From: Lentimicrobium sp. L6
GTDB taxonomy: Bacteria; Bacteroidota; Bacteroidia; Bacteroidales; UBA12170
Direction: 5' to 3'
DNA length: 59,203 nt
Assembly: GCF_013166655.1 (NCBI RefSeq)
Contig: NZ_JABKCA010000023.1
Coordinates: forward strand, 1-59,203
Part shown: one piece after another, positions 1 to 59,203 of the stretch
How positions within the stretch are numbered: position 1 is the stretch's first letter
Layout: the number at the start of each line of letters is the position of its first letter
Notes under the pieces: generated by a model
What the model was told of the DNA's origin: nothing
The model's database searches: none
What the model saw: only the letters and a program-made list of their open reading frames with translations
Translations under genes and position numbers: made by a program

Positions 1-2
1 TT

Positions 3-104
3 ATTGGATACAAGTCGCATAAGGTACTCGTGAACCAAACCACTCCTGAAATGACGGGTCAGTTTAAAAACTTGGGGATTAAGCAAAAAGCTTCTGCAAT
101 CTAA
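3..104 (+). pseudogene. C-terminal remnant of an unidentified gene running into the insertion sequence
   Basis: The third forward frame is open from the window edge to a TAA at 102-104, giving 33 residues (ends KQKASAI). The last 12 or so codons come from the left end of the insertion sequence, so the native C-terminus has probably been replaced. I do not recognise the product. The frame is short and could be open by chance. It is worth recording because the insertion sequence begins inside it at about 66, which suggests that a plus-strand gene was interrupted. Confidence 0.25.
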
Positions 105-1068
105 AGAGAAGGAAATTAGTATCAGACACCCCTCTTAAATTCGCTCTGAAGAGTTTGATCTTTGAGTTGAAAGACTCCGCATTAGCATTTGTATTTCTGT
201 TTAAAAAGAAGTTTGTTATATTCTCCATATTAGTTCCAATAGAATTTGCTGCTGTGTAGAAGTTTTCCATCTTATTAGCGAACACACTTGTTATCCAGTT
301 TATGAAGTTACGTTCAGCCACTTGTTTATTTCTTAACTCATAGATGTTTCTGAACACCATTGTAATTTTATATGCTACCATTAATTTGGGGTATTCTTTA
401 AATAGTATTTTAGCTCTTAGCTTTTGGGTATATGTCCATTTTGATGAACATTTAAAAAGAAGAAATCTACTTCTGGCAAGTAGCTGTTTCACTGTATCTC
501 CATTTGAAAACTCTTTGGGAACATATCTTTCACCATTCTTTTTAGCTTCAGAAATAGCCTTGTTCTCTTCATCAATTGCTTTCCATCTTAATTTGATTCG
601 GATTTGCTGTAATGATTCTATTACCAATTTAACGACATGAAACCTATCAATTACGAAGTCAGCATTAGGAAAGCTTATTCGCATACTAGCCTCCATGTTT
701 TTTGCCATATCTAAAGTAACTTCTTTAACCCTTTTCCTTTGTTCTAAGGGTTTGAGATTTACAACACTTGATATATCATTAGATAAAGTGCCTTTTATGC
801 TAGCTACAAGTGTTCCTTTTTTTCCTTTACCCTGCTTGTTTGTAACAAAGGTATACAACTCTCCTTGTGACAAAGAAACTTCATCTATACTTAAGAATTC
901 TCCTATGTTTTCTGGGAAAATCATATAATCTTCTGCATGTTTCTTTTGATCCCAATCTTTAAAATCACTGCTATGATCTTTATAATTACGCCTTAGTTTA
1001 TCTGGCTTAATACAATAATAGCTGGCTATATTACTAATGGTATCTACTCGGGTCTCTACCTGTACCTT
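79..1068 (-). CDS. ISAon1-type transposase, catalytic ORF2
   Basis: This is the DDE transposase of an ISL3-family element. Visible landmarks are the SIDEVSLS segment (first Asp), VIDRFHVVK (second Asp followed by the conserved RFH) and NAESFNSKIK (Glu). The first ATG in frame is at 924, but the frame stays open upstream to a TAA at 1069-1071. The extra 48 codons (including SNIASYYCIKPDKLRRNY) read like the HTH-linked N-terminus of this family, so translation probably begins before 924. No ATG, GTG or TTG start lies in that extension, and the frame overlaps the end of ORF1 in the +1 phase. Expression by frameshifting or a non-canonical start is therefore likely. The C-terminus abuts the left inverted repeat. 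Confidence 0.8.
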   Translation of the reverse strand, partial: KVQVETRVDTISNIASYYCIKPDKLRRNYKDHSSDFKDWDQKKHAEDYMIFPENIGEFLSIDEVSLSQGELYTFVTNKQGKGKKGTLVASIKGTLSNDISSVVNLKPLEQRKRVKEVTLDMAKNMEASMRISFPNADFVIDRFHVVKLVIESLQQIRIKLRWKAIDEENKAISEAKKNGERYVPKEFSNGDTVKQLLARSRFLLFKCSSKWTYTQKLRAKILFKEYPKLMVAYKITMVFRNIYELRNKQVAERNFINWITSVFANKMENFYTAANSIGTNMENITNFFLNRNTNANAESFNSKIKLFRANLRGVSDTNFLLFRLQKLFA

Positions 1069-1417
1069 TTAAAAAATCAGACAGTTCCTTTGTTATTTTA
1101 GAACCCTCTGCTATAAAAGTATAATCTCCTTTTAGGTCTGGTGATAAACCGTCTTTTGAACGCCATCGCCTTCGTTTTATGCTTAAATATAATGCTTTCC
1201 CACGTACAGGGAAATCTTGAATCGTCTTTGATGGGTAAAAACCTTTTGACTGATATGCGTCTTGATTATAGCCATGGGGAAGCTGATTCTTCTCCTCTAA
1301 TTCAATTTGAAAAAGCTCTTGCTTTGTCTCTAAATCACATAGCTCTTTTACCGATATTACTTCAAAGTAATCTAAAAAACTCGTCGGAAGTAACATATAG
1401 GAGATATCTTTTTGCAT
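1034..1417 (-). CDS. ISAon1-type transposase N-region protein, ORF1
   Basis: This 127-residue protein matches the small first reading frame of ISAon1-like elements, usually annotated as the transposase N-region protein. It has an acidic N-terminal part (LLPTSFLDYFEV, then a Glu/Leu-rich helix). A basic middle part carries the family's RGKALYLSIKRRRWR segment, which probably binds DNA at the inverted repeats. Its last 11 or so codons overlap ORF2 in a different phase. A T6-A4 run (complement of 1067-1076) lies at the start of the overlap, a typical place for ribosome slippage. It starts 40 bp inside the right inverted repeat. Confidence 0.75.
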   Translation of the reverse strand: MQKDISYMLLPTSFLDYFEVISVKELCDLETKQELFQIELEEKNQLPHGYNQDAYQSKGFYPSKTIQDFPVRGKALYLSIKRRRWRSKDGLSPDLKGDYTFIAEGSKITKELSDFLKGTGRDPSRYH

Positions 1418-1470
1418 AGATCATTTTTATGCCAAAAATATAGATTTCTTAATTTTGTCCCCAAGTTTTT

Positions 1471-1604
1471 TATGTGTCCCTTTTTTTTCTTGGGGATGTA
1501 ATATTTGGCAGCTGGAGAGCTGAAGATGGACTTGGAGACTTGGGGAGCTGGAGCGATTGGACGAGTTGGGGAAAGGGTGACTTGAAGAGCAGAACAGAAA
1601 CATC
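1471..1604. repeat. Short purine-rich repetitive spacer beside the insertion sequence
   Basis: Between the insertion sequence and the barrel gene lie imperfect repeats of CTTGGGGA/AGCTGGAGA type, at about 1490-1498, 1511-1520, 1532-1552 and 1564-1573. The word CTTGGGGA is also the core of the insertion sequence's inverted repeat. No gene is supported here. Confidence 0.35.
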
Positions 1605-2543
1605 CTAATGATTAAAATCGATACTCTTAGATAAACGTAGAGATACCGCATAATTATTGGTCAATTGAGTACCATTCATGTTTTTATAAAAAGGGTAATC
1701 ATATTTTAATGAGACATTCCATTGCTTCCAGAAATTATATCGTAGTTGAGGAGCTATAAACATCACATGCCCGCCTGTTGCATTCACCAATTCCTTGTTT
1801 TTATCGGAGGCTTTATCTCTATATTGTGACCTCCACTGTAAAGCTAAAGTTAGTTTAGACATAATTTTATATCCCGCATAAAGAGAGTTATTATAAAGAT
1901 TCCCATACTTATAATTGGTTCTCTCCGTTTCAATACGCTGGGAGTATTCGAAGGAATTATCAAAGAACAAGGCCAATTTCCCTTGCATATATAACTTTGA
2001 AAACAAAAGCCCAATCTGATATTTATAAGAACCAGAAGAAGGCTGGATATCGATAGGAAGGACGACCGAACCATCCACCTGATCGAATGTTCCAACGGGC
2101 AAAGTCACTTTTACTCTTGGAAATATATTGAAGAATTTCTCACAATTCTGATAAGCTAAATATTGAGCTCCCAAAACCAGATCTCCTAAGCCAGTTGCAT
2201 TTCTATTCTGATCGAAAACAAAGTATTGAGCCTTGGCAAAAAAGTAGCCTATCTCTGCTGTCACTTTTAATTTATCAGTAATTCCATAAGCCAGATTTGC
2301 AGAGGAATACATAAAATAGGAATAGTCTATATATTCATAATCGGATCTTTCATTCCCTTTGAAGTATATATCGGAATAGCTATAAGTACCTAAAATACCG
2401 GCTTCCAATATTTTCTTCCCTCCTCCACTTGCTGAGCCATCATCGCTTATTGGGTTTCCTGCAGCGCAGCATTGGGCTTCGGCTTCTTGGATGCAGCAAA
2501 AACTTGCCAATACCATAGCCAATATAATGAATCTATTCATCAT
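1605..2543 (-). CDS. Outer-membrane beta-barrel protein with Cys-Cys N-terminus, metal-island associated
   Basis: This is a 312-residue exported protein. A signal peptide (about residues 1-23, ending EAEAQ) is followed at once by CCAAGN and a Gly/Ser linker. About a dozen alternating amphipathic strands with aromatic girdles then run to a C-terminal strand with aromatic and charged residues. The organisation resembles the MetA-pathway phenol-degradation/transporter family of outer-membrane barrels. It is the third gene of a short minus-strand operon: a T9SS HMA protein, a Cys-rich lipoprotein 33 bp upstream, then this gene. The Cys pair placed at the mature N-terminus suggests metal contact. 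A role in passing metal or a metal-chelate across the outer membrane is inference; the barrel call is fairly safe. Confidence 0.65.
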   Translation of the reverse strand: MMNRFIILAMVLASFCCIQEAEAQCCAAGNPISDDGSASGGGKKILEAGILGTYSYSDIYFKGNERSDYEYIDYSYFMYSSANLAYGITDKLKVTAEIGYFFAKAQYFVFDQNRNATGLGDLVLGAQYLAYQNCEKFFNIFPRVKVTLPVGTFDQVDGSVVLPIDIQPSSGSYKYQIGLLFSKLYMQGKLALFFDNSFEYSQRIETERTNYKYGNLYNNSLYAGYKIMSKLTLALQWRSQYRDKASDKNKELVNATGGHVMFIAPQLRYNFWKQWNVSLKYDYPFYKNMNGTQLTNNYAVSLRLSKSIDFNH

Positions 2544-2576
2544 GTTTTGTGTTTATGAAAATGTGGATAATAGACC

Positions 2577-2945
2577 TTAGGGAATGTAAATATTAACGGT
2601 TACCGTTTCCGTTACTTCGCCTTTATCATTCTTCACTGTACACTTTATAATCTTATCTCCAATACAGCATTCCGAACCTGTAAATCTTACTTGAGATCCA
2701 TCTTCATTCAATACAAAGATATCACCCAGATCAACTTCCCAAGTATATTCACAATTTCCTCCAGAAGCCTCACAGGTAATGATAGCAGGCTCTTCACCAC
2801 CAAATTTGATGGTCGATTTATCAGATGTTAGACTTAAAATCTCAGGAGTAGTAGTTGTTGTACTAGGTGTTGTTGTTTCTTCTTTCTTGCAACTGATACT
2901 AAAAACAGTGGCTAGCATCAACAGGGCTATTATTGTATATTTCAT
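2577..2945 (-). CDS. Cys-rich lipoprotein with Ig/PKD-like fold
   Basis: This is a 122-residue predicted lipoprotein. It has a hydrophobic signal and a SISC lipobox (Cys19) followed by KKEE, then a Thr/Pro linker at 22-34. One Ig- or PKD-like beta-sandwich (about 35-122) contains the typical ends ITCEASGG and VKNDKGEVTETVTV. Five further Cys (58, 65, 93, 94, 102) sit in the sandwich; the CC pair at 93-94 is unusual for PKD domains and could bind metal or form disulfides. It begins 4 bp after the T9SS HMA gene and precedes the outer-membrane barrel gene, so the three are probably co-transcribed. No specific family is recognised. Confidence 0.6.
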   Translation of the reverse strand: MKYTIIALLMLATVFSISCKKEETTTPSTTTTTPEILSLTSDKSTIKFGGEEPAIITCEASGGNCEYTWEVDLGDIFVLNEDGSQVRFTGSECCIGDKIIKCTVKNDKGEVTETVTVNIYIP

Positions 2946-2949
2946 GGGT

Positions 2950-3627
2950 TTATTGTTTAATTATTTTTGTGCTTGAAACGGCCATCCCATTACTAGAGAT
3001 CATGACCATATATGTTCCATTTACTTTATTTGTTAGGTCTATTTCCTGATTATTACCATCCTCAATGGAGCTTGAATATACCATTTGACCTTGCATGGAG
3101 AAGACTTGAATTTTAGCATTTAGAATACTTGGTGTATCATTCAAGTTAATGCTATACCTACCACTGCTAATACTTGGAAAAACTGAAATATCACTTAGGT
3201 AGTCATACTCATTTACAGCTACATGTCCAACGTAGATACCCATTAAACTCAAATAACCCATTTGAACATCATCATAATTGATAGTTCGTTCATATTCACA
3301 ACAAGTGCCTATCAACAGCTGATATGCTTCATCGGGAGCTCTGAACCATTCGGTATCGTGACCTGTATCTGCAACAGCTTGCATAATGATATAAGTATCG
3401 GTAACAAACTCATCGAAGGTAACCGTAGTTTCTGCATAAAAAGGATCGTATTTGGAAAAACTAACCCCTTCCATGGCATTAAGTTTTGCCTCTACCCTTA
3501 CTTTACAAGTATAACAATTGCCAAGGGTGATGAATCTTACTGTGAAATCATCTTTAGTTTGAGCAAATAAAGATGGGGCAGCCAACAGAATAGCCATCAC
3601 TAGGATAAACGTAGATTTTATTTTCAT
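2950..3627 (-). CDS. Exported heavy-metal-associated (HMA) protein with T9SS sorting domain
   Basis: The 225-residue product has a signal peptide (1-22, ending LFAQ). An HMA ferredoxin-like module (about 27-115) follows, with GNCYTCKVRVE as its metal-binding loop (Cys38, Cys41) and the downstream motif TCCEYER (Cys109-110). A type A T9SS C-terminal domain occupies about 145-225: ISVFPS start, SMQGQMVYS, NGTYMVMI, and final basic KIIKQ. HMA domains bind Cu(I), Ag(I) or Hg-like metals through the two Cys. The sorting domain predicts export through the outer membrane and attachment to the surface. That combination is unusual, because HMA proteins are normally cytoplasmic or periplasmic. It heads a three-gene operon and has its own likely promoter at 3658-3686. 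Confidence 0.75.
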   Translation of the reverse strand: MKIKSTFILVMAILLAAPSLFAQTKDDFTVRFITLGNCYTCKVRVEAKLNAMEGVSFSKYDPFYAETTVTFDEFVTDTYIIMQAVADTGHDTEWFRAPDEAYQLLIGTCCEYERTINYDDVQMGYLSLMGIYVGHVAVNEYDYLSDISVFPSISSGRYSINLNDTPSILNAKIQVFSMQGQMVYSSSIEDGNNQEIDLTNKVNGTYMVMISSNGMAVSSTKIIKQ

Positions 3628-3657
3628 AAGGGTATTGTTAATTAGGTTTTTGTATCA

Positions 3658-3686
3658 CAAAAGTATTATTATCACCTTGAAAACAA
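3658..3686 (-). promoter_or_regulatory. Bacteroidota-type promoter for the T9SS HMA operon
   Basis: On the minus strand a TTG (3684-3686) is followed after 18 bp by TACTTTTG (3658-3665), matching the -33/-7 pattern TTG-N18-20-TAnnTTTG. It lies about 31 bp upstream of the start codon at 3627. Confidence 0.5.
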
Positions 3687-3985
3687 CACTAATCCCTACC
3701 CTTACGTGACGAGTATATTTCGATTTAATCCTAGAATTTTACGTTGTATATCGCCTTTTTACTCCCTATTATTTCAAGAAAGTAGCATCAAAGCTAAACC
3801 ACTATGGACTGAATTAGCATAGGTTTGTTTTAGGAATAATATTCGTTCTAATAATGACCAATTATGGATGGAAGCCCGAAGTAGATTTACTTCTAGCTTC
3901 TGACTCCCGACTTCGAACCATGAAGTATATAGAAACCGAAACACTAAAGTGTATAGTTTTAAAAACGAATGAGACCAATAAAATC
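3687..3985. other. Intergenic region between the Crp-type regulator and the T9SS HMA operon
   Basis: About 300 bp with no convincing gene. A 95-codon forward frame from 3854 overlaps the 3' end of the regulator and lacks family features. I see no clear terminator or FNR-type palindrome here. Confidence 0.5.
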
Positions 3986-4678
3986 CTAACTGATCATACT
4001 AATCTTTTGCAACTTATCTATTTCCAATATCCGAATGTCATTTTTAATAATTTCAATGACGCCCTCCTCGTTCAACTCCTTCAAAGTTCTTATTACTGTA
4101 TCCTTCGACATTCCTGTAAGCTCGGCCATATCTTGTCTTGAAATAGAAATGAGATGGTCTCTATCATCAAATATCTTTTCATGTAAATAGATTAAGCTGT
4201 CAGCCAATCGACCATGGGTATTTTTATGAGTTAAACAAGTAAAGCGCTCGTAATTAAAAATTCCATTCCAACTGATCAACTCCATAAACTGCTCTGCAAA
4301 TCTCTCATTCATTTTTATCACCTTTTTAAAAATGTGGATGTCGATAAAACAAACGGAGGACTCCTCAATAGCGCTTACTGAAGAATAGTGAATTTGATCG
4401 GCAAATATGCCTGGAGCACCCAAGAAATTGGTGGGTTTTATAAATTGCAACAATAAGTTTCGATTGCCCGAAGCCTCAATATAAACCTTGGCAATACCAG
4501 AGGTGAAACTGATCACATGGGACATAGGCGCCCCTTGCTTCACTATGATTTCTCCTTTCTTAAACCTTACTTGCCTTTTGTTGACATTGATTAATTCTAA
4601 TTCTTCTTCTGTCAGCACTTGAAAAAGTGGTGATTTCATAGAACAACTACAACAGTGTTTATCTTGTATACAATTCAT
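3986..4678 (-). CDS. Crp/Fnr-family transcriptional regulator with Cys-rich N-terminus
   Basis: This is a 230-residue regulator. A cyclic-nucleotide-binding-like beta-roll (about 18-130; KKGEIIVKQG, then SFTSGIAKVY) is followed by a dimer helix and a winged helix-turn-helix (about 170-215; ISRQDMAELTGMSKDTVIRT). Cys3, Cys9, Cys10 and Cys12 form a cluster at the extreme N-terminus, recalling FNR-type Fe-S sensors though with different spacing. The cluster could sense redox state or a metal. The gene lies 50 bp after the small HMA gene at the end of the CusABC-type cluster and just before the T9SS HMA operon, so control of either or both is a reasonable guess. An AAGGAGA Shine-Dalgarno-like sequence lies just upstream of the ATG. 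Confidence 0.8.
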   Translation of the reverse strand: MNCIQDKHCCSCSMKSPLFQVLTEEELELINVNKRQVRFKKGEIIVKQGAPMSHVISFTSGIAKVYIEASGNRNLLLQFIKPTNFLGAPGIFADQIHYSSVSAIEESSVCFIDIHIFKKVIKMNERFAEQFMELISWNGIFNYERFTCLTHKNTHGRLADSLIYLHEKIFDDRDHLISISRQDMAELTGMSKDTVIRTLKELNEEGVIEIIKNDIRILEIDKLQKISMIS

Positions 4679-4728
4679 CTTCTCTCCTTTGTTGTTTAAA
4701 TAATACCGATCAAATGCACTCTCAAAAC

Positions 4729-5070
4729 TTACCTTTCCGGTCTATCATATTTACAACAAGAATGTAAAGCCTCATAGACCTCATCCTTTGCAGTTGCATT
4801 TTCTGTATCGTACCCCACATCGGCAATTGCCTGATGAATAGCTTCAATATTGGTTTTTTCAGCATCAAAGGTAATTTCCATCATTTTAGTTTTTTGATTC
4901 CAATTGGCTTTTTTCACCCCATCAACATTCTTTACTGCTTTTTCTATGGTCTTCTCACACATTCCGCAGTTACCGTAAACTTTAAATTTCTCTTTGGTCA
5001 CATTTCCCGCTATGGCAGAAAAGCCAAACATTAATACCATGGCTAATAATAAACTGAATTGCTTTTTCAT
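4729..5070 (-). CDS. Small secreted heavy-metal-associated (HMA) protein
   Basis: This is a 113-residue exported metal-binding protein. The start at 5070 (MKKQFSLLL) is preferred over an upstream ATG at 5178, because it gives a clean signal peptide (1-22, ending AIAG) and avoids overlap with the adaptor gene. The mature part is one HMA module: VYGNCGMCEKTIE (Cys35, Cys38), an AIADVGYDTE helix turn, and a C-terminal HSCCKYDRPER. The HSCCKYDRP tail is the same motif found twice on the adjoining adaptor. It sits 22 bp after the adaptor gene in the pump operon. It probably shuttles Cu(I) or a similar soft metal in the periplasm to the RND pump, comparable in role to CusF but unrelated in fold. 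Confidence 0.8.
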   Translation of the reverse strand: MKKQFSLLLAMVLMFGFSAIAGNVTKEKFKVYGNCGMCEKTIEKAVKNVDGVKKANWNQKTKMMEITFDAEKTNIEAIHQAIADVGYDTENATAKDEVYEALHSCCKYDRPER

Positions 5071-5092
5071 GTTTCTAATTTTTAATTTGTTA

Positions 5093-6928
5093 TTATTTAC
5101 TTCTTTCATATTTACAACAAGCATGTAATTGCTCATAAACGGCATCAGGGGCTTTTGCCAATTCGGTATCATGCCCAACTTGAGCCAATTCTTGATGAAT
5201 AAGTCCCATACTTACCTCCTCAGGATTAATACTCAGTTTGAGCATAGTGGTTTCTGAATCCCAATCGGCTTTCACCACACCCTGAAGCTCCAAAACCGCA
5301 GTTTCAATTCTTTCTTTACACATACCACAGTTTCCATAAACCTTAATTTCTTCTAGTTTTAAGTTCTGAGGCCTATCGTATTTACAACATTCATGTAGGG
5401 ACTCATAGACTTCATTTGGGGAGGTTTCCAAATCAGTATCATGCCCAACATGAGCTATAGCCTGATGTACTTCCGCCAAATCTACCGACTCATGATGAAG
5501 GTATAAACTCTTGGTATTTTCATCCCAATTGACATGTTCTACTCCTGCTACTGATAAGGCTGCAGTTTCTATTCTTTCTTTACACATACTGCAATTTCCA
5601 TACACCGTAAAAGCGTCATCAGCATTCTCCAAACTAGGCATTTCACCATGATCATGTCCTGAACTTACTGCTCCACCCCCTGGATTCATCATGCTGGGCA
5701 AACCAGATAATTGTGCTGAGGCATCTATTTTAAACACTCCATTTACGGCGATCTCTTCACCGACTTCTAATCCGGATTTCACAATATAATAATCGCCAAC
5801 CTCAGCACCTAAATCAATTTCTCTATACAGAAATGTGGGAGAATTTCTTTCAGGAACTTTTATATAAACTACAGCTCGCTTTCCAGTCCATAAAATTGAT
5901 GATTGTGGAATTAAAATTTCTAATTCCTCTGATGCCGATTCTGAATGTAGAACACCATCCACAAACATTTCTGGCTTCAGAGACAAATCCGAATTATCTA
6001 GTTCTACTCTCACCTGCACCACTCTGGTCTTTGGATTCAGAAAAGCATCAATAAAAGAGACCTTTCCACTAAACTCCTTTTGGGCCAAAGCCTTAATTTT
6101 AAAATTGATTTCATCACCTATTTTAATCCAAGGCAAATCGCTTTCATATGCATCAAAAAGCACCCAAACTTTGGTGAGATCTATTACTTGCAACATGCCT
6201 TTACCTTCTTTCACATAATCCCCTTCTGTGACATGTCTGCCACTTACTGTTCCTGAAATTGGAGAAAACACATCAAAATAGAGCTGTGGTTCTCCATTTT
6301 CTTCTATGGCTTTGATTTGAGATTTTGATAAGTCCCATAATTTAAGCTTAGCTATGGCTGCATCATACAAAGCTGGACGGGTATCTATAAAAGAAAGCGC
6401 TTCTAATAATTCTTTTTGTGCTGAAACCAAATCAGGAGAATATATAGTGGCCAAAAGCTCCCCCTTTTTCACTTGTTGGCCAGTAAAATTCACAAATAGC
6501 TTTTCTATCCGCCCCCCATAACGAGCCGTGATTTCGGCAATATTGCGTTCATCGGCCTTTACCTTTCCTTGCAAAAACAAGTCTTTCATTGGCAAAGCCT
6601 CCTCCACTATTAAAGTTTGAATATTGGCTAAACTTGCGGCTGCCTTAGTCATGCTGATTTCATTTGAAGAAGCATGATCACCACCTGAACCCATGGTTTG
6701 CATGGGAACTAAATCCATAGCACAAATGGGGCAAAGACCGGGTTTGTTTTGCTTAATTTGAGGATGCATGGAGCAGGTATACATGGTTTCTACTTCTTCC
6801 TCTTGATGTTCATGATTGTGCTCATCATCTGAAGGTTGACTGCTTCCACCCAAGAACATCCAACCTATCAACATTCCTATAATCAATGTGGGAATGATGA
6901 CGTATATATATTGTTTTATATTTTTCAT
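5093..6928 (-). CDS. CusB-type RND periplasmic adaptor with N-terminal metal-binding and two C-terminal HMA modules
   Basis: This 611-residue membrane-fusion protein belongs to a heavy-metal RND pump. Its parts in order are: an N-terminal anchor (about 8-27); a His/Asp/Glu-rich stretch (DEHNHEHQEEE); a heavy-metal-binding motif at 49-76 (YTCSMHP, then GLCPICAMDLVPM); and the adaptor core with lipoyl-like and beta-barrel domains (about 95-410). Two HMA modules follow at about 435-520 and 526-611, each with GNC[SG]MCKERIE and a terminal CCKY[DE]R. Ordinary CusB proteins are about 400 residues; the 175-residue double HMA tail accounts for the extra length. It is encoded 11 bp after the TolC gene. 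The tail may capture metal from the small HMA protein and pass it into the pump. Confidence 0.9.
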   Translation of the reverse strand: MKNIKQYIYVIIPTLIIGMLIGWMFLGGSSQPSDDEHNHEHQEEEVETMYTCSMHPQIKQNKPGLCPICAMDLVPMQTMGSGGDHASSNEISMTKAAASLANIQTLIVEEALPMKDLFLQGKVKADERNIAEITARYGGRIEKLFVNFTGQQVKKGELLATIYSPDLVSAQKELLEALSFIDTRPALYDAAIAKLKLWDLSKSQIKAIEENGEPQLYFDVFSPISGTVSGRHVTEGDYVKEGKGMLQVIDLTKVWVLFDAYESDLPWIKIGDEINFKIKALAQKEFSGKVSFIDAFLNPKTRVVQVRVELDNSDLSLKPEMFVDGVLHSESASEELEILIPQSSILWTGKRAVVYIKVPERNSPTFLYREIDLGAEVGDYYIVKSGLEVGEEIAVNGVFKIDASAQLSGLPSMMNPGGGAVSSGHDHGEMPSLENADDAFTVYGNCSMCKERIETAALSVAGVEHVNWDENTKSLYLHHESVDLAEVHQAIAHVGHDTDLETSPNEVYESLHECCKYDRPQNLKLEEIKVYGNCGMCKERIETAVLELQGVVKADWDSETTMLKLSINPEEVSMGLIHQELAQVGHDTELAKAPDAVYEQLHACCKYERSK

Positions 6929-6939
6929 TTTTCTGTTTT

Positions 6940-8166
6940 TTATTGACCCATTAAATATTGAACAAAAGCAATGGACGCTAGCTTATCTACTCTAGCTTTC
7001 TCCAATTCCAAATCATATTTTAAAAGCCGTCGTTCCATGCGTAGCATTTCTTCAAATCCCTTTGCATTGGTGGAATATTCCACTTCAATAAGCTTTAGTG
7101 ATTGCTTAGCCAATTTCCCTTGACTAGAATAATGTGAGATTCGTCGTTGTGCATCTTTATAGTCTTTAAAAGCATTCTCGAAAATGGTTTCCAATACGAG
7201 TTCTTTCTCAAATTTCTCTTCTGTTTTTGCAGCTTGCAAATACAATACTTCATTAACCATAGCTTTATACTTGTTTCGATATAGAGGAATGGTAATTCCT
7301 ATTTTGGGAAACAAGAGCGCATCTTTGCCAGATAGGTTATTTTCTCCTTTTCCAATAAAAGTATAATCTATGCCTATTGAGATATTGGGTAAACCCGCTT
7401 TTTTAGCCACTTGCTGACGAGATTCCAAAGAATGATATTGATATTCCAGACTCAAAAGCTGATGATTATTAGCATATATACTATCCAACAAGGCTTTTTT
7501 ATCGAGTTTCAAATCCTGCTCCCAAATAAGATCTGGAATGGAAATTATAGACTCATTATCTACATTTAATAGATTATTGAAAGTGATAGAAAGCACTTCA
7601 TATTTATCTTGAACAAGAGCCAACTGATTTTCCAAATCAGCCAATTCCATTTCCACTCTTAGTTCATCGTTAAGGCTGGCTTTTCCGGTTTCAATTTTGG
7701 TGAGGGCTAATTGCTTAAAGACATGCAATATGCTCTGATTTTCAGACATCACAAAAATAGCCTTACGAGTAAAATAGAGATTATAATAGGTAGCTTTTAC
7801 TTCGTTGAATAATATGGACTTGGCCTCCTCAAAAGCTTCATATTTTGCTTTTGCCAGTTGAACAGCCACATCTTCTTTGGCTTGCAGACTACCAAACCAA
7901 GGAAACATTTGATTGGCTGATACTTTAGCAATCTGAGGACCTTCACGGGTTTCAACTGGAAGGATGAAATAGCCAAAGGCAAAGCTTGGATCTGGCAAAC
8001 TACCTACTTGAGGAATGACTTCCAAAGCAGCCATATATTCATTGAACTTGACTTGTAATCCCGGATTATTCTGGGCTGCTGCCTTCAAATAAACCTGTAA
8101 ATCTTCTTGAGCATAGCTCATTTGAAAACCCAATATGCAAATACAAATGACGATTATCTTTTTCAT
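6940..8166 (-). CDS. TolC-family outer-membrane channel of the heavy-metal pump (CusC-like)
   Basis: The product is about 408 residues from the start at 8166. That start gives a signal peptide (MKKIIVICICILGFQMSYAQ) and overlaps the pump gene's stop in an ATGA junction, so it is preferred to an in-frame start 60 bp upstream. The sequence shows the two long-helix repeats of outer-membrane efflux proteins (for example LADLENQLALVQDKYEVL and LLKYDLELEKARVDKLAS) and the short strands forming the barrel. It would complete a tripartite pump with the RND permease and the adaptor on either side, expelling metal across the outer membrane. Confidence 0.9.
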   Translation of the reverse strand: MKKIIVICICILGFQMSYAQEDLQVYLKAAAQNNPGLQVKFNEYMAALEVIPQVGSLPDPSFAFGYFILPVETREGPQIAKVSANQMFPWFGSLQAKEDVAVQLAKAKYEAFEEAKSILFNEVKATYYNLYFTRKAIFVMSENQSILHVFKQLALTKIETGKASLNDELRVEMELADLENQLALVQDKYEVLSITFNNLLNVDNESIISIPDLIWEQDLKLDKKALLDSIYANNHQLLSLEYQYHSLESRQQVAKKAGLPNISIGIDYTFIGKGENNLSGKDALLFPKIGITIPLYRNKYKAMVNEVLYLQAAKTEEKFEKELVLETIFENAFKDYKDAQRRISHYSSQGKLAKQSLKLIEVEYSTNAKGFEEMLRMERRLLKYDLELEKARVDKLASIAFVQYLMGQ

Positions 8167-11100
8167 ATCGCTCCTCCTTCTGTTAATTCGTTGATGGATT
8201 CTTCCTTCAGTTTTCTTTCTTGCCACATGCTGTATAAAACAGGTACCACAAACATGGTGAGCACTTCTATAGTCATTCCTCCAAATAGTGGGATGGCCAT
8301 TGGTACCATAATATCGGAGCCTTTTCCAGTAGAGGTCAGCACGGGGAGCAAAGCAATAACTGTAGTTGCAGTTGTCATCATAGCAGGCCTCACTCTTTTC
8401 ATTCCGGCCTCTATCACCAATGCTCTTACTTCTGCTTTGTTCTTTGGCTTATTCTTCTCGAAAAGTTGTTTTAAATGGGTGCTAATTAATACACCATCAT
8501 CGGTAGCCACTCCAAACAGGGCAATGAAACCAACCCAAACCGCCACACTTAAATTGATGGTTCTCACTTGAAACAAATCACGCATATTGGTGCCAAAAAT
8601 GGAGAAATCTAAAAACCAAGGCTGGCCATAAAGCCAAATCATGATAAAGCCTCCAGCCAGAGCCACTATTATTCCTGAGAAAATTAATGAGGAGGTAATC
8701 ACCGAACGAAACTGAAAATACAGGATCAGAAAAATCACCACTAAACATATTGGTATAATCAACAAGAGACGTTTGGTCGCTCTAATTTGGTTCTCATAGT
8801 TTCCAGTGAAAATAAAATTCACACCTTCAGGCATCACCAGTTCACCAGTCTCCATCTTATCCTCCAAATACTTCTGAGCATTTTCTACCACATCCACTTC
8901 AGCAAAGCCTTCTTGCTTATCAAAAATAACATAGCCCACTAAAAAGGTATTTTCACTTTTGACCATTTGTGGTCCTCGAGAATACTCAATATCTACGAGT
9001 TCTCCCAAAGGAATTTGTTGTCCCATGGGTGTAGGAATTAAAATTTTCTTTAAGCCTTCAGGATGATCTCTATATTCTCTAGCATATCTTAATCGGATGG
9101 GATAGCGTTCGCGGCCTTCTACACTGGTAGAAAGTTGCATTCCTCCAATTGCACTACCAATAATTCCTTGCAAGTCTTGAATGGTAAGCCCATAACGAGC
9201 TAATTCTTTTCTTTTAATATTGAGCTCTAGGTAAGGCTTCCCAACAACTCTATCAGCAAAAACCGACATAGCAGAAACGCCTTCCACCTCTTTTAAAAGC
9301 TTCTCCAATTCATAGCCCACCTTTTCAATGGATTCCAAATCAGGGCCATAAACTTTCATGCCCATGGGGGCCCGCATTCCGGTTTGCAACATGACCAAGC
9401 GAGTTTGAATGGGTTGTAATTTAGGCGCGGAGGTGAGTCCTGGAATACTAGAATGATGAACTATCTCTTTCCAAATATCATCAGGAGAATTTATATTCTC
9501 TCTCCATTGACGAAAATATTCTCCATCTTCCTCAACAATTAGATTTTCCCTTTCAATGACCTTAAACTCTTCCTCCCTTGGATGATAGGTACTGCCATCT
9601 TTAAGTACAAAAGCGCCTTCTCCATCTACTTTAAATCGAAGTCGCTTTCCATGTTCATTTAAGATATACTCAGATTTATAATTGATTACATTCTCATACA
9701 TGGAAACAGGTGCAGGATCCAATGCTGAATTCACTCTTCCCCATTTACCGATGACATTCTCAACTTCTGGAATGGCATTTACTTTTTTATCTAAGATTCT
9801 AATGACTTCCAAATTCTCTTCAATCCCAGAATGCGGCATGGTGGTTGGCATTAACAAAAAGCTTCCTTCGTCTAGATTTGGCATAAACTCTTTCCCTATA
9901 CCAGGTAATGATTCATCTAGCGACTTCCAAGTTTTTGATTCCTTAATGCTTTCAGGAACAAAACCACCAATCTTATCTATTCCTTGCCAAGTCATTAAAC
10001 CAAATAGGATTAGAATGATAGGAAAGCTTAAAAAGAACCACTTATGATTTAAACACCAAGAAAGTATTTGACGATAGAAATGCACCATCGCCATCATAAA
10101 TGCCAAAACAAAAACGATAATAGAGATTACAAAAATGAAATTGGAGAACAAAGATTGTTGAGCTCCAAGAGGCATCCATGCTTTGGTTAAGAAATAAACC
10201 ACCACCATTAAGATGATAGAAATATTGATATAATTTGGAAACTTTCGGTATTTTTCAGACCATTTGAATTCCATGATATTATTAATTCCGATCGCTATCA
10301 TCCCTAAAGTGATGAAATTACCAGAAATAAATAAGAGGACAAATCCGCCCAAGATGAGTAATCCATTCCAAATCCAACGGACTTTCTTCTTGTCGAATTT
10401 GATAGAAAAGATAAAGTGAGCCAACGCTGGTATGATAATCAAACCAATAATTAAAGCCGAAAGCATGGCAAAGGTCTTTGTGAAAGCCAAAGGTCTAAAA
10501 AGTTTACCTTCGGCAGCTTCCATAGCAAATACGGGAAGGAAACTTACGACGGTTGTTGTTAATGCCGTTATAACTGCTCCTGCTACTTCGGTGGTCGCTT
10601 CATAAACCACACCTAATAATTGCTTTCCTTTGGCGCCCACATTTTTGGCCATTTCTATATGCCTAATGATGTTCTCTGTAAAGACGACTCCCACATCCAC
10701 CATCACTCCTATGGCAATAGCAATACCTGATAAAGCCACAATATTAGCATCCACACCAAATCGCCTCATCACGATAAAAGTCATTAAAACGCCTATTGGT
10801 AGAAGAGTTGTAATTAAAATGCTGGCTCGCAAATTCAACATCAATACAATGATGACGATGATGCTGATGAGGATCTCCAATGATAAAGCCTCCTCTAAGG
10901 TTCCTAGTGTTTCTTTGATTAAACCCGTACGATCGTAGAAGGGAATCAAAGTTACTTTCGAGACACTCCCATCTGCCAGGGTTTTAGAAGGAAGGCCTGG
11001 ACTTATCTCTGCTATTTTTGCTTTAACATTCTCTATAACTTCTAATGGATTAGAGCCATATCGTGCCACCACAACACCTCCCACAGCTTCTGCTCCTCCT

Positions 11101-11984
11101 TTATCCAATCCACCTCTTCTGGTGGCAGGGCCAAAGTTGACTTTTGCCACATCTTTTATTCGAATGGGAACATTTTCATTAACTGCAACCACACTTTCTT
11201 CAAGTTCTGATAGTGTTTTCACATAACCCAATGCACGGATTAAATATTCTACTCTATTGAACTCTATTGTTCTAGCACCAATATCCAGATTACTCTTTTT
11301 AACTGCATTCATTATCTGAGCAATATTTACACCATGAGCTTTCATGGCTATGGGATCAATATCTATTTGATACTCTTTCACGAAGCCGCCAATTGAAGCT
11401 ACTTCCGAAACTCCCTTTGCAGCCGTTAATGCATATTTCACATAGAAATCCTGGATACTCCTGAGCTCTTGAGGATCCCAATCACCAGAAGGTTCGCCAT
11501 CTTTATTTCTTCCTTCTAATGTATACCAATAGACTTGCCCTAAAGCAGTGGCATCTGGGCCTAAAGAAGGTATGACATCAGGGGGCAAAGTACCGGGAGG
11601 AAGTGAATTGAGTTTCTCGAGTATACGAGTACGGGTCCAGTAGAAATCTAATCCATCCTCAAAAATAATATAGATACTAGAAACTCCAAAGATGGAATTA
11701 CTACGTATGGTCTTCACTCCTGGAATACCCAAAAGAGAAGTGGTTAGAGGATAAGATATTTGATCGTCTATATCTTGTGGCGATCGACCTGGCCATTGCG
11801 TATATACTATTTGTTGATTCTCTCCTATATCGGGAATGGCATCAACAGGGACAGGGTCTCGTGGTAAGATTCCGGTCTCCCATCCAAAAGGAGAACTGAT
11901 TACACCCCAAAGAATGAATGTAAAAAGTAAAAGGAAAGTCACCAATCTGTTTTCAAGAAAAAACTTGATGGTTTTATTTAGCAT
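8163..11984 (-). CDS. CusA/CzcA-family heavy-metal RND efflux permease
   Basis: This is the 1273-residue inner-membrane pump. Typical landmarks are the N-terminal transmembrane helix, the VDAIPDIGENQQIVYTQWPG porter segment, the TM4 proton-relay region (AIAIGVMVDVGVVFTENI, with the charged Asp and Glu expected of metal RND pumps), NLDEGSFLLMPTTMPHSG, and the second-half helices (IALFGVATDDGVLISTHL). Met-rich QTGMRAPMGMKVYG in the porter domain fits a Cu(I)/Ag(I) pump. It is more than 200 residues longer than E. coli CusA (about 1047 residues). The excess includes extra hydrophobic segments around 530-660, just before GIGKEFMPNLDEG. It is the second gene of a likely operon: HYC_CC_PP protein, pump, TolC, adaptor, HMA protein. 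Confidence 0.93.
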   Translation of the reverse strand: MLNKTIKFFLENRLVTFLLLFTFILWGVISSPFGWETGILPRDPVPVDAIPDIGENQQIVYTQWPGRSPQDIDDQISYPLTTSLLGIPGVKTIRSNSIFGVSSIYIIFEDGLDFYWTRTRILEKLNSLPPGTLPPDVIPSLGPDATALGQVYWYTLEGRNKDGEPSGDWDPQELRSIQDFYVKYALTAAKGVSEVASIGGFVKEYQIDIDPIAMKAHGVNIAQIMNAVKKSNLDIGARTIEFNRVEYLIRALGYVKTLSELEESVVAVNENVPIRIKDVAKVNFGPATRRGGLDKGGAEAVGGVVVARYGSNPLEVIENVKAKIAEISPGLPSKTLADGSVSKVTLIPFYDRTGLIKETLGTLEEALSLEILISIIVIIVLMLNLRASILITTLLPIGVLMTFIVMRRFGVDANIVALSGIAIAIGVMVDVGVVFTENIIRHIEMAKNVGAKGKQLLGVVYEATTEVAGAVITALTTTVVSFLPVFAMEAAEGKLFRPLAFTKTFAMLSALIIGLIIIPALAHFIFSIKFDKKKVRWIWNGLLILGGFVLLFISGNFITLGMIAIGINNIMEFKWSEKYRKFPNYINISIILMVVVYFLTKAWMPLGAQQSLFSNFIFVISIIVFVLAFMMAMVHFYRQILSWCLNHKWFFLSFPIILILFGLMTWQGIDKIGGFVPESIKESKTWKSLDESLPGIGKEFMPNLDEGSFLLMPTTMPHSGIEENLEVIRILDKKVNAIPEVENVIGKWGRVNSALDPAPVSMYENVINYKSEYILNEHGKRLRFKVDGEGAFVLKDGSTYHPREEEFKVIERENLIVEEDGEYFRQWRENINSPDDIWKEIVHHSSIPGLTSAPKLQPIQTRLVMLQTGMRAPMGMKVYGPDLESIEKVGYELEKLLKEVEGVSAMSVFADRVVGKPYLELNIKRKELARYGLTIQDLQGIIGSAIGGMQLSTSVEGRERYPIRLRYAREYRDHPEGLKKILIPTPMGQQIPLGELVDIEYSRGPQMVKSENTFLVGYVIFDKQEGFAEVDVVENAQKYLEDKMETGELVMPEGVNFIFTGNYENQIRATKRLLLIIPICLVVIFLILYFQFRSVITSSLIFSGIIVALAGGFIMIWLYGQPWFLDFSIFGTNMRDLFQVRTINLSVAVWVGFIALFGVATDDGVLISTHLKQLFEKNKPKNKAEVRALVIEAGMKRVRPAMMTTATTVIALLPVLTSTGKGSDIMVPMAIPLFGGMTIEVLTMFVVPVLYSMWQERKLKEESINELTEGGAI

Positions 11985-12072
11985 TTTGCATGATTATTAA
12001 TTTGATAGAATAAATACACAACATTAGCCTGAAGAAATAATTCCTCAAGCTATCCTATTCATCAAATAAAAA

Positions 12073-12501
12073 TCATAAAATAAAAGACTGGAAACTGGCC
12101 AGTATATCTGGCAAATTCGGCGGTGGAATATGAACTCTATCTAGATATAAAGAATTGATATCCTCAAAAGAATCCAATTGGAAAAATTCGTTTTCGAAAA
12201 CCATGATATCAAATGAGGGAGCTTCATCAACAATGAGATCTACCTGAAATACAGTATCTTCATCTAATTGAAATGCTTCACTTTCATTACGGCAGCAATC
12301 CCCATCATCACAACAAGATTCGGGAGTTGAATTAATAGACATAGTTATATATTTGCCACTACAATAGTGCTTGGTCACACTAAAACCAGTACTGGCAGAG
12401 AACCATAAAATGGCCATAAATATGTAAACTAATTTCTTCAACCTGCTAATAATTTTTTCATTTAGAAAACAAATGTAATCAGATTTGCGAGCTATTTCCA
12501 T
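12073..12501 (-). CDS. HYC_CC_PP family protein
   Basis: The 142-residue product has a membrane or signal segment (about 22-40). It also has the three hallmarks that name this Bacteroidota family: TKHYCSGK (45-47), a Cys-pair region SCCDDGDCC (63-70), and a proline cluster HIPPPNLP near the C-terminus (126-128). The biochemical role is not established. The Cys/His content and position directly ahead of the RND metal pump (88 bp gap) suggest a periplasmic metal-binding or metal-stress protein. The start could be later than 12501, since a signal peptide could begin at Met29, but the longer form is kept. Confidence 0.75.
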   Translation of the reverse strand: MEIARKSDYICFLNEKIISRLKKLVYIFMAILWFSASTGFSVTKHYCSGKYITMSINSTPESCCDDGDCCRNESEAFQLDEDTVFQVDLIVDEAPSFDIMVFENEFFQLDSFEDINSLYLDRVHIPPPNLPDILASFQSFIL

Positions 12502-12538
12502 TAATTAACTTTTTCTTTTGTCTTTATCATCACCACGT

Positions 12539-12549
12539 GCTTGTCAAGC
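12539..12549. promoter_or_regulatory. Perfect palindrome upstream of the metal-pump operon
   Basis: GCTTGtCAAGC is a 5+1+5 perfect inverted repeat centred about 43 bp upstream of the HYC_CC_PP start codon. Its position would suit an operator for a dimeric regulator. No matching copy was noticed elsewhere in the island, so the assignment is weak. Confidence 0.3.
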
Positions 12550-12554
12550 TATGG

Positions 12555-13155
12555 ATCTAAGAGAAAAGATTCTACGATATGTTTTTGTGTCTTTTGTGTA
12601 TCCATAGTGCATTTTGTGTAATAGCTCCAATTTGATATTTAGTCCTATTCATCCTTCACTTTCATAATACCACGGACCTGATAAGCTATACCACGAAGTT
12701 CCACAAAGAAGACACTAAAAGCACTAAGAAAAAAATATTCGATAATATGTTTTGTACCTTTTGTGTTTCCTTTGTGTGTTTTGTGCAATAGCTTCAAAAT
12801 TCAATTATCATGTGAATCAGATTTCTCTTTCTCAACATTACCAGCCTAAAAAGCTATAACACGAAGTTCCACAAAGAAGACACTAAAGACTCAAAGGACC
12901 TAGCACGAAGAAATATGACTATAAAGTTTTGTGCCTTTTGTGAATCCTTAGTGCGTTTTGTGCAATAGCTTCAATTTACAATAATAATGAGAATCAATCT
13001 TCTCTTTCTCAACATTACCAAGCTACTAAATTATAACTCAAAGGTCCACATAGAAGGCACTAAAAACTCAAAAAAGAAAGTATAACAACATTATATTTTG
13101 TGTCTTTTGTGGATCCTTAGTGCATTTTGTGTAATAGCTCCAATTTGCAATGTTC
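12555..13155. repeat. Block of about 170-bp degenerate tandem repeats in intergenic DNA
   Basis: The roughly 725 bp between the metal island and glnS carry no gene but three full and one partial copy of a degenerate unit. The landmark TTTTGTG[TC]AATAGCT recurs at about 12612, 12779, 12956 and 13125, giving spacings of 167-177 bp. Each unit starts with TTTTGTGnCTTTTGTG, continues through CCTTAGTGC, and ends in an oppositely oriented CACAAAGAAGACACTAAA. The unit can therefore fold on itself. Such CACAAAG/CTTTGTG extragenic repeats are a familiar style in Bacteroidota; their function is unknown. Confidence 0.7.
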
Positions 13156-13161
13156 ATTCAT

Positions 13162-13199
13162 AAAAAAAAGGCATTCAAGGATTAAAACCTCAAATGCCT
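13162..13199 (-). terminator. Intrinsic terminator of glnS
   Basis: On the minus strand, GGCATTTGAGG and CCTTGAATGCC form a stem with a small AT loop, followed by a run of eight T. It lies about 30 bp after the glnS stop. Confidence 0.75.
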
Positions 13200-13227
13200 C
13201 TGCAAAATATCTTAAGAATAAGGATTA

Positions 13228-14913
13228 TTATTTCTTATCAAACCCACCTTTAAGTCCAACAGTTCTATTGAAAACCATTTTCTCATCAGTACTGTCTTTA
13301 TCGATATTGAAATATCCAGTACGCTCAAATTGATAATGAGTTAGTGGCTCTTTTCCTTTTACAGAACGCTCCACATAAGCTTTCTCGATAATATTTAAAC
13401 TATCAGGATTTAAGAATTCTTTGAAGTCTTTTTCTTTATCGGTATCTGGAGATTCAACAGTAAATAATCTATCGTAAAGGCGAATTTCGGCCTCAACGTT
13501 ATCACTCGCATCCACCCAATGCATGGCTCCTTTTACTTTTCTACCATCTGGAGATTTTCCTCCTTTTGACAACGGATCGTAAGTACAGCGCAATTCTATA
13601 ATTTTACCATCCTCATCTTTTATCACTTCATTACAAGTAGCAAAATAAGCATATTTCAATCGAACTTCTTTACCTAAAGTCATGCGGAAGAATTTCTTAG
13701 GAGCATCCTCCATATAATCGCTTCTTTCGATATAAATTTCTCTACTAAATGGAAGCATACGGGTTCCAGCACTTTCGTCCTCAGGATTATTGATGGCTTC
13801 TACTTCTTCTGTTTGTCCTTCAGGATAATTGGTGATCACCACTTTGAGAGGATCTAAAACTCCCATTACTCTGTTGGCTACTTTATTTAAATCTTCTCTC
13901 ACATGATGTTCCAGAAGGGCCACATCAATTATATTATCGCGCTTGGCAATTCCTATGGTATCGGAGAAATTTCTAAGACTGGCAGGCGTAAAACCTCTAC
14001 GACGCATTCCACCAATAGTAGGCATACGAGGGTCATCCCACCCATTCACCAAATTATCTTCAACCAATTGTAATAATTTACGCTTACTCATCACAGTATA
14101 AGTGAGATTTAAACGCGCAAACTCAATTTGTTGAGGATGGTGAACTTCTAATTGATTCAAGAACCAATCGTATAATGGGCGATGATTTTCAAATTCTAAA
14201 GTACAAAGAGAATGTGTAATATTTTCTATACTATCTTCTAAACCATGAGCCCAGTCGTACATTGGATAAATACACCATTTATCACCAGTACGGTGATGAT
14301 GTGCATGGCGAATGCGATAAATAGCAGGGTCGCGTAACTGCATATTAGCAGAGGCTAAATCAATTTTAGCCCTAAGTGTTTTGCTACCATCCTCAAATTC
14401 TCCATCCTTCATTCTTTTGAATAAATCAAGATTTTCTTCCACTGTTCTGACGCGATATGGACTTGGCTGTGAAGGCTTTTGAGGAGTCCCACGCATGGTA
14501 CTTACTTCCTCGGCAGTCAATTCACAAACATAGGCTTTGCCTTCTTTGATTAATCGAATTGCAAAATCATACATCTGATCAAAATAATCGGAAGCAAAGT
14601 ATAATCTATCTTCCCAATCGAATCCCAACCATTTTACATCCTCAATAATAGAGTCCACATATTCCACATCCTCCTTCACAGGATTGGTATCATCGAATCT
14701 TAAATTGCACTCTCCATTATACTTATCGGCAATTCCAAAGTTGAGGCAAATAGATTTAGCATGGCCAATATGTAAATATCCATTAGGCTCGGGAGGAAAG
14801 CGGGTATGAACCTTAGCTTCATTTTTACCTGCTTTTATATCTTGTTCTATAATCTGTTCGATGAAATTGAGCTTTGCTCTTGTTTCTTCAGGCTTATTAT
14901 CAGATGTTGTCAT
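13228..14913 (-). CDS. glnS: Glutaminyl-tRNA synthetase
   Basis: This 561-residue class I aminoacyl-tRNA synthetase charges tRNA-Gln with glutamine. The catalytic signatures are present: [15 protein letters not shown] (HIGH at 48-51) and VMSKRKL (KMSKS-like, near 275-279). The Gln/Glu-tRNA synthetase core contains FDDTNP and [19 protein letters not shown]. The C-terminal anticodon-binding beta-barrels follow (about 340-560). The length matches bacterial GlnRS (about 550). Presence of GlnRS means that the organism need not rely on the GatCAB transamidation route for Gln-tRNA. A TATTTTTG -7 box lies at 14934-14941 and a clear terminator follows the gene. Confidence 0.95.
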
Positions 14914-14933
14914 ATTCTTAAATTTTGAATCTG

Positions 14934-14941
14934 CAAAAATA
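14934..14941 (-). promoter_or_regulatory. -7 box for glnS
   Basis: TATTTTTG on the minus strand, about 20 bp ahead of the glnS ATG, fits TAnnTTTG. No convincing -33 element was found. Confidence 0.4.
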
Positions 14942-14973
14942 CACAGATTTAGAGATATTTAATCACGTAAAAT

Positions 14974-15004
14974 AAAAAAGCCGATAGAATGGCTTCCATC
15001 GGCT
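14974..15004 (-). terminator. Terminator of the small barrel gene
   Basis: On the minus strand, AGCCGAT and ATCGGCT form a perfect 7-bp stem followed by a T-rich tail. It starts about 20 bp after the stop at 15026. Confidence 0.7.
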
Positions 15005-15025
15005 ATATATTTTTAGTTCTATGGA

Positions 15026-15586
15026 TTACATTGTGAACGTTAAACCAAAACGAACATTAGAAATTCTACTGTATCCCACTTCAGCAAATAAGCCAAAACC
15101 AGGATTTAACATCATACGACCACCCACAAATATTTCTTCATAAATAGATGCTTTTGAATCTTTTGTTGGTGTCCAACCTTCTTGATCATCCCAGCTATCA
15201 TAATTATAATCAGCATGTAGCCTAAGACCTACACCAACACCACCATAAACATCGTATTTATCACTAGTGAATGAGTGAAGGTGCCAAGTACCTCTACCAC
15301 CAATAATAAACTGATTATAATGTAAAGTCTCATTATAATACCAATAATCGTAAGTTTGTCTAGAATATTTCCAACCTACAACACCACCAAACGAAACCAG
15401 TCCAATATCTCCAGTAGGAATAACTCCAAGTTCAAATGAAGCTTCAATAGAAGGATAAAGCCCTCCAAGTCCACCAACACCTAATCCTGCATTGATACCC
15501 ATATCACCTTTATTAAATACATGTTGAGCTTGTGCTCCAACGGACATCATTAAAATAGTAAATAATGCTAACGCTAATTTTTTCAT
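15026..15586 (-). CDS. Small outer-membrane beta-barrel protein
   Basis: The 186-residue product has a signal peptide (1-20, ending AQAQ). About eight amphipathic strands follow, rich in Gly and Tyr (GINAGLGVGGLGGLYPS, VYGGVGVGLRLH, FGLFAEVGYSRISNVRFG), ending in an aromatic-ended strand (LTFTM). This is the OmpW/OmpX-size barrel class common in Bacteroidota. No enzymatic motif is visible, and its neighbours (glnS, the glutamine synthetase-family gene) give no clue to function. It is a single-gene unit, with its own TAGATTTG -7 box at 15618-15625 and its own terminator. Confidence 0.75.
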   Translation of the reverse strand: MKKLALALFTILMMSVGAQAQHVFNKGDMGINAGLGVGGLGGLYPSIEASFELGVIPTGDIGLVSFGGVVGWKYSRQTYDYWYYNETLHYNQFIIGGRGTWHLHSFTSDKYDVYGGVGVGLRLHADYNYDSWDDQEGWTPTKDSKASIYEEIFVGGRMMLNPGFGLFAEVGYSRISNVRFGLTFTM

Positions 15587-15617
15587 TGTTTATAAGATTT
15601 AGTTAATAATTTTAATG

Positions 15618-15625
15618 CAAATCTA
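15618..15625 (-). promoter_or_regulatory. -7 box for the small barrel gene
   Basis: TAGATTTG on the minus strand, about 32 bp ahead of the start codon, matches TAnnTTTG. Confidence 0.4.
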
Positions 15626-15692
15626 AAGATTTAATTCATTTTCTGAAGTCTTTAGATGGGGCAAATATAAACAGTTGTTTCTTGATAAACAA

Positions 15693-15720
15693 ATAGGGCA
15701 AATGTTTCCAATTGCCCTAT
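15693..15720 (-). terminator. Hairpin terminator of the glutamine synthetase-family gene
   Basis: ATAGGGCAA and TTGCCCTAT form a perfect 9-bp stem with a 10-base loop, about 30 bp after the stop at 15750. The following T-run is interrupted, so termination strength is uncertain. Confidence 0.6.
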
Positions 15721-15749
15721 CATTATATTGTAAATCTTATACTTGCAAA

Positions 15750-17252
15750 TTATCCACAATGGAAATATTTGTCAACTAGTGCTAAAATCTTTTCGTCATC
15801 ATTGCCTACTTCTTCCCGAATGTTTTCGTCTTGAAAATCGCGAAGTTTCTTGATGATCCCATCCACGGTTAGTTCATTGAAGACTCCGTATTTGAGGTAT
15901 TCTTCTCTTTGTCTGTCAAGTTCGAGAGAAGAATGATGACAACTAATAGGCAATTGTTCTAATTCCTCAACTCTGCTTTTATGTGCATCATCGAAGATAT
16001 TTACATCCACATATGTCTTTTCAGCATAAGCCAAACTGTCTTTACATTCTAAACCATGACGAGCAGCAACTGTCAACCCAGCCAATAATAGATAAATATC
16101 AGCACTACCATCTGGACAACGGAATTCTACTGTTTGTTTTGAAGAGAAATCTTCAATAACATCGCTTTCAAGTGGATTGGCATGCTTCAACATGTTCATC
16201 TGACCCGTCCAACCTAAAGGTACTCTTACCAATACAGAACGATTTCTATCGCCCCAGCATATATTTGTAGGTGCTTCTTGATGGGGTACCAAACGGAAAT
16301 AACTGGTTGGATTGGTGTTACCAAATGCGGAAATAGAAGGAGCTAATTTTAGATAACCAGCTATGGCTCTCTTAGCCACATCACTAATCTTACCATCCTC
16401 TATCATTACATTTTTACCATCTTTCATTAAACGAGTATGGATATGCAAACCACTTCCAGCTTTACCAACAGTAATTTTAGGCGCGAAAGTAATAGTAACA
16501 CCATAATTATGAGCCAAAGTTCTCATTACCCATTTTGCAATCACCAATTGATCAGCAGCATCTTCTAAAGGACTAGGCTTAAACTCAATCTCGTTTTGTT
16601 CGTATTCGAGGTTTCCTACGGTAAAGTTTCCTACTTCTGAGTGACCATATTTAATATTTCCACCTACTGTGGCAATGGCATACATGGCTTCGCGACGTAA
16701 TTCTTCCCATTTAGTAAAAGGTGTACTTTCGTGGTACCCTCTTTGGTCATCGGCTACAAAATAAGGTTCTTTTTCGCTAATGACATAGTATTCTAATTCA
16801 CCCATCACTTCGAATTCAAAACCCGTCTTTTCTTTCAGCACATGATGTGCTTTATGCAAAGTATAGGCTGGAGAACCATCAAAAGGTTCACCACTTTTAT
16901 CATAGAAACCACAAAGGATATCAATGGTTGGGAGTTCACTAAACGGGTTAACAAAAGCTGTCCTGAAACGAGGAATAACATATAGATCGCTATTTCCAGC
17001 TTCAATATATGGGAATAAACTAGAGCCATCAACTCTTTCTCCTGAGCTTAATACTTCTTCTAGTTGATCTTCGTCATAAACTACAAAGTTCAAAGTCTTC
17101 AACCTTCCATCTCCTCCGGTATATCTAAAGTTCAACATTTCAATACCATTTTCCAAAATATACTTAATAATATCAGATTTCGTAAAATCTTTGGGCTGTT
17201 TTTGCAAGTATTGAACCAATGGGTTAGGGCTGCTAATTGTTTGATTACTCAT
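15750..17252 (-). CDS. Glutamine synthetase family protein
   Basis: This 500-residue enzyme has the glutamine synthetase fold. It has a beta-grasp N-terminus (about 28-115) and the catalytic barrel with MGELEYYV (metal-binding Glu), NEIEFKPSP, HIHTRL (His, substrate), NPTSYFRLVPHQEAPTNICWGDRNRSVLVRVP (the Arg/ATP region, split here at positions near 315-345) and VEFRCPDGSAD. Glutamine synthetases join ammonia to glutamate using ATP. Canonical type I enzymes are about 470 residues and carry an adenylylation Tyr segment near residue 400, which I do not recognise here. Regulation by adenylylation is therefore unlikely, and a related gamma-glutamyl ligase role cannot be excluded. It is monocistronic, with a TATATTTG -7 box and a hairpin terminator. 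Confidence 0.85.
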   Translation of the reverse strand: MSNQTISSPNPLVQYLQKQPKDFTKSDIIKYILENGIEMLNFRYTGGDGRLKTLNFVVYDEDQLEEVLSSGERVDGSSLFPYIEAGNSDLYVIPRFRTAFVNPFSELPTIDILCGFYDKSGEPFDGSPAYTLHKAHHVLKEKTGFEFEVMGELEYYVISEKEPYFVADDQRGYHESTPFTKWEELRREAMYAIATVGGNIKYGHSEVGNFTVGNLEYEQNEIEFKPSPLEDAADQLVIAKWVMRTLAHNYGVTITFAPKITVGKAGSGLHIHTRLMKDGKNVMIEDGKISDVAKRAIAGYLKLAPSISAFGNTNPTSYFRLVPHQEAPTNICWGDRNRSVLVRVPLGWTGQMNMLKHANPLESDVIEDFSSKQTVEFRCPDGSADIYLLLAGLTVAARHGLECKDSLAYAEKTYVDVNIFDDAHKSRVEELEQLPISCHHSSLELDRQREEYLKYGVFNELTVDGIIKKLRDFQDENIREEVGNDDEKILALVDKYFHCG

Positions 17253-17317
17253 ATGATTTATTTTTTCAATATAAACTTAATTATAAAGGGAGAACACATT
17301 CTTTGTCGTTTTTCGAC

Positions 17318-17325
17318 CAAATATA
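17318..17325 (-). promoter_or_regulatory. -7 box for the glutamine synthetase-family gene
   Basis: TATATTTG on the minus strand, 66 bp ahead of the start codon, matches TAnnTTTG. No clear -33 box was found. Confidence 0.4.
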
Positions 17326-17683
17326 AGATGCCAAATATGGCGTTTTCCCCCAGCTACAAAAGAAAATAAAAATCCATTAGGAAAAAAGCGTGAATACCTG
17401 ATCTTTAAAAAATCAGTATTTTTCTGATGTTCATCTATTTGAAACAACAAAATGTGTCCATTTTTTAAACAAACCCAATTTTATAATAATATCATAAACA
17501 TCATAGGTTTAGGAATATTTAAAGAGGTATTTCCCAATATAGCCTTTATATTCTTATGGAATCTTCTAATTATCACCATAATAAGAAGTGCACACAAGCC
17601 AATAAACACGCCTAGTCTAGTTACATTTATACACCAGAAGATCTGCTATTATTCAAAAGCTTCTATTTAAACCATTTATACCC
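17326..17683. other. Divergent intergenic region between the glutamine synthetase-family gene and queA
   Basis: About 360 bp without a supported gene. A 72-codon forward frame at 17452-17670 is very AT-rich and Ile/Phe-rich, without family features. The part nearest queA is occupied by its promoter. No riboswitch of a known class was recognised. Confidence 0.5.
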
Positions 17684-17714
17684 TTGACAAAGGCCTGTTT
17701 TTGTATTATCTTTG
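17684..17714 (+). promoter_or_regulatory. Promoter of queA
   Basis: TTGACA (17684-17689), a 17-bp spacer, then TATCTTTG (17707-17714). This combines a consensus-like upstream hexamer with a perfect Bacteroidota -7 box and is the best promoter match in the window. The leader would be about 70 nt. Confidence 0.7.
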
Positions 17715-17732
17715 CATCCTTTTTTGAGCGAA

Positions 17733-17755
17733 CCCTAAGTTAATGATTTTTAGGG
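17733..17755 (+). other. Stem-loop in the queA leader
   Basis: CCCTAA (17733-17738) pairs with TTAGGG (17750-17755) within the predicted 5' leader. It does not match the preQ1 riboswitch consensus that I know, so a regulatory role is unproven. Confidence 0.35.
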
Positions 17756-17794
17756 GAAACAAAGTATCATCTTATAGCAATTTAAAACTCTAGA

Positions 17795-18841
17795 ATGAAG
17801 TTATCCAAATTCAAATTTAATTTACCAAAGGAACTGATTGCCACCCATCCAACTGAAAACCGAGATGAGTCTCGATTAATGGTTTTAAATCGAGAAACAA
17901 AAACAATTGAGCACAAGATGTTCAAGGACGTTTTAAGCTATTTTTCGGATGGGGACATCTTTGTATTAAACGATACAAAAGTTTTTCCCGCTCGCCTTTA
18001 CGGTGAAAAAGAAAAAACTGGTGCTAAGATTGAAGTTTTTCTATTGAGAGAACTCAATCAAGAATCTCGTTTATGGGACGTATTAGTAGATCCAGCTCGT
18101 AAAATTAGAATTGGAAATAAATTATATTTCGGAAACGATGAATTAGTAGCCGAAGTTATTGACAATACCACTAGCCGTGGTCGTACCCTAAGATTTTTAT
18201 TCGATGGCCCTTACGAAGAGTTCAAAAAGACCATTAAGAGATTAGGAGAAACTCCCCTACCAAAAATCCACGATCGTGCTATTGAGCCAGAAGATAGTGA
18301 GCGTTACCAAACTATTTATGCGAAAAATGAAGGTGCTGTTGCCGCTCCTACTGCTGGATTACACTTTAGCCGCGAACTTTTAAAACGCCTCGAATTACAA
18401 GGTGTAAATTTTGCTGAAATTACATTACATGCAGGGCTTGGTAATTTCCGCGACATTGAAGTTGAAGATCTGACCAAACACAAAATGGATAGTGAGCAAT
18501 TATTCATTAACGAAGCCACTGCAGACCGTGTAAATCTTTCTATTGACGCAAAGAAAAGAGTTTGTGGAATTGGAACTACTGTTATGAAAGGAATGGAATC
18601 TTCTACTAGTATTAGTGGACATTTAAAACCTTTCTCTGGATGGACCAACAAATTCATATTCCCACAGTATAATTTCAAAATTGCCAATTGTATGATCACC
18701 AATTTCCATTTGCCATACTCTAGCATGTTGATGTTAGCGAGTGCATTTGGGGGTTATGATTTTATGATGGAAGCCTATAAAGAAGCCGTGAAAGAAAAAT
18801 ATCGTTTCTTCACCTACGGAGATGCCATGTTGATTATATAA
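17795..18841 (+). CDS. queA: S-adenosylmethionine:tRNA ribosyltransferase-isomerase
   Basis: This 348-residue enzyme of queuosine biosynthesis transfers and isomerises the ribosyl group of SAM onto preQ1 at tRNA position 34, giving epoxyqueuosine. The family landmarks are visible: [21 protein letters not shown] at the N-terminus (19 or so conserved residues), [44 protein letters not shown], and near the C-terminus [18 protein letters not shown]. The length is typical (340-356). It stands alone between its own strong promoter and terminator; no other queuosine gene is in the window. Confidence 0.96.
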
Positions 18842-18865
18842 TCGATATTGAAAATACAGAATATT

Positions 18866-18893
18866 AAGCCTGCTCATCGGAGTGGGCTTTTTC
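18866..18893 (+). terminator. Terminator of queA
   Basis: AGCCTGCTC and GAGTGGGCT form a 9-bp stem with two G-U pairs and an ATCG loop, followed by TTTTT. It lies 25 bp after the stop. Confidence 0.75.
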
Positions 18894-19008
18894 GTGTTTA
18901 TAAATTCATCATTTTTAATCTGATTTTGATTTGATTCATTTAAAACCTACTATATAACTAGGTTTTTAGATTTGTAATTGACTTTATATTACAAATATTT
19001 ACCATATA

Positions 19009-20301
19009 TTATTCTCCAAAAAGAATCAAAAACTCAGTAAACACCTTATCCTTGCGGTGTAGCTTGAAGGAAAAGCCATGATTGATTAAAATCTCACGGA
19101 CTAAGGTTAGACCTATTCCTTGGCCGGTTTGCTTGGTGGAATAGAAGGGGGTGAATAATTTCTCTATGGTCTCCTTTGTAAAACCTCCTCCATTATCTAA
19201 TATGGATAGTCTATTGTCATTTATTTCTATTTGAATGATTCCCCTTGATGAAATGGCCTCCACACTATTTTTGATAATATTGACCAAAACTTGTTCTATC
19301 TGAATACCATCGGCATAAATAAAATAGGAGGAGGATTTATCGATATATTGAATTTCTTGCATCTGAAAACTGGCATTAAATAAAGGAATGACTTTTTTAA
19401 TCAGCTCAGCAAGATCTACTTCTTTTTTATCTGGAAGAGGTAGTTTTACCACATCGGCAAAGTTGGCCATAAAGCGATTGAGACTTTTATTACGATCCAT
19501 AGAAATTTGCAAAGCATGTTCCACATCTTGCCGAATATTCTCGTCCAACTGCTCACTCATTCCCAATACCGATTGCATGACCGAGTTAACAGCACCTACC
19601 GAGTTGTTTACTTCGTGAGACATCATCCGGATGACTTTCTCATAACTCTGTCTCTCTGCCTGCACCAGTTCTCTTGTCATTTCTTCAATTAGTATAAAAG
19701 GCCGAGAAAAACCCTTATCCATAAAAGTATTATAACTGGCTTTAAATCTTCTGACTCCATCTAACTTAATACTTGAAAAGCCTTCTTCATTTAAGGATTG
19801 TAGCTTTTGGGTCCATGGAGGAGGGAGCTGAGAAAAGTTTATAGTGGTATGTTTTTCGTTGGATAGTTGAAAGAGTTGACGAGCAGCGGGATTCATACGC
19901 TCAATATCATTATCGGTATTTAAGATAAGTATAGCCGATGGAGAAGCTTCTATCAATCGGTCCAGGAAAAGGTTTTTCTCCTCATGCTCCACCCGCTCCA
20001 AATGCAATTGCTCCGACATCTTATTAAAAACGTCAATTAATTGGTCTATTTCTTTTTGCTTCACCGGACTTAAACGGGTACTAAAGTCTTTCTCTTTTAA
20101 TAAATGAATGGCTGAGCTTATGGTTTCAATGGGTTTTACCAATTGTCCATACAAAATGATAAACAGTACCAAGGACAGTAATAACAAGACTTCCCCAGCC
20201 ACAAAATACCATTTATTTACTTCCAATAAATGGTAGAGAAGAAAGCCTGTGGATAGATAAAATAAGAGGCCCCAAAGTATAAATTTTAATTTAATGCTCA
20301 T
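19009..20301 (-). CDS. NtrY-like membrane sensor histidine kinase
   Basis: The 430-residue kinase has two transmembrane helices near the N-terminus (about 5-25 and 33-51) with almost no periplasmic loop. A HAMP linker (about 52-105), a PAS domain (about 112-190; ASPSAILILNTDNDIERMN) and a HisKA-like H box (MMSHEVNNSVGAV, His229) follow. The ATPase domain has EQVLVNIIKNSVEAI (N box), LDNGGGF (G1) and TGQGIGLTLVREI (G2). The short loop suggests sensing within the membrane or cytoplasm rather than in the periplasm. The gene overlaps the end of the sigma-54 response-regulator gene by 11 bp. The pair lies immediately downstream of the ABC export operon, so envelope stress or export substrate is a plausible signal. 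Confidence 0.9.
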   Translation of the reverse strand: MSIKLKFILWGLLFYLSTGFLLYHLLEVNKWYFVAGEVLLLLSLVLFIILYGQLVKPIETISSAIHLLKEKDFSTRLSPVKQKEIDQLIDVFNKMSEQLHLERVEHEEKNLFLDRLIEASPSAILILNTDNDIERMNPAARQLFQLSNEKHTTINFSQLPPPWTQKLQSLNEEGFSSIKLDGVRRFKASYNTFMDKGFSRPFILIEEMTRELVQAERQSYEKVIRMMSHEVNNSVGAVNSVMQSVLGMSEQLDENIRQDVEHALQISMDRNKSLNRFMANFADVVKLPLPDKKEVDLAELIKKVIPLFNASFQMQEIQYIDKSSSYFIYADGIQIEQVLVNIIKNSVEAISSRGIIQIEINDNRLSILDNGGGFTKETIEKLFTPFYSTKQTGQGIGLTLVREILINHGFSFKLHRKDKVFTEFLILFGE

Positions 20302-21652
20302 AGGGGATTTTATGTTTTTCGAAACGACGATAGAGTGCTCCGCGGCTCAAACCCAAAGCTCGGGCTACTCTAGAAATGTTTCCACTATAAACTTCCATGG
20401 CTTTCACTATGGCTTCCTTTTCAATTTGGTCTAAAGTTTTTAAACCATCAGCGGACGATTGAGGTTCGGCTTTATCCATATATTTCTCAATATCCGATGG
20501 CTCAATCTGATTCTTGGAGCACATTAAAACACATCGCTCCATCAAGTTTTTGAGCTCTCTAATATTGCCAGCAAAATTTTGAAGCTTTAAAAACGAAAGA
20601 CTTTCTTTAGTTAGGTTTACCTCAGCCATTCTATTCTCTTGACAAGTGAGGGCTACAAATTGTTTAGCCAAAACAGGAATATCAGTCACTCTTTGTCGCA
20701 AGCTGGGATTATGAATATGGATGAGATTAATACGATAGTATAAATCCTCTCTGAATAATCCTTGTTGCACCATTTCGCTGAGGTTTTTATTGGTAGCACA
20801 AATCACTCTCACATTGGCTTTTCTTACGCTGCTTTCACCCAGAACTTCATAGGTACGTTCCTGCAAAACTCTCAATAATTTCACTTGTGAGGCCAAGGAA
20901 AGTTCGGCTATTTCATCTAAGAAAATACTTCCCCCTTCTGCCATTTGAAAACGGCCTTTTCTATCGGCAATAGCATCGGTAAACGAGCCTTTCTTATGAC
21001 CAAACATTTCACTTTCAAATAGGCTTTCGGAGATACCTCCTAAATTCACTTTTATGAAAGGTTTGGCTTTTCGCTTGCTATTATTATGAATAACTTCCGC
21101 TATCAATTCTTTTCCTGTACCGCTTTCTCCGGTGATTAAAACGGTGGCTTCACTACTGGCTACTCGACCCGAAACAGACAAAACCTCCAATAAAGACTCA
21201 TGTTCTCCTATGATTCCACCTAAGTCGAATTGCTGATCTAATTCTTTGCGATTACTAGAAGAGCTCTCCAGATTAATTTTCGCCCACTGAATATTACTTT
21301 TTATGGATTGTAATAAGCCTTCATTATCCCAAGGTTTGCTAACGAAATCGGAGGCTCCATTTTTAATCCCTTCCACGGCCAAGGCTATACTCGCCCAACC
21401 TGTAATGAGAATCACAGGAACTAGAGGATGGAAGACTCTCACTTTCTGGAGCAATTCCAGCCCCTCTCGTCCACTGGTTTCTATGGAGTAATTCATATCC
21501 ATGAGTATTAATTCAGGACTATTCTGTCGCAGCCATTTTAAGGCCTCCTCAGGATCATAGCAGGCATACGCTTGGTATTTGGCTTGCTTTAAAAGTAACT
21601 TTAAAGAAGTACAAACCGCTATATCGTCGTCTATTATTAAAATACTATTCAT
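20291..21652 (-). CDS. NtrC-family sigma-54-dependent response regulator
   Basis: The 453-residue activator has a receiver domain (1-120; IIDDD, phospho-acceptor Asp52 in LMDMN, conserved LITG and VSKPW). The AAA+ domain (about 145-370) has Walker A GESGTGKE (Lys181), a sigma-54 contact loop reading GSFTDA (222-227) in place of the classical GAFTGA, and Walker B SIFLDE (246-247). A Fis-type helix-turn-helix ends the protein (GNISRVARALGLSRGALYRR). Such proteins bind upstream sites and drive sigma-54 RNA polymerase. The partner kinase overlaps its 3' end. A sigma-54-like promoter and a palindrome lie ahead of the nearby HlyD/ABC operon, making that operon the obvious target. Confidence 0.93.
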   Translation of the reverse strand: MNSILIIDDDIAVCTSLKLLLKQAKYQAYACYDPEEALKWLRQNSPELILMDMNYSIETSGREGLELLQKVRVFHPLVPVILITGWASIALAVEGIKNGASDFVSKPWDNEGLLQSIKSNIQWAKINLESSSSNRKELDQQFDLGGIIGEHESLLEVLSVSGRVASSEATVLITGESGTGKELIAEVIHNNSKRKAKPFIKVNLGGISESLFESEMFGHKKGSFTDAIADRKGRFQMAEGGSIFLDEIAELSLASQVKLLRVLQERTYEVLGESSVRKANVRVICATNKNLSEMVQQGLFREDLYYRINLIHIHNPSLRQRVTDIPVLAKQFVALTCQENRMAEVNLTKESLSFLKLQNFAGNIRELKNLMERCVLMCSKNQIEPSDIEKYMDKAEPQSSADGLKTLDQIEKEAIVKAMEVYSGNISRVARALGLSRGALYRRFEKHKIPYEH

Positions 21653-21755
21653 GATTAGGCTAAATTAATTAAAAATCCATTGTGTATTTAGAAAGGGAAA
21701 ATCAACATGTTTTCCGTCTTTATACATCCGCATCGGTCATCAACCTTCTCGCTCA

Positions 21756-21798
21756 GCCGGAAAGTTCTGCTGATTGAAACATCAGTATGTTTTCCGGC
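21756..21798. repeat. Long imperfect hairpin between the ABC operon and the response-regulator gene
   Basis: GCCGGAAA and TTTCCGGC form the base of a hairpin, with a second inner stem CTGAT/ATCAG. The element is 43 bp in a 218-bp gap between same-strand genes and is more GC-rich than its surroundings. It lacks a T-run, so it may be an mRNA-end or processing structure or a REP-like unit rather than a terminator. Confidence 0.5.
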
Positions 21799-21870
21799 GA
21801 TTTAATACACACACCATCACCGTATGCCTTTCTGTTTCCTACACAAGCTTCATCGGGCGGTTCTATTAAA

Positions 21871-23037
21871 TTATTCCTCTGATAATGCTTCCGCAGCTTC
21901 AATTTTAGATGCCAAATAAGCTGGATAATAAACCGACATACTCACCAAAACAAAAATCAACAAAACACTCAATCCAAGAGCCTGCAAAAAGATATGGGTT
22001 TCAACAGGATATAGATCGAGTAGAGGAATCTGTATCATTAAAATAATGGCAGGAATAAGCGCCAGAATAGTCAAGGACCAAGATTCTAGTAAAAGTAATA
22101 AATATAGCTTTTGAGCACTGGAACCCATGGCTCTTCGGATGCCCAATTCTCCTTTTCTGCGCTTCACACTGTAACCAAAAATACCAATCATACCTAAGAT
22201 GATGTTCACGATTAAGAAAACAGCAAAGAAACCCACCATAGTCATTTCAATATTGGTTTCAGCCACCACATCTTGTTTTTTGGCATTCATGGTGGAAGCA
22301 TAGCGAATGGCAAATTCTTCTTTATTAAAATATAGATGAATGGTTTTTGCCAATTGAGAAGGATTTGCTAAATACTCATCTTTATATTTGACCACCATAT
22401 CTGCAGACCAGGTACTACTAAAATCTCTAGGATAGCAAAGTGAAGAATAATTTTCTTCATATTCATTTCTTTTCAGCATTTCATAAACACCAACTACTAG
22501 TTTGTCACCATTATTATCAATAATTTTACTGATAGCATCTTCTGGACTATCAAACAAAGCTTCTGCCAATTTCCTATCAATAACAACAGGAGTATTTGCA
22601 CTCTGATAATCATCCTCAAACCATTTCCCAGCTATCATTTCCAACTGAAAAATACGCCCAAAATTTTCATCAACACCACGCAAAACTGTACTTTCGTGAA
22701 CGCTGTCGTATATACTGGTATTCATGCTCATAGACCAAATATATGGGATTGCATTTTGAGAAAACGAAACTTGTTCAACCTCGGGATTTGATAATACTTC
22801 TTTTCTTAGCGCCACTAACCTTTCTATAAAATCCACATCCTTGAAATCCTTCTGATTGATACGAAGATGAAACATATTATCAATTTCAGCACCTGTACCA
22901 CCAGCATAAAGCTCGTATTTTTCTATCATGTAAACTGAGCTTATTAATAGAATGACGAATAAGAAAAACAATTCAAGAATGATATAAGTATTCTTGAGCT
23001 TTTGATTCCAAATTAACTTAAAACTATGTTTGATCAT
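21871..23037 (-). CDS. ABC transporter permease, FtsX/MacB type (second subunit)
   Basis: This 388-residue permease has an N-terminal transmembrane helix (about 14-37) and a large extracytoplasmic MacB_PCD-like domain (about 40-255). Three C-terminal helices form the FtsX domain (GFFAVFLIVNIILGMIGIFGY, LLLLESWSLTILALIPAIIL, LGLSVLLIFVLVSMSV), with the conserved RRKGELGIRRAMG segment between the first two. It overlaps the preceding permease gene by 4 bp, indicating translational coupling. Two non-identical permeases with one ATPase would form the MacB/LolCDE-like heterodimer that works with a HlyD adaptor and TolC. The substrate is unknown. Confidence 0.88.
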   Translation of the reverse strand: MIKHSFKLIWNQKLKNTYIILELFFLFVILLISSVYMIEKYELYAGGTGAEIDNMFHLRINQKDFKDVDFIERLVALRKEVLSNPEVEQVSFSQNAIPYIWSMSMNTSIYDSVHESTVLRGVDENFGRIFQLEMIAGKWFEDDYQSANTPVVIDRKLAEALFDSPEDAISKIIDNNGDKLVVGVYEMLKRNEYEENYSSLCYPRDFSSTWSADMVVKYKDEYLANPSQLAKTIHLYFNKEEFAIRYASTMNAKKQDVVAETNIEMTMVGFFAVFLIVNIILGMIGIFGYSVKRRKGELGIRRAMGSSAQKLYLLLLLESWSLTILALIPAIILMIQIPLLDLYPVETHIFLQALGLSVLLIFVLVSMSVYYPAYLASKIEAAEALSEE

Positions 23038-24290
23038 AATTCACCTCCTTTTAAAACATCTATGGCTTCTACCCTCGACATTTTAAGGGCAGGTATCATT
23101 CCCGATAATAAACTTAACACTAAGGACACAAACAAACTAACTAGAAATAAGCCATAGTTAAGCTGAATCTGGACATTGTTTCCAGCATCACTAAATAAAG
23201 CACTTTTTAAAGCAGATTCAAACCCATAAACAATAGTAACTGCCAAAACTAAACCCAAGATGGCTCCCAAAAAAGTAAGCAATGTGTTTTCGTAAAGAAT
23301 TTGTTTAATTAAACCCACCCTTGTTGCACCAAAGGCTTTTCTTACTCCTATTTCTTCTGAACGCTCATGAATCCTAATCAGCTGAATACTAACTAAATTT
23401 AGTGCTGGAAGAAATAAAACCAATAAAAACTTAGCTAAAATAATCAATATGGCTCTAGTATTTCCCTTGTATTCATCTGGTCTCTCCCAACCTTTCAAGT
23501 AATAAGATAAGGCACTATCTGGTCCGCCAAGATGCAATTCATAACCCTCCTCTAGAAGCGGTAATATTTTCCTTCTCACGGCTTCTACTTCTGCTATTAT
23601 TTCTTCCTTATTTTGATTGTCTTTGGCTAAAAAAACAATGGAATAAGAACCCGTTTGCATCAAGTTTCTTTCTTGACCTTCCAGCAGTGAATAAGGGATA
23701 AAAACATTTGCATAAGCTTCCATACAATTACTGGGGACTTCTTTAATAACTCCACATACCTTATAATACTTTCCTGATATTTCAATCAATTCGCCAATTG
23801 TTTTTTGGTCTTGAAAAAACCTGTTTTTCACTTTCTCATCAATGACTATTAATGAAGCAGCTTGTTCAACTTCTTCCGGGTTAAATCCTCGTCCTTCTAC
23901 AAACTCAAAATCAAAAACCTGCCACCAACCAGCATTAACATTTCTCAGTTCATATTCTTCTACTCCGTTTTCCCCAAAGAAGCTCCACGGGGTTTGGCTG
24001 CTATAAGCAATCGCTTCGGGGCTTTTCATCTTGGCCAAATAATCCTCAACCAAAGTAAAATTTAATCCCCCCATCGACATATTTTGTTCGGCCACTACTA
24101 CTTCATTTTTAATAAAGAGCATTTTGTCATTATTTTTTTCAGGACCACCAGGCCTAATGGTAGATTCAATCTTGATGGCGGCAATGAGGATGATCATAAT
24201 GGTGATACTCACACCAAATAGATTTAAAAACGTGAAGAATTTATTCTGCTGAATAATCTTCAAAAACTGTATAAAACTTGTTTTCCACAT
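23034..24290 (-). CDS. ABC transporter permease, FtsX/MacB type (first subunit)
   Basis: The 418-residue permease shares the design of its neighbour. It has an N-terminal helix (about 17-37; FLNLFGVSITIMIILIAAI), a MacB_PCD-like extracytoplasmic domain (about 45-280), then FtsX helices with ERSEEIGVRKAFGATRVGL in the first loop and a final PALKMSRVEAIDVLKGGEL. That last segment is the usual ending of this family. It sits 11 bp after the ATPase gene. The paired permeases resemble the antimicrobial-peptide and macrolide-type exporters of Bacteroidota, which are named by homology; the real cargo is not evident. Confidence 0.88.
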   Translation of the reverse strand: MWKTSFIQFLKIIQQNKFFTFLNLFGVSITIMIILIAAIKIESTIRPGGPEKNNDKMLFIKNEVVVAEQNMSMGGLNFTLVEDYLAKMKSPEAIAYSSQTPWSFFGENGVEEYELRNVNAGWWQVFDFEFVEGRGFNPEEVEQAASLIVIDEKVKNRFFQDQKTIGELIEISGKYYKVCGVIKEVPSNCMEAYANVFIPYSLLEGQERNLMQTGSYSIVFLAKDNQNKEEIIAEVEAVRRKILPLLEEGYELHLGGPDSALSYYLKGWERPDEYKGNTRAILIILAKFLLVLFLPALNLVSIQLIRIHERSEEIGVRKAFGATRVGLIKQILYENTLLTFLGAILGLVLAVTIVYGFESALKSALFSDAGNNVQIQLNYGLFLVSLFVSLVLSLLSGMIPALKMSRVEAIDVLKGGEL

Positions 24291-24301
24291 AGCTCCGGTT
24301 T

Positions 24302-24967
24302 TTAATTGACTTGTCTACCATCGAAGAAACGGATGATGCGATTAGTTTGCTTGGCCAAATGCTCATCGTGGGTCACCATAACTATGGTCATTTTACCTTC
24401 GGTATTCAGTTGATGGAGGATTTCCATAATTTCATGACCCATCTGAGAATCCAAGTTTCCAGTTGGCTCATCTGCCAAAAGTATATCTGGTTTTCCAGAA
24501 ATAGCTCTTGCTATAGCCACTCTCTGACACTGTCCTCCTGACAATTCCGAAGGGAAATGCTTCATTCGGTGCGAAAGCCCAACTCTTTCTAATGTTTCCT
24601 GCGCTATCTTTCTTCTTTGAGATGCAGAAATATTACGATAAAGTAATGGAAGCTCCACATTGTCAATAATATTAAGGGAATTAATGAGGTGAAAACGCTG
24701 AAAGATAAATCCTATTTTTTCATTTCTAAACTGAGCTAGCTTTTTGTCTTTTTGGCCTACTATTCTGGTTTCAGCAATACTGATTTCACCTTCTGTAGGC
24801 CTGTCCAACAAACCCATGATATTGAGCAAAGTACTCTTACCACAACCCGAAGGTCCCATAACGGAGACAAACTCAGATTTTTTAATCTCCAAATCTACTT
24901 GCTCTAATGCAATAGTTTCTATATTTCGGGTTCGATAAATTTTCTGAACACTCTTTAATTGTATCAT
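24302..24967 (-). CDS. ABC transporter ATP-binding protein, LolD/MacB type
   Basis: This 221-residue ATPase has every ABC motif: Walker A GPSGCGKST (38-46), Q-loop FIFQRFHLI, signature LSGGQCQRVAIARA, Walker B ILLADEPTGNLDS and switch His in MVTHD. The LDRPTEGEI and NLDSQMGHEIM segments are typical of the LolD/MacB subgroup, which powers mechanotransmission exporters rather than importers. It lies 10 bp after the TolC gene and 11 bp before the first permease gene. Confidence 0.93.
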   Translation of the reverse strand: MIQLKSVQKIYRTRNIETIALEQVDLEIKKSEFVSVMGPSGCGKSTLLNIMGLLDRPTEGEISIAETRIVGQKDKKLAQFRNEKIGFIFQRFHLINSLNIIDNVELPLLYRNISASQRRKIAQETLERVGLSHRMKHFPSELSGGQCQRVAIARAISGKPDILLADEPTGNLDSQMGHEIMEILHQLNTEGKMTIVMVTHDEHLAKQTNRIIRFFDGRQVN

Positions 24968-24977
24968 GATGGTATAT

Positions 24978-26450
24978 TTAAATTTCTGTTTCTAATTGAC
25001 TTACTAATGCTTCCTGATTGACAAAATCGTAAAGGGTAATCATCCTCAATCGGTGATAATTCACCCAAAAGCTTCCTTTTGCCGACAATAGATCGCGGCT
25101 AGCATAATCCTTTTCTTTCTGAGCCATACTTAACTCCAAAACACTCAGGTCGCCTGCCATATATCGTTTATAAGCAATCTCATATCTTTCCTGGGCAATG
25201 CTTTCTGCTTCTTCTACCACTTCTATATTCTCTTTCAACATATCAACCACATTCACCAAACTCACTATTTCATTCTCAAAATCTATTTGCTCTTGCAATA
25301 CCGATGTCTCCTCCAATTCCTTTTTCATGGAAGCTTGTTTGCGTGCGGCATAAGTTCTTCCCCAATCAATGATAGGAATGGCCAGTCCAATTTGTACTGC
25401 TGCATGTTGGTTCAGGTCTTGATCCCATTGTGGCAACTCATCGAAATTAGAACCATAACCAATGGTGGCAAATACACTTCCATTTACTCCGGTTGCTCCT
25501 TTTACTCTGGCTACTTCTTGATCTGCTTCGAGCAATCTTCTTTTGAATGCGATACTTTCCGGATTATACTCCAATGCATATTTGATGGCCTCCTCAGTTA
25601 TAATCTCCACATCTGGTATGACAGAAGGGATTTGGGGTTGAAAACCTTCAACATCACCTAAAGAAAGATGAGTAAGTAATCGTAAGGCTGAATTCTCCAT
25701 TCTTACCTGTGCGGCTTTTAAACTCTTTTTGGCATTTACCAGCATCAACTTCACTTGTAACAATTCATCCTTTGAAACCTGACCTAGATTAAACCTTTCC
25801 TCTGTAATCCGAAACAATTCCGTATTCATTTCCATATTGGCATTGGCCATAGTCCATTCATGTCGATCGCTCAAATTTTGGAAAAACATATCCACTGCCA
25901 TATATGCAGATAATTCTAGATTTCTATCGTATTCTTTTTGAGATTCCACATACAAAACAGGCTCTATCCTCTTATCCCATTTCAATTGATTGAAACGAAA
26001 TACTGGTAGATGAATTCCAAGTTCCAATGGTTGAGAGCTATAACTATGAGTTTTAGAACTGAAATTATCAAAACGATAGAGGTAAGAACTCATAAATATT
26101 TCTGCTCCAATAAAAGGCAAAGGTTGAAGCAAGGAAAGGTTGGCATTGCTGGAATTCTGATTTATGGTTTTAATGGCAATGCTTCCGTCTTCTTGATTTA
26201 CGGGAGTCACTCCTTTTGTAAAATCTGTAATTTGAGTATCTAATCTCAACTGAGGCTTTAAATTAGACTGATGTATTTGCCAATTCCAATAAGCATTTTT
26301 CTTTGTCACATAAGCTTTTCTAGCGCTGAGATTTTCGGTTCTTGCTATCTCCACTACTTCTTCAAGACTTAAAACCACCTGAGCCTTAGAACTGAAGTAA
26401 GCAAGGAATACCATTCCTAAAATCCCAATATATCTGATTATTCGCTCCAT
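24978..26450 (-). CDS. TolC-family outer-membrane channel of the ABC export system
   Basis: The 490-residue protein has a signal peptide (about 1-23, ending SSKAQ). The outer-membrane efflux repeats follow, with long coiled helices (NANMEMNTELFRITEERFNLG; ENEIVSLVNVVDMLKENIEVV) and the LRLDTQI/QIGLAIPIIDWGRTYAARKQ barrel-side segments. Its start overlaps the end of the HlyD gene by 13 bp. It is a separate paralogue from the TolC of the metal pump at 6940-8166 and completes an envelope-spanning exporter with the HlyD adaptor and the MacB-like ABC transporter. Confidence 0.92.
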   Translation of the reverse strand: MERIIRYIGILGMVFLAYFSSKAQVVLSLEEVVEIARTENLSARKAYVTKKNAYWNWQIHQSNLKPQLRLDTQITDFTKGVTPVNQEDGSIAIKTINQNSSNANLSLLQPLPFIGAEIFMSSYLYRFDNFSSKTHSYSSQPLELGIHLPVFRFNQLKWDKRIEPVLYVESQKEYDRNLELSAYMAVDMFFQNLSDRHEWTMANANMEMNTELFRITEERFNLGQVSKDELLQVKLMLVNAKKSLKAAQVRMENSALRLLTHLSLGDVEGFQPQIPSVIPDVEIITEEAIKYALEYNPESIAFKRRLLEADQEVARVKGATGVNGSVFATIGYGSNFDELPQWDQDLNQHAAVQIGLAIPIIDWGRTYAARKQASMKKELEETSVLQEQIDFENEIVSLVNVVDMLKENIEVVEEAESIAQERYEIAYKRYMAGDLSVLELSMAQKEKDYASRDLLSAKGSFWVNYHRLRMITLYDFVNQEALVSQLETEI

Positions 26451-27691
26451 GATAATGAATTGTATTTTTTATGTTTTTCATTAAAGGCATTACTAATGAT
26501 AACGATTTCTCCTTCTTGTAATCCAGCAATCACTTCTACAAAATCGAAGTTTGCTCCACCTAGTTTTACTTTTCTCTTTTCTAATTGATCTCCCATTTTC
26601 ACGAACAAGTCGGTATATCCAGGTCCAAAATAATAATCCCCATTGGCAATACGAAGCCTGTTTTCTTGCTCCGAAAGAATAATCCTCACTTCTACTTTTA
26701 ATTTGGCCTTGAGGAGTCTGTGTTGAGGATTTTCGAGATTTACAGTATAAGAAATACTTCCGTTATCAACAGATGGTGAAATAGCAGTGACGAGTCCATG
26801 GAGTATACTGTCATTAATATCCACCAAAGCTTTTTGTCCCACATATACCTTATCGGCATAACGAGTAGAGATGCTTCCTTCAATTTTAAACCTTTGAGCA
26901 TCGGCCACATGGGCCAATGCCTGCCCCTCGCTTACATGTTCTCCAGGTTGAACCAATATAGAAGTGATAATTCCATTAATCTTGGGCTGAACAAAAGCTT
27001 GACTAATCAAGGTTTCCATTTTCATCTTTTCTTGCTTCTTCAGCTGAAGCTCCAACTCCATGCGCTCTAAATCTAACTTTTGCAGTTTTTTAAAAGACTC
27101 AAACTCCCCTTTTTGGTTATTCCGATTGATGGAAGAAAGCTGGTAATCTATTTGTGCTTGATCCACTTTTTGTTGTGAACCTCCTCCAATATTAAATAGG
27201 TATTTTTCTTTTTCTAGTTGCGATTGCAATTGCTGCAATTGGATAGAGTCTTTCTTTAGATTATTTCTCAATGCTCTTCGTTTCTGCTGCAACTCCTCTT
27301 GGCTTCTGGAAATACTATTTAACTTCAAAGCAATTTCTCTTTCAATTTGAATTTTCTGAGATATTAAATCCTCCACATTAGGAATAAACAGAGTATCGTT
27401 TGGTCCAACTATATCACCAGCTGCTTTATTAATCTCTAGAATCTCCGTTGAAATTGAGGAAGTCAGTAATTCTTGATAATAAGGTTCAATGGTGGCATTG
27501 CTGGAAAATGAATTCTCCACCTCACCAACAGAAACTGTGCTCAAAAGGACCTTTTTCAACTCAACACTGGGCTTAATATGGTCAATGATATACCAAATAG
27601 GAAGTATGATAATGACAATTATTATTGAAAATTTAATCAAACGTTTTTTCCTTTTTGCTATCACAAAATCTTTAGAAAGTTCTCTATCCAT
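26438..27691 (-). CDS. HlyD/MacA-type periplasmic adaptor
   Basis: This 417-residue membrane-fusion protein has an N-terminal membrane anchor (about 18-38; IKFSIIIVIIILPIWYI). A lipoyl/barrel half follows, then a long Gln/Lys/Leu-rich coiled-coil hairpin (about 108-235), then the second lipoyl half (MVQPGEHVSEGQALAHV-like region near 245-265) and a beta-barrel domain. It is the first gene of the HlyD-TolC-ABC-permease-permease operon. The leader before its ATG carries a sigma-54-like promoter and an upstream palindrome, tying it to the adjacent NtrC-type regulator. Confidence 0.9.
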   Translation of the reverse strand: MDRELSKDFVIAKRKKRLIKFSIIIVIIILPIWYIIDHIKPSVELKKVLLSTVSVGEVENSFSSNATIEPYYQELLTSSISTEILEINKAAGDIVGPNDTLFIPNVEDLISQKIQIEREIALKLNSISRSQEELQQKRRALRNNLKKDSIQLQQLQSQLEKEKYLFNIGGGSQQKVDQAQIDYQLSSINRNNQKGEFESFKKLQKLDLERMELELQLKKQEKMKMETLISQAFVQPKINGIITSILVQPGEHVSEGQALAHVADAQRFKIEGSISTRYADKVYVGQKALVDINDSILHGLVTAISPSVDNGSISYTVNLENPQHRLLKAKLKVEVRIILSEQENRLRIANGDYYFGPGYTDLFVKMGDQLEKRKVKLGGANFDFVEVIAGLQEGEIVIISNAFNEKHKKYNSLSWSE

Positions 27692-27717
27692 GTCTATTAG
27701 AATTTGATAGGCTTATT

Positions 27718-27732
27718 ACAATTCAAATGCCA
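27718..27732 (-). promoter_or_regulatory. Putative sigma-54 promoter of the HlyD/ABC operon
   Basis: On the minus strand, TGGCATTTGAATTGT matches the sigma-54 pattern TGGCAC-N5-TTGC with correct -24/-12 spacing. The mismatches are the last C of the -12 box and the C of the -24 box. Transcription would begin about 15 nt before the HlyD start codon. Confidence 0.5.
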
Positions 27733-27786
27733 AAACCCCTAACACATACATATACAGACGGGTATGAATTATAGGGTAAAAAAAAC

Positions 27787-27802
27787 TGCCCAATAATGGG
27801 CA
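27787..27802. promoter_or_regulatory. Palindrome, candidate enhancer site for the NtrC-type regulator
   Basis: TGCCCAATAATGGGCA is a perfect 6-4-6 inverted repeat centred about 70 bp upstream of the sigma-54-like -24 box. That is where an NtrC-family dimer would be expected to bind. No second copy was found in the neighbourhood. Confidence 0.4.
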
Positions 27803-27955
27803 AGGTGTTCATTCTTAAAAAAACTTGATTAAAAGCTCAAAATAAATGACTATAAGTATTGACATATAGCTGAGATTAATTTTTCATGAAGAAATAGAAC
27901 ATTGCATTAAGTTTTATGATATAGCTATAAATTTGCATCTCATTTTTTAGTAAAT
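27803..27955. other. Divergent intergenic region ahead of the T9SS gene
   Basis: The remainder of the roughly 330-bp gap between the HlyD gene and the large T9SS gene holds no gene. TAAATTTG occurs at 27928-27935 and again at 27951-27958; either could be the -7 box of the plus-strand gene. Confidence 0.4.
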
Positions 27956-28024
27956 TTGATGCCCTTTTCACTAGAAATGAGGATAGAAAGAAAAGAAACT
28001 AATTCTAAATATAAAATACAAATG

Positions 28025-31000
28025 ATGAAAAAATTTACTACTCTTTTACTGATGCTTTTGATGTTTATCGGGACGTCTTCACAAGCTCAAGATCTTGTCA
28101 TCTCAGGTGTCTATGATGGTCCACGTTCCGGTGGAACACCAAAAGGTGTTGAACTTTACGTTCTAGTTAACATTGCAGACTTAAGTGTTTATGGCTTAGG
28201 ATCTGCAAATAACGGCGGAGGTTCTGACGGAGAAGAATTTACTTTCCCAGCTGATGCTGCCTCTGCAGGTAGCTTTATCTATGTTGCCACCGAAGATGTA
28301 GAATTCGCCAATTGGTTTGGATTTGCACCTAATTATACTGATGGTTCTATGGCGATAAATGGAGATGATGCAGTAGAGTTATTTATGAATAGTACAGTAA
28401 TAGATGTATTTGGTGATATCAACCAAAGTGGTTCAGGACAACCTTGGGAATACCTTGATGGTTGGGCTTATAGAACTAATGGTTCTGGGCCTGATGGTAG
28501 TAATTTTGAACTAGGCAACTTCTCTTATAGCGGCCCTAATGTATGGGATGGTGAAGGAAGCCTAACGAATGCAACTTCTGCAACACCTTTCCCAGTTGGA
28601 ACATATACAGCAGGAGCTGCAACTACAGTTTCTACACCTATCATTTCCCCAGCTTCTGGTGATTATTTTGCCCCAATAACCGTGACCATGACATGTGGAA
28701 CAGATGATGCAGCCATTTATTACACTACTAATGGTAGTAATCCAACTCAATCTTCTACATTATACACTGCTGGTTTCTCTGTAAGTTCAAACAAAACAGT
28801 TAAAGCAAGAGCCTATAAAACAGGCTTAACTGAAAGTGCTATTGCCACTAACAATTATGCTTTCCCATCGGTAACTGATATTTCAAATATTTCTCAATTA
28901 AGAAGTCAAACTGTGGGAGATGATTATTATCAATTAACAGGAGAAGCCATTTTAACTTATCAACAGTCATATAGAGGCCAAAAATATATTCAAGATGCTA
29001 CTGCTGCCATCTTCATTGATGACCTTGATGGAAATATAACAACAACTTACGACCTCTATGATGGAATTACTGGAATTATTGGAAGTCTGAATTTATATGA
29101 AGGAATGCTTCAATTTATTCCTATTTCAGATCCTGGTGCTGCAAGTTCAACAGCAAACTCTATTACACCTGAAGTAGTTACATTAGACGATTTATTAAGT
29201 GATTTTCAAGATTATCAAGCTGAATTAATAAAAGTTGAGAATGCAATATTTGTTGATGCTGGAGCTGATTTTGAAAACGGAACAATATACGCTATAACTG
29301 ATGGAAGCAAAGGTTCTTTTAATTTCAGAACTACTTTTTATGATGTAGATTATATTGGAACTGCAATCCCTGCTGGAGCTCAAGACCTAATAATGTTAGC
29401 TAATACCACTGACCCTGAGAACGATGATGAAGATGAAAACTTCGTAACCAGCAGAAGCAGTTTAGATATCAATCCTGCATCATCTGCAAACCCAGCCACT
29501 CAATTAGACATCACCTCTATCAATGGTGGAAATGCAGTTTACGAAAATCAAGCCTTTACAGTGACTGTTCAAGCTCAAGATGACGATGGTGCTGCTGCCA
29601 ATGTGGATGCTAATTTAGCCATTAGCCTTTCCTTGGGAACGGGTTCAGGTAACTTAGGTGGAACATTAACAGGAACCATTGCTGCAGGAACTAGTACCAT
29701 TACTATTAGTGGTGTCACTTATGGCCCTCATGAAAATGGCGTGATATTAAATGTATCTGGTGGAGGTTTAGAATCTGGCTCAAGTGCAGCTTTCAATGTT
29801 TTAGAGGTCATCATTCCAGAAATTGTTATTTCTGAAATCATGTATAAAGCAATGGGTGGAAGTGAAGATTCACTAGAATATATTGAGTTCTATAATAATG
29901 GTTCAACAGCTATAAACCTTGAAAATTACACAATGTCTAAAGGTGTGGTTCATACTTTTGGTAATGTTTCAATAGGATCCGGAGCTTATTTACTACTTGC
30001 AAGAGACGCTGATGCTGTTTCAGAATTACTTGGTGTTAACGCTGAAGAATGGACTTCTAATAGCCTCAGCAATAGCGGAGAAGAAATCGAACTTTCAGAT
30101 CCATTAGGTAATGTAGTTAGTTATGTAGATTATGGAACTGGCGGAGATTGGCCATCATTAGAAGATGGTAAATCGATTCGTTTCTGTAATCCAGGTCTAG
30201 CCAATAACGACCCTGCCAATTGGAGCATAAGTATAGAGTTCTTAACAACAATTGGAACTGGAGATGAAGCTATAGATATCTATGGAACGCCTATGGCAAG
30301 TTGTGGTGTAGCTCCTCTAGTTGCTGAGTTTTCTGCTAGTTCAACAAGTATAGAAACAGGACAAAGTATTGACTTCACAGACCTTTCTACAGGAAACCCT
30401 ACTTCTTGGTCTTGGACATTCGAAGGTGGGACTCCCTCAAGTTCAACTAGTCAGAACCCTCAAGATATCGTTTATAATACTGCTGGTGTTTATGATGTAA
30501 TTCTTACCATCTCAACTGATGATGATAATAATACAGAAACCAAAACGAATTATATCACAGTTGTTGATCCAATCACCCCTCCTATTGCTGCTTTCACTGC
30601 CAACCTAACTACCATTTTCGTTGGACAAAGTGTTCAGTTTACCAGTACATCAGCTAATGATCCAGATACTTATTCATGGACATTTGAAGGCGGAACTCCT
30701 GCAACATCAAGCAATCAAAATCCTAATATTTCTTATAGCACAGCTGGGATTTATGATGTATCATTAACTGTTGCCAATGGTGGTGGTTCTAATGAACTGG
30801 TTGAAATGGATTATATCACAGTATTGCCTGCCACATTAGGTGATTTAGTAATTACTGAAATCATGTACAATCCGCCAGAAGCTGGTGATGATGTTTTGGA
30901 ATATATTGAGATTTATAATAATTCTGAAGAAACAGTAGACCTAATAGGTTATAATTTTACTGCAGGTATCGAATACACATTCCCTACAATGGATCTTGCA

Positions 31001-32833
31001 AGTGGAGCCTATGTATTAGTTGCCAAAGATGCTAATGCCATGCAAACTGTTTTAGGTATTACTGCATTACAATGGACTTCGGGAAGTTTAAGTAATAGTG
31101 GTGAATTAATCAAATTAAGCTCTCCAACAGGTATAACTATCGACTCTATTCCTTATGCAATATCTAGCCCATGGCCAGAAGATGGTAATGGTAACGGACC
31201 TTCTATCGCCATTTGTGATCCTGAAGTAGAGAATTCAATTGGTGAAAACTGGCACGCCTCCACAAAGTATTTAACAGATAATGCTGGTGATGCTATTTAT
31301 GGGTCTCCTGGAACTGCTTCAGCTCCTGTAGCTCATTTCTCAGCAAACGAAACCTCTATATTTATCACAGAAGATGTTCAGTTTACAAACCTATCTACTT
31401 GTAATTACACTAGTATTGAATGGACATTTGAAGGAGGAACACCGAGTACTTCCAGTGATGAGAATCCTGTAGTTTCATACGACAATGAAGGTGTTTTCGA
31501 TGTGACATTAACCGTAACCAATGCTATAGGTAGTCACACCATAGAGATGGTAGATTATATTGAAGTAATAGATCCAACTATTGCTCCAATTGCTAATTTT
31601 TCTGCGAATCTGACTACGATATTCGTTGGACAAAGTGTTCTGTACACTGACCTTTCTGAAAACGAACCTGTTACTTACAGCTGGACATTCGAAGGCGGAA
31701 CGCCAGTTTCTTCCTCATTACAAAACCCAAGTGTTACATATAATGCACCTGGCATTTTTGATGTAACCCTATTTGTAGAAAACACAGCTGGTGATGATGA
31801 AATGGTGAAAACAGATTATATCACTGTATTACCAGCCACCGTTGGAGATTTAGTGATTACTGAAATCATGTACAACCCACCAGAATCTGGTGATGATTCA
31901 TTAGAATATATTGAAATCTATAATAACTCAGCTAATATTGTAAACCTATTGGGTTATACCTTCTCTGATGGAGTAGAGTTTACTTTCCCTAATATGAGTT
32001 TAGCCATTAATGATTATCTTGTTATTGCTAAAAATGCCAATGCTATGCAAAACACCTTAGGTGTTACTGCAATAGAGTGGACATCTGGAAGCCTGAGTAA
32101 TGGCGGAGAGTTAATTAAGATTATTTCTGCCTCAGGCATTACAGTAGATTCAGTTCCTTATAGTGATATGACTCCATGGCCAGAGGATGGAGATGGAACA
32201 GGACCTTCTATTACTATTTGTGATCCAGAAGCAGAAAACTCAGTGGGTGAGAATTGGCATGCATCAGTAAACTATTTAGCCGATAATACCAATGGTGATG
32301 CTATATACGGCACTCCAGGAACCGGCCCCGTAGCTGTTGCAAATTTCACAGCCAACGATCAGTTACCCAGTGTTGGTGGCCAGGTAGAATTCACAGAACT
32401 ATCCACTTGTAATGCTGAATCTTTTGAATGGACATTTGAAGGTGGTACACCAGGAAGTTCGACAGAGCCAAATCCATCAATTACATATGCTATGGCTGGT
32501 GATTTTGATGTGACTTTAACAGTAACAAATGCTATAGGAAGTCACACCATCACGTTGGAAGAGTATATTAGAGTAGGTGTTGGTATTGCTGAACAAACTT
32601 TAGCAGAAATTTCAATTATGCCTAATCCATCTACTGGATTATTCACATTAGAAAACCCCTCTAATAATGAAATCTCTGCCGTGGTATATAATGTACTTGG
32701 TAAGTTAGTTTACGAGAAGCATTCAGTACTATCACATGAAGTTATTGATTTAACTAGAGAAGAAAGCGGTATCTATCTGTTACAATTGAGTATAGATGGT
32801 GAATACAAAACCATGAGAATTATCAAACAATAA
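28025..32833 (+). CDS. Giant T9SS-exported protein with lamin-tail and PKD domain repeats
   Basis: About 1602 residues from the start at 28025, chosen because MKKFTTLLLMLLMFIG... is a clean signal peptide ending SSQAQ; longer in-frame starts lie upstream. Domains run in order: a lamin-tail-like domain; a chitobiase C-terminal-like domain (SPASGDYFAPITVTMT, then AIYYTTNGSNPT); an OB-like DUF5689-type region; and a bacterial Ig-like segment. Then come three lamin-tail domains (each starting VISEIMY or VITEIMY and ending in SIRFCNPG or ICDPE) interspersed with five PKD domains (SWTFEGGTP/EWTFEGGTP motif). A type A T9SS sorting domain (ISIMPNPSTGLF to MRIIKQ) ends it. It is a surface or secreted adhesive or structural protein; no catalytic site is evident. 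The gene has its own upstream -7 boxes. Confidence 0.88.
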   Translation: MKKFTTLLLMLLMFIGTSSQAQDLVISGVYDGPRSGGTPKGVELYVLVNIADLSVYGLGSANNGGGSDGEEFTFPADAASAGSFIYVATEDVEFANWFGFAPNYTDGSMAINGDDAVELFMNSTVIDVFGDINQSGSGQPWEYLDGWAYRTNGSGPDGSNFELGNFSYSGPNVWDGEGSLTNATSATPFPVGTYTAGAATTVSTPIISPASGDYFAPITVTMTCGTDDAAIYYTTNGSNPTQSSTLYTAGFSVSSNKTVKARAYKTGLTESAIATNNYAFPSVTDISNISQLRSQTVGDDYYQLTGEAILTYQQSYRGQKYIQDATAAIFIDDLDGNITTTYDLYDGITGIIGSLNLYEGMLQFIPISDPGAASSTANSITPEVVTLDDLLSDFQDYQAELIKVENAIFVDAGADFENGTIYAITDGSKGSFNFRTTFYDVDYIGTAIPAGAQDLIMLANTTDPENDDEDENFVTSRSSLDINPASSANPATQLDITSINGGNAVYENQAFTVTVQAQDDDGAAANVDANLAISLSLGTGSGNLGGTLTGTIAAGTSTITISGVTYGPHENGVILNVSGGGLESGSSAAFNVLEVIIPEIVISEIMYKAMGGSEDSLEYIEFYNNGSTAINLENYTMSKGVVHTFGNVSIGSGAYLLLARDADAVSELLGVNAEEWTSNSLSNSGEEIELSDPLGNVVSYVDYGTGGDWPSLEDGKSIRFCNPGLANNDPANWSISIEFLTTIGTGDEAIDIYGTPMASCGVAPLVAEFSASSTSIETGQSIDFTDLSTGNPTSWSWTFEGGTPSSSTSQNPQDIVYNTAGVYDVILTISTDDDNNTETKTNYITVVDPITPPIAAFTANLTTIFVGQSVQFTSTSANDPDTYSWTFEGGTPATSSNQNPNISYSTAGIYDVSLTVANGGGSNELVEMDYITVLPATLGDLVITEIMYNPPEAGDDVLEYIEIYNNSEETVDLIGYNFTAGIEYTFPTMDLASGAYVLVAKDANAMQTVLGITALQWTSGSLSNSGELIKLSSPTGITIDSIPYAISSPWPEDGNGNGPSIAICDPEVENSIGENWHASTKYLTDNAGDAIYGSPGTASAPVAHFSANETSIFITEDVQFTNLSTCNYTSIEWTFEGGTPSTSSDENPVVSYDNEGVFDVTLTVTNAIGSHTIEMVDYIEVIDPTIAPIANFSANLTTIFVGQSVLYTDLSENEPVTYSWTFEGGTPVSSSLQNPSVTYNAPGIFDVTLFVENTAGDDEMVKTDYITVLPATVGDLVITEIMYNPPESGDDSLEYIEIYNNSANIVNLLGYTFSDGVEFTFPNMSLAINDYLVIAKNANAMQNTLGVTAIEWTSGSLSNGGELIKIISASGITVDSVPYSDMTPWPEDGDGTGPSITICDPEAENSVGENWHASVNYLADNTNGDAIYGTPGTGPVAVANFTANDQLPSVGGQVEFTELSTCNAESFEWTFEGGTPGSSTEPNPSITYAMAGDFDVTLTVTNAIGSHTITLEEYIRVGVGIAEQTLAEISIMPNPSTGLFTLENPSNNEISAVVYNVLGKLVYEKHSVLSHEVIDLTREESGIYLLQLSIDGEYKTMRIIKQ

Positions 32834-32844
32834 ATAAATCATAT

Positions 32845-32885
32845 AAAGCTGTCGCAAAATGTTTTTTTATCTTTGCGATAGCTTT
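32845..32885 (+). terminator. Hairpin terminator overlapping the next gene's -7 box
   Basis: AAAGCTGTCGCAAA and TTTGCGATAGCTTT form a 14-bp stem with one wobble pair, just after the giant T9SS gene. The 3' arm also contains the last bases of TATCTTTG (32868-32875), a perfect -7 box for the next gene. The structure could therefore end one transcript and start another. Confidence 0.6.
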
Positions 32886-32915
32886 ATTTACAAAAACTAA
32901 TTAAACATTATGCAT

Positions 32916-34526
32916 ATGAAAAAATTTACTTTTGTATGGGCAGCTTTATTAATAGCTACCTTGGGATTAAATGCCCAAAATCTTATTGAAAACCCAGGTT
33001 TTGAAACATGGACCGGTGGACAACCTGACACATGGGTAACCGCTGGTGATGCCATTACCCTATCACAGAATACTACAAACGTACAAGAGGGAAGTTCTAG
33101 TTGTCAGGTTGTATTTACCAGCCAAGATAATCAAAATCTTCAATCCAACACGTTTGCCGTAAGCGCTGGCGATCCTATAGCTACAAGCGTTTATATATAT
33201 GATAATGATGTTGCAGGACGAGCTCGTCTTTCTGTATTATTCGAAGGTGCTGATAACTATTATGGTGAATACAGTGAAGATATGGGCAGCTGGCAAATGA
33301 TCAGTTATGAAGGAACAGTTCCCGATGGGGCAACTACTGCCACATATCAAATTCGTTTCTATGACGTATCGGATAACTGGGATGGTGATGCCGAAATCTT
33401 AGTAGACAACTGTAGTTTTATCATTGATAATGCTATCAAGCCAGAACCCACTAATTACCCAACAGCTTTTGCTGCTGCCGCAAATGGTGCTGCTGTTAAT
33501 GCTTCTTGGACTGATTCTGAAGGTGGACAGCTTCCTCAGTTTTATTTAGTAATGGCTTCTACTTCAGCAAACTTCACTGTACCTGTAGACGGAACGCCAG
33601 TAGCCGATGATGCAGATCTTTCTGACGGAACCGCTGTTTTAAATGTTGCTTTTGGTAGTCAGTCTGCTTCTTTCTCTGGCGTATCACCTGCTACAGAATA
33701 CTTTTTCATCATATTCCCTTATACCAATAGTGGTGCTGATATCGATTATAAAACTGATGGTAGTGCTCCTGCTGCATCTTTAACAATGCCAGATGTATCC
33801 ATTATTGATTTCGTTGACTTTGAAGACAACACGTTAGGTGACTGGTCTGGCATCAACGTAAATGGCGCCCAAGTTTGGGAAGTTGTAGCTTATGGAAACC
33901 CTGGCAATTGTGCTAAGATGGCAGGTTATGATGGTGGTGCATTTGACAATGAAGATTGGTTAGTTTCACCAACATATGACTTTGATACCTATTCAAACAT
34001 CACTTTTTCATTCGATAATGCAATGAATTATGATGGCCCTGAAATGTTATTCTATATTTCATCTGACTATACTGATGACGTTACTACAGCTACTTGGACT
34101 GAATTAGCCTTCGAGGCTAGCCCTGGTGGATCTTGGGATTATGTTAATTCTGGTGAAATTGATCTTGACTCCTACACTGGAACAGTAAATATAGCATTTA
34201 AATACACCTCTACTACATCTGGTGCTGCTACTTGGGAATTAGATAATCTATTGTTAACTGGTACTATGTCTAGCTCAGTTAATGAAGAAGAATTAACAGC
34301 TATTAATGTTTATCCTAACCCTGGTAATGGAGTTTATAATATAAACAATACTCAACAAACCAAGTTGAACATCAGTGTTTATAATATCTTAGGAGAATTG
34401 GTTTATGAAACTATTTCTTCAGAGCAATTAATAAACTTAGATATTCAAAATCAGAATGATGGTGTTTATTTAGTTCAATTAACAGGACAAGGAAATACAA
34501 AAACTGTTTCTGTAATTAAGAAATAA
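32916..34526 (+). CDS. T9SS-exported protein with choice-of-anchor J domain
   Basis: The 536-residue protein is taken from 32916 (MKKFTFVWAALLIATLG); an ATG two codons earlier is equally possible. After the signal peptide (to NAQ) comes a carbohydrate-binding-like jelly roll (about 20-155; NLIENPGFETW). A fibronectin-like region (about 160-290) follows, then a choice-of-anchor J / cleaved-adhesin-type domain (about 300-445; FEDNTLGDWSGINVNG, DNEDWLVSP). A type A T9SS domain (INVYPNPGNGVY to VSVIKK) ends the protein. It is probably a surface-attached glycan- or protein-binding protein. Placed directly after the giant T9SS gene, it may be made under similar conditions, although the hairpin between them suggests separate transcripts. 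Confidence 0.85.
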   Translation: MKKFTFVWAALLIATLGLNAQNLIENPGFETWTGGQPDTWVTAGDAITLSQNTTNVQEGSSSCQVVFTSQDNQNLQSNTFAVSAGDPIATSVYIYDNDVAGRARLSVLFEGADNYYGEYSEDMGSWQMISYEGTVPDGATTATYQIRFYDVSDNWDGDAEILVDNCSFIIDNAIKPEPTNYPTAFAAAANGAAVNASWTDSEGGQLPQFYLVMASTSANFTVPVDGTPVADDADLSDGTAVLNVAFGSQSASFSGVSPATEYFFIIFPYTNSGADIDYKTDGSAPAASLTMPDVSIIDFVDFEDNTLGDWSGINVNGAQVWEVVAYGNPGNCAKMAGYDGGAFDNEDWLVSPTYDFDTYSNITFSFDNAMNYDGPEMLFYISSDYTDDVTTATWTELAFEASPGGSWDYVNSGEIDLDSYTGTVNIAFKYTSTTSGAATWELDNLLLTGTMSSSVNEEELTAINVYPNPGNGVYNINNTQQTKLNISVYNILGELVYETISSEQLINLDIQNQNDGVYLVQLTGQGNTKTVSVIKK

Positions 34527-34576
34527 TTTATTTCTTATATATGCTCGATTGAGCCTGTTAAGAATTAATTTGATAT

Positions 34577-34616
34577 AAGGAACAAAATGATGCTTTTATA
34601 GCTATTTTTGTTCCTT
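34577..34616 (+). terminator. Hairpin terminator overlapping the RNase H -7 box
   Basis: AAGGAACAAAA (34577-34587) and TTTTGTTCCTT (34606-34616) form a perfect 11-bp stem followed by a T-rich run. The 3' arm overlaps TATTTTTG (34603-34610), a -7 box only about 13 bp ahead of the RNase H start codon. Confidence 0.6.
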
Positions 34617-34622
34617 ATTTTT

Positions 34623-35258
34623 ATGGCAAAGAAAAAACAAAAATACTACGTCGTTTGGAAAGGACACCATCCTGGCATATACGAGAGCTGGGCTGAATGC
34701 CAACAACATATTAATGGCTACCCCAGTCCTATCTATAAATCATTCGATAATGGTGAGGAAGCCTCGAAGGCATATCGAGAAAACCCTTCTAATTACATTG
34801 GTAAAAAGGGAAAGAAGAACCTAAAAGAACTGATTCTCCCAGAGGATGAAAAACCTAATCTTTTCAGTCTTTCCGTTGATGCTGCCTGCAGTGGAAATCC
34901 TGGAATCATGGAGTATCAAGGGGTTTTTACCGAAACAGAAACCAAAGTTTTTCATTTAGGCCCTTTCCCTGTGGCTACGGTAAATATTGGAGAGTTTTTA
35001 GCCTTGGTTCATGCATTGGCTTATTTAAAGAAGAACAAACTGACCATGCCCATTTACACAGATTCGAGAACGGCAATGTCATGGGTTAAACGAAAACAAA
35101 TCAAAACCAATCTGCCTCGAAACCAACAAACTGAAAAGCTCTTTCAACTGGTGGACAGAGCCCTTTTTTGGCTTCATGACAACTCTTTTACCACAGAAAT
35201 ACTAAAATGGGAAACCAGAACCTGGGGAGAAATACCTGCAGACTTTGGAAGGAAATAA
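34623..35258 (+). CDS. rnhA: Ribonuclease HI with N-terminal viroplasmin-like domain
   Basis: About 211 residues from 34623 (MAKKKQKYYVVWKG); an upstream non-ATG start would fall inside the preceding hairpin. The N-terminal 55 residues form the caulimovirus-viroplasmin/hybrid-binding domain (VVWKGHHPGIYESW, then SFDNGEEASKAY). The C-terminal RNase H domain (about 80-211) has the acidic catalytic set Asp86 (SVDAACSGNPG), Glu124 (NIGEFLAL), Asp147 (YTDSRTA) and Asp207 (IPADFG). It removes RNA from RNA-DNA hybrids during replication and repair. The gene stands alone, bounded by hairpins on both sides. Confidence 0.92.
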   Translation: MAKKKQKYYVVWKGHHPGIYESWAECQQHINGYPSPIYKSFDNGEEASKAYRENPSNYIGKKGKKNLKELILPEDEKPNLFSLSVDAACSGNPGIMEYQGVFTETETKVFHLGPFPVATVNIGEFLALVHALAYLKKNKLTMPIYTDSRTAMSWVKRKQIKTNLPRNQQTEKLFQLVDRALFWLHDNSFTTEILKWETRTWGEIPADFGRK

Positions 35259-35292
35259 AAAAGGCTGAATCTTAAGATTCAGCCTTTTTTTT
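35259..35292. terminator. Bidirectional terminator between rnhA and the Wzc gene
   Basis: AAGGCTGAATC and GATTCAGCCTT form a perfect 11-bp stem with a TTAA loop, flanked by an A-run and a T-run. It can therefore serve both the plus-strand rnhA and the minus-strand kinase gene. Confidence 0.9.
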
Positions 35293-35309
35293 GCATTTTG
35301 TTATCCGTT

Positions 35310-37784
35310 TTATGACTTCTGAAAAACTCGCTTCAACAAACTAGGTTTCTCTACATCCTTATCATCAGAATAATAACCATAGCCATATCCGTAGCCGTAA
35401 CCATAGCCATAACCGTATCCGTAGCCGTAACCATAGCCATAACCATAGCCATAAGCATTTCTAGAGAGACGAACATCATTAATCATGATATTTACATTTG
35501 GAATGTTCCTTTGCTCTATATCCTTAATGATACTAGCAAATACCTTTTTATGGGTAAAGTTTTGTCGGACGATAAACAATGTAATATCTGTATGCTTCAT
35601 TAAAAGGAAAGCATCAGTTACTAAACCAACTGGAGGAGTATCAATGATGATATAATCATATATTTCTTTACATCTTTCAAAAAGCTCATCTGTTTTACTT
35701 GAAGCAATAAGCTCGGCAGGATTTGGTGGTACGGGACCAGACATAATAATATCAAGATTATCGATAGAAGATTTCTGAACGATATCTTCAAAACTACTTT
35801 TATTGATTAAGTAGGAAGAAATTCCCTCTGTATTGGACAAACCAAAATCCTGATAAATCTTTGGCTTCCTCAAGTCAAATCCCATCAATAAGGTCTTCTT
35901 TCCATACATGGCATAAATGGAGGCCATATTGATAGAAGAATAGGTTTTACCTGCCCCAACCATATCCGAAGTAATCAATATAGTCTGTTGTTCCTTCCCT
36001 TTTGCCATATATTGAAGATTGGTTCTAATCGATCTAAAGGACTCCGCAATGGAAGACTTAGGTGAAGTAGCTACAACAATCTTTGATTCTTTACTGCTAT
36101 GAATGGTATGACCTATAATGGGGAGTTTAGTCAAACTCTCTACATCTTTTCTTTCAATCACTTTGTCATTCATAAAGTCTTTACCAAGAATATATCCCAC
36201 CGGAAGAACAACACCTAAAACTAGTGCTATTAAATAGTTAAGTGATTTCTTTGGATAAACAGGGCTCCCTCCAGCACTCTTACGGGCCAGATCTACAATC
36301 TCGTTGTCAGGTTGGTTAGAAGCAGCTGTAATTTGAGCTTCTGAGCGCTTCTTTAATAAAAACACATACATGGTATTACTCAATTGAAATTGACGTTCCA
36401 TGTTAAAAAGAGTTCTCTGAGTTAATGGCAGTTTGTTTACTTCGGTTGCCAATAATTCAATTCTCTCATCGATATCATTAAGTGATATCTGCGACGACTC
36501 TACCAAGTTATCAATATTCTCTAGCAATGCTCTTTTCTGACTATTGATTTTAATATCTACTTGAATGACAGCTGGATTAATATCAGTGGCACTATACAAT
36601 AATTCTGCTCTTTCCTGATATAAATCAATTAAAATTTGCACAAAACTACTAGTAACAGCATCGTTAATTCCTAATGCAGATGGCACAATAATATCATCAA
36701 TTTTATCCTGATTCTCTATAATGTAGTTTTTAAGACTTTGATAATATTTATCGCTTAATAAAAGCTCAGCTTTTTTCTCTGTAAGAGTGGCCATTTGTTC
36801 AAAAACCTGAGTGGTTTGAAAATCCATATTCATCACATCATTCTCGGTTCTGAATATTTGCAGATTATACTCTGCTGAATCGAGGTTAGAACTGATAGAT
36901 ACCAATTGCTCATCAATAAACTCAATAGTTCGCTCAGCAATCTTATTTTTCTTGTTTAACTCCATATCTAAATACACTCTGGTGAGCATATTCAAGAAAT
37001 CTACCGACTTATCTTTATTACTTCCTTTGAGCTTAACTTCAATAATAGAGGATTCTTTATTGATAGGTTCAATCTCAAATCCTTTATACCTCCCAACTAA
37101 TCCATCAGTGCTATTGAAAACAAAATACATCTTTTGATTCAAATTCTTTTCAGGATCGAATTTAGGGGTCAATATTAATCTAAATCTATAATATTCTGAT
37201 TCTATCCATTCTCCAAAACGATGGTTCTCATTAATACTGATGAGCTTTAGATTTTGATCTTCAATTTTTTTATCTGTTGAATAATCATATAAATCCAAAT
37301 TCTCACCATCACATGCTAATGTAAATTCAGTTAGTGAATTGATATTTATATTAAAATTTAAAGTTAAGGTTTGAATATGATTATTATCAAATTCTACTTT
37401 GAAAGGAGCCTCTGTATACAACTCCTTAGAAATAAAATTATCCTCTCCAAATATAGAAACTTCAAAGTCTAACATCTTAATAGTCTGGTGTGAAAGCTTA
37501 TAAGACTTTAACTTACCTATCTCATTTTCCAGATTTTGCATATTGTTTCTAAAACCTAAACCTAGCAGCGATTGTGCATCACCAGCACTTTTGTCTTCTA
37601 TCAAAAGTGTAGTAGAAACTTCATAAATAGGCTTAGTATACTTATTAAATAGAAATGCGATAACTAATGCTATAAAGATGGTCACTACAAAGAAATACCA
37701 ATGACGATAAAACTTAAAAAACAAAGCTTTATAATCTACTGCTTCTTCTTGATAAATATCTTGCGGGTTATAATTTTCGTTCAC
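35310..37784 (-). CDS. Wzc-like polysaccharide co-polymerase and tyrosine autokinase
   Basis: The 824-residue protein has a Wzz-type N-terminal domain with a transmembrane helix (about 30-50). A long coiled-coil periplasmic region follows, then a second helix (about 505-525; LIALVLGVVLPVGYIL). The cytoplasmic BY-kinase domain has Walker A SDMVGAGKT, Walker A' LLMGFDLRKP and Walker B YIIIDTPPVG. Such kinases control capsule or exopolysaccharide chain export by phosphorylating their own C-terminal tyrosines. Here the tail is an extreme (Tyr-Gly)13-Tyr-Tyr tract (DNA 35370-35453). It is encoded 10 bp after the Wza-like gene. Other capsule genes (glycosyltransferases, flippase, polymerase) are absent from the window. 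Confidence 0.92.
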   Translation of the reverse strand: MNENYNPQDIYQEEAVDYKALFFKFYRHWYFFVVTIFIALVIAFLFNKYTKPIYEVSTTLLIEDKSAGDAQSLLGLGFRNNMQNLENEIGKLKSYKLSHQTIKMLDFEVSIFGEDNFISKELYTEAPFKVEFDNNHIQTLTLNFNININSLTEFTLACDGENLDLYDYSTDKKIEDQNLKLISINENHRFGEWIESEYYRFRLILTPKFDPEKNLNQKMYFVFNSTDGLVGRYKGFEIEPINKESSIIEVKLKGSNKDKSVDFLNMLTRVYLDMELNKKNKIAERTIEFIDEQLVSISSNLDSAEYNLQIFRTENDVMNMDFQTTQVFEQMATLTEKKAELLLSDKYYQSLKNYIIENQDKIDDIIVPSALGINDAVTSSFVQILIDLYQERAELLYSATDINPAVIQVDIKINSQKRALLENIDNLVESSQISLNDIDERIELLATEVNKLPLTQRTLFNMERQFQLSNTMYVFLLKKRSEAQITAASNQPDNEIVDLARKSAGGSPVYPKKSLNYLIALVLGVVLPVGYILGKDFMNDKVIERKDVESLTKLPIIGHTIHSSKESKIVVATSPKSSIAESFRSIRTNLQYMAKGKEQQTILITSDMVGAGKTYSSINMASIYAMYGKKTLLMGFDLRKPKIYQDFGLSNTEGISSYLINKSSFEDIVQKSSIDNLDIIMSGPVPPNPAELIASSKTDELFERCKEIYDYIIIDTPPVGLVTDAFLLMKHTDITLFIVRQNFTHKKVFASIIKDIEQRNIPNVNIMINDVRLSRNAYGYGYGYGYGYGYGYGYGYGYGYGYGYYSDDKDVEKPSLLKRVFQKS
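35370..35453 (-). repeat. (Tyr-Gly)13 coding tract in the Wzc tail
   Basis: Thirteen TAY-GGN hexamers, then TAT TAT, encode the kinase's tyrosine cluster. Codons alternate irregularly between TAT/TAC and GGT/GGC/GGA, with larger 30-bp-scale internal repetition. The tract could gain or lose units by slippage while remaining in frame. Confidence 0.9.
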
Positions 37785-37794
37785 GATACAGATT

Positions 37795-38595
37795 TTATTT
37801 TACTTGTATGAAAGTTAATAGGACAATAAGTGTGGTAATGGTCGAGAACAATAATGCATATGGAAATGTGGAGAATGCAAATTGTTTTCCTTTTAATGGC
37901 TCAATATAAATTACATCATTTGGCTTCAAATAAAAGTAAGGGGATTCTAGAATATCCTCACGAGTTAAATCCAATATATGTAATGCGGTACCATCATCAG
38001 TTTTACGCATCAGTTTCACTTCATTTCTATTACCATAATCTGTAATATCTCCAGCTAGAGCCACAGCTTCGAAAATACTGATATTGTCTTGGTAAATTTT
38101 ATACTCTCCAGGTTTCTTTATCTCACCTACAAAAGTAATGTTAAAGTTAACGAGCTTAACAATAATTGTGGTCTCTTTAAGGTATTCATTAAGTATTCCA
38201 GCAATTTTCTCTTGAGTTTGATTTAAGGTCAACCCAATCACATTGATGGGTCCTACAAAAGGAAAAATAATATTTCCTTCCTGATCAACATTATAGCTGT
38301 TCAAATAAATACTTGCATCATTATAACCCGAGTTATTATTACTATTACTGCCCATATTATTAAAGAAATCATTTGATTTGGCATCCAAGCTACGAACTTT
38401 AACATAGAGGTTATCACCAATTCCTAGATGGTACTCTTGATAAGCAGGGGTAGCAAAAGCAGTCCGATTGGTACTATCTTCATGCGTTGGCTGCATGTAT
38501 TTTATCTTCTTTTGGGGGATACAGGAACTAAATATAATTAAAATTGCAATTATTTTTAATCCAGTAATGAGGGAATAGTTAATTTTACGTTTCAT
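37795..38595 (-). CDS. Wza-like polysaccharide export lipoprotein
   Basis: The 266-residue protein has an N-terminal hydrophobic segment and a FSSC lipobox (Cys25). The poly-export domain (about 52-150; YHLGIGDNLYVKVRSL, then GNIIFPFVGPINVIGLTL) and one SLBB domain (about 155-230; VNFNITFVGEIKKPGEYKIY) follow. A C-terminal transmembrane helix (about 243-264) ends the protein. It would form the outer-membrane secretin-like channel for exopolysaccharide and works with the co-polymerase/kinase encoded immediately downstream. A TAAATTTG -7 box lies at 38673-38680, about 75 bp before the start. Confidence 0.9.
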   Translation of the reverse strand: MKRKINYSLITGLKIIAILIIFSSCIPQKKIKYMQPTHEDSTNRTAFATPAYQEYHLGIGDNLYVKVRSLDAKSNDFFNNMGSNSNNNSGYNDASIYLNSYNVDQEGNIIFPFVGPINVIGLTLNQTQEKIAGILNEYLKETTIIVKLVNFNITFVGEIKKPGEYKIYQDNISIFEAVALAGDITDYGNRNEVKLMRKTDDGTALHILDLTREDILESPYFYLKPNDVIYIEPLKGKQFAFSTFPYALLFSTITTLIVLLTFIQVK

Positions 38596-38672
38596 TCAAT
38601 ACCAATTATAATTTTGTTTTCTTGATGGTTCAGAGCTAGAATAGTGTGGACAGATCCTTTTTCTTAACATGG

Positions 38673-38680
38673 CAAATTTA
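38673..38680 (-). promoter_or_regulatory. Possible -7 box for the wza-wzc pair
   Basis: TAAATTTG on the minus strand matches TAnnTTTG and would give a leader of about 70 nt. No clear -33 element was found. Confidence 0.35.
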
Positions 38681-38782
38681 GTCAATTTTCCCAAAACTCA
38701 AAATTTAATCCATTCAATTTCTAGGATAAAGGCCCCTGGTTTTCTATAATTTTATTTATCTTTATGATCAAATTATTTATCC

Positions 38783-39148
38783 ATGAATAAAAAACGTCAA
38801 TGCTTAAATTGCGGCTATGAGCTGCAAGGCCGATCCGACCAAAAATACTGCTCCGATTTATGCCGAAACGCCTATAACAATCAGCTAAATAGTGATTCTA
38901 CCAATTTCATTAGAAATATTAACAATACACTAAGAAGAAACCGGAGGATTCTAGCCAAACTATGCCCCTATTCCAAGTCAAAATCCACCAGAGGACAGAT
39001 GACCAGCGAAGGGTTTAATTTTCTTTACCATACCAATGTATACTTAACCAAAAAAGGGCAACAATATGTTTTTTGCTACGATTATGGTTATTTAGAATTG
39101 AGCCATGAAGAAATCGTCATCGTGAAAAGAAAAGATTACGTGGACTAA
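38783..39148 (+). CDS. Small zinc-ribbon protein of unknown function
   Basis: The 121-residue protein begins with a treble-clef-like Cys4 motif, CLNCGYELQGRSDQKYCSDLC (Cys8, Cys11, Cys24, Cys28; given here as landmarks of one finger). A basic helix (NNTLRRNRRILAKLCP) and a beta-rich C-terminus (YLTKKGQQYVFCYDYGYLEL) follow. Proteins of this build occur in Bacteroidota as conserved hypotheticals. A nucleic-acid contact is possible from the basic helix but is not shown. It stands alone between divergent and convergent neighbours. Confidence 0.7.
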   Translation: MNKKRQCLNCGYELQGRSDQKYCSDLCRNAYNNQLNSDSTNFIRNINNTLRRNRRILAKLCPYSKSKSTRGQMTSEGFNFLYHTNVYLTKKGQQYVFCYDYGYLELSHEEIVIVKRKDYVD

Positions 39149-39172
39149 TGCATACAATAAGGGGACATCAAA

Positions 39173-40762
39173 CTAGTTATCACTTAATAATTCCACTGTT
39201 TTCTCATACATTTCATCTTCCTGAAGGTATACGTAGAAATAGGCTTTTTCGCCAAACGCCAACCGAGCCAACTCGGCTTTGTAAGTATTCATCAGCATTT
39301 GTTCACTTTTCTCTATATTTTCTTGTTTGCCTTCAATGTCTTGCGATTTTGCTATGGCTACAATATTTTTATATACTGAAGACGGTAATACAAATTCTTT
39401 AGCAAAAGCTTCCATATTTTCAAAAGCATCTATTTGCATTCTGTGCTCATTATAAAAATCTATTGCATTTTCCACCACAATACTATTTCTAATCACTCTA
39501 TTATAGAAATAATAATTAAAAATGGTGTCAAATGGAATTTCTACATCTGGCATGATGCCACCTCCTCCATAAACCACTTTACCCTGAGGAGTCACATATT
39601 TGGTAGTATCTTGCACTATTAAACTATCTGACTTGTCCACATCGAGCATTCTGTGATAATGGTCGGCATAATAAGCTTCAGAGCCTTTGTCATAGGGTCT
39701 TTGTATACTTCTTCCTGTAGGAGTATAATACCGAGCTACTGTTAATCTTAATGCAGAACCATCCTCAAAATCCATTTGTTCCTGAACTAATCCTTTACCA
39801 AAGGAACGCCTTCCAACAATAGTTCCTCTGTCGTTATCTTGTATGGCTCCAGCTACAATTTCGGAGGCTGAAGCTGAATTATCATCGATAAGAATAAATA
39901 AAGCGCCCTCCTCAAAAGCGCCATTCTTATCAGCTAAGTATCTTTTTTCAGGACGGTTCTTTCCCTTGGTATAAACTATTAATGATTCATCCTCGAGGAA
40001 AGTATCTGACATGGCAATGGCTGCTCTTAAATAACCACCACTATTCCCACGTAAATCTAGAATCAAAGCTTCCATTCCTAATTTCAATAAGTCGGCCATG
40101 GCTTCATCAAACTCCTCAATGGTGGTAGCTGAAAACTTGCTTATCTTTATATATCCCAAACTATCATTGACCATAAAAGATGCATCAAGACTATAAGTAG
40201 GGATTTTATCGCGAATAATGGTAAATGGCAGCAGCGTATCGATATGACTTCTATGAACAAACAAGTCAACTTCGCTTCCTCGTGGACCTTTTAGTCTTTT
40301 AATCACATCATCAGAATTCATCTTTTGACCAGCGATAGTATCCCCATCAGCTATCACTATTTTATCACCAGCTTTAATTCCTGCTTTTAAGGATGGACCA
40401 CCCTCCAAAGGGAGCATCACAGTTAAACTATCTCTGATCATTCGGAATTGAATTCCAATCCCATCAAAATTTCCTAATAAAGGATCCACCACATAGTGAT
40501 AGTTCTCAGGAGTGATATAGGAGGAGTGAGGATCTAACTCTTTGATCAACTCATTTATGGCTTGTTTTTCCATATCAGCCAAATCAACACTATCCACATA
40601 ATCGTGTTCTATATAATTCAGAATACGATCTACTTTTGTTGCTGCTCCTCCATAGCTATTGCTTCCTTCACTTAAAAAATGCCTTCCAACAGACATCCCT
40701 ACCACAAACACTAAAGCTATTATTATCGGAGTATAAACTTTATTCCACCAGGTTGTATTCAT
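39173..40762 (-). CDS. S41-family C-terminal processing protease
   Basis: About 529 residues from the ATG at 40762; a TTG 36 bp upstream would only add a hydrophilic stretch before the anchor. It has a signal anchor (about 8-30; IIIALVFVVGMSVG) and a PDZ domain (about 85-175; GPSLKAGIKAGDKIVIADGD). The S41 protease domain has DDNSASASEIVAGAI (nucleophile Ser) and GRRSFGKGLVQ (general-base Lys). Ctp-type proteases trim or degrade periplasmic and outer-membrane proteins from their C-termini. It is transcribed divergently from gpmI, from a TACTTTTG -7 box at 40796-40803. Confidence 0.92.
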   Translation of the reverse strand: MNTTWWNKVYTPIIIALVFVVGMSVGRHFLSEGSNSYGGAATKVDRILNYIEHDYVDSVDLADMEKQAINELIKELDPHSSYITPENYHYVVDPLLGNFDGIGIQFRMIRDSLTVMLPLEGGPSLKAGIKAGDKIVIADGDTIAGQKMNSDDVIKRLKGPRGSEVDLFVHRSHIDTLLPFTIIRDKIPTYSLDASFMVNDSLGYIKISKFSATTIEEFDEAMADLLKLGMEALILDLRGNSGGYLRAAIAMSDTFLEDESLIVYTKGKNRPEKRYLADKNGAFEEGALFILIDDNSASASEIVAGAIQDNDRGTIVGRRSFGKGLVQEQMDFEDGSALRLTVARYYTPTGRSIQRPYDKGSEAYYADHYHRMLDVDKSDSLIVQDTTKYVTPQGKVVYGGGGIMPDVEIPFDTIFNYYFYNRVIRNSIVVENAIDFYNEHRMQIDAFENMEAFAKEFVLPSSVYKNIVAIAKSQDIEGKQENIEKSEQMLMNTYKAELARLAFGEKAYFYVYLQEDEMYEKTVELLSDN

Positions 40763-40795
40763 ACTATTAACAGTATTTTTAAGACTTTTAGCCGT

Positions 40796-40803
40796 CAAAA
40801 GTA
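40796..40803 (-). promoter_or_regulatory. -7 box for the S41 protease gene
   Basis: TACTTTTG on the minus strand lies 34 bp before the ATG at 40762 and matches TAnnTTTG. Confidence 0.4.
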
Positions 40804-40823
40804 AAAGATATTTTTAGAAAAGT

Positions 40824-40831
40824 TATCTTTG
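40824..40831 (+). promoter_or_regulatory. -7 box for gpmI
   Basis: TATCTTTG lies 36 bp ahead of the gpmI ATG and is a perfect TAnnTTTG match. It is divergent from the protease promoter 20 bp away. Confidence 0.5.
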
Positions 40832-40866
40832 CAGCGAAAATTTTAACCATAAAAATTTGATAAATA

Positions 40867-42390
40867 ATGACTAAGAAAGCCATACTAATCATAATGGATG
40901 GATGGGGACAAGGCAAGAAAGACAAAGCCGACGCCATCTACCAGTCGAATACCAGCTTTACAAAAAGCTTATTTAACAACCCAAATGTAGCTCAAGCGCT
41001 ACTCCATACTGATGGTGAACACGTAGGTTTACCAGATGGCCAAATGGGAAATTCAGAGGTAGGTCACCTCAATATTGGTTCTGGAAGAATCGTATTCCAA
41101 GATTTGGTAAGAATCAATAATGCCATAAAAGACAAAAGCATCGAGCAGAATGAAGAAATCACCAAAGCCATAGCTTATGCCAAAGAAAATGGAAAGAAGA
41201 TGCATTTTATTGGATTGGTTTCTGATGGTGGTGTTCATGCTGCGAGTGCTCATTTAGTAAAATTATGCCAAATGGCTGATGATGCTGGTTTGAAAGATGT
41301 TTTTGTTCATGCCTTAACAGATGGAAGAGATACCGATCCAAGAAGTGGTTTAGGCTTTATTAAAGAACTTGATGCCAATATTAAAGATACATCAGCTCAA
41401 ATCGCTAGCGTTTGTGGTAGATATTATACTATGGACCGTGATAAAAGGTGGGATAGAGTTAAGCTAGGATACGATCTTTTGGTTCATGGAAAAGGCCAAG
41501 CTTTCCAATCTGCTGAGGAGGTTATGAAAGCTGCTTATGCCGAAGATAAAACAGATGAGTTTGTAAATCCAGCGGTGATAGTTGACGAGAACAAGGAGCC
41601 TTTGACAAAGATAGAAGCTGATGATGTGGTTTTCTGTTTCAATTTCAGAACGGATAGATTAAGAGAAATCACTACTGTTTTAAGTCAAGAAGACATGCCA
41701 GAAGAAGGCATGACCAAGCTTCCACTTTATTATGTGACCATGACTCGTTATGATGAGAAATTCAAAAATGTTCACATTGCCTTTGATAAAGACGACTTAA
41801 AAATGACTTTAGGTGAAGTAATCAGTAAAGCTGGAAAAAGTCAAATCCGAATTGCAGAAACAGAAAAATATGCCCATGTTACTTTTTTCATGTCTGGTGG
41901 TAGAGAAGCAGAGTTTGAAGGCGAAAAGAGGATTTTAATTCCATCACCTAAAGTAGCTACCTACGATTTAAAACCCAGCATGAGTGCTTATGAAGTGACC
42001 GATGCAATTGTTAAAGAATTGAATCAAAACCAACCAGATTTGGTTATTTTAAATTTTGCAAATTCTGATATGGTAGGTCACACCGGTATCTATGAAGCCA
42101 TTAAAGAAGCTGTAGAAACAGTAGACAAATGCGTTCAAAAAGTAACAGAAACTGCGCGAGAACTAGATTATTCTGTTATGATTACTGCAGATCATGGAAA
42201 TTCTGATCATGCTATTAATGCTGATGGAAGTCCTAATACAGCACATTCCATGAATCCTGTTCCTGTTTTCCTTATGGATGGAACACATAAAGAATTAAAA
42301 GATGGAAAGCTGGCTGATTTAGCTCCTACCCTATTAACATTAATGGGTTTAGATATTCCTGAAGAAATGACAGGAGAAGTATTAGTATAA
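40867..42390 (+). CDS. gpmI: 2,3-bisphosphoglycerate-independent phosphoglycerate mutase
   Basis: This 507-residue Mn-dependent glycolytic enzyme interconverts 3- and 2-phosphoglycerate. Landmarks are the metal-binding IIMDGWG (Asp11), the phosphoserine nucleophile in GQMGNSEVGHLNIG (Ser63), HALTDGRDTDPRSG, VCGRYYTMDRDKRWDR, NFANSDMVGHTG and ITADHGNSDH. The length is typical (about 510). It is a single-gene unit, with a divergent promoter upstream and a strong terminator downstream. Confidence 0.97.
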   Translation: MTKKAILIIMDGWGQGKKDKADAIYQSNTSFTKSLFNNPNVAQALLHTDGEHVGLPDGQMGNSEVGHLNIGSGRIVFQDLVRINNAIKDKSIEQNEEITKAIAYAKENGKKMHFIGLVSDGGVHAASAHLVKLCQMADDAGLKDVFVHALTDGRDTDPRSGLGFIKELDANIKDTSAQIASVCGRYYTMDRDKRWDRVKLGYDLLVHGKGQAFQSAEEVMKAAYAEDKTDEFVNPAVIVDENKEPLTKIEADDVVFCFNFRTDRLREITTVLSQEDMPEEGMTKLPLYYVTMTRYDEKFKNVHIAFDKDDLKMTLGEVISKAGKSQIRIAETEKYAHVTFFMSGGREAEFEGEKRILIPSPKVATYDLKPSMSAYEVTDAIVKELNQNQPDLVILNFANSDMVGHTGIYEAIKEAVETVDKCVQKVTETARELDYSVMITADHGNSDHAINADGSPNTAHSMNPVPVFLMDGTHKELKDGKLADLAPTLLTLMGLDIPEEMTGEVLV

Positions 42391-42411
42391 ATACTTTAAA
42401 TTTAAAACAAA

Positions 42412-42445
42412 TAAAAAAACCTTAGCGATTTGCTAAGGTTTTTTA
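42412..42445. terminator. Bidirectional terminator after gpmI
   Basis: AAAACCTTAGC and GCTAAGGTTTT form a perfect 11-bp stem with a short loop, flanked by A- and T-runs. It sits between convergent gpmI and the zinc-ribbon gene at 42448. Confidence 0.9.
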
Positions 42446-42447
42446 GG

Positions 42448-42696
42448 TTAAGTTAATCTAACTTTTTGTTTGCCCTCATTTACTTCAACAAAGAACTCGT
42501 GAAGTAAAACGGTTGTTTGTCTCTCATTGGCACACTCTGGGCAATAATCCAGGGTTTGGTTGAATTCAGCTCCACAAATGGAACAAGAGTAGTGCTTCCG
42601 ATAGATGCGTAATTCGGGATTGTCTTTTTTAAGAGTTCTGAAGGCCACTAAGCCTCCAATAACCACTACTAATACGATGCTAATTAATATTATCAT
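42448..42696 (-). CDS. Membrane-anchored zinc-ribbon miniprotein
   Basis: This 82-residue protein has one transmembrane helix (about 2-20; ILISIVLVVVIGGLVAF) and a cytoplasmic Cys4 zinc ribbon (CSICGAEF at 38-41 and CPECANE at 52-55), with a short beta tail. It is encoded 11 bp after a second membrane protein carrying the same kind of ribbon, so the two may form a complex. No family name is recognised. Confidence 0.6.
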   Translation of the reverse strand: MIILISIVLVVVIGGLVAFRTLKKDNPELRIYRKHYSCSICGAEFNQTLDYCPECANERQTTVLLHEFFVEVNEGKQKVRLT

Positions 42697-42707
42697 GATA
42701 TCTATTT

Positions 42708-43016
42708 TTAAGTTGTTGGGACAATTGTTGATTTCAAGACCACATATTTACCTTGCTTTAAACATAAAGGACAAGAATCATGGTTTTCGTCGAAACTAAA
42801 ACCACACTCCGGACATTCATGCTGCACAATGTGATACAGAATTAATTTTTGGGAATTCACAACAACTAACAATCCAGCAATTGGAGTCAACAATAAACTT
42901 ATGATGAGACTACTTAGAAACCCGATGGTCCTATGTTTTCCCCAAAAAGCTATTGCTATTGACAACACAAAATATATAATGACTCCAAATATCATGAGGC
43001 AAAAGTATGAAAGCAA
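42708..43016 (-). CDS. Two-helix membrane protein with zinc ribbon
   Basis: The 102-residue protein has two transmembrane helices (about 4-23 and 32-53), then a Cys4 ribbon CPECGFSF (69-72) and CPLCLKQG (82-85). Only 11 bp separate it from the smaller zinc-ribbon gene, so they probably share an mRNA. The paired arrangement suggests a membrane-proximal sensor or scaffold, but there is no direct functional clue. Confidence 0.6.
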   Translation of the reverse strand: MLSYFCLMIFGVIIYFVLSIAIAFWGKHRTIGFLSSLIISLLLTPIAGLLVVVNSQKLILYHIVQHECPECGFSFDENHDSCPLCLKQGKYVVLKSTIVPTT

Positions 43017-43083
43017 AAGAGACCATATGGAGGATATGAATATTAGTAAGCACCTAATTAGCGTTTAGGGCTTTTCATCGAAA

Positions 43084-43668
43084 TTACGTTTCTTTGTAAA
43101 GCAGAATAAACAGCTCCCTACCCAAACGAGGCTTAATAGAATTGTGACAAAGCTCCATGGTTTTAATATGAAAAGAAGGCTGAAAAAGCTTTAAATACTC
43201 TTCTTGATTACCACCATAAGGAGGACCAGAAAAGGTAAACTCATGATTAAAAAGCAAACCCACCAATTTGCCACCATCCATTAATAAGCAAGCTACTTGT
43301 TCCACGTATTTTCCTCGTTGACTAGGCTCAAAACTAGAAAAGAAAGTTTGCTCTACGATGATATCATACTTGGATTCGTGTTTAAAGAAATCTCCTTCTA
43401 TGATTTGCTCTTCTGGAAAATTGGGAACACGCTCCCGAAATAAGGTCAAAGCTTTATGACTAAAATCTAGAAGAAATACATTTTGAAAACCTAGTTTCCA
43501 TAATTGCTCTACTTCCCATGCATAACCTCCTCCAGGTATCAAAATCCGAAGTGATTTATCTTTAACAGAAGCAAAATATTTCATTATTGGTGGCGAAGCA
43601 TATCCCATATCCCAGCCAGTGGCTTGGTTGATATATTGTTGATTCCAATATTCGGCTCTATCCTTCAT
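43084..43668 (-). CDS. TPMT-like SAM-dependent methyltransferase
   Basis: The 194-residue class I methyltransferase resembles the thiopurine S-methyltransferase family. It has an N-terminal YWNQQYINQATGWDMG segment, a SAM-binding loop ILIPGGGYAWEVEQL, an acidic ribose-binding end (VFLLDFS) and IIVEQTFFSSF in the motif IV position. Members methylate thiols, selenium or tellurium species, or small acids; the substrate here is open. Its start codon directly follows the stop of the nucleoside-recognition membrane protein gene, so the two are translationally linked. Confidence 0.8.
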   Translation of the reverse strand: MKDRAEYWNQQYINQATGWDMGYASPPIMKYFASVKDKSLRILIPGGGYAWEVEQLWKLGFQNVFLLDFSHKALTLFRERVPNFPEEQIIEGDFFKHESKYDIIVEQTFFSSFEPSQRGKYVEQVACLLMDGGKLVGLLFNHEFTFSGPPYGGNQEEYLKLFQPSFHIKTMELCHNSIKPRLGRELFILLYKET

Positions 43669-44901
43669 CTATCCAAAAAATAAATAGGCGATGAATATGG
43701 CCGCAATAACTCCTGCTAAATCTGCAATTAATCCAGCAGTAATGGCATATCTGGTATTTTTCACCGCCACAGAACCAAAATAAACAGCAATAATATAAAA
43801 GGTAGTATCTGTTGCTCCTTGCATGGTAGAACTCAATCGACCCGCAAAGGAATCAACCCCGTAAGTATTCATGGTTTCTAACATCACCCCTCTAGCTCCA
43901 CTGCCAGATAATGGCTTCATAAAAGCTGTGGGTAAAGCGGGTACAAAATCGGTGTTTAAACCTACCAACTGCACTAAATAGGCTATTCCATCAATTAAAT
44001 AATCCATGGCGCCACTCACTCTAAAAACGCCAATAGCCACTAAAATCGCTACGAGAAATGGAATGATTTTTATAGCAATTCCAAAACCTTCTTTAGCGCC
44101 TTCAATAAAGGTATCGTAGATATGAATCTTCTTTCTTAGCCCTAATACAATAAAAGATATGATTAAGGAAAACAATATTACATTGGCTGCAACAGAGGAA
44201 TACACGGAAACTTTTTCTTGGGGCAAGACAGAGAACAAATAGATAATACCCGCAATAAATAAGGAAAGCCCACCCATATAGGCTATGATGACCTTATTGA
44301 AAAGGTTGATTTTTTGATATAAACTCACAGCAATAATTCCAGCCATGGTACTGAAGAAGGTAGAAAGCAATATGGGTAGAAAAATATCAGATGGATCTGC
44401 AGCTCCTAATTGAGCTCGATACACCATCACGCTAATTGGAATCAAGGTTAATCCAGAGGTATTCAATACCAAAAACATAATCATGGAATTGGAGGCTATA
44501 TCTTTCTTGGGATTTAATTCTTGAAGCTGTGTCATGGCTTTTAAACCCATGGGAGTAGCCGCATTATCTAAACCCAGCATATTAGCCGCCAGATTCATCA
44601 TGATACTTCCATTTACAGGGTGATCGGCAGGGATATCTGGAAAGAGTTTTCTAAAAAACGGCCCCACTATCTTACTTAAAATAGCCACCATTCCTCCTTT
44701 TTCGCCTACCTTCATTAGGCCTAACCATAACGTCATGACTCCTGTTAAGCCTAAACTGATTTCGAAACCCGTTTTGGCATTAACGAAAGTGCTATTCATC
44801 AAAGCTGGGAATATTTCTGTATCGCCAAAGAATATCAGGCGCACCAGAGCTATCACAAAAGCGCAAAGAAAAAAGAATACCCAAATATAATTAAGAGCCA
44901 T
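43669..44901 (-). CDS. Nucleoside-recognition (SpmA/SpmB-like) membrane protein
   Basis: The 410-residue polytopic protein has about ten helices built from two Gate/nucleoside-recognition domains, matching a fused SpmA-SpmB. The first half has LGLDNAATPMGLKAM; the second has PTAFMKPLSGSGARG and TMQGATDTTFYIIAVYFG, the paired Asn/Asp-rich re-entrant motifs of the family. Although named after Bacillus spore maturation proteins, this family is widespread in non-sporulating Bacteroidota, with unknown cargo. It sits between yebC (15 bp upstream) and the methyltransferase gene. Confidence 0.85.
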   Translation of the reverse strand: MALNYIWVFFFLCAFVIALVRLIFFGDTEIFPALMNSTFVNAKTGFEISLGLTGVMTLWLGLMKVGEKGGMVAILSKIVGPFFRKLFPDIPADHPVNGSIMMNLAANMLGLDNAATPMGLKAMTQLQELNPKKDIASNSMIMFLVLNTSGLTLIPISVMVYRAQLGAADPSDIFLPILLSTFFSTMAGIIAVSLYQKINLFNKVIIAYMGGLSLFIAGIIYLFSVLPQEKVSVYSSVAANVILFSLIISFIVLGLRKKIHIYDTFIEGAKEGFGIAIKIIPFLVAILVAIGVFRVSGAMDYLIDGIAYLVQLVGLNTDFVPALPTAFMKPLSGSGARGVMLETMNTYGVDSFAGRLSSTMQGATDTTFYIIAVYFGSVAVKNTRYAITAGLIADLAGVIAAIFIAYLFFG

Positions 44902-44916
44902 AAAAATGAGTTTGAC

Positions 44917-45666
44917 TTATTCTTGGGAAAGGGCTTCTTCCAACTCGTCTGTCATTTCTAAGTTATGATAAACATTAGACACATCATCGTCCTCCTCAAA
45001 AATCTCAATAATTTTCAATACTTTTTTGGCTGATTCTACATCTAATTTTTCTGTGGTGACAGGGATTCTCTGTAATTCTGCCGATTCTGGTTCAATATTG
45101 AGCTCCTCTAGTTTTTTCATCATAGAACCAAAGTCTTCCATGGCTGTAGTAATGGTTATATGTTGCTCTTCTACTTCTATATCTTCGGCACCAGCATCAA
45201 TAAATTCCAATTCCAAATCATCCATATTTAAATCCCCAAGCTCCAGACTAAAGAATCCTTTTCTATCGAAAATAAAGCTTAAAGACCCGTTTTTTCCTAA
45301 GCTTCCACTGTACTTATTGAATACCGCTCGAACATTAGCAACTGTTCTTTGGGTATTATCAGTAGTACATTCTAGGAAAACAGCAATTCCATGAGGAGCG
45401 TATCCTTCATAAGTGAGCTCTTCATAGTTATTAGAATCTTTATCATCTCCTTTTTTAATCGCTCTTAGGATATTATCCTTGGGCATACTCACACCTTTGG
45501 CATTGGTAATGGCCAAACGAAGCTTAGGATTAGAATCAGGATCATTACCACCCTCTTTTACTGCGATAGTGATATCTTTAACAATTTTACTAAACATTTT
45601 AGAGCGCTTAGCATCTGCTGCTCCTTTTTTGCGTTTAATGGTTGACCATTTACTATGTCCTGACAT
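44917..45666 (-). CDS. YebC/PmpR-family regulator
   Basis: The 249-residue protein shows the YebC signature: MSGHSKWSTIKRKKGAADAKRSK at the N-terminus (a 23-residue conserved start, cited by its first and last parts), then NPKLRLAI, YEGYAPHGIAVFLECTTDN and a C-terminal acidic domain. YebC proteins were described as DNA-binding regulators. More recent work links the family to ribosome function on polyproline stretches. It is the first gene of a probable yebC - SpmAB-like - methyltransferase operon. Confidence 0.93.
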   Translation of the reverse strand: MSGHSKWSTIKRKKGAADAKRSKMFSKIVKDITIAVKEGGNDPDSNPKLRLAITNAKGVSMPKDNILRAIKKGDDKDSNNYEELTYEGYAPHGIAVFLECTTDNTQRTVANVRAVFNKYSGSLGKNGSLSFIFDRKGFFSLELGDLNMDDLELEFIDAGAEDIEVEEQHITITTAMEDFGSMMKKLEELNIEPESAELQRIPVTTEKLDVESAKKVLKIIEIFEEDDDVSNVYHNLEMTDELEEALSQE

Positions 45667-45771
45667 ATTTCTATTTTTTTATTGAATGGGTAAAATTACG
45701 AAAATTCGTGGCTTATTTTAGTGAAGCATTAGACTTAAAAACCAAATTTCAGAAACCAACATCCCAAGGTC

Positions 45772-45800
45772 TTGATTTTGATAAATATACACTATCTTTG
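45772..45800 (+). promoter_or_regulatory. Promoter of the exported isochorismatase-like operon
   Basis: TTG (45772-45774), an 18-bp spacer, then TATCTTTG (45793-45800), 18 bp before the ATG. This is a full -33/-7 match. Confidence 0.6.
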
Positions 45801-45817
45801 AACCGAAACAGTTCGCT

Positions 45818-46387
45818 ATGAAAAATATACTTCTAAATATCAGTATTGCTTTTCTCCTTTCCTGTGGCTTTTCCGCTCAAGGCCAAGATGACAATTACCT
45901 TTTGATGGTTATAGACGTGCAAGAATTTGAGAATGTGAAGGAGGAAATTCCAACAGAAGTTTATCAAGACTTTTTAAAAGAGGTTAATGGAGTGATTGAG
46001 TCATTCGAGAAAGAAAAAGTAATCTATATTAGAGATTTGTCTTTGGTACTTTCTCTATCTTTTAAAGGAAAATCCATTGACACCGTGAGCTTCCCAAATT
46101 TCGAACCTGACTTAAAAATAGTAAATGAGCATGTTTTTATAAAAACAGAAGGTGACTCTTTCACAGCGGATGGATTAGAGGAATATCTATTAAAATTCCC
46201 CGATCATAAAATTGTAGTCATTGGACTTATTGCAGATGGCTGTATATTTATCACTTTAAAATCTGGAGTTAAACACGATTATGATATGTATATGATACCA
46301 GAAGCCATACTCGCCAGATCCGAAATAAGTAAAGAAAAGTATTTCAGGAAGTATAAAAAGATGGGTGTGAAAATATATAAAAAATAA
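45818..46387 (+). CDS. Exported isochorismatase-like hydrolase
   Basis: The 189-residue protein has a hydrophobic signal (1-23), either cleaved after QGQ or lipidated at Cys16. An isochorismatase fold follows: LLMVIDVQEF (catalytic Asp33), Lys108 in FIKTEGDSF, and VIGLIADGCIFITLKSG with Cys142. The Asp-Lys-Cys triad is therefore intact and an amidase or cysteine-hydrolase activity is likely. Export is unusual, because family members are typically cytoplasmic (nicotinamidase, isochorismatase). It begins a four-gene plus-strand run with gaps of 4, 4 and 31 bp. Confidence 0.75.
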   Translation: MKNILLNISIAFLLSCGFSAQGQDDNYLLMVIDVQEFENVKEEIPTEVYQDFLKEVNGVIESFEKEKVIYIRDLSLVLSLSFKGKSIDTVSFPNFEPDLKIVNEHVFIKTEGDSFTADGLEEYLLKFPDHKIVVIGLIADGCIFITLKSGVKHDYDMYMIPEAILARSEISKEKYFRKYKKMGVKIYKK

Positions 46388-46391
46388 TACA

Positions 46392-46586
46392 ATGATAAAA
46401 AGCCTAAACAATTGGCAGAAAAGATTTTACGGAGCTATGATTGTCACTATTCTAGGAATAGCATTTTCAACTATCATGACTGATGCACCTCAATCAATAG
46501 GTACTGTATTTATAGCCATTGGTGGATTATTGTTTATCTCTGGCATGAATTTGAAAAACAAATCGGAACAAGAAAAAGAACAATAA
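46392..46586 (+). CDS. Small two-helix membrane protein
   Basis: This 64-residue protein has two hydrophobic helices (about 12-28 and 34-51; IGTVFIAIGGLLFISGM) and a charged tail. Unrecognised. It is supported as a gene by tight spacing (4 bp either side) within the operon and by typical membrane-protein composition. Confidence 0.55.
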   Translation: MIKSLNNWQKRFYGAMIVTILGIAFSTIMTDAPQSIGTVFIAIGGLLFISGMNLKNKSEQEKEQ

Positions 46587-46590
46587 TTCA

Positions 46591-46992
46591 ATGAATACTA
46601 AACACTCCCATATCATTCTATATGATGGAGTATGCAAATTATGTCATGCATCGGTCAACTTTATTATCCACAGAGATTCTAAAGCGATTTTCAGATTCCA
46701 AGCTTTGCAAGATTTTAAAAACTTTGAATTATTAGAAAGTCAGATTCAAAAGCCCATCCCCGATTCTATCCTATATATTCAGGAAGGGAAAATTTTCACC
46801 AAATCAACAGCAGCTTTAAAAATATGTAAAAATCTGGATGGTTTATGGCCTGTTTTCTATGTGTTTATTATGCTACCAAAACCCATCAGAGACTATATTT
46901 ATGATCTCATTGCCAAATACCGATATTCTTGGTTTGGAAAGTATAATACTTGTATGATTCCCGATGAAAATTTAATTGATAGATTTATATAA
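46591..46992 (+). CDS. DCC1-like thiol-disulfide oxidoreductase
   Basis: This 133-residue protein has the family-defining N-terminal motif YDGVCKLCHASVNFI (CxxC at 15-18), followed by RFQALQ and LKICKNLDGLWPVFYVF. The DCC1/DUF393 family is predicted to catalyse thiol-disulfide exchange. The length is normal for the family. It lies between a small membrane protein and a transporter in the same operon. Confidence 0.88.
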   Translation: MNTKHSHIILYDGVCKLCHASVNFIIHRDSKAIFRFQALQDFKNFELLESQIQKPIPDSILYIQEGKIFTKSTAALKICKNLDGLWPVFYVFIMLPKPIRDYIYDLIAKYRYSWFGKYNTCMIPDENLIDRFI

Positions 46993-47023
46993 AATGATGA
47001 ATTAGAGAACTATCTTTGGCGCC

Positions 47024-48313
47024 ATGAAAATCAGCTTAAAACTGAGTGGCCTTAGCCCCGCCGAAAGATATACTTTCAGGCTTCACCTTATCTATTCTAT
47101 TTTAGAAGGCATAGTCTTGGGTGTATTGGCCCTCAACGAATTCGTTTTCCTGAAGAGTTTAAAAGGTAGCAATATGCAATTGGGAATTCTTTTCCAATTT
47201 AGCATGGTGGTATTTATTGGATTGATTTTTATTAATGAACTCATCAGGAGAACCAAAAACAAAGCCAAGATGTTGAGAATAACAGCCATTCTCACTCGAC
47301 TACCCCTCGTCCTTCTCTTTTTCTTTCCTCGCAGCGAAGCGGCACTAGATGGGGATTCTATTTATCACCTGATTTTCTTGGCCATATTCTTAGCCTATTA
47401 CCTGGCGGCTCCTATAATCTATCCCACTATCAATCAATTTCTTAAAAACACTTATAGCCACAAAAACTTTGGGCGGCTTTTTTCCAATGCCACCTCTATA
47501 AATAAAATTGTGATGCTAGTGGTCACTTTTGCCTATGGTTTATGGCTCGATATTGATCCTTATGCTTTCACTTGGATTTATCCAATTATTGCCATTATAG
47601 GAATTGCTTCGGTACATCTACTATCGAAAATTCCATACACCGACAAGGATGTCATCATTAAAAAGCCCTTTAATGTAGCCGTAAAGGATAGTATTAAAAG
47701 AATGACAAATTTAGTAGTTACCAACAAACCCTATCTGCATTTCGAATTAGGATTTATGCTTTATGGCTTTGCTTTTATGTCCACCGTTGCTGTAGTTACC
47801 ATCTACTACGATGAGGTTTTACATTTGAATTATTCTTCAGTGGCCTTCTATAAAAACTCATACAACATATTGGCTATTATGATATTGCCATTTTTTGGAA
47901 AACTCTTAGGCAAGATAGATCCCAGAAAATTTGCTGTCATCACTTTTAGTAGTATGTTATTGTATATTCTAGCTTTAGCATTAACCCAATACTTTCCAGC
48001 AAATATAAACCTTTGGAATATCAAAATCTATTATATGATGCTGGCTTACATTCTGTTTCACAGCATTTTTGCAGCTACCATGTCTTTGCTTTGGTTTATA
48101 GGTTCAGCCTATTTCGGAAAAGACAAAGATGCTGGTGATTTACAAGCTGTCCACCTATCACTTACTGGGATTAGAGCGGCCTTTGCCCCTCTTGTGGGTA
48201 TTATCTTTTATCAATTATTTGGATATACTATTACTTTTGGCATTGCTATTCTTTGCCTTTTAATTGCGGTTCTATTGATGATATGGTCTTATCGTAGACG
48301 AAAAATTGGCTAA
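47024..48313 (+). CDS. Major facilitator superfamily transporter
   Basis: The 429-residue protein has about 12 transmembrane helices in two halves separated by a charged central loop (about 205-225; TDKDVIIKKPFNVAVKDSIK). The TM2-3 loop has NELIRRTKNKAKMLR, similar to the MFS RxxR motif. The substrate cannot be named. It closes the operon after the DCC1-like gene. A drug/metabolite or sugar-type exporter is possible. Confidence 0.75.
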   Translation: MKISLKLSGLSPAERYTFRLHLIYSILEGIVLGVLALNEFVFLKSLKGSNMQLGILFQFSMVVFIGLIFINELIRRTKNKAKMLRITAILTRLPLVLLFFFPRSEAALDGDSIYHLIFLAIFLAYYLAAPIIYPTINQFLKNTYSHKNFGRLFSNATSINKIVMLVVTFAYGLWLDIDPYAFTWIYPIIAIIGIASVHLLSKIPYTDKDVIIKKPFNVAVKDSIKRMTNLVVTNKPYLHFELGFMLYGFAFMSTVAVVTIYYDEVLHLNYSSVAFYKNSYNILAIMILPFFGKLLGKIDPRKFAVITFSSMLLYILALALTQYFPANINLWNIKIYYMMLAYILFHSIFAATMSLLWFIGSAYFGKDKDAGDLQAVHLSLTGIRAAFAPLVGIIFYQLFGYTITFGIAILCLLIAVLLMIWSYRRRKIG

Positions 48314-48383
48314 CTTTTTATTTGTCATTTTCATGACTCCTTCGAGAAACATTGTGGAATAATAAATTTCAAAACAAAAAATG

Positions 48384-48391
48384 TATTTTTG
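48384..48391 (+). promoter_or_regulatory. -7 box for tcdA
   Basis: TATTTTTG lies 30 bp before the tcdA start and matches TAnnTTTG. Confidence 0.4.
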
Positions 48392-48420
48392 CCCTAATAT
48401 TATAAATTTATTGGAGAATA

Positions 48421-49140
48421 ATGTCGGACTGGCAAGAAAGAACTGCTCTGCTTTTAGGAGCAGAAAAAATAAAGAAATTACATGATAGTCATGTATTGAT
48501 TGTTGGACTCGGAGGAGTTGGAGCCTATGCTGCTGAGCAAATAGTGCGTGCAGGGGTTGGACAAGTGACCATAGTAGATGGCGACGCTGTTTCTGAAAGC
48601 AATAGAAACCGACAGATGGCCGCTTTAGTAAGTACTTTAGATCAATCTAAAGCTAAAATCATGGAACAAAGGCTACTGGATATCAATCCGGATTTAAAAA
48701 TCACCACCATAAACGAATACATTAAAGATGAGCGGATGGAAGAACTCCTCGACCATCCCTATGATTATGTGGTAGATGCCATAGATACCTTATCTCCTAA
48801 GATATTTCTACTTTACCACTGTCTACAAAAAGAGTTGAAAGTCGCTAGTTCAATGGGTGCTGGTGGAAAGGTAGACCCCAGCCAAGTTCAGATAGCTGAT
48901 ATCTCCAAATCATATAATGATAAATTGGCTAGAATCCTTAGAAAAAGGCTCCATAGATTGGGCGTTTATGAAGGAATAAAAGTGGTTTTTTCTCCTGAAG
49001 TAGTAGACGAATCGGCAGTCATTCTCACCGAAGGCGAACAAAACAAGAAGACTACAGTAGGAACCATTAGTTATATGCCTGCCATCTTTGGTAATTTCTT
49101 GTCGAGCATAGTCATTCGAGATTTAATGAATTCGAAATGA
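48421..49140 (+). CDS. tcdA: tRNA threonylcarbamoyladenosine dehydratase
   Basis: The 239-residue E1-like (ThiF/MoeB-fold) enzyme uses ATP to cyclise tRNA t6A37 to ct6A. Visible features are the nucleotide-binding IVGLGGVGAYAAEQIVRAG, the Arg-containing SNRNRQ segment, DYVVDAIDTLSPK, and ASSMGAGGKVDPSQVQIADI, characteristic of TcdA/CsdL. The first residues SDWQERTALLLG also match the family start. It overlaps the following hydrolase gene by 4 bp. Confidence 0.93.
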   Translation: MSDWQERTALLLGAEKIKKLHDSHVLIVGLGGVGAYAAEQIVRAGVGQVTIVDGDAVSESNRNRQMAALVSTLDQSKAKIMEQRLLDINPDLKITTINEYIKDERMEELLDHPYDYVVDAIDTLSPKIFLLYHCLQKELKVASSMGAGGKVDPSQVQIADISKSYNDKLARILRKRLHRLGVYEGIKVVFSPEVVDESAVILTEGEQNKKTTVGTISYMPAIFGNFLSSIVIRDLMNSK

Positions 49141-49919
49141 AAAAAGCAGGCTTCGGAAATATAAATGGGCAAAAAATCTATTATGAGCTTTTTCAAAAAT
49201 CAGAGGAGGCAGAATATCTAGTTTTTCTGCATGAAGGATTAGGTTCGGTGGCACAATGGAAGAATTTGCCAGAAGAGTTTTCTGAATTAACAAGCATGAA
49301 CGTGTTGGTATACGATCGCAGTGGGTATGGAAAATCATCACCAGTTCCTCAGAATTATCCCTATGATTATGTTCGCTATGAGGCCCAAACTATTTTACCT
49401 AAACTGCTCGAACAACTAAAGATTGAGACTTGTCACCTTTTCGGTCACTCGGATGGTGCTACCATCGCCCTATTATTTGCTGCCTACCATCCTCAAAAAT
49501 GCTTAAGTGTGATATCTGAAGCCGCTCATGTGATTATTGAAAACATGAGCGTAGAAGGAATTCGGAAAATCAGAGCTATTTATCAAGATAAAATCCGAAA
49601 ACCCCTACAAAAACATCATGGAGATAAAACCGATTGGGTTTTCTATCATTGGTCTGATACTTGGATAGATCCAGCATTCAAATCTTGGAACATGAATATT
49701 GAGCTGAAGCAAATAAAATGTCCTGTTTTAGCCATTCAAGGAGAAGATGATGAATATGGAAGTCCTGAACAATTGAAGATTATTAGGGATTTATCTTCTG
49801 CCGAGACCCATCTTATTCCCAGCTGTGGCCATATCCCTCATTTTCAAAAACCTAGTGAAATCAAGAAGCTGGTAATGGATTTTTTTAAAAAAACTTATGA
49901 ATCAAACGCTAGTTTGTGA
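49137..49919 (+). CDS. Alpha/beta-fold hydrolase
   Basis: This 260-residue protein has an oxyanion HEGLGS loop, the nucleophile elbow GHSDGA (Ser at about 107), an acid in IQGEDDEYGS, and the catalytic His in CGHIPHFQKP. The canonical triad is therefore present. The family covers esterases, lipases and C-C hydrolases; the substrate is undetermined. The ATGA overlap with tcdA indicates coupled translation, although no functional link to tRNA modification is known. Confidence 0.88.
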   Translation: MKKAGFGNINGQKIYYELFQKSEEAEYLVFLHEGLGSVAQWKNLPEEFSELTSMNVLVYDRSGYGKSSPVPQNYPYDYVRYEAQTILPKLLEQLKIETCHLFGHSDGATIALLFAAYHPQKCLSVISEAAHVIIENMSVEGIRKIRAIYQDKIRKPLQKHHGDKTDWVFYHWSDTWIDPAFKSWNMNIELKQIKCPVLAIQGEDDEYGSPEQLKIIRDLSSAETHLIPSCGHIPHFQKPSEIKKLVMDFFKKTYESNASL

Positions 49920-49951
49920 TTAAATTCTAAATTTGCTCAAAACACAAAAAA

Positions 49952-51538
49952 ATGAGGACAATATTTCTATTTTCTTTTTTCCTTATCCTTACAGTATCAA
50001 TAAGAGCAAGCATTATTCAAGTTTCTGGAAATGTTTCCGGAACATGGAATGCGGACACCGTTCAAGTCATTGATGATATACTAATACCTAACAATCAAAT
50101 CCTTACCATCAACCCTGGTGTAAAGGTCATTTTTGATGGCTATTATTTTTTTAATATTTCAGGACAGATACAGGCCAATGGATTAGCAAATGATTCCATC
50201 TCCTTTTTTGTTTCGGATACTACAGGCCTATATAATCTTGAAACTAATGAGGGCTCATGGGCTGGCTTTTGGTTTGAGCAAATTAGCCCAAACAACGATT
50301 CATCTACTTTTGAATTCTGCAAATTTAATTATGGGAAAGCAGTATCAACAGATTCTGTTTATTGGTATGGAGGTGCGGTCCGCATTAATAAATCTGACCG
50401 AATCCGGTTTTCAAACTGCTCATTCTCAAACAATATCGCCTATAAAAACGGAGGTGCCATCTATTGCAGAGATTCCGATATCAAAATAGAACATTGTATG
50501 TTTCTCGATAATGCAGGTGGCACATCTATTGAATGGGGTTACGGTGGTGCCGTTTGCCTCGAATATTCTAATGCAATAGTTTGCCGAAACTATTTTGCAA
50601 AAAATTCATCCACAGGCACCGGAGGTGGTTTATCATTTGAATATTCAGACCCAGATATTGAGGCCAATATTTTTTATAATAATTTCAGTGCCATTGGTGG
50701 AGGCTTATGTTGTATTCGATCAAAAGCAGGCAAAGCTGTTGTAAACAACCTTTTTGATCATAATGGCTCCACCTTTTTTGGGGGTGCCCTTGCATTTTTA
50801 GAAGCCCATACGCTTTTCACAAATAATACTGTAGTAAATAATAGTTCCATTTATGGTGGAGGTTTTCATATTAATGCGGGAGCCAATCCCATTATCAAGA
50901 ACTGCATTATATGGAATAATACCATCAGCAGCGAAGAAGGTCCACAAGTCTGTGTGTATGATGTATATTCAGCTCCCGAATTTTATTATAATAATATAGA
51001 AGGTGGTTTTGAAGATTTTACGGGTTCTGGTGTTGGAAATGGCCTGATCATATACGATAATAATATTGACCTTGACCCTCAGTTTGTGGGAACAGGTGAT
51101 TTTCCTTTCAGCCCCCATGGAGATTCCCCCTCTGTGAATACAGGAACTCCAGACACCACTGGACTTTTGCTTCCACATACGGATTTAGCAGGCCAATTAA
51201 GGATTCAGGAAGACCAGATTGACATGGGCTGCTATGAAAACCAAGGGAATTCGGGAATCCAAAGTGGAACCATTAATAAATTGGAACTATCAGTTTCTCC
51301 GAATCCCATTACTGATCATTCAATAATCAATTTGAATATTCTGGAACAAACTGAGTTAGAATTTACCATAACAGATAGTCAAGGTAAAGAAATAGTTCGA
51401 ATCCCAATGCAAGATTACAGCCAAGGTAAACACCAAATTTCGCTACCCATCATTAAACTAAATTCAGGTTTATATTTTTTGAAAGCTCTGGAAAAGAATT
51501 CAAATAGAATAAAGGTTTCAAAGTTAATGGCTCATTAA
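49952..51538 (+). CDS. T9SS-exported right-handed beta-helix protein
   Basis: The 528-residue protein has a signal peptide (about 1-19). A parallel beta-helix (about 50-330) with repeated coils follows (FSNCSFSNNIAYKNGGAIYC, IEHCMFLDNAGGTSIEWGYGGAV, ANIFYNNFSAIGGGLCC, with GGA/GGG turns). A choice-of-anchor-Q-like ending (FPFSPHGDSPSVNTGTPD, TDLAGQLRI) precedes a type A T9SS domain (LELSVSPNPITDHSI to KVSKLMAH). Beta-helices of this type occur in polysaccharide lyases and surface adhesins; no catalytic residues are obvious. Confidence 0.85.
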   Translation: MRTIFLFSFFLILTVSIRASIIQVSGNVSGTWNADTVQVIDDILIPNNQILTINPGVKVIFDGYYFFNISGQIQANGLANDSISFFVSDTTGLYNLETNEGSWAGFWFEQISPNNDSSTFEFCKFNYGKAVSTDSVYWYGGAVRINKSDRIRFSNCSFSNNIAYKNGGAIYCRDSDIKIEHCMFLDNAGGTSIEWGYGGAVCLEYSNAIVCRNYFAKNSSTGTGGGLSFEYSDPDIEANIFYNNFSAIGGGLCCIRSKAGKAVVNNLFDHNGSTFFGGALAFLEAHTLFTNNTVVNNSSIYGGGFHINAGANPIIKNCIIWNNTISSEEGPQVCVYDVYSAPEFYYNNIEGGFEDFTGSGVGNGLIIYDNNIDLDPQFVGTGDFPFSPHGDSPSVNTGTPDTTGLLLPHTDLAGQLRIQEDQIDMGCYENQGNSGIQSGTINKLELSVSPNPITDHSIINLNILEQTELEFTITDSQGKEIVRIPMQDYSQGKHQISLPIIKLNSGLYFLKALEKNSNRIKVSKLMAH

Positions 51539-51654
51539 GAATCTTTTATATGCACAGATCGGTAGATATAGGTGAGCTTCAAACTCTCCTGTCACTATCA
51601 GGGGTCAATACTTCAGTACTAATAACATGAAATAATCACCCATTGGCTATTTCT

Positions 51655-51689
51655 AAAAAGGATGATTCCAACTAGAAACCACCCTTTTA
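51655..51689 (-). terminator. Terminator of the lipoprotein gene
   Basis: On the minus strand, AAAAGGGTGGTT pairs with AATCATCCTTTT through two G-U pairs, followed by a T-run. It lies 20 bp after the stop at 51710. Confidence 0.55.
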
Positions 51690-51709
51690 TTTTATCTCAA
51701 AATGATATT

Positions 51710-52183
51710 CTATTGCTTAGTTGCAACGGTAGTTGCTATTCCTTCAATGGGGAAATTAACACCTAAATATTCTCCTTGACCAGTAATAATCATTTTATAA
51801 TTAAATACACTCCCCGATAAGGTCCCTGCTGTATTTGCAGTAAGCTGAATGGTCACTCCATCTTGCACCTGCTCTGTGGTCATCGGATCAAAGGTAACGC
51901 TAGTACCACTTATAACACCTCTAACGGCCTCTGTTTCATCAACCATTAAAATTTCATTAGTATTGTTTCCTTTCTTTATCTGAAAACTTATATCACCATT
52001 TAGAGGCTGTGTAGAAGTTTGCCCCGCCATGGTCAATGTAATTGAACCATTAGTCTCTCCTACATAAGTACCTATCCATTGGTCACGTTGGTCAACTGGA
52101 GTAACTTCCTCATCCTTTTTACATGAGCTTATAAATACACCCAAGAAGGCAACAATAATCAAAAAATGTAATTTTCTTTTCAT
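51710..52183 (-). CDS. Lipoprotein of unknown function
   Basis: The 157-residue predicted lipoprotein has a signal helix and a ISSC lipobox (Cys21) followed by KKDEE, the Bacteroidota surface-lipoprotein style. A beta-rich lipocalin/THAP-like sandwich follows (WIGTYVGETNGSITLTMAG, FQIKKGNNTNEILMVDE, VFNYKMIITGQGEYLG), of a type seen in small Bacteroidota lipoproteins. No partner gene is evident. A single-gene unit. Confidence 0.65.
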   Translation of the reverse strand: MKRKLHFLIIVAFLGVFISSCKKDEEVTPVDQRDQWIGTYVGETNGSITLTMAGQTSTQPLNGDISFQIKKGNNTNEILMVDETEAVRGVISGTSVTFDPMTTEQVQDGVTIQLTANTAGTLSGSVFNYKMIITGQGEYLGVNFPIEGIATTVATKQ

Positions 52184-52552
52184 TTGATAAATCTTTTAGA
52201 TTGATATTGAATAATAATGGCGAAATTACAATTTTATTTGCCTATGGCTTAAAAAGGTTAATTAAATGAATAAGCGTTTGACTGTATTTATTAAACGTGC
52301 GCTACTATTGATTAAAAGCATATTTCAAATTTGATAAATCAGAATTAAATCTCTCTTTTTTCTCCTAGATTAATGATATGCTTAGAAAAATAACCACATT
52401 AAATTCAACTATCAAATTATTACGGAATACAAATAGAATATATAAACTCAAAGGAGCCCATAAGAATTAAGTCCCCGTATATCATGCAAAAATCTCAAGA
52501 GATTAGAAACAAAAAGAATAAATCGTAGATTTGTCCCCCTAATACAAACAAT
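52184..52552. other. Divergent intergenic region ahead of panB
   Basis: About 370 bp, very AT-rich, with no gene. A TAGATTTG -7 box for panB lies at 52526-52533. I see no recognisable riboswitch or tRNA. Confidence 0.5.
52526..52533 (+). promoter_or_regulatory. -7 box for panB
   Basis: TAGATTTG lies 19 bp before the panB ATG and matches TAnnTTTG. The leader would be short, about 13 nt. Confidence 0.4.
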
Positions 52553-53374
52553 ATGTCTGCATATTTAGAATCAAATTATAGAAAAATCACTACTCACGTT
52601 TTAAATGAAATGAAACATAGAGGAGAGAAAATTTCAATGCTTACTGCCTACGATTATTCCATGGCTACACTTTTAGACTCTGCTGGAATAGACGTTATTT
52701 TGGTAGGCGATTCGGCCTCCAATGTAATGGCTGGTCACAAAACTACACTGCCAATCACATTAGACCAGATGATTTATCATGCATCGAGTGTAATGCGCGG
52801 CGTACAAAGAGCCTTGGTGGTGGTGGATATGCCATTTGGTACCTACCAAGGAAATAGTAAAGAAGCGCTGCTCTCTGCTATTAAAATCATGAAAGAAAGT
52901 GGTGGAAATGCTATTAAAATGGAAGGTGGTCAAGAGATTTTAGAATCTGTCAACCGTATTCTATCTGCTGGAATTCCAGTAATGGGGCATTTGGGTTTAA
53001 CTCCACAGTCCATACATAAATTTGGAACTTATGTAGTAAGAGCCAAAGAAGAGGAGGAAGCACAGCAACTTCTCGATGATGCTAAGAAACTAGAAGAAGC
53101 AGGATGTTTTGCTTTGGTACTGGAGAAAATTCCAGCCTCGTTGGCAGCCAAAGTTCAGAAAATGGTAAAAATTCCTGTTATAGGTATTGGCGCCGGACAT
53201 GAAGTCGATGGACAAGTACTTGTATTACACGACATGTTGGGTATTACTCAAAAGTTCTCTCCTCGTTTCTTACGTCGTTACCATAATTTAAGTGAGGAAA
53301 TTCAAGGCTCTGTAAAAGCTTATATTAATGATGTGAAGACTGGTGAATTTCCAAACGAGAGAGAGCAGTATTAA
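52553..53374 (+). CDS. panB: 3-methyl-2-oxobutanoate hydroxymethyltransferase
   Basis: This 273-residue first enzyme of pantothenate synthesis transfers a hydroxymethyl group from methylene-tetrahydrofolate to ketoisovalerate. The Mg-binding segment [14 protein letters not shown]...[46 protein letters not shown] (catalytic Glu) and [21 protein letters not shown] are all in place. The length is typical (about 270). No panC or panD is adjacent. Confidence 0.96.
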
Positions 53375-53381
53375 AAGGGCT

Positions 53382-53531
53382 AGTACTTGGAGTACTTAGA
53401 GATAAAAGTATTTAAAGTTAAATATAGAAAATACTGGGTCACTGAGTCTATCTGGCAACGAAGCTAGGCAGGTTTGTCGAAGTGACCAAAAAATAAGGCC
53501 CATATACCTTCGGCTCCGCTCAGGGTACATA
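53382..53531. repeat. Composite extragenic repeats after panB
   Basis: Two repeat styles lie side by side. At 53382-53425 are AGTACTT-type units (AGTACTTGGAGTACTTAGAG, then AAAGTATTTAAAGTTAAA) also found at 57440-57627. At about 53443-53491 an inverted pair GGTCACT/AGTGACC encloses TTTGTCGAAG, and CTTCGGCTCCGCTCAGGGTA follows at 53509-53528. The last phrase closely resembles a widespread Bacteroidota extragenic repeat. No gene is seen here. Confidence 0.6.
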
Positions 53532-53568
53532 ATGAAGAAAAAATAGAATAAAACTATAATTAAATATC

Positions 53569-54783
53569 ATGAGAAATATAAAACATTTTACAATCATTAT
53601 TTTGGCTTTAGTGCTGGCTTTTCCTGCCATAGCCAAGAAAAAAGACAAAGAAGAGGATAAAAAAGACGCTTATGTTTTTACGGCGGTAAAAGACATTCCT
53701 ACTACCTCTATTAAAAACCAATACCGTTCTGGTACTTGCTGGAGCTTCAGCGGTTTAAGCTTTTTAGAAACTGAATTAATCAGAACAGGCAAAGGTAAGG
53801 TTGACCTTTCCGAAATGTTCGTAGTACGCAATGCTTATAGCCAAAAAGCAATTAACACGGTACGTTGGCATGGGAACTTAAACTTTGGTGGCGGTGGAGC
53901 TTTTCACGATGTGACTTGGGTTTTCGAAAACTATGGTGCTGTTCCTGAAATAGCCTATGCTGGATTAGAATATGGTGAAGAAAAACACGTTCATGGTGAA
54001 ATGGATGCTCTTTTAGACGGTTACGTAAAAACAGTAATTGAAAACAAGAACAAAAAAGTAAGCACAGCTTGGCATGCTGGTTTTGATGGAATCTTAGATG
54101 CTTATTTAGGTGAAGTTCCTGAAACTTTCGAAGTAGAAGGTGTGGAATATACTCCTAAATCTTATGCCGAATATTTAGATTTAGACATGAGTGATTATGT
54201 TGAAATCGGTTCTTATACTCATCATCCATTTTATAGCAGCTTTATCCTAGAGGTTCCAGACAATTGGATGTTAGACGAAATTCATAATGTACCTATGGAA
54301 GATATGATGACTATCATTGAAAATGCCATTATGAATGGATATTCAGTAGCTTGGGGAGCCGATGTAAGTGAAAAAGGATTTAGCTGGAAAAATGGTGTAG
54401 CTATTGTTCCTGATGCCGACAAGCCAGAAATCGCAGGTATGGAAAGCGAAAAATGGGAAAAGATGGACGCTAAGGAAAAAAACAAAATGCTTTATAGCTT
54501 TGATGAACCAGTTTCTGAAAAAACTATCACTCAAGAAATGCGTCAAGAGCAGTATGATAACTATAAAACTACTGACGATCATGGTATGTTATTAACGGGG
54601 ATTTCTAAAGACCAAAACGGACAATTATTCTTCAAAGTCAAGAATAGCTGGAGCGAAAAAGGAAGTCCTTATGTAGGATACTTCTATGCTTCTAAGCCAT
54701 TTGTTGCTTTAAAGACTATCGATGTATTGGTACATAAAGATGCTATTCCACAGGAATTAAAAGATAAAATGGGAATTAAATAG
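53569..54783 (+). CDS. Exported C1-family (bleomycin hydrolase-like) cysteine peptidase
   Basis: The 404-residue protein has a signal peptide (about 1-22, ending AIA) and then a Lys/Glu/Asp-rich stretch. The papain-like C1B domain has QYRSGTCWSFSGLSF (catalytic Cys57), DDHGMLLTG (His near 338) and KVKNSWSEKG (Asn near 359). The C-terminus resembles the PepC/bleomycin-hydrolase group, which works as an aminopeptidase. Export suggests peptide degradation in the periplasm. It is monocistronic with a terminator. Confidence 0.88.
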   Translation: MRNIKHFTIIILALVLAFPAIAKKKDKEEDKKDAYVFTAVKDIPTTSIKNQYRSGTCWSFSGLSFLETELIRTGKGKVDLSEMFVVRNAYSQKAINTVRWHGNLNFGGGGAFHDVTWVFENYGAVPEIAYAGLEYGEEKHVHGEMDALLDGYVKTVIENKNKKVSTAWHAGFDGILDAYLGEVPETFEVEGVEYTPKSYAEYLDLDMSDYVEIGSYTHHPFYSSFILEVPDNWMLDEIHNVPMEDMMTIIENAIMNGYSVAWGADVSEKGFSWKNGVAIVPDADKPEIAGMESEKWEKMDAKEKNKMLYSFDEPVSEKTITQEMRQEQYDNYKTTDDHGMLLTGISKDQNGQLFFKVKNSWSEKGSPYVGYFYASKPFVALKTIDVLVHKDAIPQELKDKMGIK

Positions 54784-54809
54784 TATTTGATTTCTACATT
54801 TGAGTTTTA

Positions 54810-54840
54810 GGGTTTCACTTTTTAGTGGAGCCCTTTTTTT
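54810..54840 (+). terminator. Terminator of the C1 peptidase gene
   Basis: GGGTTTCACT and AGTGGAGCCC form a 10-bp stem with G-U pairs, followed by seven or more T, 25 bp after the stop. Confidence 0.75.
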
Positions 54841-55025
54841 ATTGACAAGATGCCTGAGTAAATAACAATCATCACACACTACTGATATACTGATGCTTAC
54901 GAAGATTAAATAGAATGGAAATAATTTCATATGAATTAGATATCATGTTAAAGAAAACTGTACTCTTGCAAAAATATTTCACAAGTAGAATTATAATTAA
55001 TAACTCAAACTAGCAGCATACTATC

Positions 55026-55604
55026 ATGGACTTTGCAGACCTATTTAATTCGGACATTTTTATTTATGTCATCTTACCCATATTGATATTTTTATCACGA
55101 ATTTTTGATCAATCTGTTGGTATACTTAGAATTATCTTCGCCACCAAAGGATTAAAATACCCAGCTTTTTTTGCAGGGTTTATGGAGTCATTAATCTGGC
55201 TGATTGCTATTGGTCAAATCATGAATCACTTAGATAATGCCCTATGCTATTTAGCCTATGCTGGCGGATTTGCAACAGGAAATGTAGTTGGAATTTACTT
55301 AGAGCAAAAGCTATCTATAGGATACGTTATGGTAAGAGTCATCTTTCAGAAAGACTCAGAAACCACTATCTCCTTATTACGGGAAGCAGACTATCGACTG
55401 ACCATAAGCGATGCAGAAGGTATGGATCAGCCAGTTAAAGTAGTATTCAGTACAATCATGCGAAACCGCTTGAAAGTTTTTCTAAAAATCTTAAACCAGA
55501 ACAATCCTAATGCTTTTTATACCATAGAAGATGTGAAGATGGTAAAACAAGGATATTCTTTAAAGAAGGAAAGCTTTTTTCGCCGTAACCAGAAGGGTAA
55601 ATAA
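55026..55604 (+). CDS. UPF0316 (DUF5698/DUF2179) membrane protein
   Basis: The 192-residue protein has three transmembrane helices in the DUF5698 half (about 13-32, 45-65, 70-90; IFLSRIFDQSVGILRIIFATKG and GFATGNVVGIYLEQKL are the conserved segments). A cytoplasmic DUF2179 half follows (about 105-175; READYRLTISDAEG), similar to a nucleotide- or anion-binding YitT-type regulatory domain. The function is unknown, though the family is widely conserved. It is isolated from its neighbours. Confidence 0.85.
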   Translation: MDFADLFNSDIFIYVILPILIFLSRIFDQSVGILRIIFATKGLKYPAFFAGFMESLIWLIAIGQIMNHLDNALCYLAYAGGFATGNVVGIYLEQKLSIGYVMVRVIFQKDSETTISLLREADYRLTISDAEGMDQPVKVVFSTIMRNRLKVFLKILNQNNPNAFYTIEDVKMVKQGYSLKKESFFRRNQKGK

Positions 55605-55759
55605 AAAACTATCATATATTCTTGATGAACAAATGGTTCAATTATATGATGAAAAAGCGAATCACGATCAGTAGTTACAAAATAAATTTTATTAAACTAA
55701 TTATTATTAAAATTACCTATAATTTCAGTGTGATTACCCAACCACTTTACCGCAAAAAT

Positions 55760-56038
55760 CTATTGATTCTCTGTTCTTCTAGCGTGTGTTTTTAGTAAAT
55801 ATTGAGCAACATCACCTTCATGATAACCTGTTATTAATTGTTCAACAGAACCACCATTATTCAAATTTTCACAGTATTCATATGTGCAATTAGAAGATTT
55901 TGAAGAAATTACTTCCGTCTCATACATCTGAAAATAATTAATATTAAAATCAAGCAAAATCAAGAATACATAAAATGCCAAGGCCAATAGATGTCCTAAC
56001 CAATAAAACGTAGTAGCTATTTGGGATTTAGTTTACAT
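55760..56038 (-). pseudogene. Small membrane protein gene with a stop at codon 2
   Basis: On the minus strand the ATG at 56036-56038 is followed directly by TAA, after which the same frame stays open for 91 codons (TKSQIATTFYWLGHLLALAF..., ending HARRTENQ). The frame encodes a hydrophobic helix and a hydrophilic tail with two Cys. A change from AAA to TAA at codon 2 would explain this arrangement. Alternatively a TTG at 55987 starts a shorter 75-residue product. The protein is unrecognised, so its status as a gene remains uncertain. Confidence 0.35.
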
Positions 56039-56217
56039 AATTTAATATTAATGCTCGAGATAAAGGTAATAATAAATTACCGTTTACGGCCCTTCTAAAA
56101 TCTTTCTGGTCACGAGCTACCTAAATCATAATTTTTGAGAATCTGACAAAAAAATACAGACCTATCTCATTTTACTCTAATTTTGGTTCTTCATAATAAA
56201 ACCCAAAATCTCAAAGT

Positions 56218-56709
56218 ATGAATGATAGTATTTTCAAAGAGCTAGAGGAAAAAACAGATCAAGAGCTCATTTCCTTACTTAAGCAAGGAAATTTAAAGGA
56301 ATTCGAATCTATTCTTTTTACTATTACCATCCTCAAGCAAAAAAAATACAATAAAGAAAAACTGGAGAAGGCTAAAAATAAAATCCTCGATCAATTAGAT
56401 GAAAAAGTATTGGAGTTTACAAGCCTAGAAAAAGAATATATTAAAAAGAAAAAGGATACAAAATCAAGTTTTATCTATGCCATTGGGATTATGGTCATCT
56501 CATCCATGATTTATATTCAAAATCAAAATGGATTAATCCTTAAAAAACAACCTCCTCTTTTTCTATACATCACAATTTCAGCTCTGTTCATAGCTTTTTT
56601 CATCTACAAGCTAATGGATTTCCAAAAGAGTAAAGAAGCTTTTCATCAATTAGATTTTAATAGAAAAGCAGAGCTAGAAAAACAAATTGAACTTTTGGAG
56701 AAAGAATAA
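56218..56709 (+). CDS. Coiled-coil membrane protein of unknown function
   Basis: The 163-residue protein has an N-terminal Lys/Glu/Leu-rich coiled-coil (about 5-82), two transmembrane helices (about 85-104 and 115-134), and a second charged coil (about 135-163). Unrecognised. The amphipathic coil pattern and clean spacing to the MBL gene support a real gene. Confidence 0.6.
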   Translation: MNDSIFKELEEKTDQELISLLKQGNLKEFESILFTITILKQKKYNKEKLEKAKNKILDQLDEKVLEFTSLEKEYIKKKKDTKSSFIYAIGIMVISSMIYIQNQNGLILKKQPPLFLYITISALFIAFFIYKLMDFQKSKEAFHQLDFNRKAELEKQIELLEKE

Positions 56710-56753
56710 TCTTAGGACCTTATAATTAGTGTTCATCACTAAGCAAAAACTAT

Positions 56754-56761
56754 TATTTTTG
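56754..56761 (+). promoter_or_regulatory. -7 box for the MBL hydrolase gene
   Basis: TATTTTTG lies 17 bp before the ATG and matches TAnnTTTG. Confidence 0.4.
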
Positions 56762-56777
56762 TCAAAAATTTAAAACA

Positions 56778-57431
56778 ATGATTCAAATCAAAATACTTCC
56801 TTTCAATCCTTTTCAGTGTAATTGTTATGTGCTTTGGGACGAGACCAAAGAGGCCATCATCGTAGATCCTTCTTTTAGTTCAGAACAAGAATACCAAGTG
56901 ATAGCTAGACTTCTACAAAGTGAAGGATTAACGCTTAAAGGTGTTTATAATACCCATTGTCATTTTGACCATTGTTTTGGAGCTCCATTTTTGAAGGAAC
57001 ATCATCAGATGGATTATGCAGCGCATAAAGACGGCATCCAATTTACTGAAAACGCGGCCAAACAAGCTGCTGTTTATGGAATGCAAATTGCAGAAATACT
57101 CCCTCCTCAAATTTTTATTGATGAAGGAGAAAGCATTAAATTCGGGAATAGTGAATTAGAAATCCTCAATACACCAGGCCATGCCGATGGTAGTCTTTGC
57201 TTTGTGAGTCATAGCGATAAATTCGTCATCACTGGAGATGTTCTTTTTAGAGAAAGCATTGGTCGCACCGATTTGCCCACCGGTGATTTAGATGTGCTTT
57301 TGGCGAGCATAAATAATAAGCTATTCCAATTACCTGGCGATTTTGTAGTTTATCCTGGTCATGGCCCACAGTCGAGTATTGCTCATGAACAAGCTAATAA
57401 TCCATTTCTTCATTTTGGAGAGGTGCATTAG
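56778..57431 (+). CDS. MBL-fold metallohydrolase, glyoxalase II-like
   Basis: The 217-residue enzyme has the metallo-beta-lactamase metal-binding set: THCHFDHCFG (His60, His62, Asp64, His65), NTPGHADGSLCF, ITGDVLFRESIGRTDLPTGD (bridging Asp) and YPGHGPQSSI. The order and spacing fit the YcbL/GloB-like hydroxyacyl-glutathione hydrolase subgroup. Activity on thioesters is likely but the natural substrate is open. Monocistronic. Confidence 0.9.
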   Translation: MIQIKILPFNPFQCNCYVLWDETKEAIIVDPSFSSEQEYQVIARLLQSEGLTLKGVYNTHCHFDHCFGAPFLKEHHQMDYAAHKDGIQFTENAAKQAAVYGMQIAEILPPQIFIDEGESIKFGNSELEILNTPGHADGSLCFVSHSDKFVITGDVLFRESIGRTDLPTGDLDVLLASINNKLFQLPGDFVVYPGHGPQSSIAHEQANNPFLHFGEVH

Positions 57432-57804
57432 AAAGAAGGTCTTAAAGTATATTAAAGTACTTAAAGTTAAAAGTTGCGGGATAAAAGATCAAAGGCCTTC
57501 GGAGATAATATTAGAAGTACTTAAGAAAACTAGTTAAGGTTAGAAGATGAATTCCAAAGAGGTTAAATTCATGCAAAAAGAGAAGTACTTAGAGTACTTA
57601 AAGTGTATTAAAGTACTTAAAGTTAAAACCAATTTCTAGGAATCTATTCCTGATGTGCAATTTATTTCACGCAAAGAAATCGCAAAGATAAATCGCAAAG
57701 AACGCAAAAGAGTTTGGAGTAGAAGGTATGAAACAGCAAGAAAACAATCTACTTGAACCTCCTGTTAGATTTCAAAAATATCATTATCTTTAAAATAAAA
57801 ACAC
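57432..57804. repeat. Intergenic repeats: AGTACTT family and CGCAAAG family
   Basis: About 370 bp without a gene. Two near-identical copies of CTTAAAGTATATTAAAGTAC (or GTATTAAAG) followed by TTAAAGTTAAAA lie at about 57440-57472 and 57596-57627. Between and after them AGTACTTAGAG words recur; this family is shared with 53382-53425. At 57669-57712 a second family has CGCAAAGA/CGCAAAG units (four copies), a common Bacteroidota extragenic motif. Confidence 0.65.
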
Positions 57805-58275
57805 ATGATAAAGATAGACGATGCCCTTATTTCTCAATACTCGACCAAGGCCAAAACTTCTCAAAGACGAAGAATGAATTATAATTTCCATAAAGAAGAT
57901 GCTGCTACTTTGCAGAGGATGCTCAATGCCATGGAACCAGACACCTATATCCAAGCCCATAAACATGAAGATCCGGATAAGGTGGAGGCATTTTTTGTTT
58001 TACGAGGAAGAATTGTTTTAATTGAGTTCGATGAGAGGGGAAACATCATAGATCATATCGTACTAGATCCCAAAAAAGGAAATTATGGAGGAGAAATCCC
58101 AATTGGTTCCTGGCATACACTCATCTGTTTGGAAGAAGGTTCGGTAGCCTACGAGATAAAAGATGGTCCCTACGATCCTAGCGTAGATAAAAACTTCGCC
58201 ACATGGGCTCCTGCTGAAGGGGATGATGATTGCCAAGAATATAATCGGCGATTGCTTGATAAACTTGGTCTTTAA
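57805..58275 (+). CDS. WbuC-family cupin-fold metalloprotein
   Basis: This 156-residue single-domain cupin has metal ligands visible in AHKHEDPDKVEAFFVLRGRI (His52, His54, Glu61) and a later His in GSWHTLIC. The N-terminal RRRMNYNFH and C-terminal NFATWAPAEG segments match WbuC-type proteins, often found near polysaccharide or O-antigen genes. The catalytic activity is unknown, and no polysaccharide cluster is adjacent here. Confidence 0.85.
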   Translation: MIKIDDALISQYSTKAKTSQRRRMNYNFHKEDAATLQRMLNAMEPDTYIQAHKHEDPDKVEAFFVLRGRIVLIEFDERGNIIDHIVLDPKKGNYGGEIPIGSWHTLICLEEGSVAYEIKDGPYDPSVDKNFATWAPAEGDDDCQEYNRRLLDKLGL

Positions 58276-58285
58276 AAAAATAAAA

Positions 58286-58325
58286 GGAACGCTAATTTCT
58301 GCTAATCGCACGCTAATTATCGCTG
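58286..58325. repeat. Inverted copy of the right-hand repeat, left of the GxxExxY gene
   Basis: The first 21 bp (58286-58306; GGAACGCTAATTTCTGCTAA plus T) are the exact complement of 59078-59098 in the tandem array to the right. Further GCTAAT words follow. The element therefore lies in inverted orientation to the array, with the nuclease-fold gene between them. Confidence 0.8.
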
Positions 58326-58456
58326 CTTGTATTTTAAAATGATGTGAAATATGGAATATCATTAGATATTTATTAACCCATATCATGACTTGATTAATAC
58401 TTTGCCTATAATCCTCATTTAAATAAATATCCGTAATTTTACCTGAAAATAGTCTC

Positions 58457-58843
58457 ATGCATCAACTCATCCTTCCAGAAGAAAGCTACCTGATAAGTGG
58501 AGCATTCTTTGCAGTATATAATGAACTTGGCCCAGGGTTTCTAGAATCCGTTTATCAAGAAGCACTTGCACTTGAGTTTACTGAACTTAATATCCCATTT
58601 AAGGAACAATTGGGGATGAATATCATTTATAAAAACAAAATATTGAATAAAAAGTTCTACGCTGACTTCTTATGCTTTGAAGATATCATTATCGAAATTA
58701 AGGCAGTAGAAAAAACAAGCAAAGAACATGAATCTCAAATTCTAAACTATCTAAAAGCTACTAACAAACCGCTTGGTTTACTTGTGAATTTTGGAAGTCC
58801 AAAAATATCCATCAAAAGATTTGCGAACACATTGAGAATGTAA
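58457..58843 (+). CDS. GxxExxY family protein (PD-(D/E)XK nuclease fold)
   Basis: The 128-residue protein has the family's naming motif GFLESVY (27-33). The nuclease-fold residues Asp70 (YADFLCF), Glu80-x-Lys82 (IIIEIKAVE) and Gln94 (ESQILNYLKAT) are also present. All are intact, so it should bind a metal and may cut DNA. The first residues LILPEESYLISGAFFAVYNELG match the usual start. GxxExxY genes tend to occur in multiple copies per genome, and their function is unknown. Here the gene is flanked by inverted copies of an AATTAGCGG repeat that becomes a tandem array on the right, suggesting a link between protein and repeat. Confidence 0.9.
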   Translation: MHQLILPEESYLISGAFFAVYNELGPGFLESVYQEALALEFTELNIPFKEQLGMNIIYKNKILNKKFYADFLCFEDIIIEIKAVEKTSKEHESQILNYLKATNKPLGLLVNFGSPKISIKRFANTLRM

Positions 58844-58929
58844 CAAATAAAGCATCTACCAATTTATTAATGCGAACCAGCAAGCTCTATTCGCGAAAAT
58901 CAGCATTCGCCTTCTCAACAATCAATACA
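58844..58929. other. Spacer between the GxxExxY gene and the tandem array
   Basis: A short AT-rich segment after the stop. It contains TGCGAACCAGCAAGC and CGCGAAAATCAGC words, but no hairpin terminator. Confidence 0.4.
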
Positions 58930-59203
58930 AATTAGCGGAAATTAGCGCTCCACTACATAACAATCAAAATTCAATTCAAATTAGCGGAAATTAGCGTTCC
59001 ACTACATATCAATCAAAATCCAATTTAAATTAGCGGAAATTAGCGTTCCACTACATAACAATCAAAATCCAATTCAAATTAGCAGAAATTAGCGTTCCTC
59101 TACACAACAATCAAAATTCAATTCAAATTAGCGGAAATTAGCGTTCCCCTACACAACAATCAAAATTCAATTCAAATTAGCGGAAATTAGCGTTCCCCTA
59201 CAC
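58930..59203. repeat. 49-bp tandem repeat array extending beyond the window
   Basis: Units beginning AATTAGCGG start at 58930, 58979, 59028, 59077, 59126 and 59175, exactly 49 bp apart. At least 5.6 copies lie before the window ends. Each unit holds two 9-bp words (AATTAGCGG, AAATTAGCG) and a spacer containing ATCAAAAT and CAATTCAA. Copies differ at only a few positions (for example ACATAACA against ACACAACA). The array does not code for protein in a sustained frame and is too regular for a CRISPR, since there are no unique spacers. Confidence 0.95.

Follow-up and report, generated by a model that had tools for sequence, protein, structure and literature searches.

Most descriptions of arsenic and mercury systems concern the inner membrane and the cytoplasm, and to our knowledge the exit of such metals from the Gram-negative periplasm is rarely addressed. 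Carrier domains of the CopZ/MerP/HMA kind share with the locus presented here a CxxC loop and, by profiles, a fold family. The protein of the present locus differs from them in its T9SS tail, in a CC-E-Y-x-R motif after the domain, and in its divergence from the Pfam HMA profile. Cus-type RND export (CusCBA) adjoins the module, and the HMA-CC module recurs there in the CusB-like protein and in a separate one; however, the barrel of the module is not an OEP/TolC duct, and the module occurs elsewhere with no pump in view. Arsenic (ACR3/ArsP) and mercury (MerTP/MerA) clusters contain relatives of the lipoprotein and barrel. The barrel is most like the COG4313 channel Pput2725 (PDB 4rl8) and FapF (PDB 5o65), with which it shares a predicted 12-stranded fold, itself scoring over the PF13557 cut-off. 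In 4rl8 the N-terminus is on the periplasmic side, from which the first ~14 residues enter the lumen, and the COG4313 family is viewed as one of uptake channels (PMC4493636). FapF passes a polypeptide (PMC5557850). The module differs from these two in its Cys-Cys mature N-terminus, its lipoprotein partner, its company in metal operons, the C-terminal HMA domain present in five loci, and an identity of ~13-14% over the aligned part.

The locus lies in a window, by which we mean the whole stretch of DNA analyzed, of 59,203 bases on contig 23 of the incomplete 5.14-Mb genome of Lentimicrobium sp. L6. Three genes that a sequence-only reading had placed here, encoding an HMA-T9SS protein, a lipoprotein and an outer-membrane barrel, were found at the same coordinates, all on the minus strand. 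The lipoprotein gene starts 4 bp downstream of the HMA-T9SS gene, and ~1.6 kb of contig remains beyond the barrel gene. We consider it nearly an even chance that these genes, usually with a Crp/Fnr regulator, form an outer-membrane thiol module that releases soft metal(loid)s and binds them at the surface. The features of the locus are as follows.

1605-2543, minus strand: outer-membrane barrel, 312 aa (PF13557, 35.5 bits, cut-off 22)
2466-2474, minus strand: codons of the presumed mature N-terminus of the barrel, Q24-C25-C26; QCC invariant in the 18-row barrel alignment
2577-2945, minus strand: lipoprotein, 122 aa, Ig/PKD-like fold, lipid on C19 (from sequence and predicted fold)
2664-2669 and 2640-2642, minus strand: codons of the lipoprotein three-Cys motif C93-C94...C102 (profile-aligned Cys positions)
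2950-3627, minus strand: HMA-T9SS protein of 225 aa, made up of a signal peptide, an HMA module and a T9SS type A sorting domain
2953-3186, minus strand: T9SS sorting domain, about residues 148-225 (curated profiles)
3298-3303, minus strand: codons of C109-C110 (CCEYER, after the HMA fold), invariant in 7/7 HMA-T9SS proteins
3505-3516, minus strand: codons of the CxxC motif C38-C41 (GNCYTCK), invariant in 7/7 aligned HMA-T9SS proteins
3729-3753, minus strand: candidate operator, a weak inverted-repeat counterpart with 3 mismatches to TCGT-N7-ACGA, possibly by chance
3986-4678, minus strand: Crp/Fnr-type regulator (cNMP_binding and HTH_Crp_2), upstream of the module here and in L147-L151
4729-11984, minus strand: Cus-type set (Pfam/NCBIfam), judged to lie outside the unit
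4729-5070, minus strand: HMA protein of the Cus-type set
5093-6928, minus strand: CusB-like adaptor of the set; carries an HMBD domain and, at the C-terminus, two HMA domains
6940-8166, minus strand: OEP of the set
8163-11984, minus strand: CusA/CzcA of the set

Between the barrel gene and the contig end, two frames at 79-1417 read like transposase pieces.

The sequence-only reading had given the 225-aa protein a signal peptide, an HMA module and a type A T9SS sorting domain, and had named recognition of the C-terminus by profile search as a check. Two curated profiles recognized it: residues 151-223 matched Por_Secre_tail (PF18962) at 36.7 bits (cut-off 27), and the same tail matched TIGR04183 at 35.7 bits (cut-off 23). 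The architecture was confirmed, with a divergent HMA part. Five of the six orthologs passed the PF18962 cut-off, and the one in L149 scored 23.8 bits. The Pfam HMA profile gave 13.5 bits for the window protein, under its cut-off of 24.8; NCBIfam CopZ (E 5.1e-6) and MerP (E 2.2e-5) matched inside residues 8-93, each falling short of its own cut-off. Residues 4-115 were 34% identical to the neighboring HMA protein (4738-5067; E 3.8e-12). Among the orthologs, L149 (26.6 bits) and L151 (25.5 bits) exceeded the Pfam HMA cut-off, L150 (24.4 bits) and L159 (22.3 bits) fell just under it, and L147 and L148 gave no HMA match at E 0.05 in the Pfam profile search. Because of the CopZ/MerP profiles, the similarity to neighboring HMA proteins and the two orthologs over the Pfam cut-off, we regard the HMA part, on sequence grounds, as real but divergent and CopZ/MerP-like. 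The CxxC and C-C-E-Y-x-R motifs were both invariant across the seven HMA-T9SS proteins, and the same CC motif closes the fused HMA domains of L153, L159, L164 and L215.

SprA, the T9SS component searched, was found over cut-off in the same genome by its SprA_N domain, together with at least 150 Por_Secre_tail matches over cut-off (of 262 candidates, 150 were scored). Together these point to a T9SS, which the genome very probably has, and the tail predicts surface placement of the HMA-T9SS protein. We also considered the ~290-aa HMA proteins of the phylum sample as T9SS-tagged proteins and rejected them: no sorting tail was found in their frames, and the five that were read (L227, L230, L234, L235 and L254) end differently. 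In three same-class genomes (L239, L245 and L246), long proteins that we take by eye to be TonB receptors have a KACCNLSESF stretch and, at the N-terminus, two HMA-CC modules. They resemble the present unit in having HMA-CC modules on a presumed outer-membrane protein, but theirs is a much larger barrel type.

Relatives were sought in an order sample of 295 genomes, a phylum sample of 395 and a family sample of 11, 6 of them ≥90% complete. The HMA-T9SS protein was matched in 64 of the 295 order genomes (E 1e-9), with HMA and tail together in its own genome only. In the phylum sample, where about seven candidates per genome were scored, 106 of 395 genomes gave a match (E 1e-12), and among the matches listed the tail was covered in its own genome only. 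One of the 11 family genomes, again its own, has the protein. A one-pattern scan of named species genomes with the barrel alignment gave 79 loci from the best 80 of 82 matches; the closest barrels among these matches, 56-63% identical to that of the window, belong to five Bacteroidota genomes (L147-L151). In these five and in the window the order of Crp/Fnr regulator, HMA-T9SS gene, lipoprotein and barrel is kept. A further locus, L159, has the HMA-T9SS protein, the lipoprotein and a barrel with a fused HMA, without the Crp/Fnr regulator. Across 282 loci with 97 HMA-bearing frames, HMA and T9SS tail occurred in one frame only in the window, L147-L151 and L159; HMA was fused to the barrel in five of the 282 (L153, L159, L164, L215 and L256). 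The three genes were linked in all seven HMA-T9SS loci, the window included, as the sequence-only reading had expected of related genomes; this is not a blind test, since the barrel was the bait for six of the seven and the linkage is therefore partly ascertained. Four Flavobacteriales relatives inside the HMA branch (L152 and L154-L156) showed no HMA nearby. In L215 the lipoprotein and the barrel-HMA fusion are immediately preceded, at 8378-9091, by a T9SS-tagged protein whose metal-binding domain is FtrD-like (PF10080, 74.6 bits); a TonB receptor comes before that protein.

It could be argued that an HMA paralog acquired a sorting tail and came by chance to lie next to a pair with which it has no relation. 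The identity to the neighboring HMA protein, the presence in a single family genome and the frames just downstream that read as transposase-like would suit such an accretion. However, the same gene order in five genomes with such similar barrels, the HMA-barrel fusions and the 4-bp gap speak against it. Because the gene order is conserved, we regard chance accretion as largely excluded and very improbable.

The unit was also considered as part of the adjoining Cus pump. No CusA match was found beside the module in L147-L151 among up to seven genes per side (fewer in L149, an 8.1-kb contig), and the Crp/Fnr regulator stays in all five. Membership in the pump was rejected since no pump was seen beside the module in these relatives, and the unit does look separate from the RND pump, as had been proposed. 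The barrel gave no match to the OEP domain PF02321 at E 1, whereas the neighbor at 6940-8166 does match; by its domain profile the barrel does not belong with CusC/TolC-type efflux ducts.

A TCGT-N7-ACGA repeat is visible upstream of the HMA-T9SS gene in all five relatives, in two sequence groups. It is the only exact match in the scanned loci L148, L149 and L150, and a single exact match arises by chance in 16/200 to 18/100 shuffles per locus. A looser pattern has two matches in the window, of which one, with 3 mismatches, is correctly positioned; 22 of 100 shuffles have as many. No Crp/Fnr-type TTGA..TCAA box upstream of the HMA-T9SS gene was common to the loci.

The barrel had been read as carrying Cys-Cys (CCAAGN) at its mature N-terminus, and the PF13557 match and the start QCCAAGNP agree with this, the mature start being presumed. 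The barrel was matched in 64 of the 295 order genomes at E 1e-6, and tblastn against plasmids gave no match. Against solved structures its sequence gave one weak match, 4rl8 (E 0.57). Structural comparison, in which Foldseek was also used, was done on a homolog, the barrel-HMA fusion of L215, to which the window barrel is 45% identical. The AlphaFold2 model of this fusion (pLDDT 86.6) has 12 main strands, counted by eye, and an HMA-like domain after the last strand. It matched the COG4313 channel 4rl8 with Z 28.5, rmsd 2.0 and 258 aligned residues, and FapF with Z 26.4, rmsd 2.3 and 252 aligned residues; autotransporter domains came next, at Z ≤21.6. These results predict a COG4313/FapF-type 12-stranded channel. 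With 12 strands, both barrel ends would lie on one membrane side. The N-terminal Cys-Cys stretch is of low confidence in the L215 model; because the N-terminus of 4rl8 enters from the periplasmic side, we consider it more likely, by analogy, that the Cys-Cys lies at the periplasmic mouth of the channel than at the surface. Exposure of the Cys-Cys on the surface was rejected on the same ground, namely the N-terminus on the periplasmic side in this fold relative (PMC4493636).

For the lipoprotein, five cysteines besides the lipobox Cys19 had been claimed, and C58, C65, C93, C94 and C102 were found. It is predicted as an Ig/PKD-like sandwich (pLDDT 86.7). Matches of this fold to Ig-like domains were weak (best E 1.9e-4, TM 0.48), and the best match of its sequence among solved structures was the Hoc capsid protein (E 7.2e-4), the others being at E 0.37 or weaker. 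A surface-export signal, C-X-K-(D/E)2-X, was worked out in C. canimorsus (PMC5080379), and the C-K-K-E-E start of the window lipoprotein fits it. Among 49 lipoproteins of relatives the signal was strict in 6 and loose in 33, in a count that took the wrong Cys in a few rows (e.g. L104, L135, L173 and L194). The lipoprotein may possibly sit at the cell surface. It was matched in 49 of the 295 order genomes at E 1e-3.

We then merged the loci of the order sample with those of the named species into 112 non-redundant barrel loci, one locus per distinct barrel end with cut contigs included. The lipoprotein lay directly upstream of the barrel on the same strand in 88 of these, with a median gap of 3 bp and with 85 of the 88 within 100 bp. 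The presumed mature N-terminus of the barrel is QCCxxGNP in the branch of the window and mostly QCF in another. Genes of the ArsC/ACR3/ArsP type lay within 8 kb of 34/56 QCC..GN barrels versus 0/21 QC[FLG] barrels (17 QCF, 2 QCL and 2 QCG), a difference with an exact-test value of 2.8e-7 that ignores shared ancestry. They were also near 3/27 QCC barrels without GN and 5/8 barrels with an unreadable motif, several of the eight being from cut frames. Neighbors were named by profiles from first-sample clusters and Pfam-checked on representatives, so that the profiles and the Pfam check are not independent; Pfam found HTH_5 (ArsR type), LMWPc, SBF, ArsP_1, DsbD_2, DGC, rhodanese and FtsX. Proteins that we take to be of the FISUMP type, recognized by reading, lay near 18/21 QC[FLG] barrels. 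In L117, L118, L123, L127, L130, L132, L133, L135, L137 and others, the QCF barrel is paired with a two-Cys lipoprotein; FISUMP-type proteins are their neighbors, and short T9SS partners are often present as well.

The window locus itself has no ArsC/ACR3/ArsP gene within 8 kb (first 14 kb), the contig ending ~1.6 kb beyond the barrel, and in this it differs from the arsenic clusters. A second lipoprotein-barrel pair in the same genome (L136, contig 34, 2948-5834) lies in an ArsR/ArsC/ACR3-type operon; after it come an AhpC/TSA-thioredoxin-like protein and another one, both T9SS-tagged. Three mercury operons contain the pair (L204, L209 and L217), with MerA over cut-off in all three and MerTP over cut-off in L204 and L209, the two loci run. 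Tenacibaculum and Dokdonia are among the sources of these mercury loci. The pair is not specific to HMA or copper; it is widespread and occurs in arsenic-type and mercury operons. Its basic role need not be metal, since few QCC barrels without GN and none of the QC[FLG] class lie near ArsC/ACR3/ArsP genes.

A rival explanation is a thiol-disulfide relay, in which the Cys sites would not hold metal but transfer electrons, or reduce disulfides, across the outer membrane or outside it; metals would matter because they attack thiols. Consistent with this, thioredoxin-like (Trx in 27, TrxC3 in 30), DsbD-type (DsbD2 in 28) and rhodanese genes (Rhod in 21) occur among 83 QCC loci, the T9SS-tagged AhpC/TSA-thioredoxin protein after the pair in L136 has similar counterparts in L098, L101, L160, L161 and L162, and CxxC or CC motifs are present in all parts. 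However, HMA is a metal-carrier fold and has been fused to the barrel five times, and MerA and MerTP accompany the pair in the mercury loci. We consider a thiol relay quite unlikely.

The third lipoprotein Cys, scored by profile alignment in the 89/112 loci with a usable lipoprotein, was present in 45/46 metal-linked loci versus 10/43 others (exact test 2.9e-14, shared ancestry ignored). By context it was found in 32/32 arsenic, 10/11 HMA and 3/3 mercury loci, versus 1/18 FISUMP loci and 9/25 of the rest. The ten non-metal rows that have it include L056, a 3.25-kb contig, and L099, L152, L154, L155 and L156, which the tree places in the HMA set. In a tree of 111 barrels, 39/41 arsenic-tagged and 10/11 HMA-tagged rows fell in one half. 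The window and L147-L151 grouped together (support 100/99) within a larger set of 15 rows, 10 HMA-tagged and 5 untagged (support 100/97). The three mercury loci fell in the other half, with the FISUMP branch, and the link between the third Cys and metal is therefore not confined to one clade.

Short T9SS-tagged partners lay beside the pair in 25/112 loci of HMA, arsenic, FISUMP and other contexts, including 10/20 FISUMP-tagged loci. This range of contexts would suit a role in surface docking or assembly, in which lipoprotein and barrel hold T9SS-delivered partners or help them fold, whatever the job of the partners, and the fold relative FapF does pass a polypeptide (PMC5557850). Yet 87/112 loci showed no short T9SS-tagged partner among the genes examined, and the third Cys follows metal context. 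We give the docking role only a small chance.

The metal-releasing module that we favor builds on the computed domain content, gene linkage, HMA-barrel fusions, metal-operon association and Cys pattern; from these we infer docking and the binding of metal, as well as the identity of that metal, its direction and the surface location. The barrel would be a narrow COG4313-type channel with its Cys-Cys N-terminus at the periplasmic mouth. The Ig-like lipoprotein would carry a three-Cys site and work with the barrel, and the T9SS-delivered HMA protein would stand outside the cell and hold metal that leaves. The net effect would be metal release and surface binding, complementing inner-membrane pumps. 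Given the HMA type, the most likely cargo at the window locus would be Cu(I) or Ag(I), with low certainty.

The same parts could run the other way, with the surface HMA capturing scarce Cu(I), which would then reach periplasmic HMA proteins by way of the lipoprotein and the barrel. Such copper uptake would fit L159, where metal carriers would flank the membrane, an HMA-T9SS protein outside (by its tail) and an HMA placed after the last strand of the barrel, and the view of COG4313 channels as uptake channels (PMC4493636). Against it, a Cus-type pump adjoins the module in the window, and the company of the pair elsewhere consists of export and resistance genes. We therefore regard uptake as quite improbable. 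The sequence-only reading had suggested a surface metal-capture or metal-sensing unit; this is supported in part, but the operon company favors detoxification over uptake, capture or sensing.

The module is real and conserved, and sets a known barrel fold in a setting that we have not found described. No such module was described in the literature titles and abstract openings searched, which covered few subscription papers and are weak evidence of novelty. A wider reading, possible though doubtful, is that modules of a Cys-Cys channel and a three-Cys Ig-like lipoprotein form a family that supplies the outer-membrane step still missing from soft metal(loid) detoxification in Bacteroidota and their relatives. 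Its members would be adapted to arsenic, to mercury and to copper/silver, with one branch handing the metal to a surface HMA-T9SS protein. As part of this doubtful reading, the outer membrane of L159 would be flanked by metal carriers, the HMA on the barrel inside and the HMA-T9SS protein outside. If true, the Cys-marked channel and lipoprotein of arsenic-, copper- and mercury-type loci would be a candidate for the step by which these metals leave the periplasm, and the placement of a metal-carrier domain on the surface by the T9SS would be an unusual use of that system.

Elsewhere in the window, a gene at 35310-37784 encodes an 824-aa protein of the polysaccharide-export type, in which a long GYGYGY run lies close to the C-terminus.
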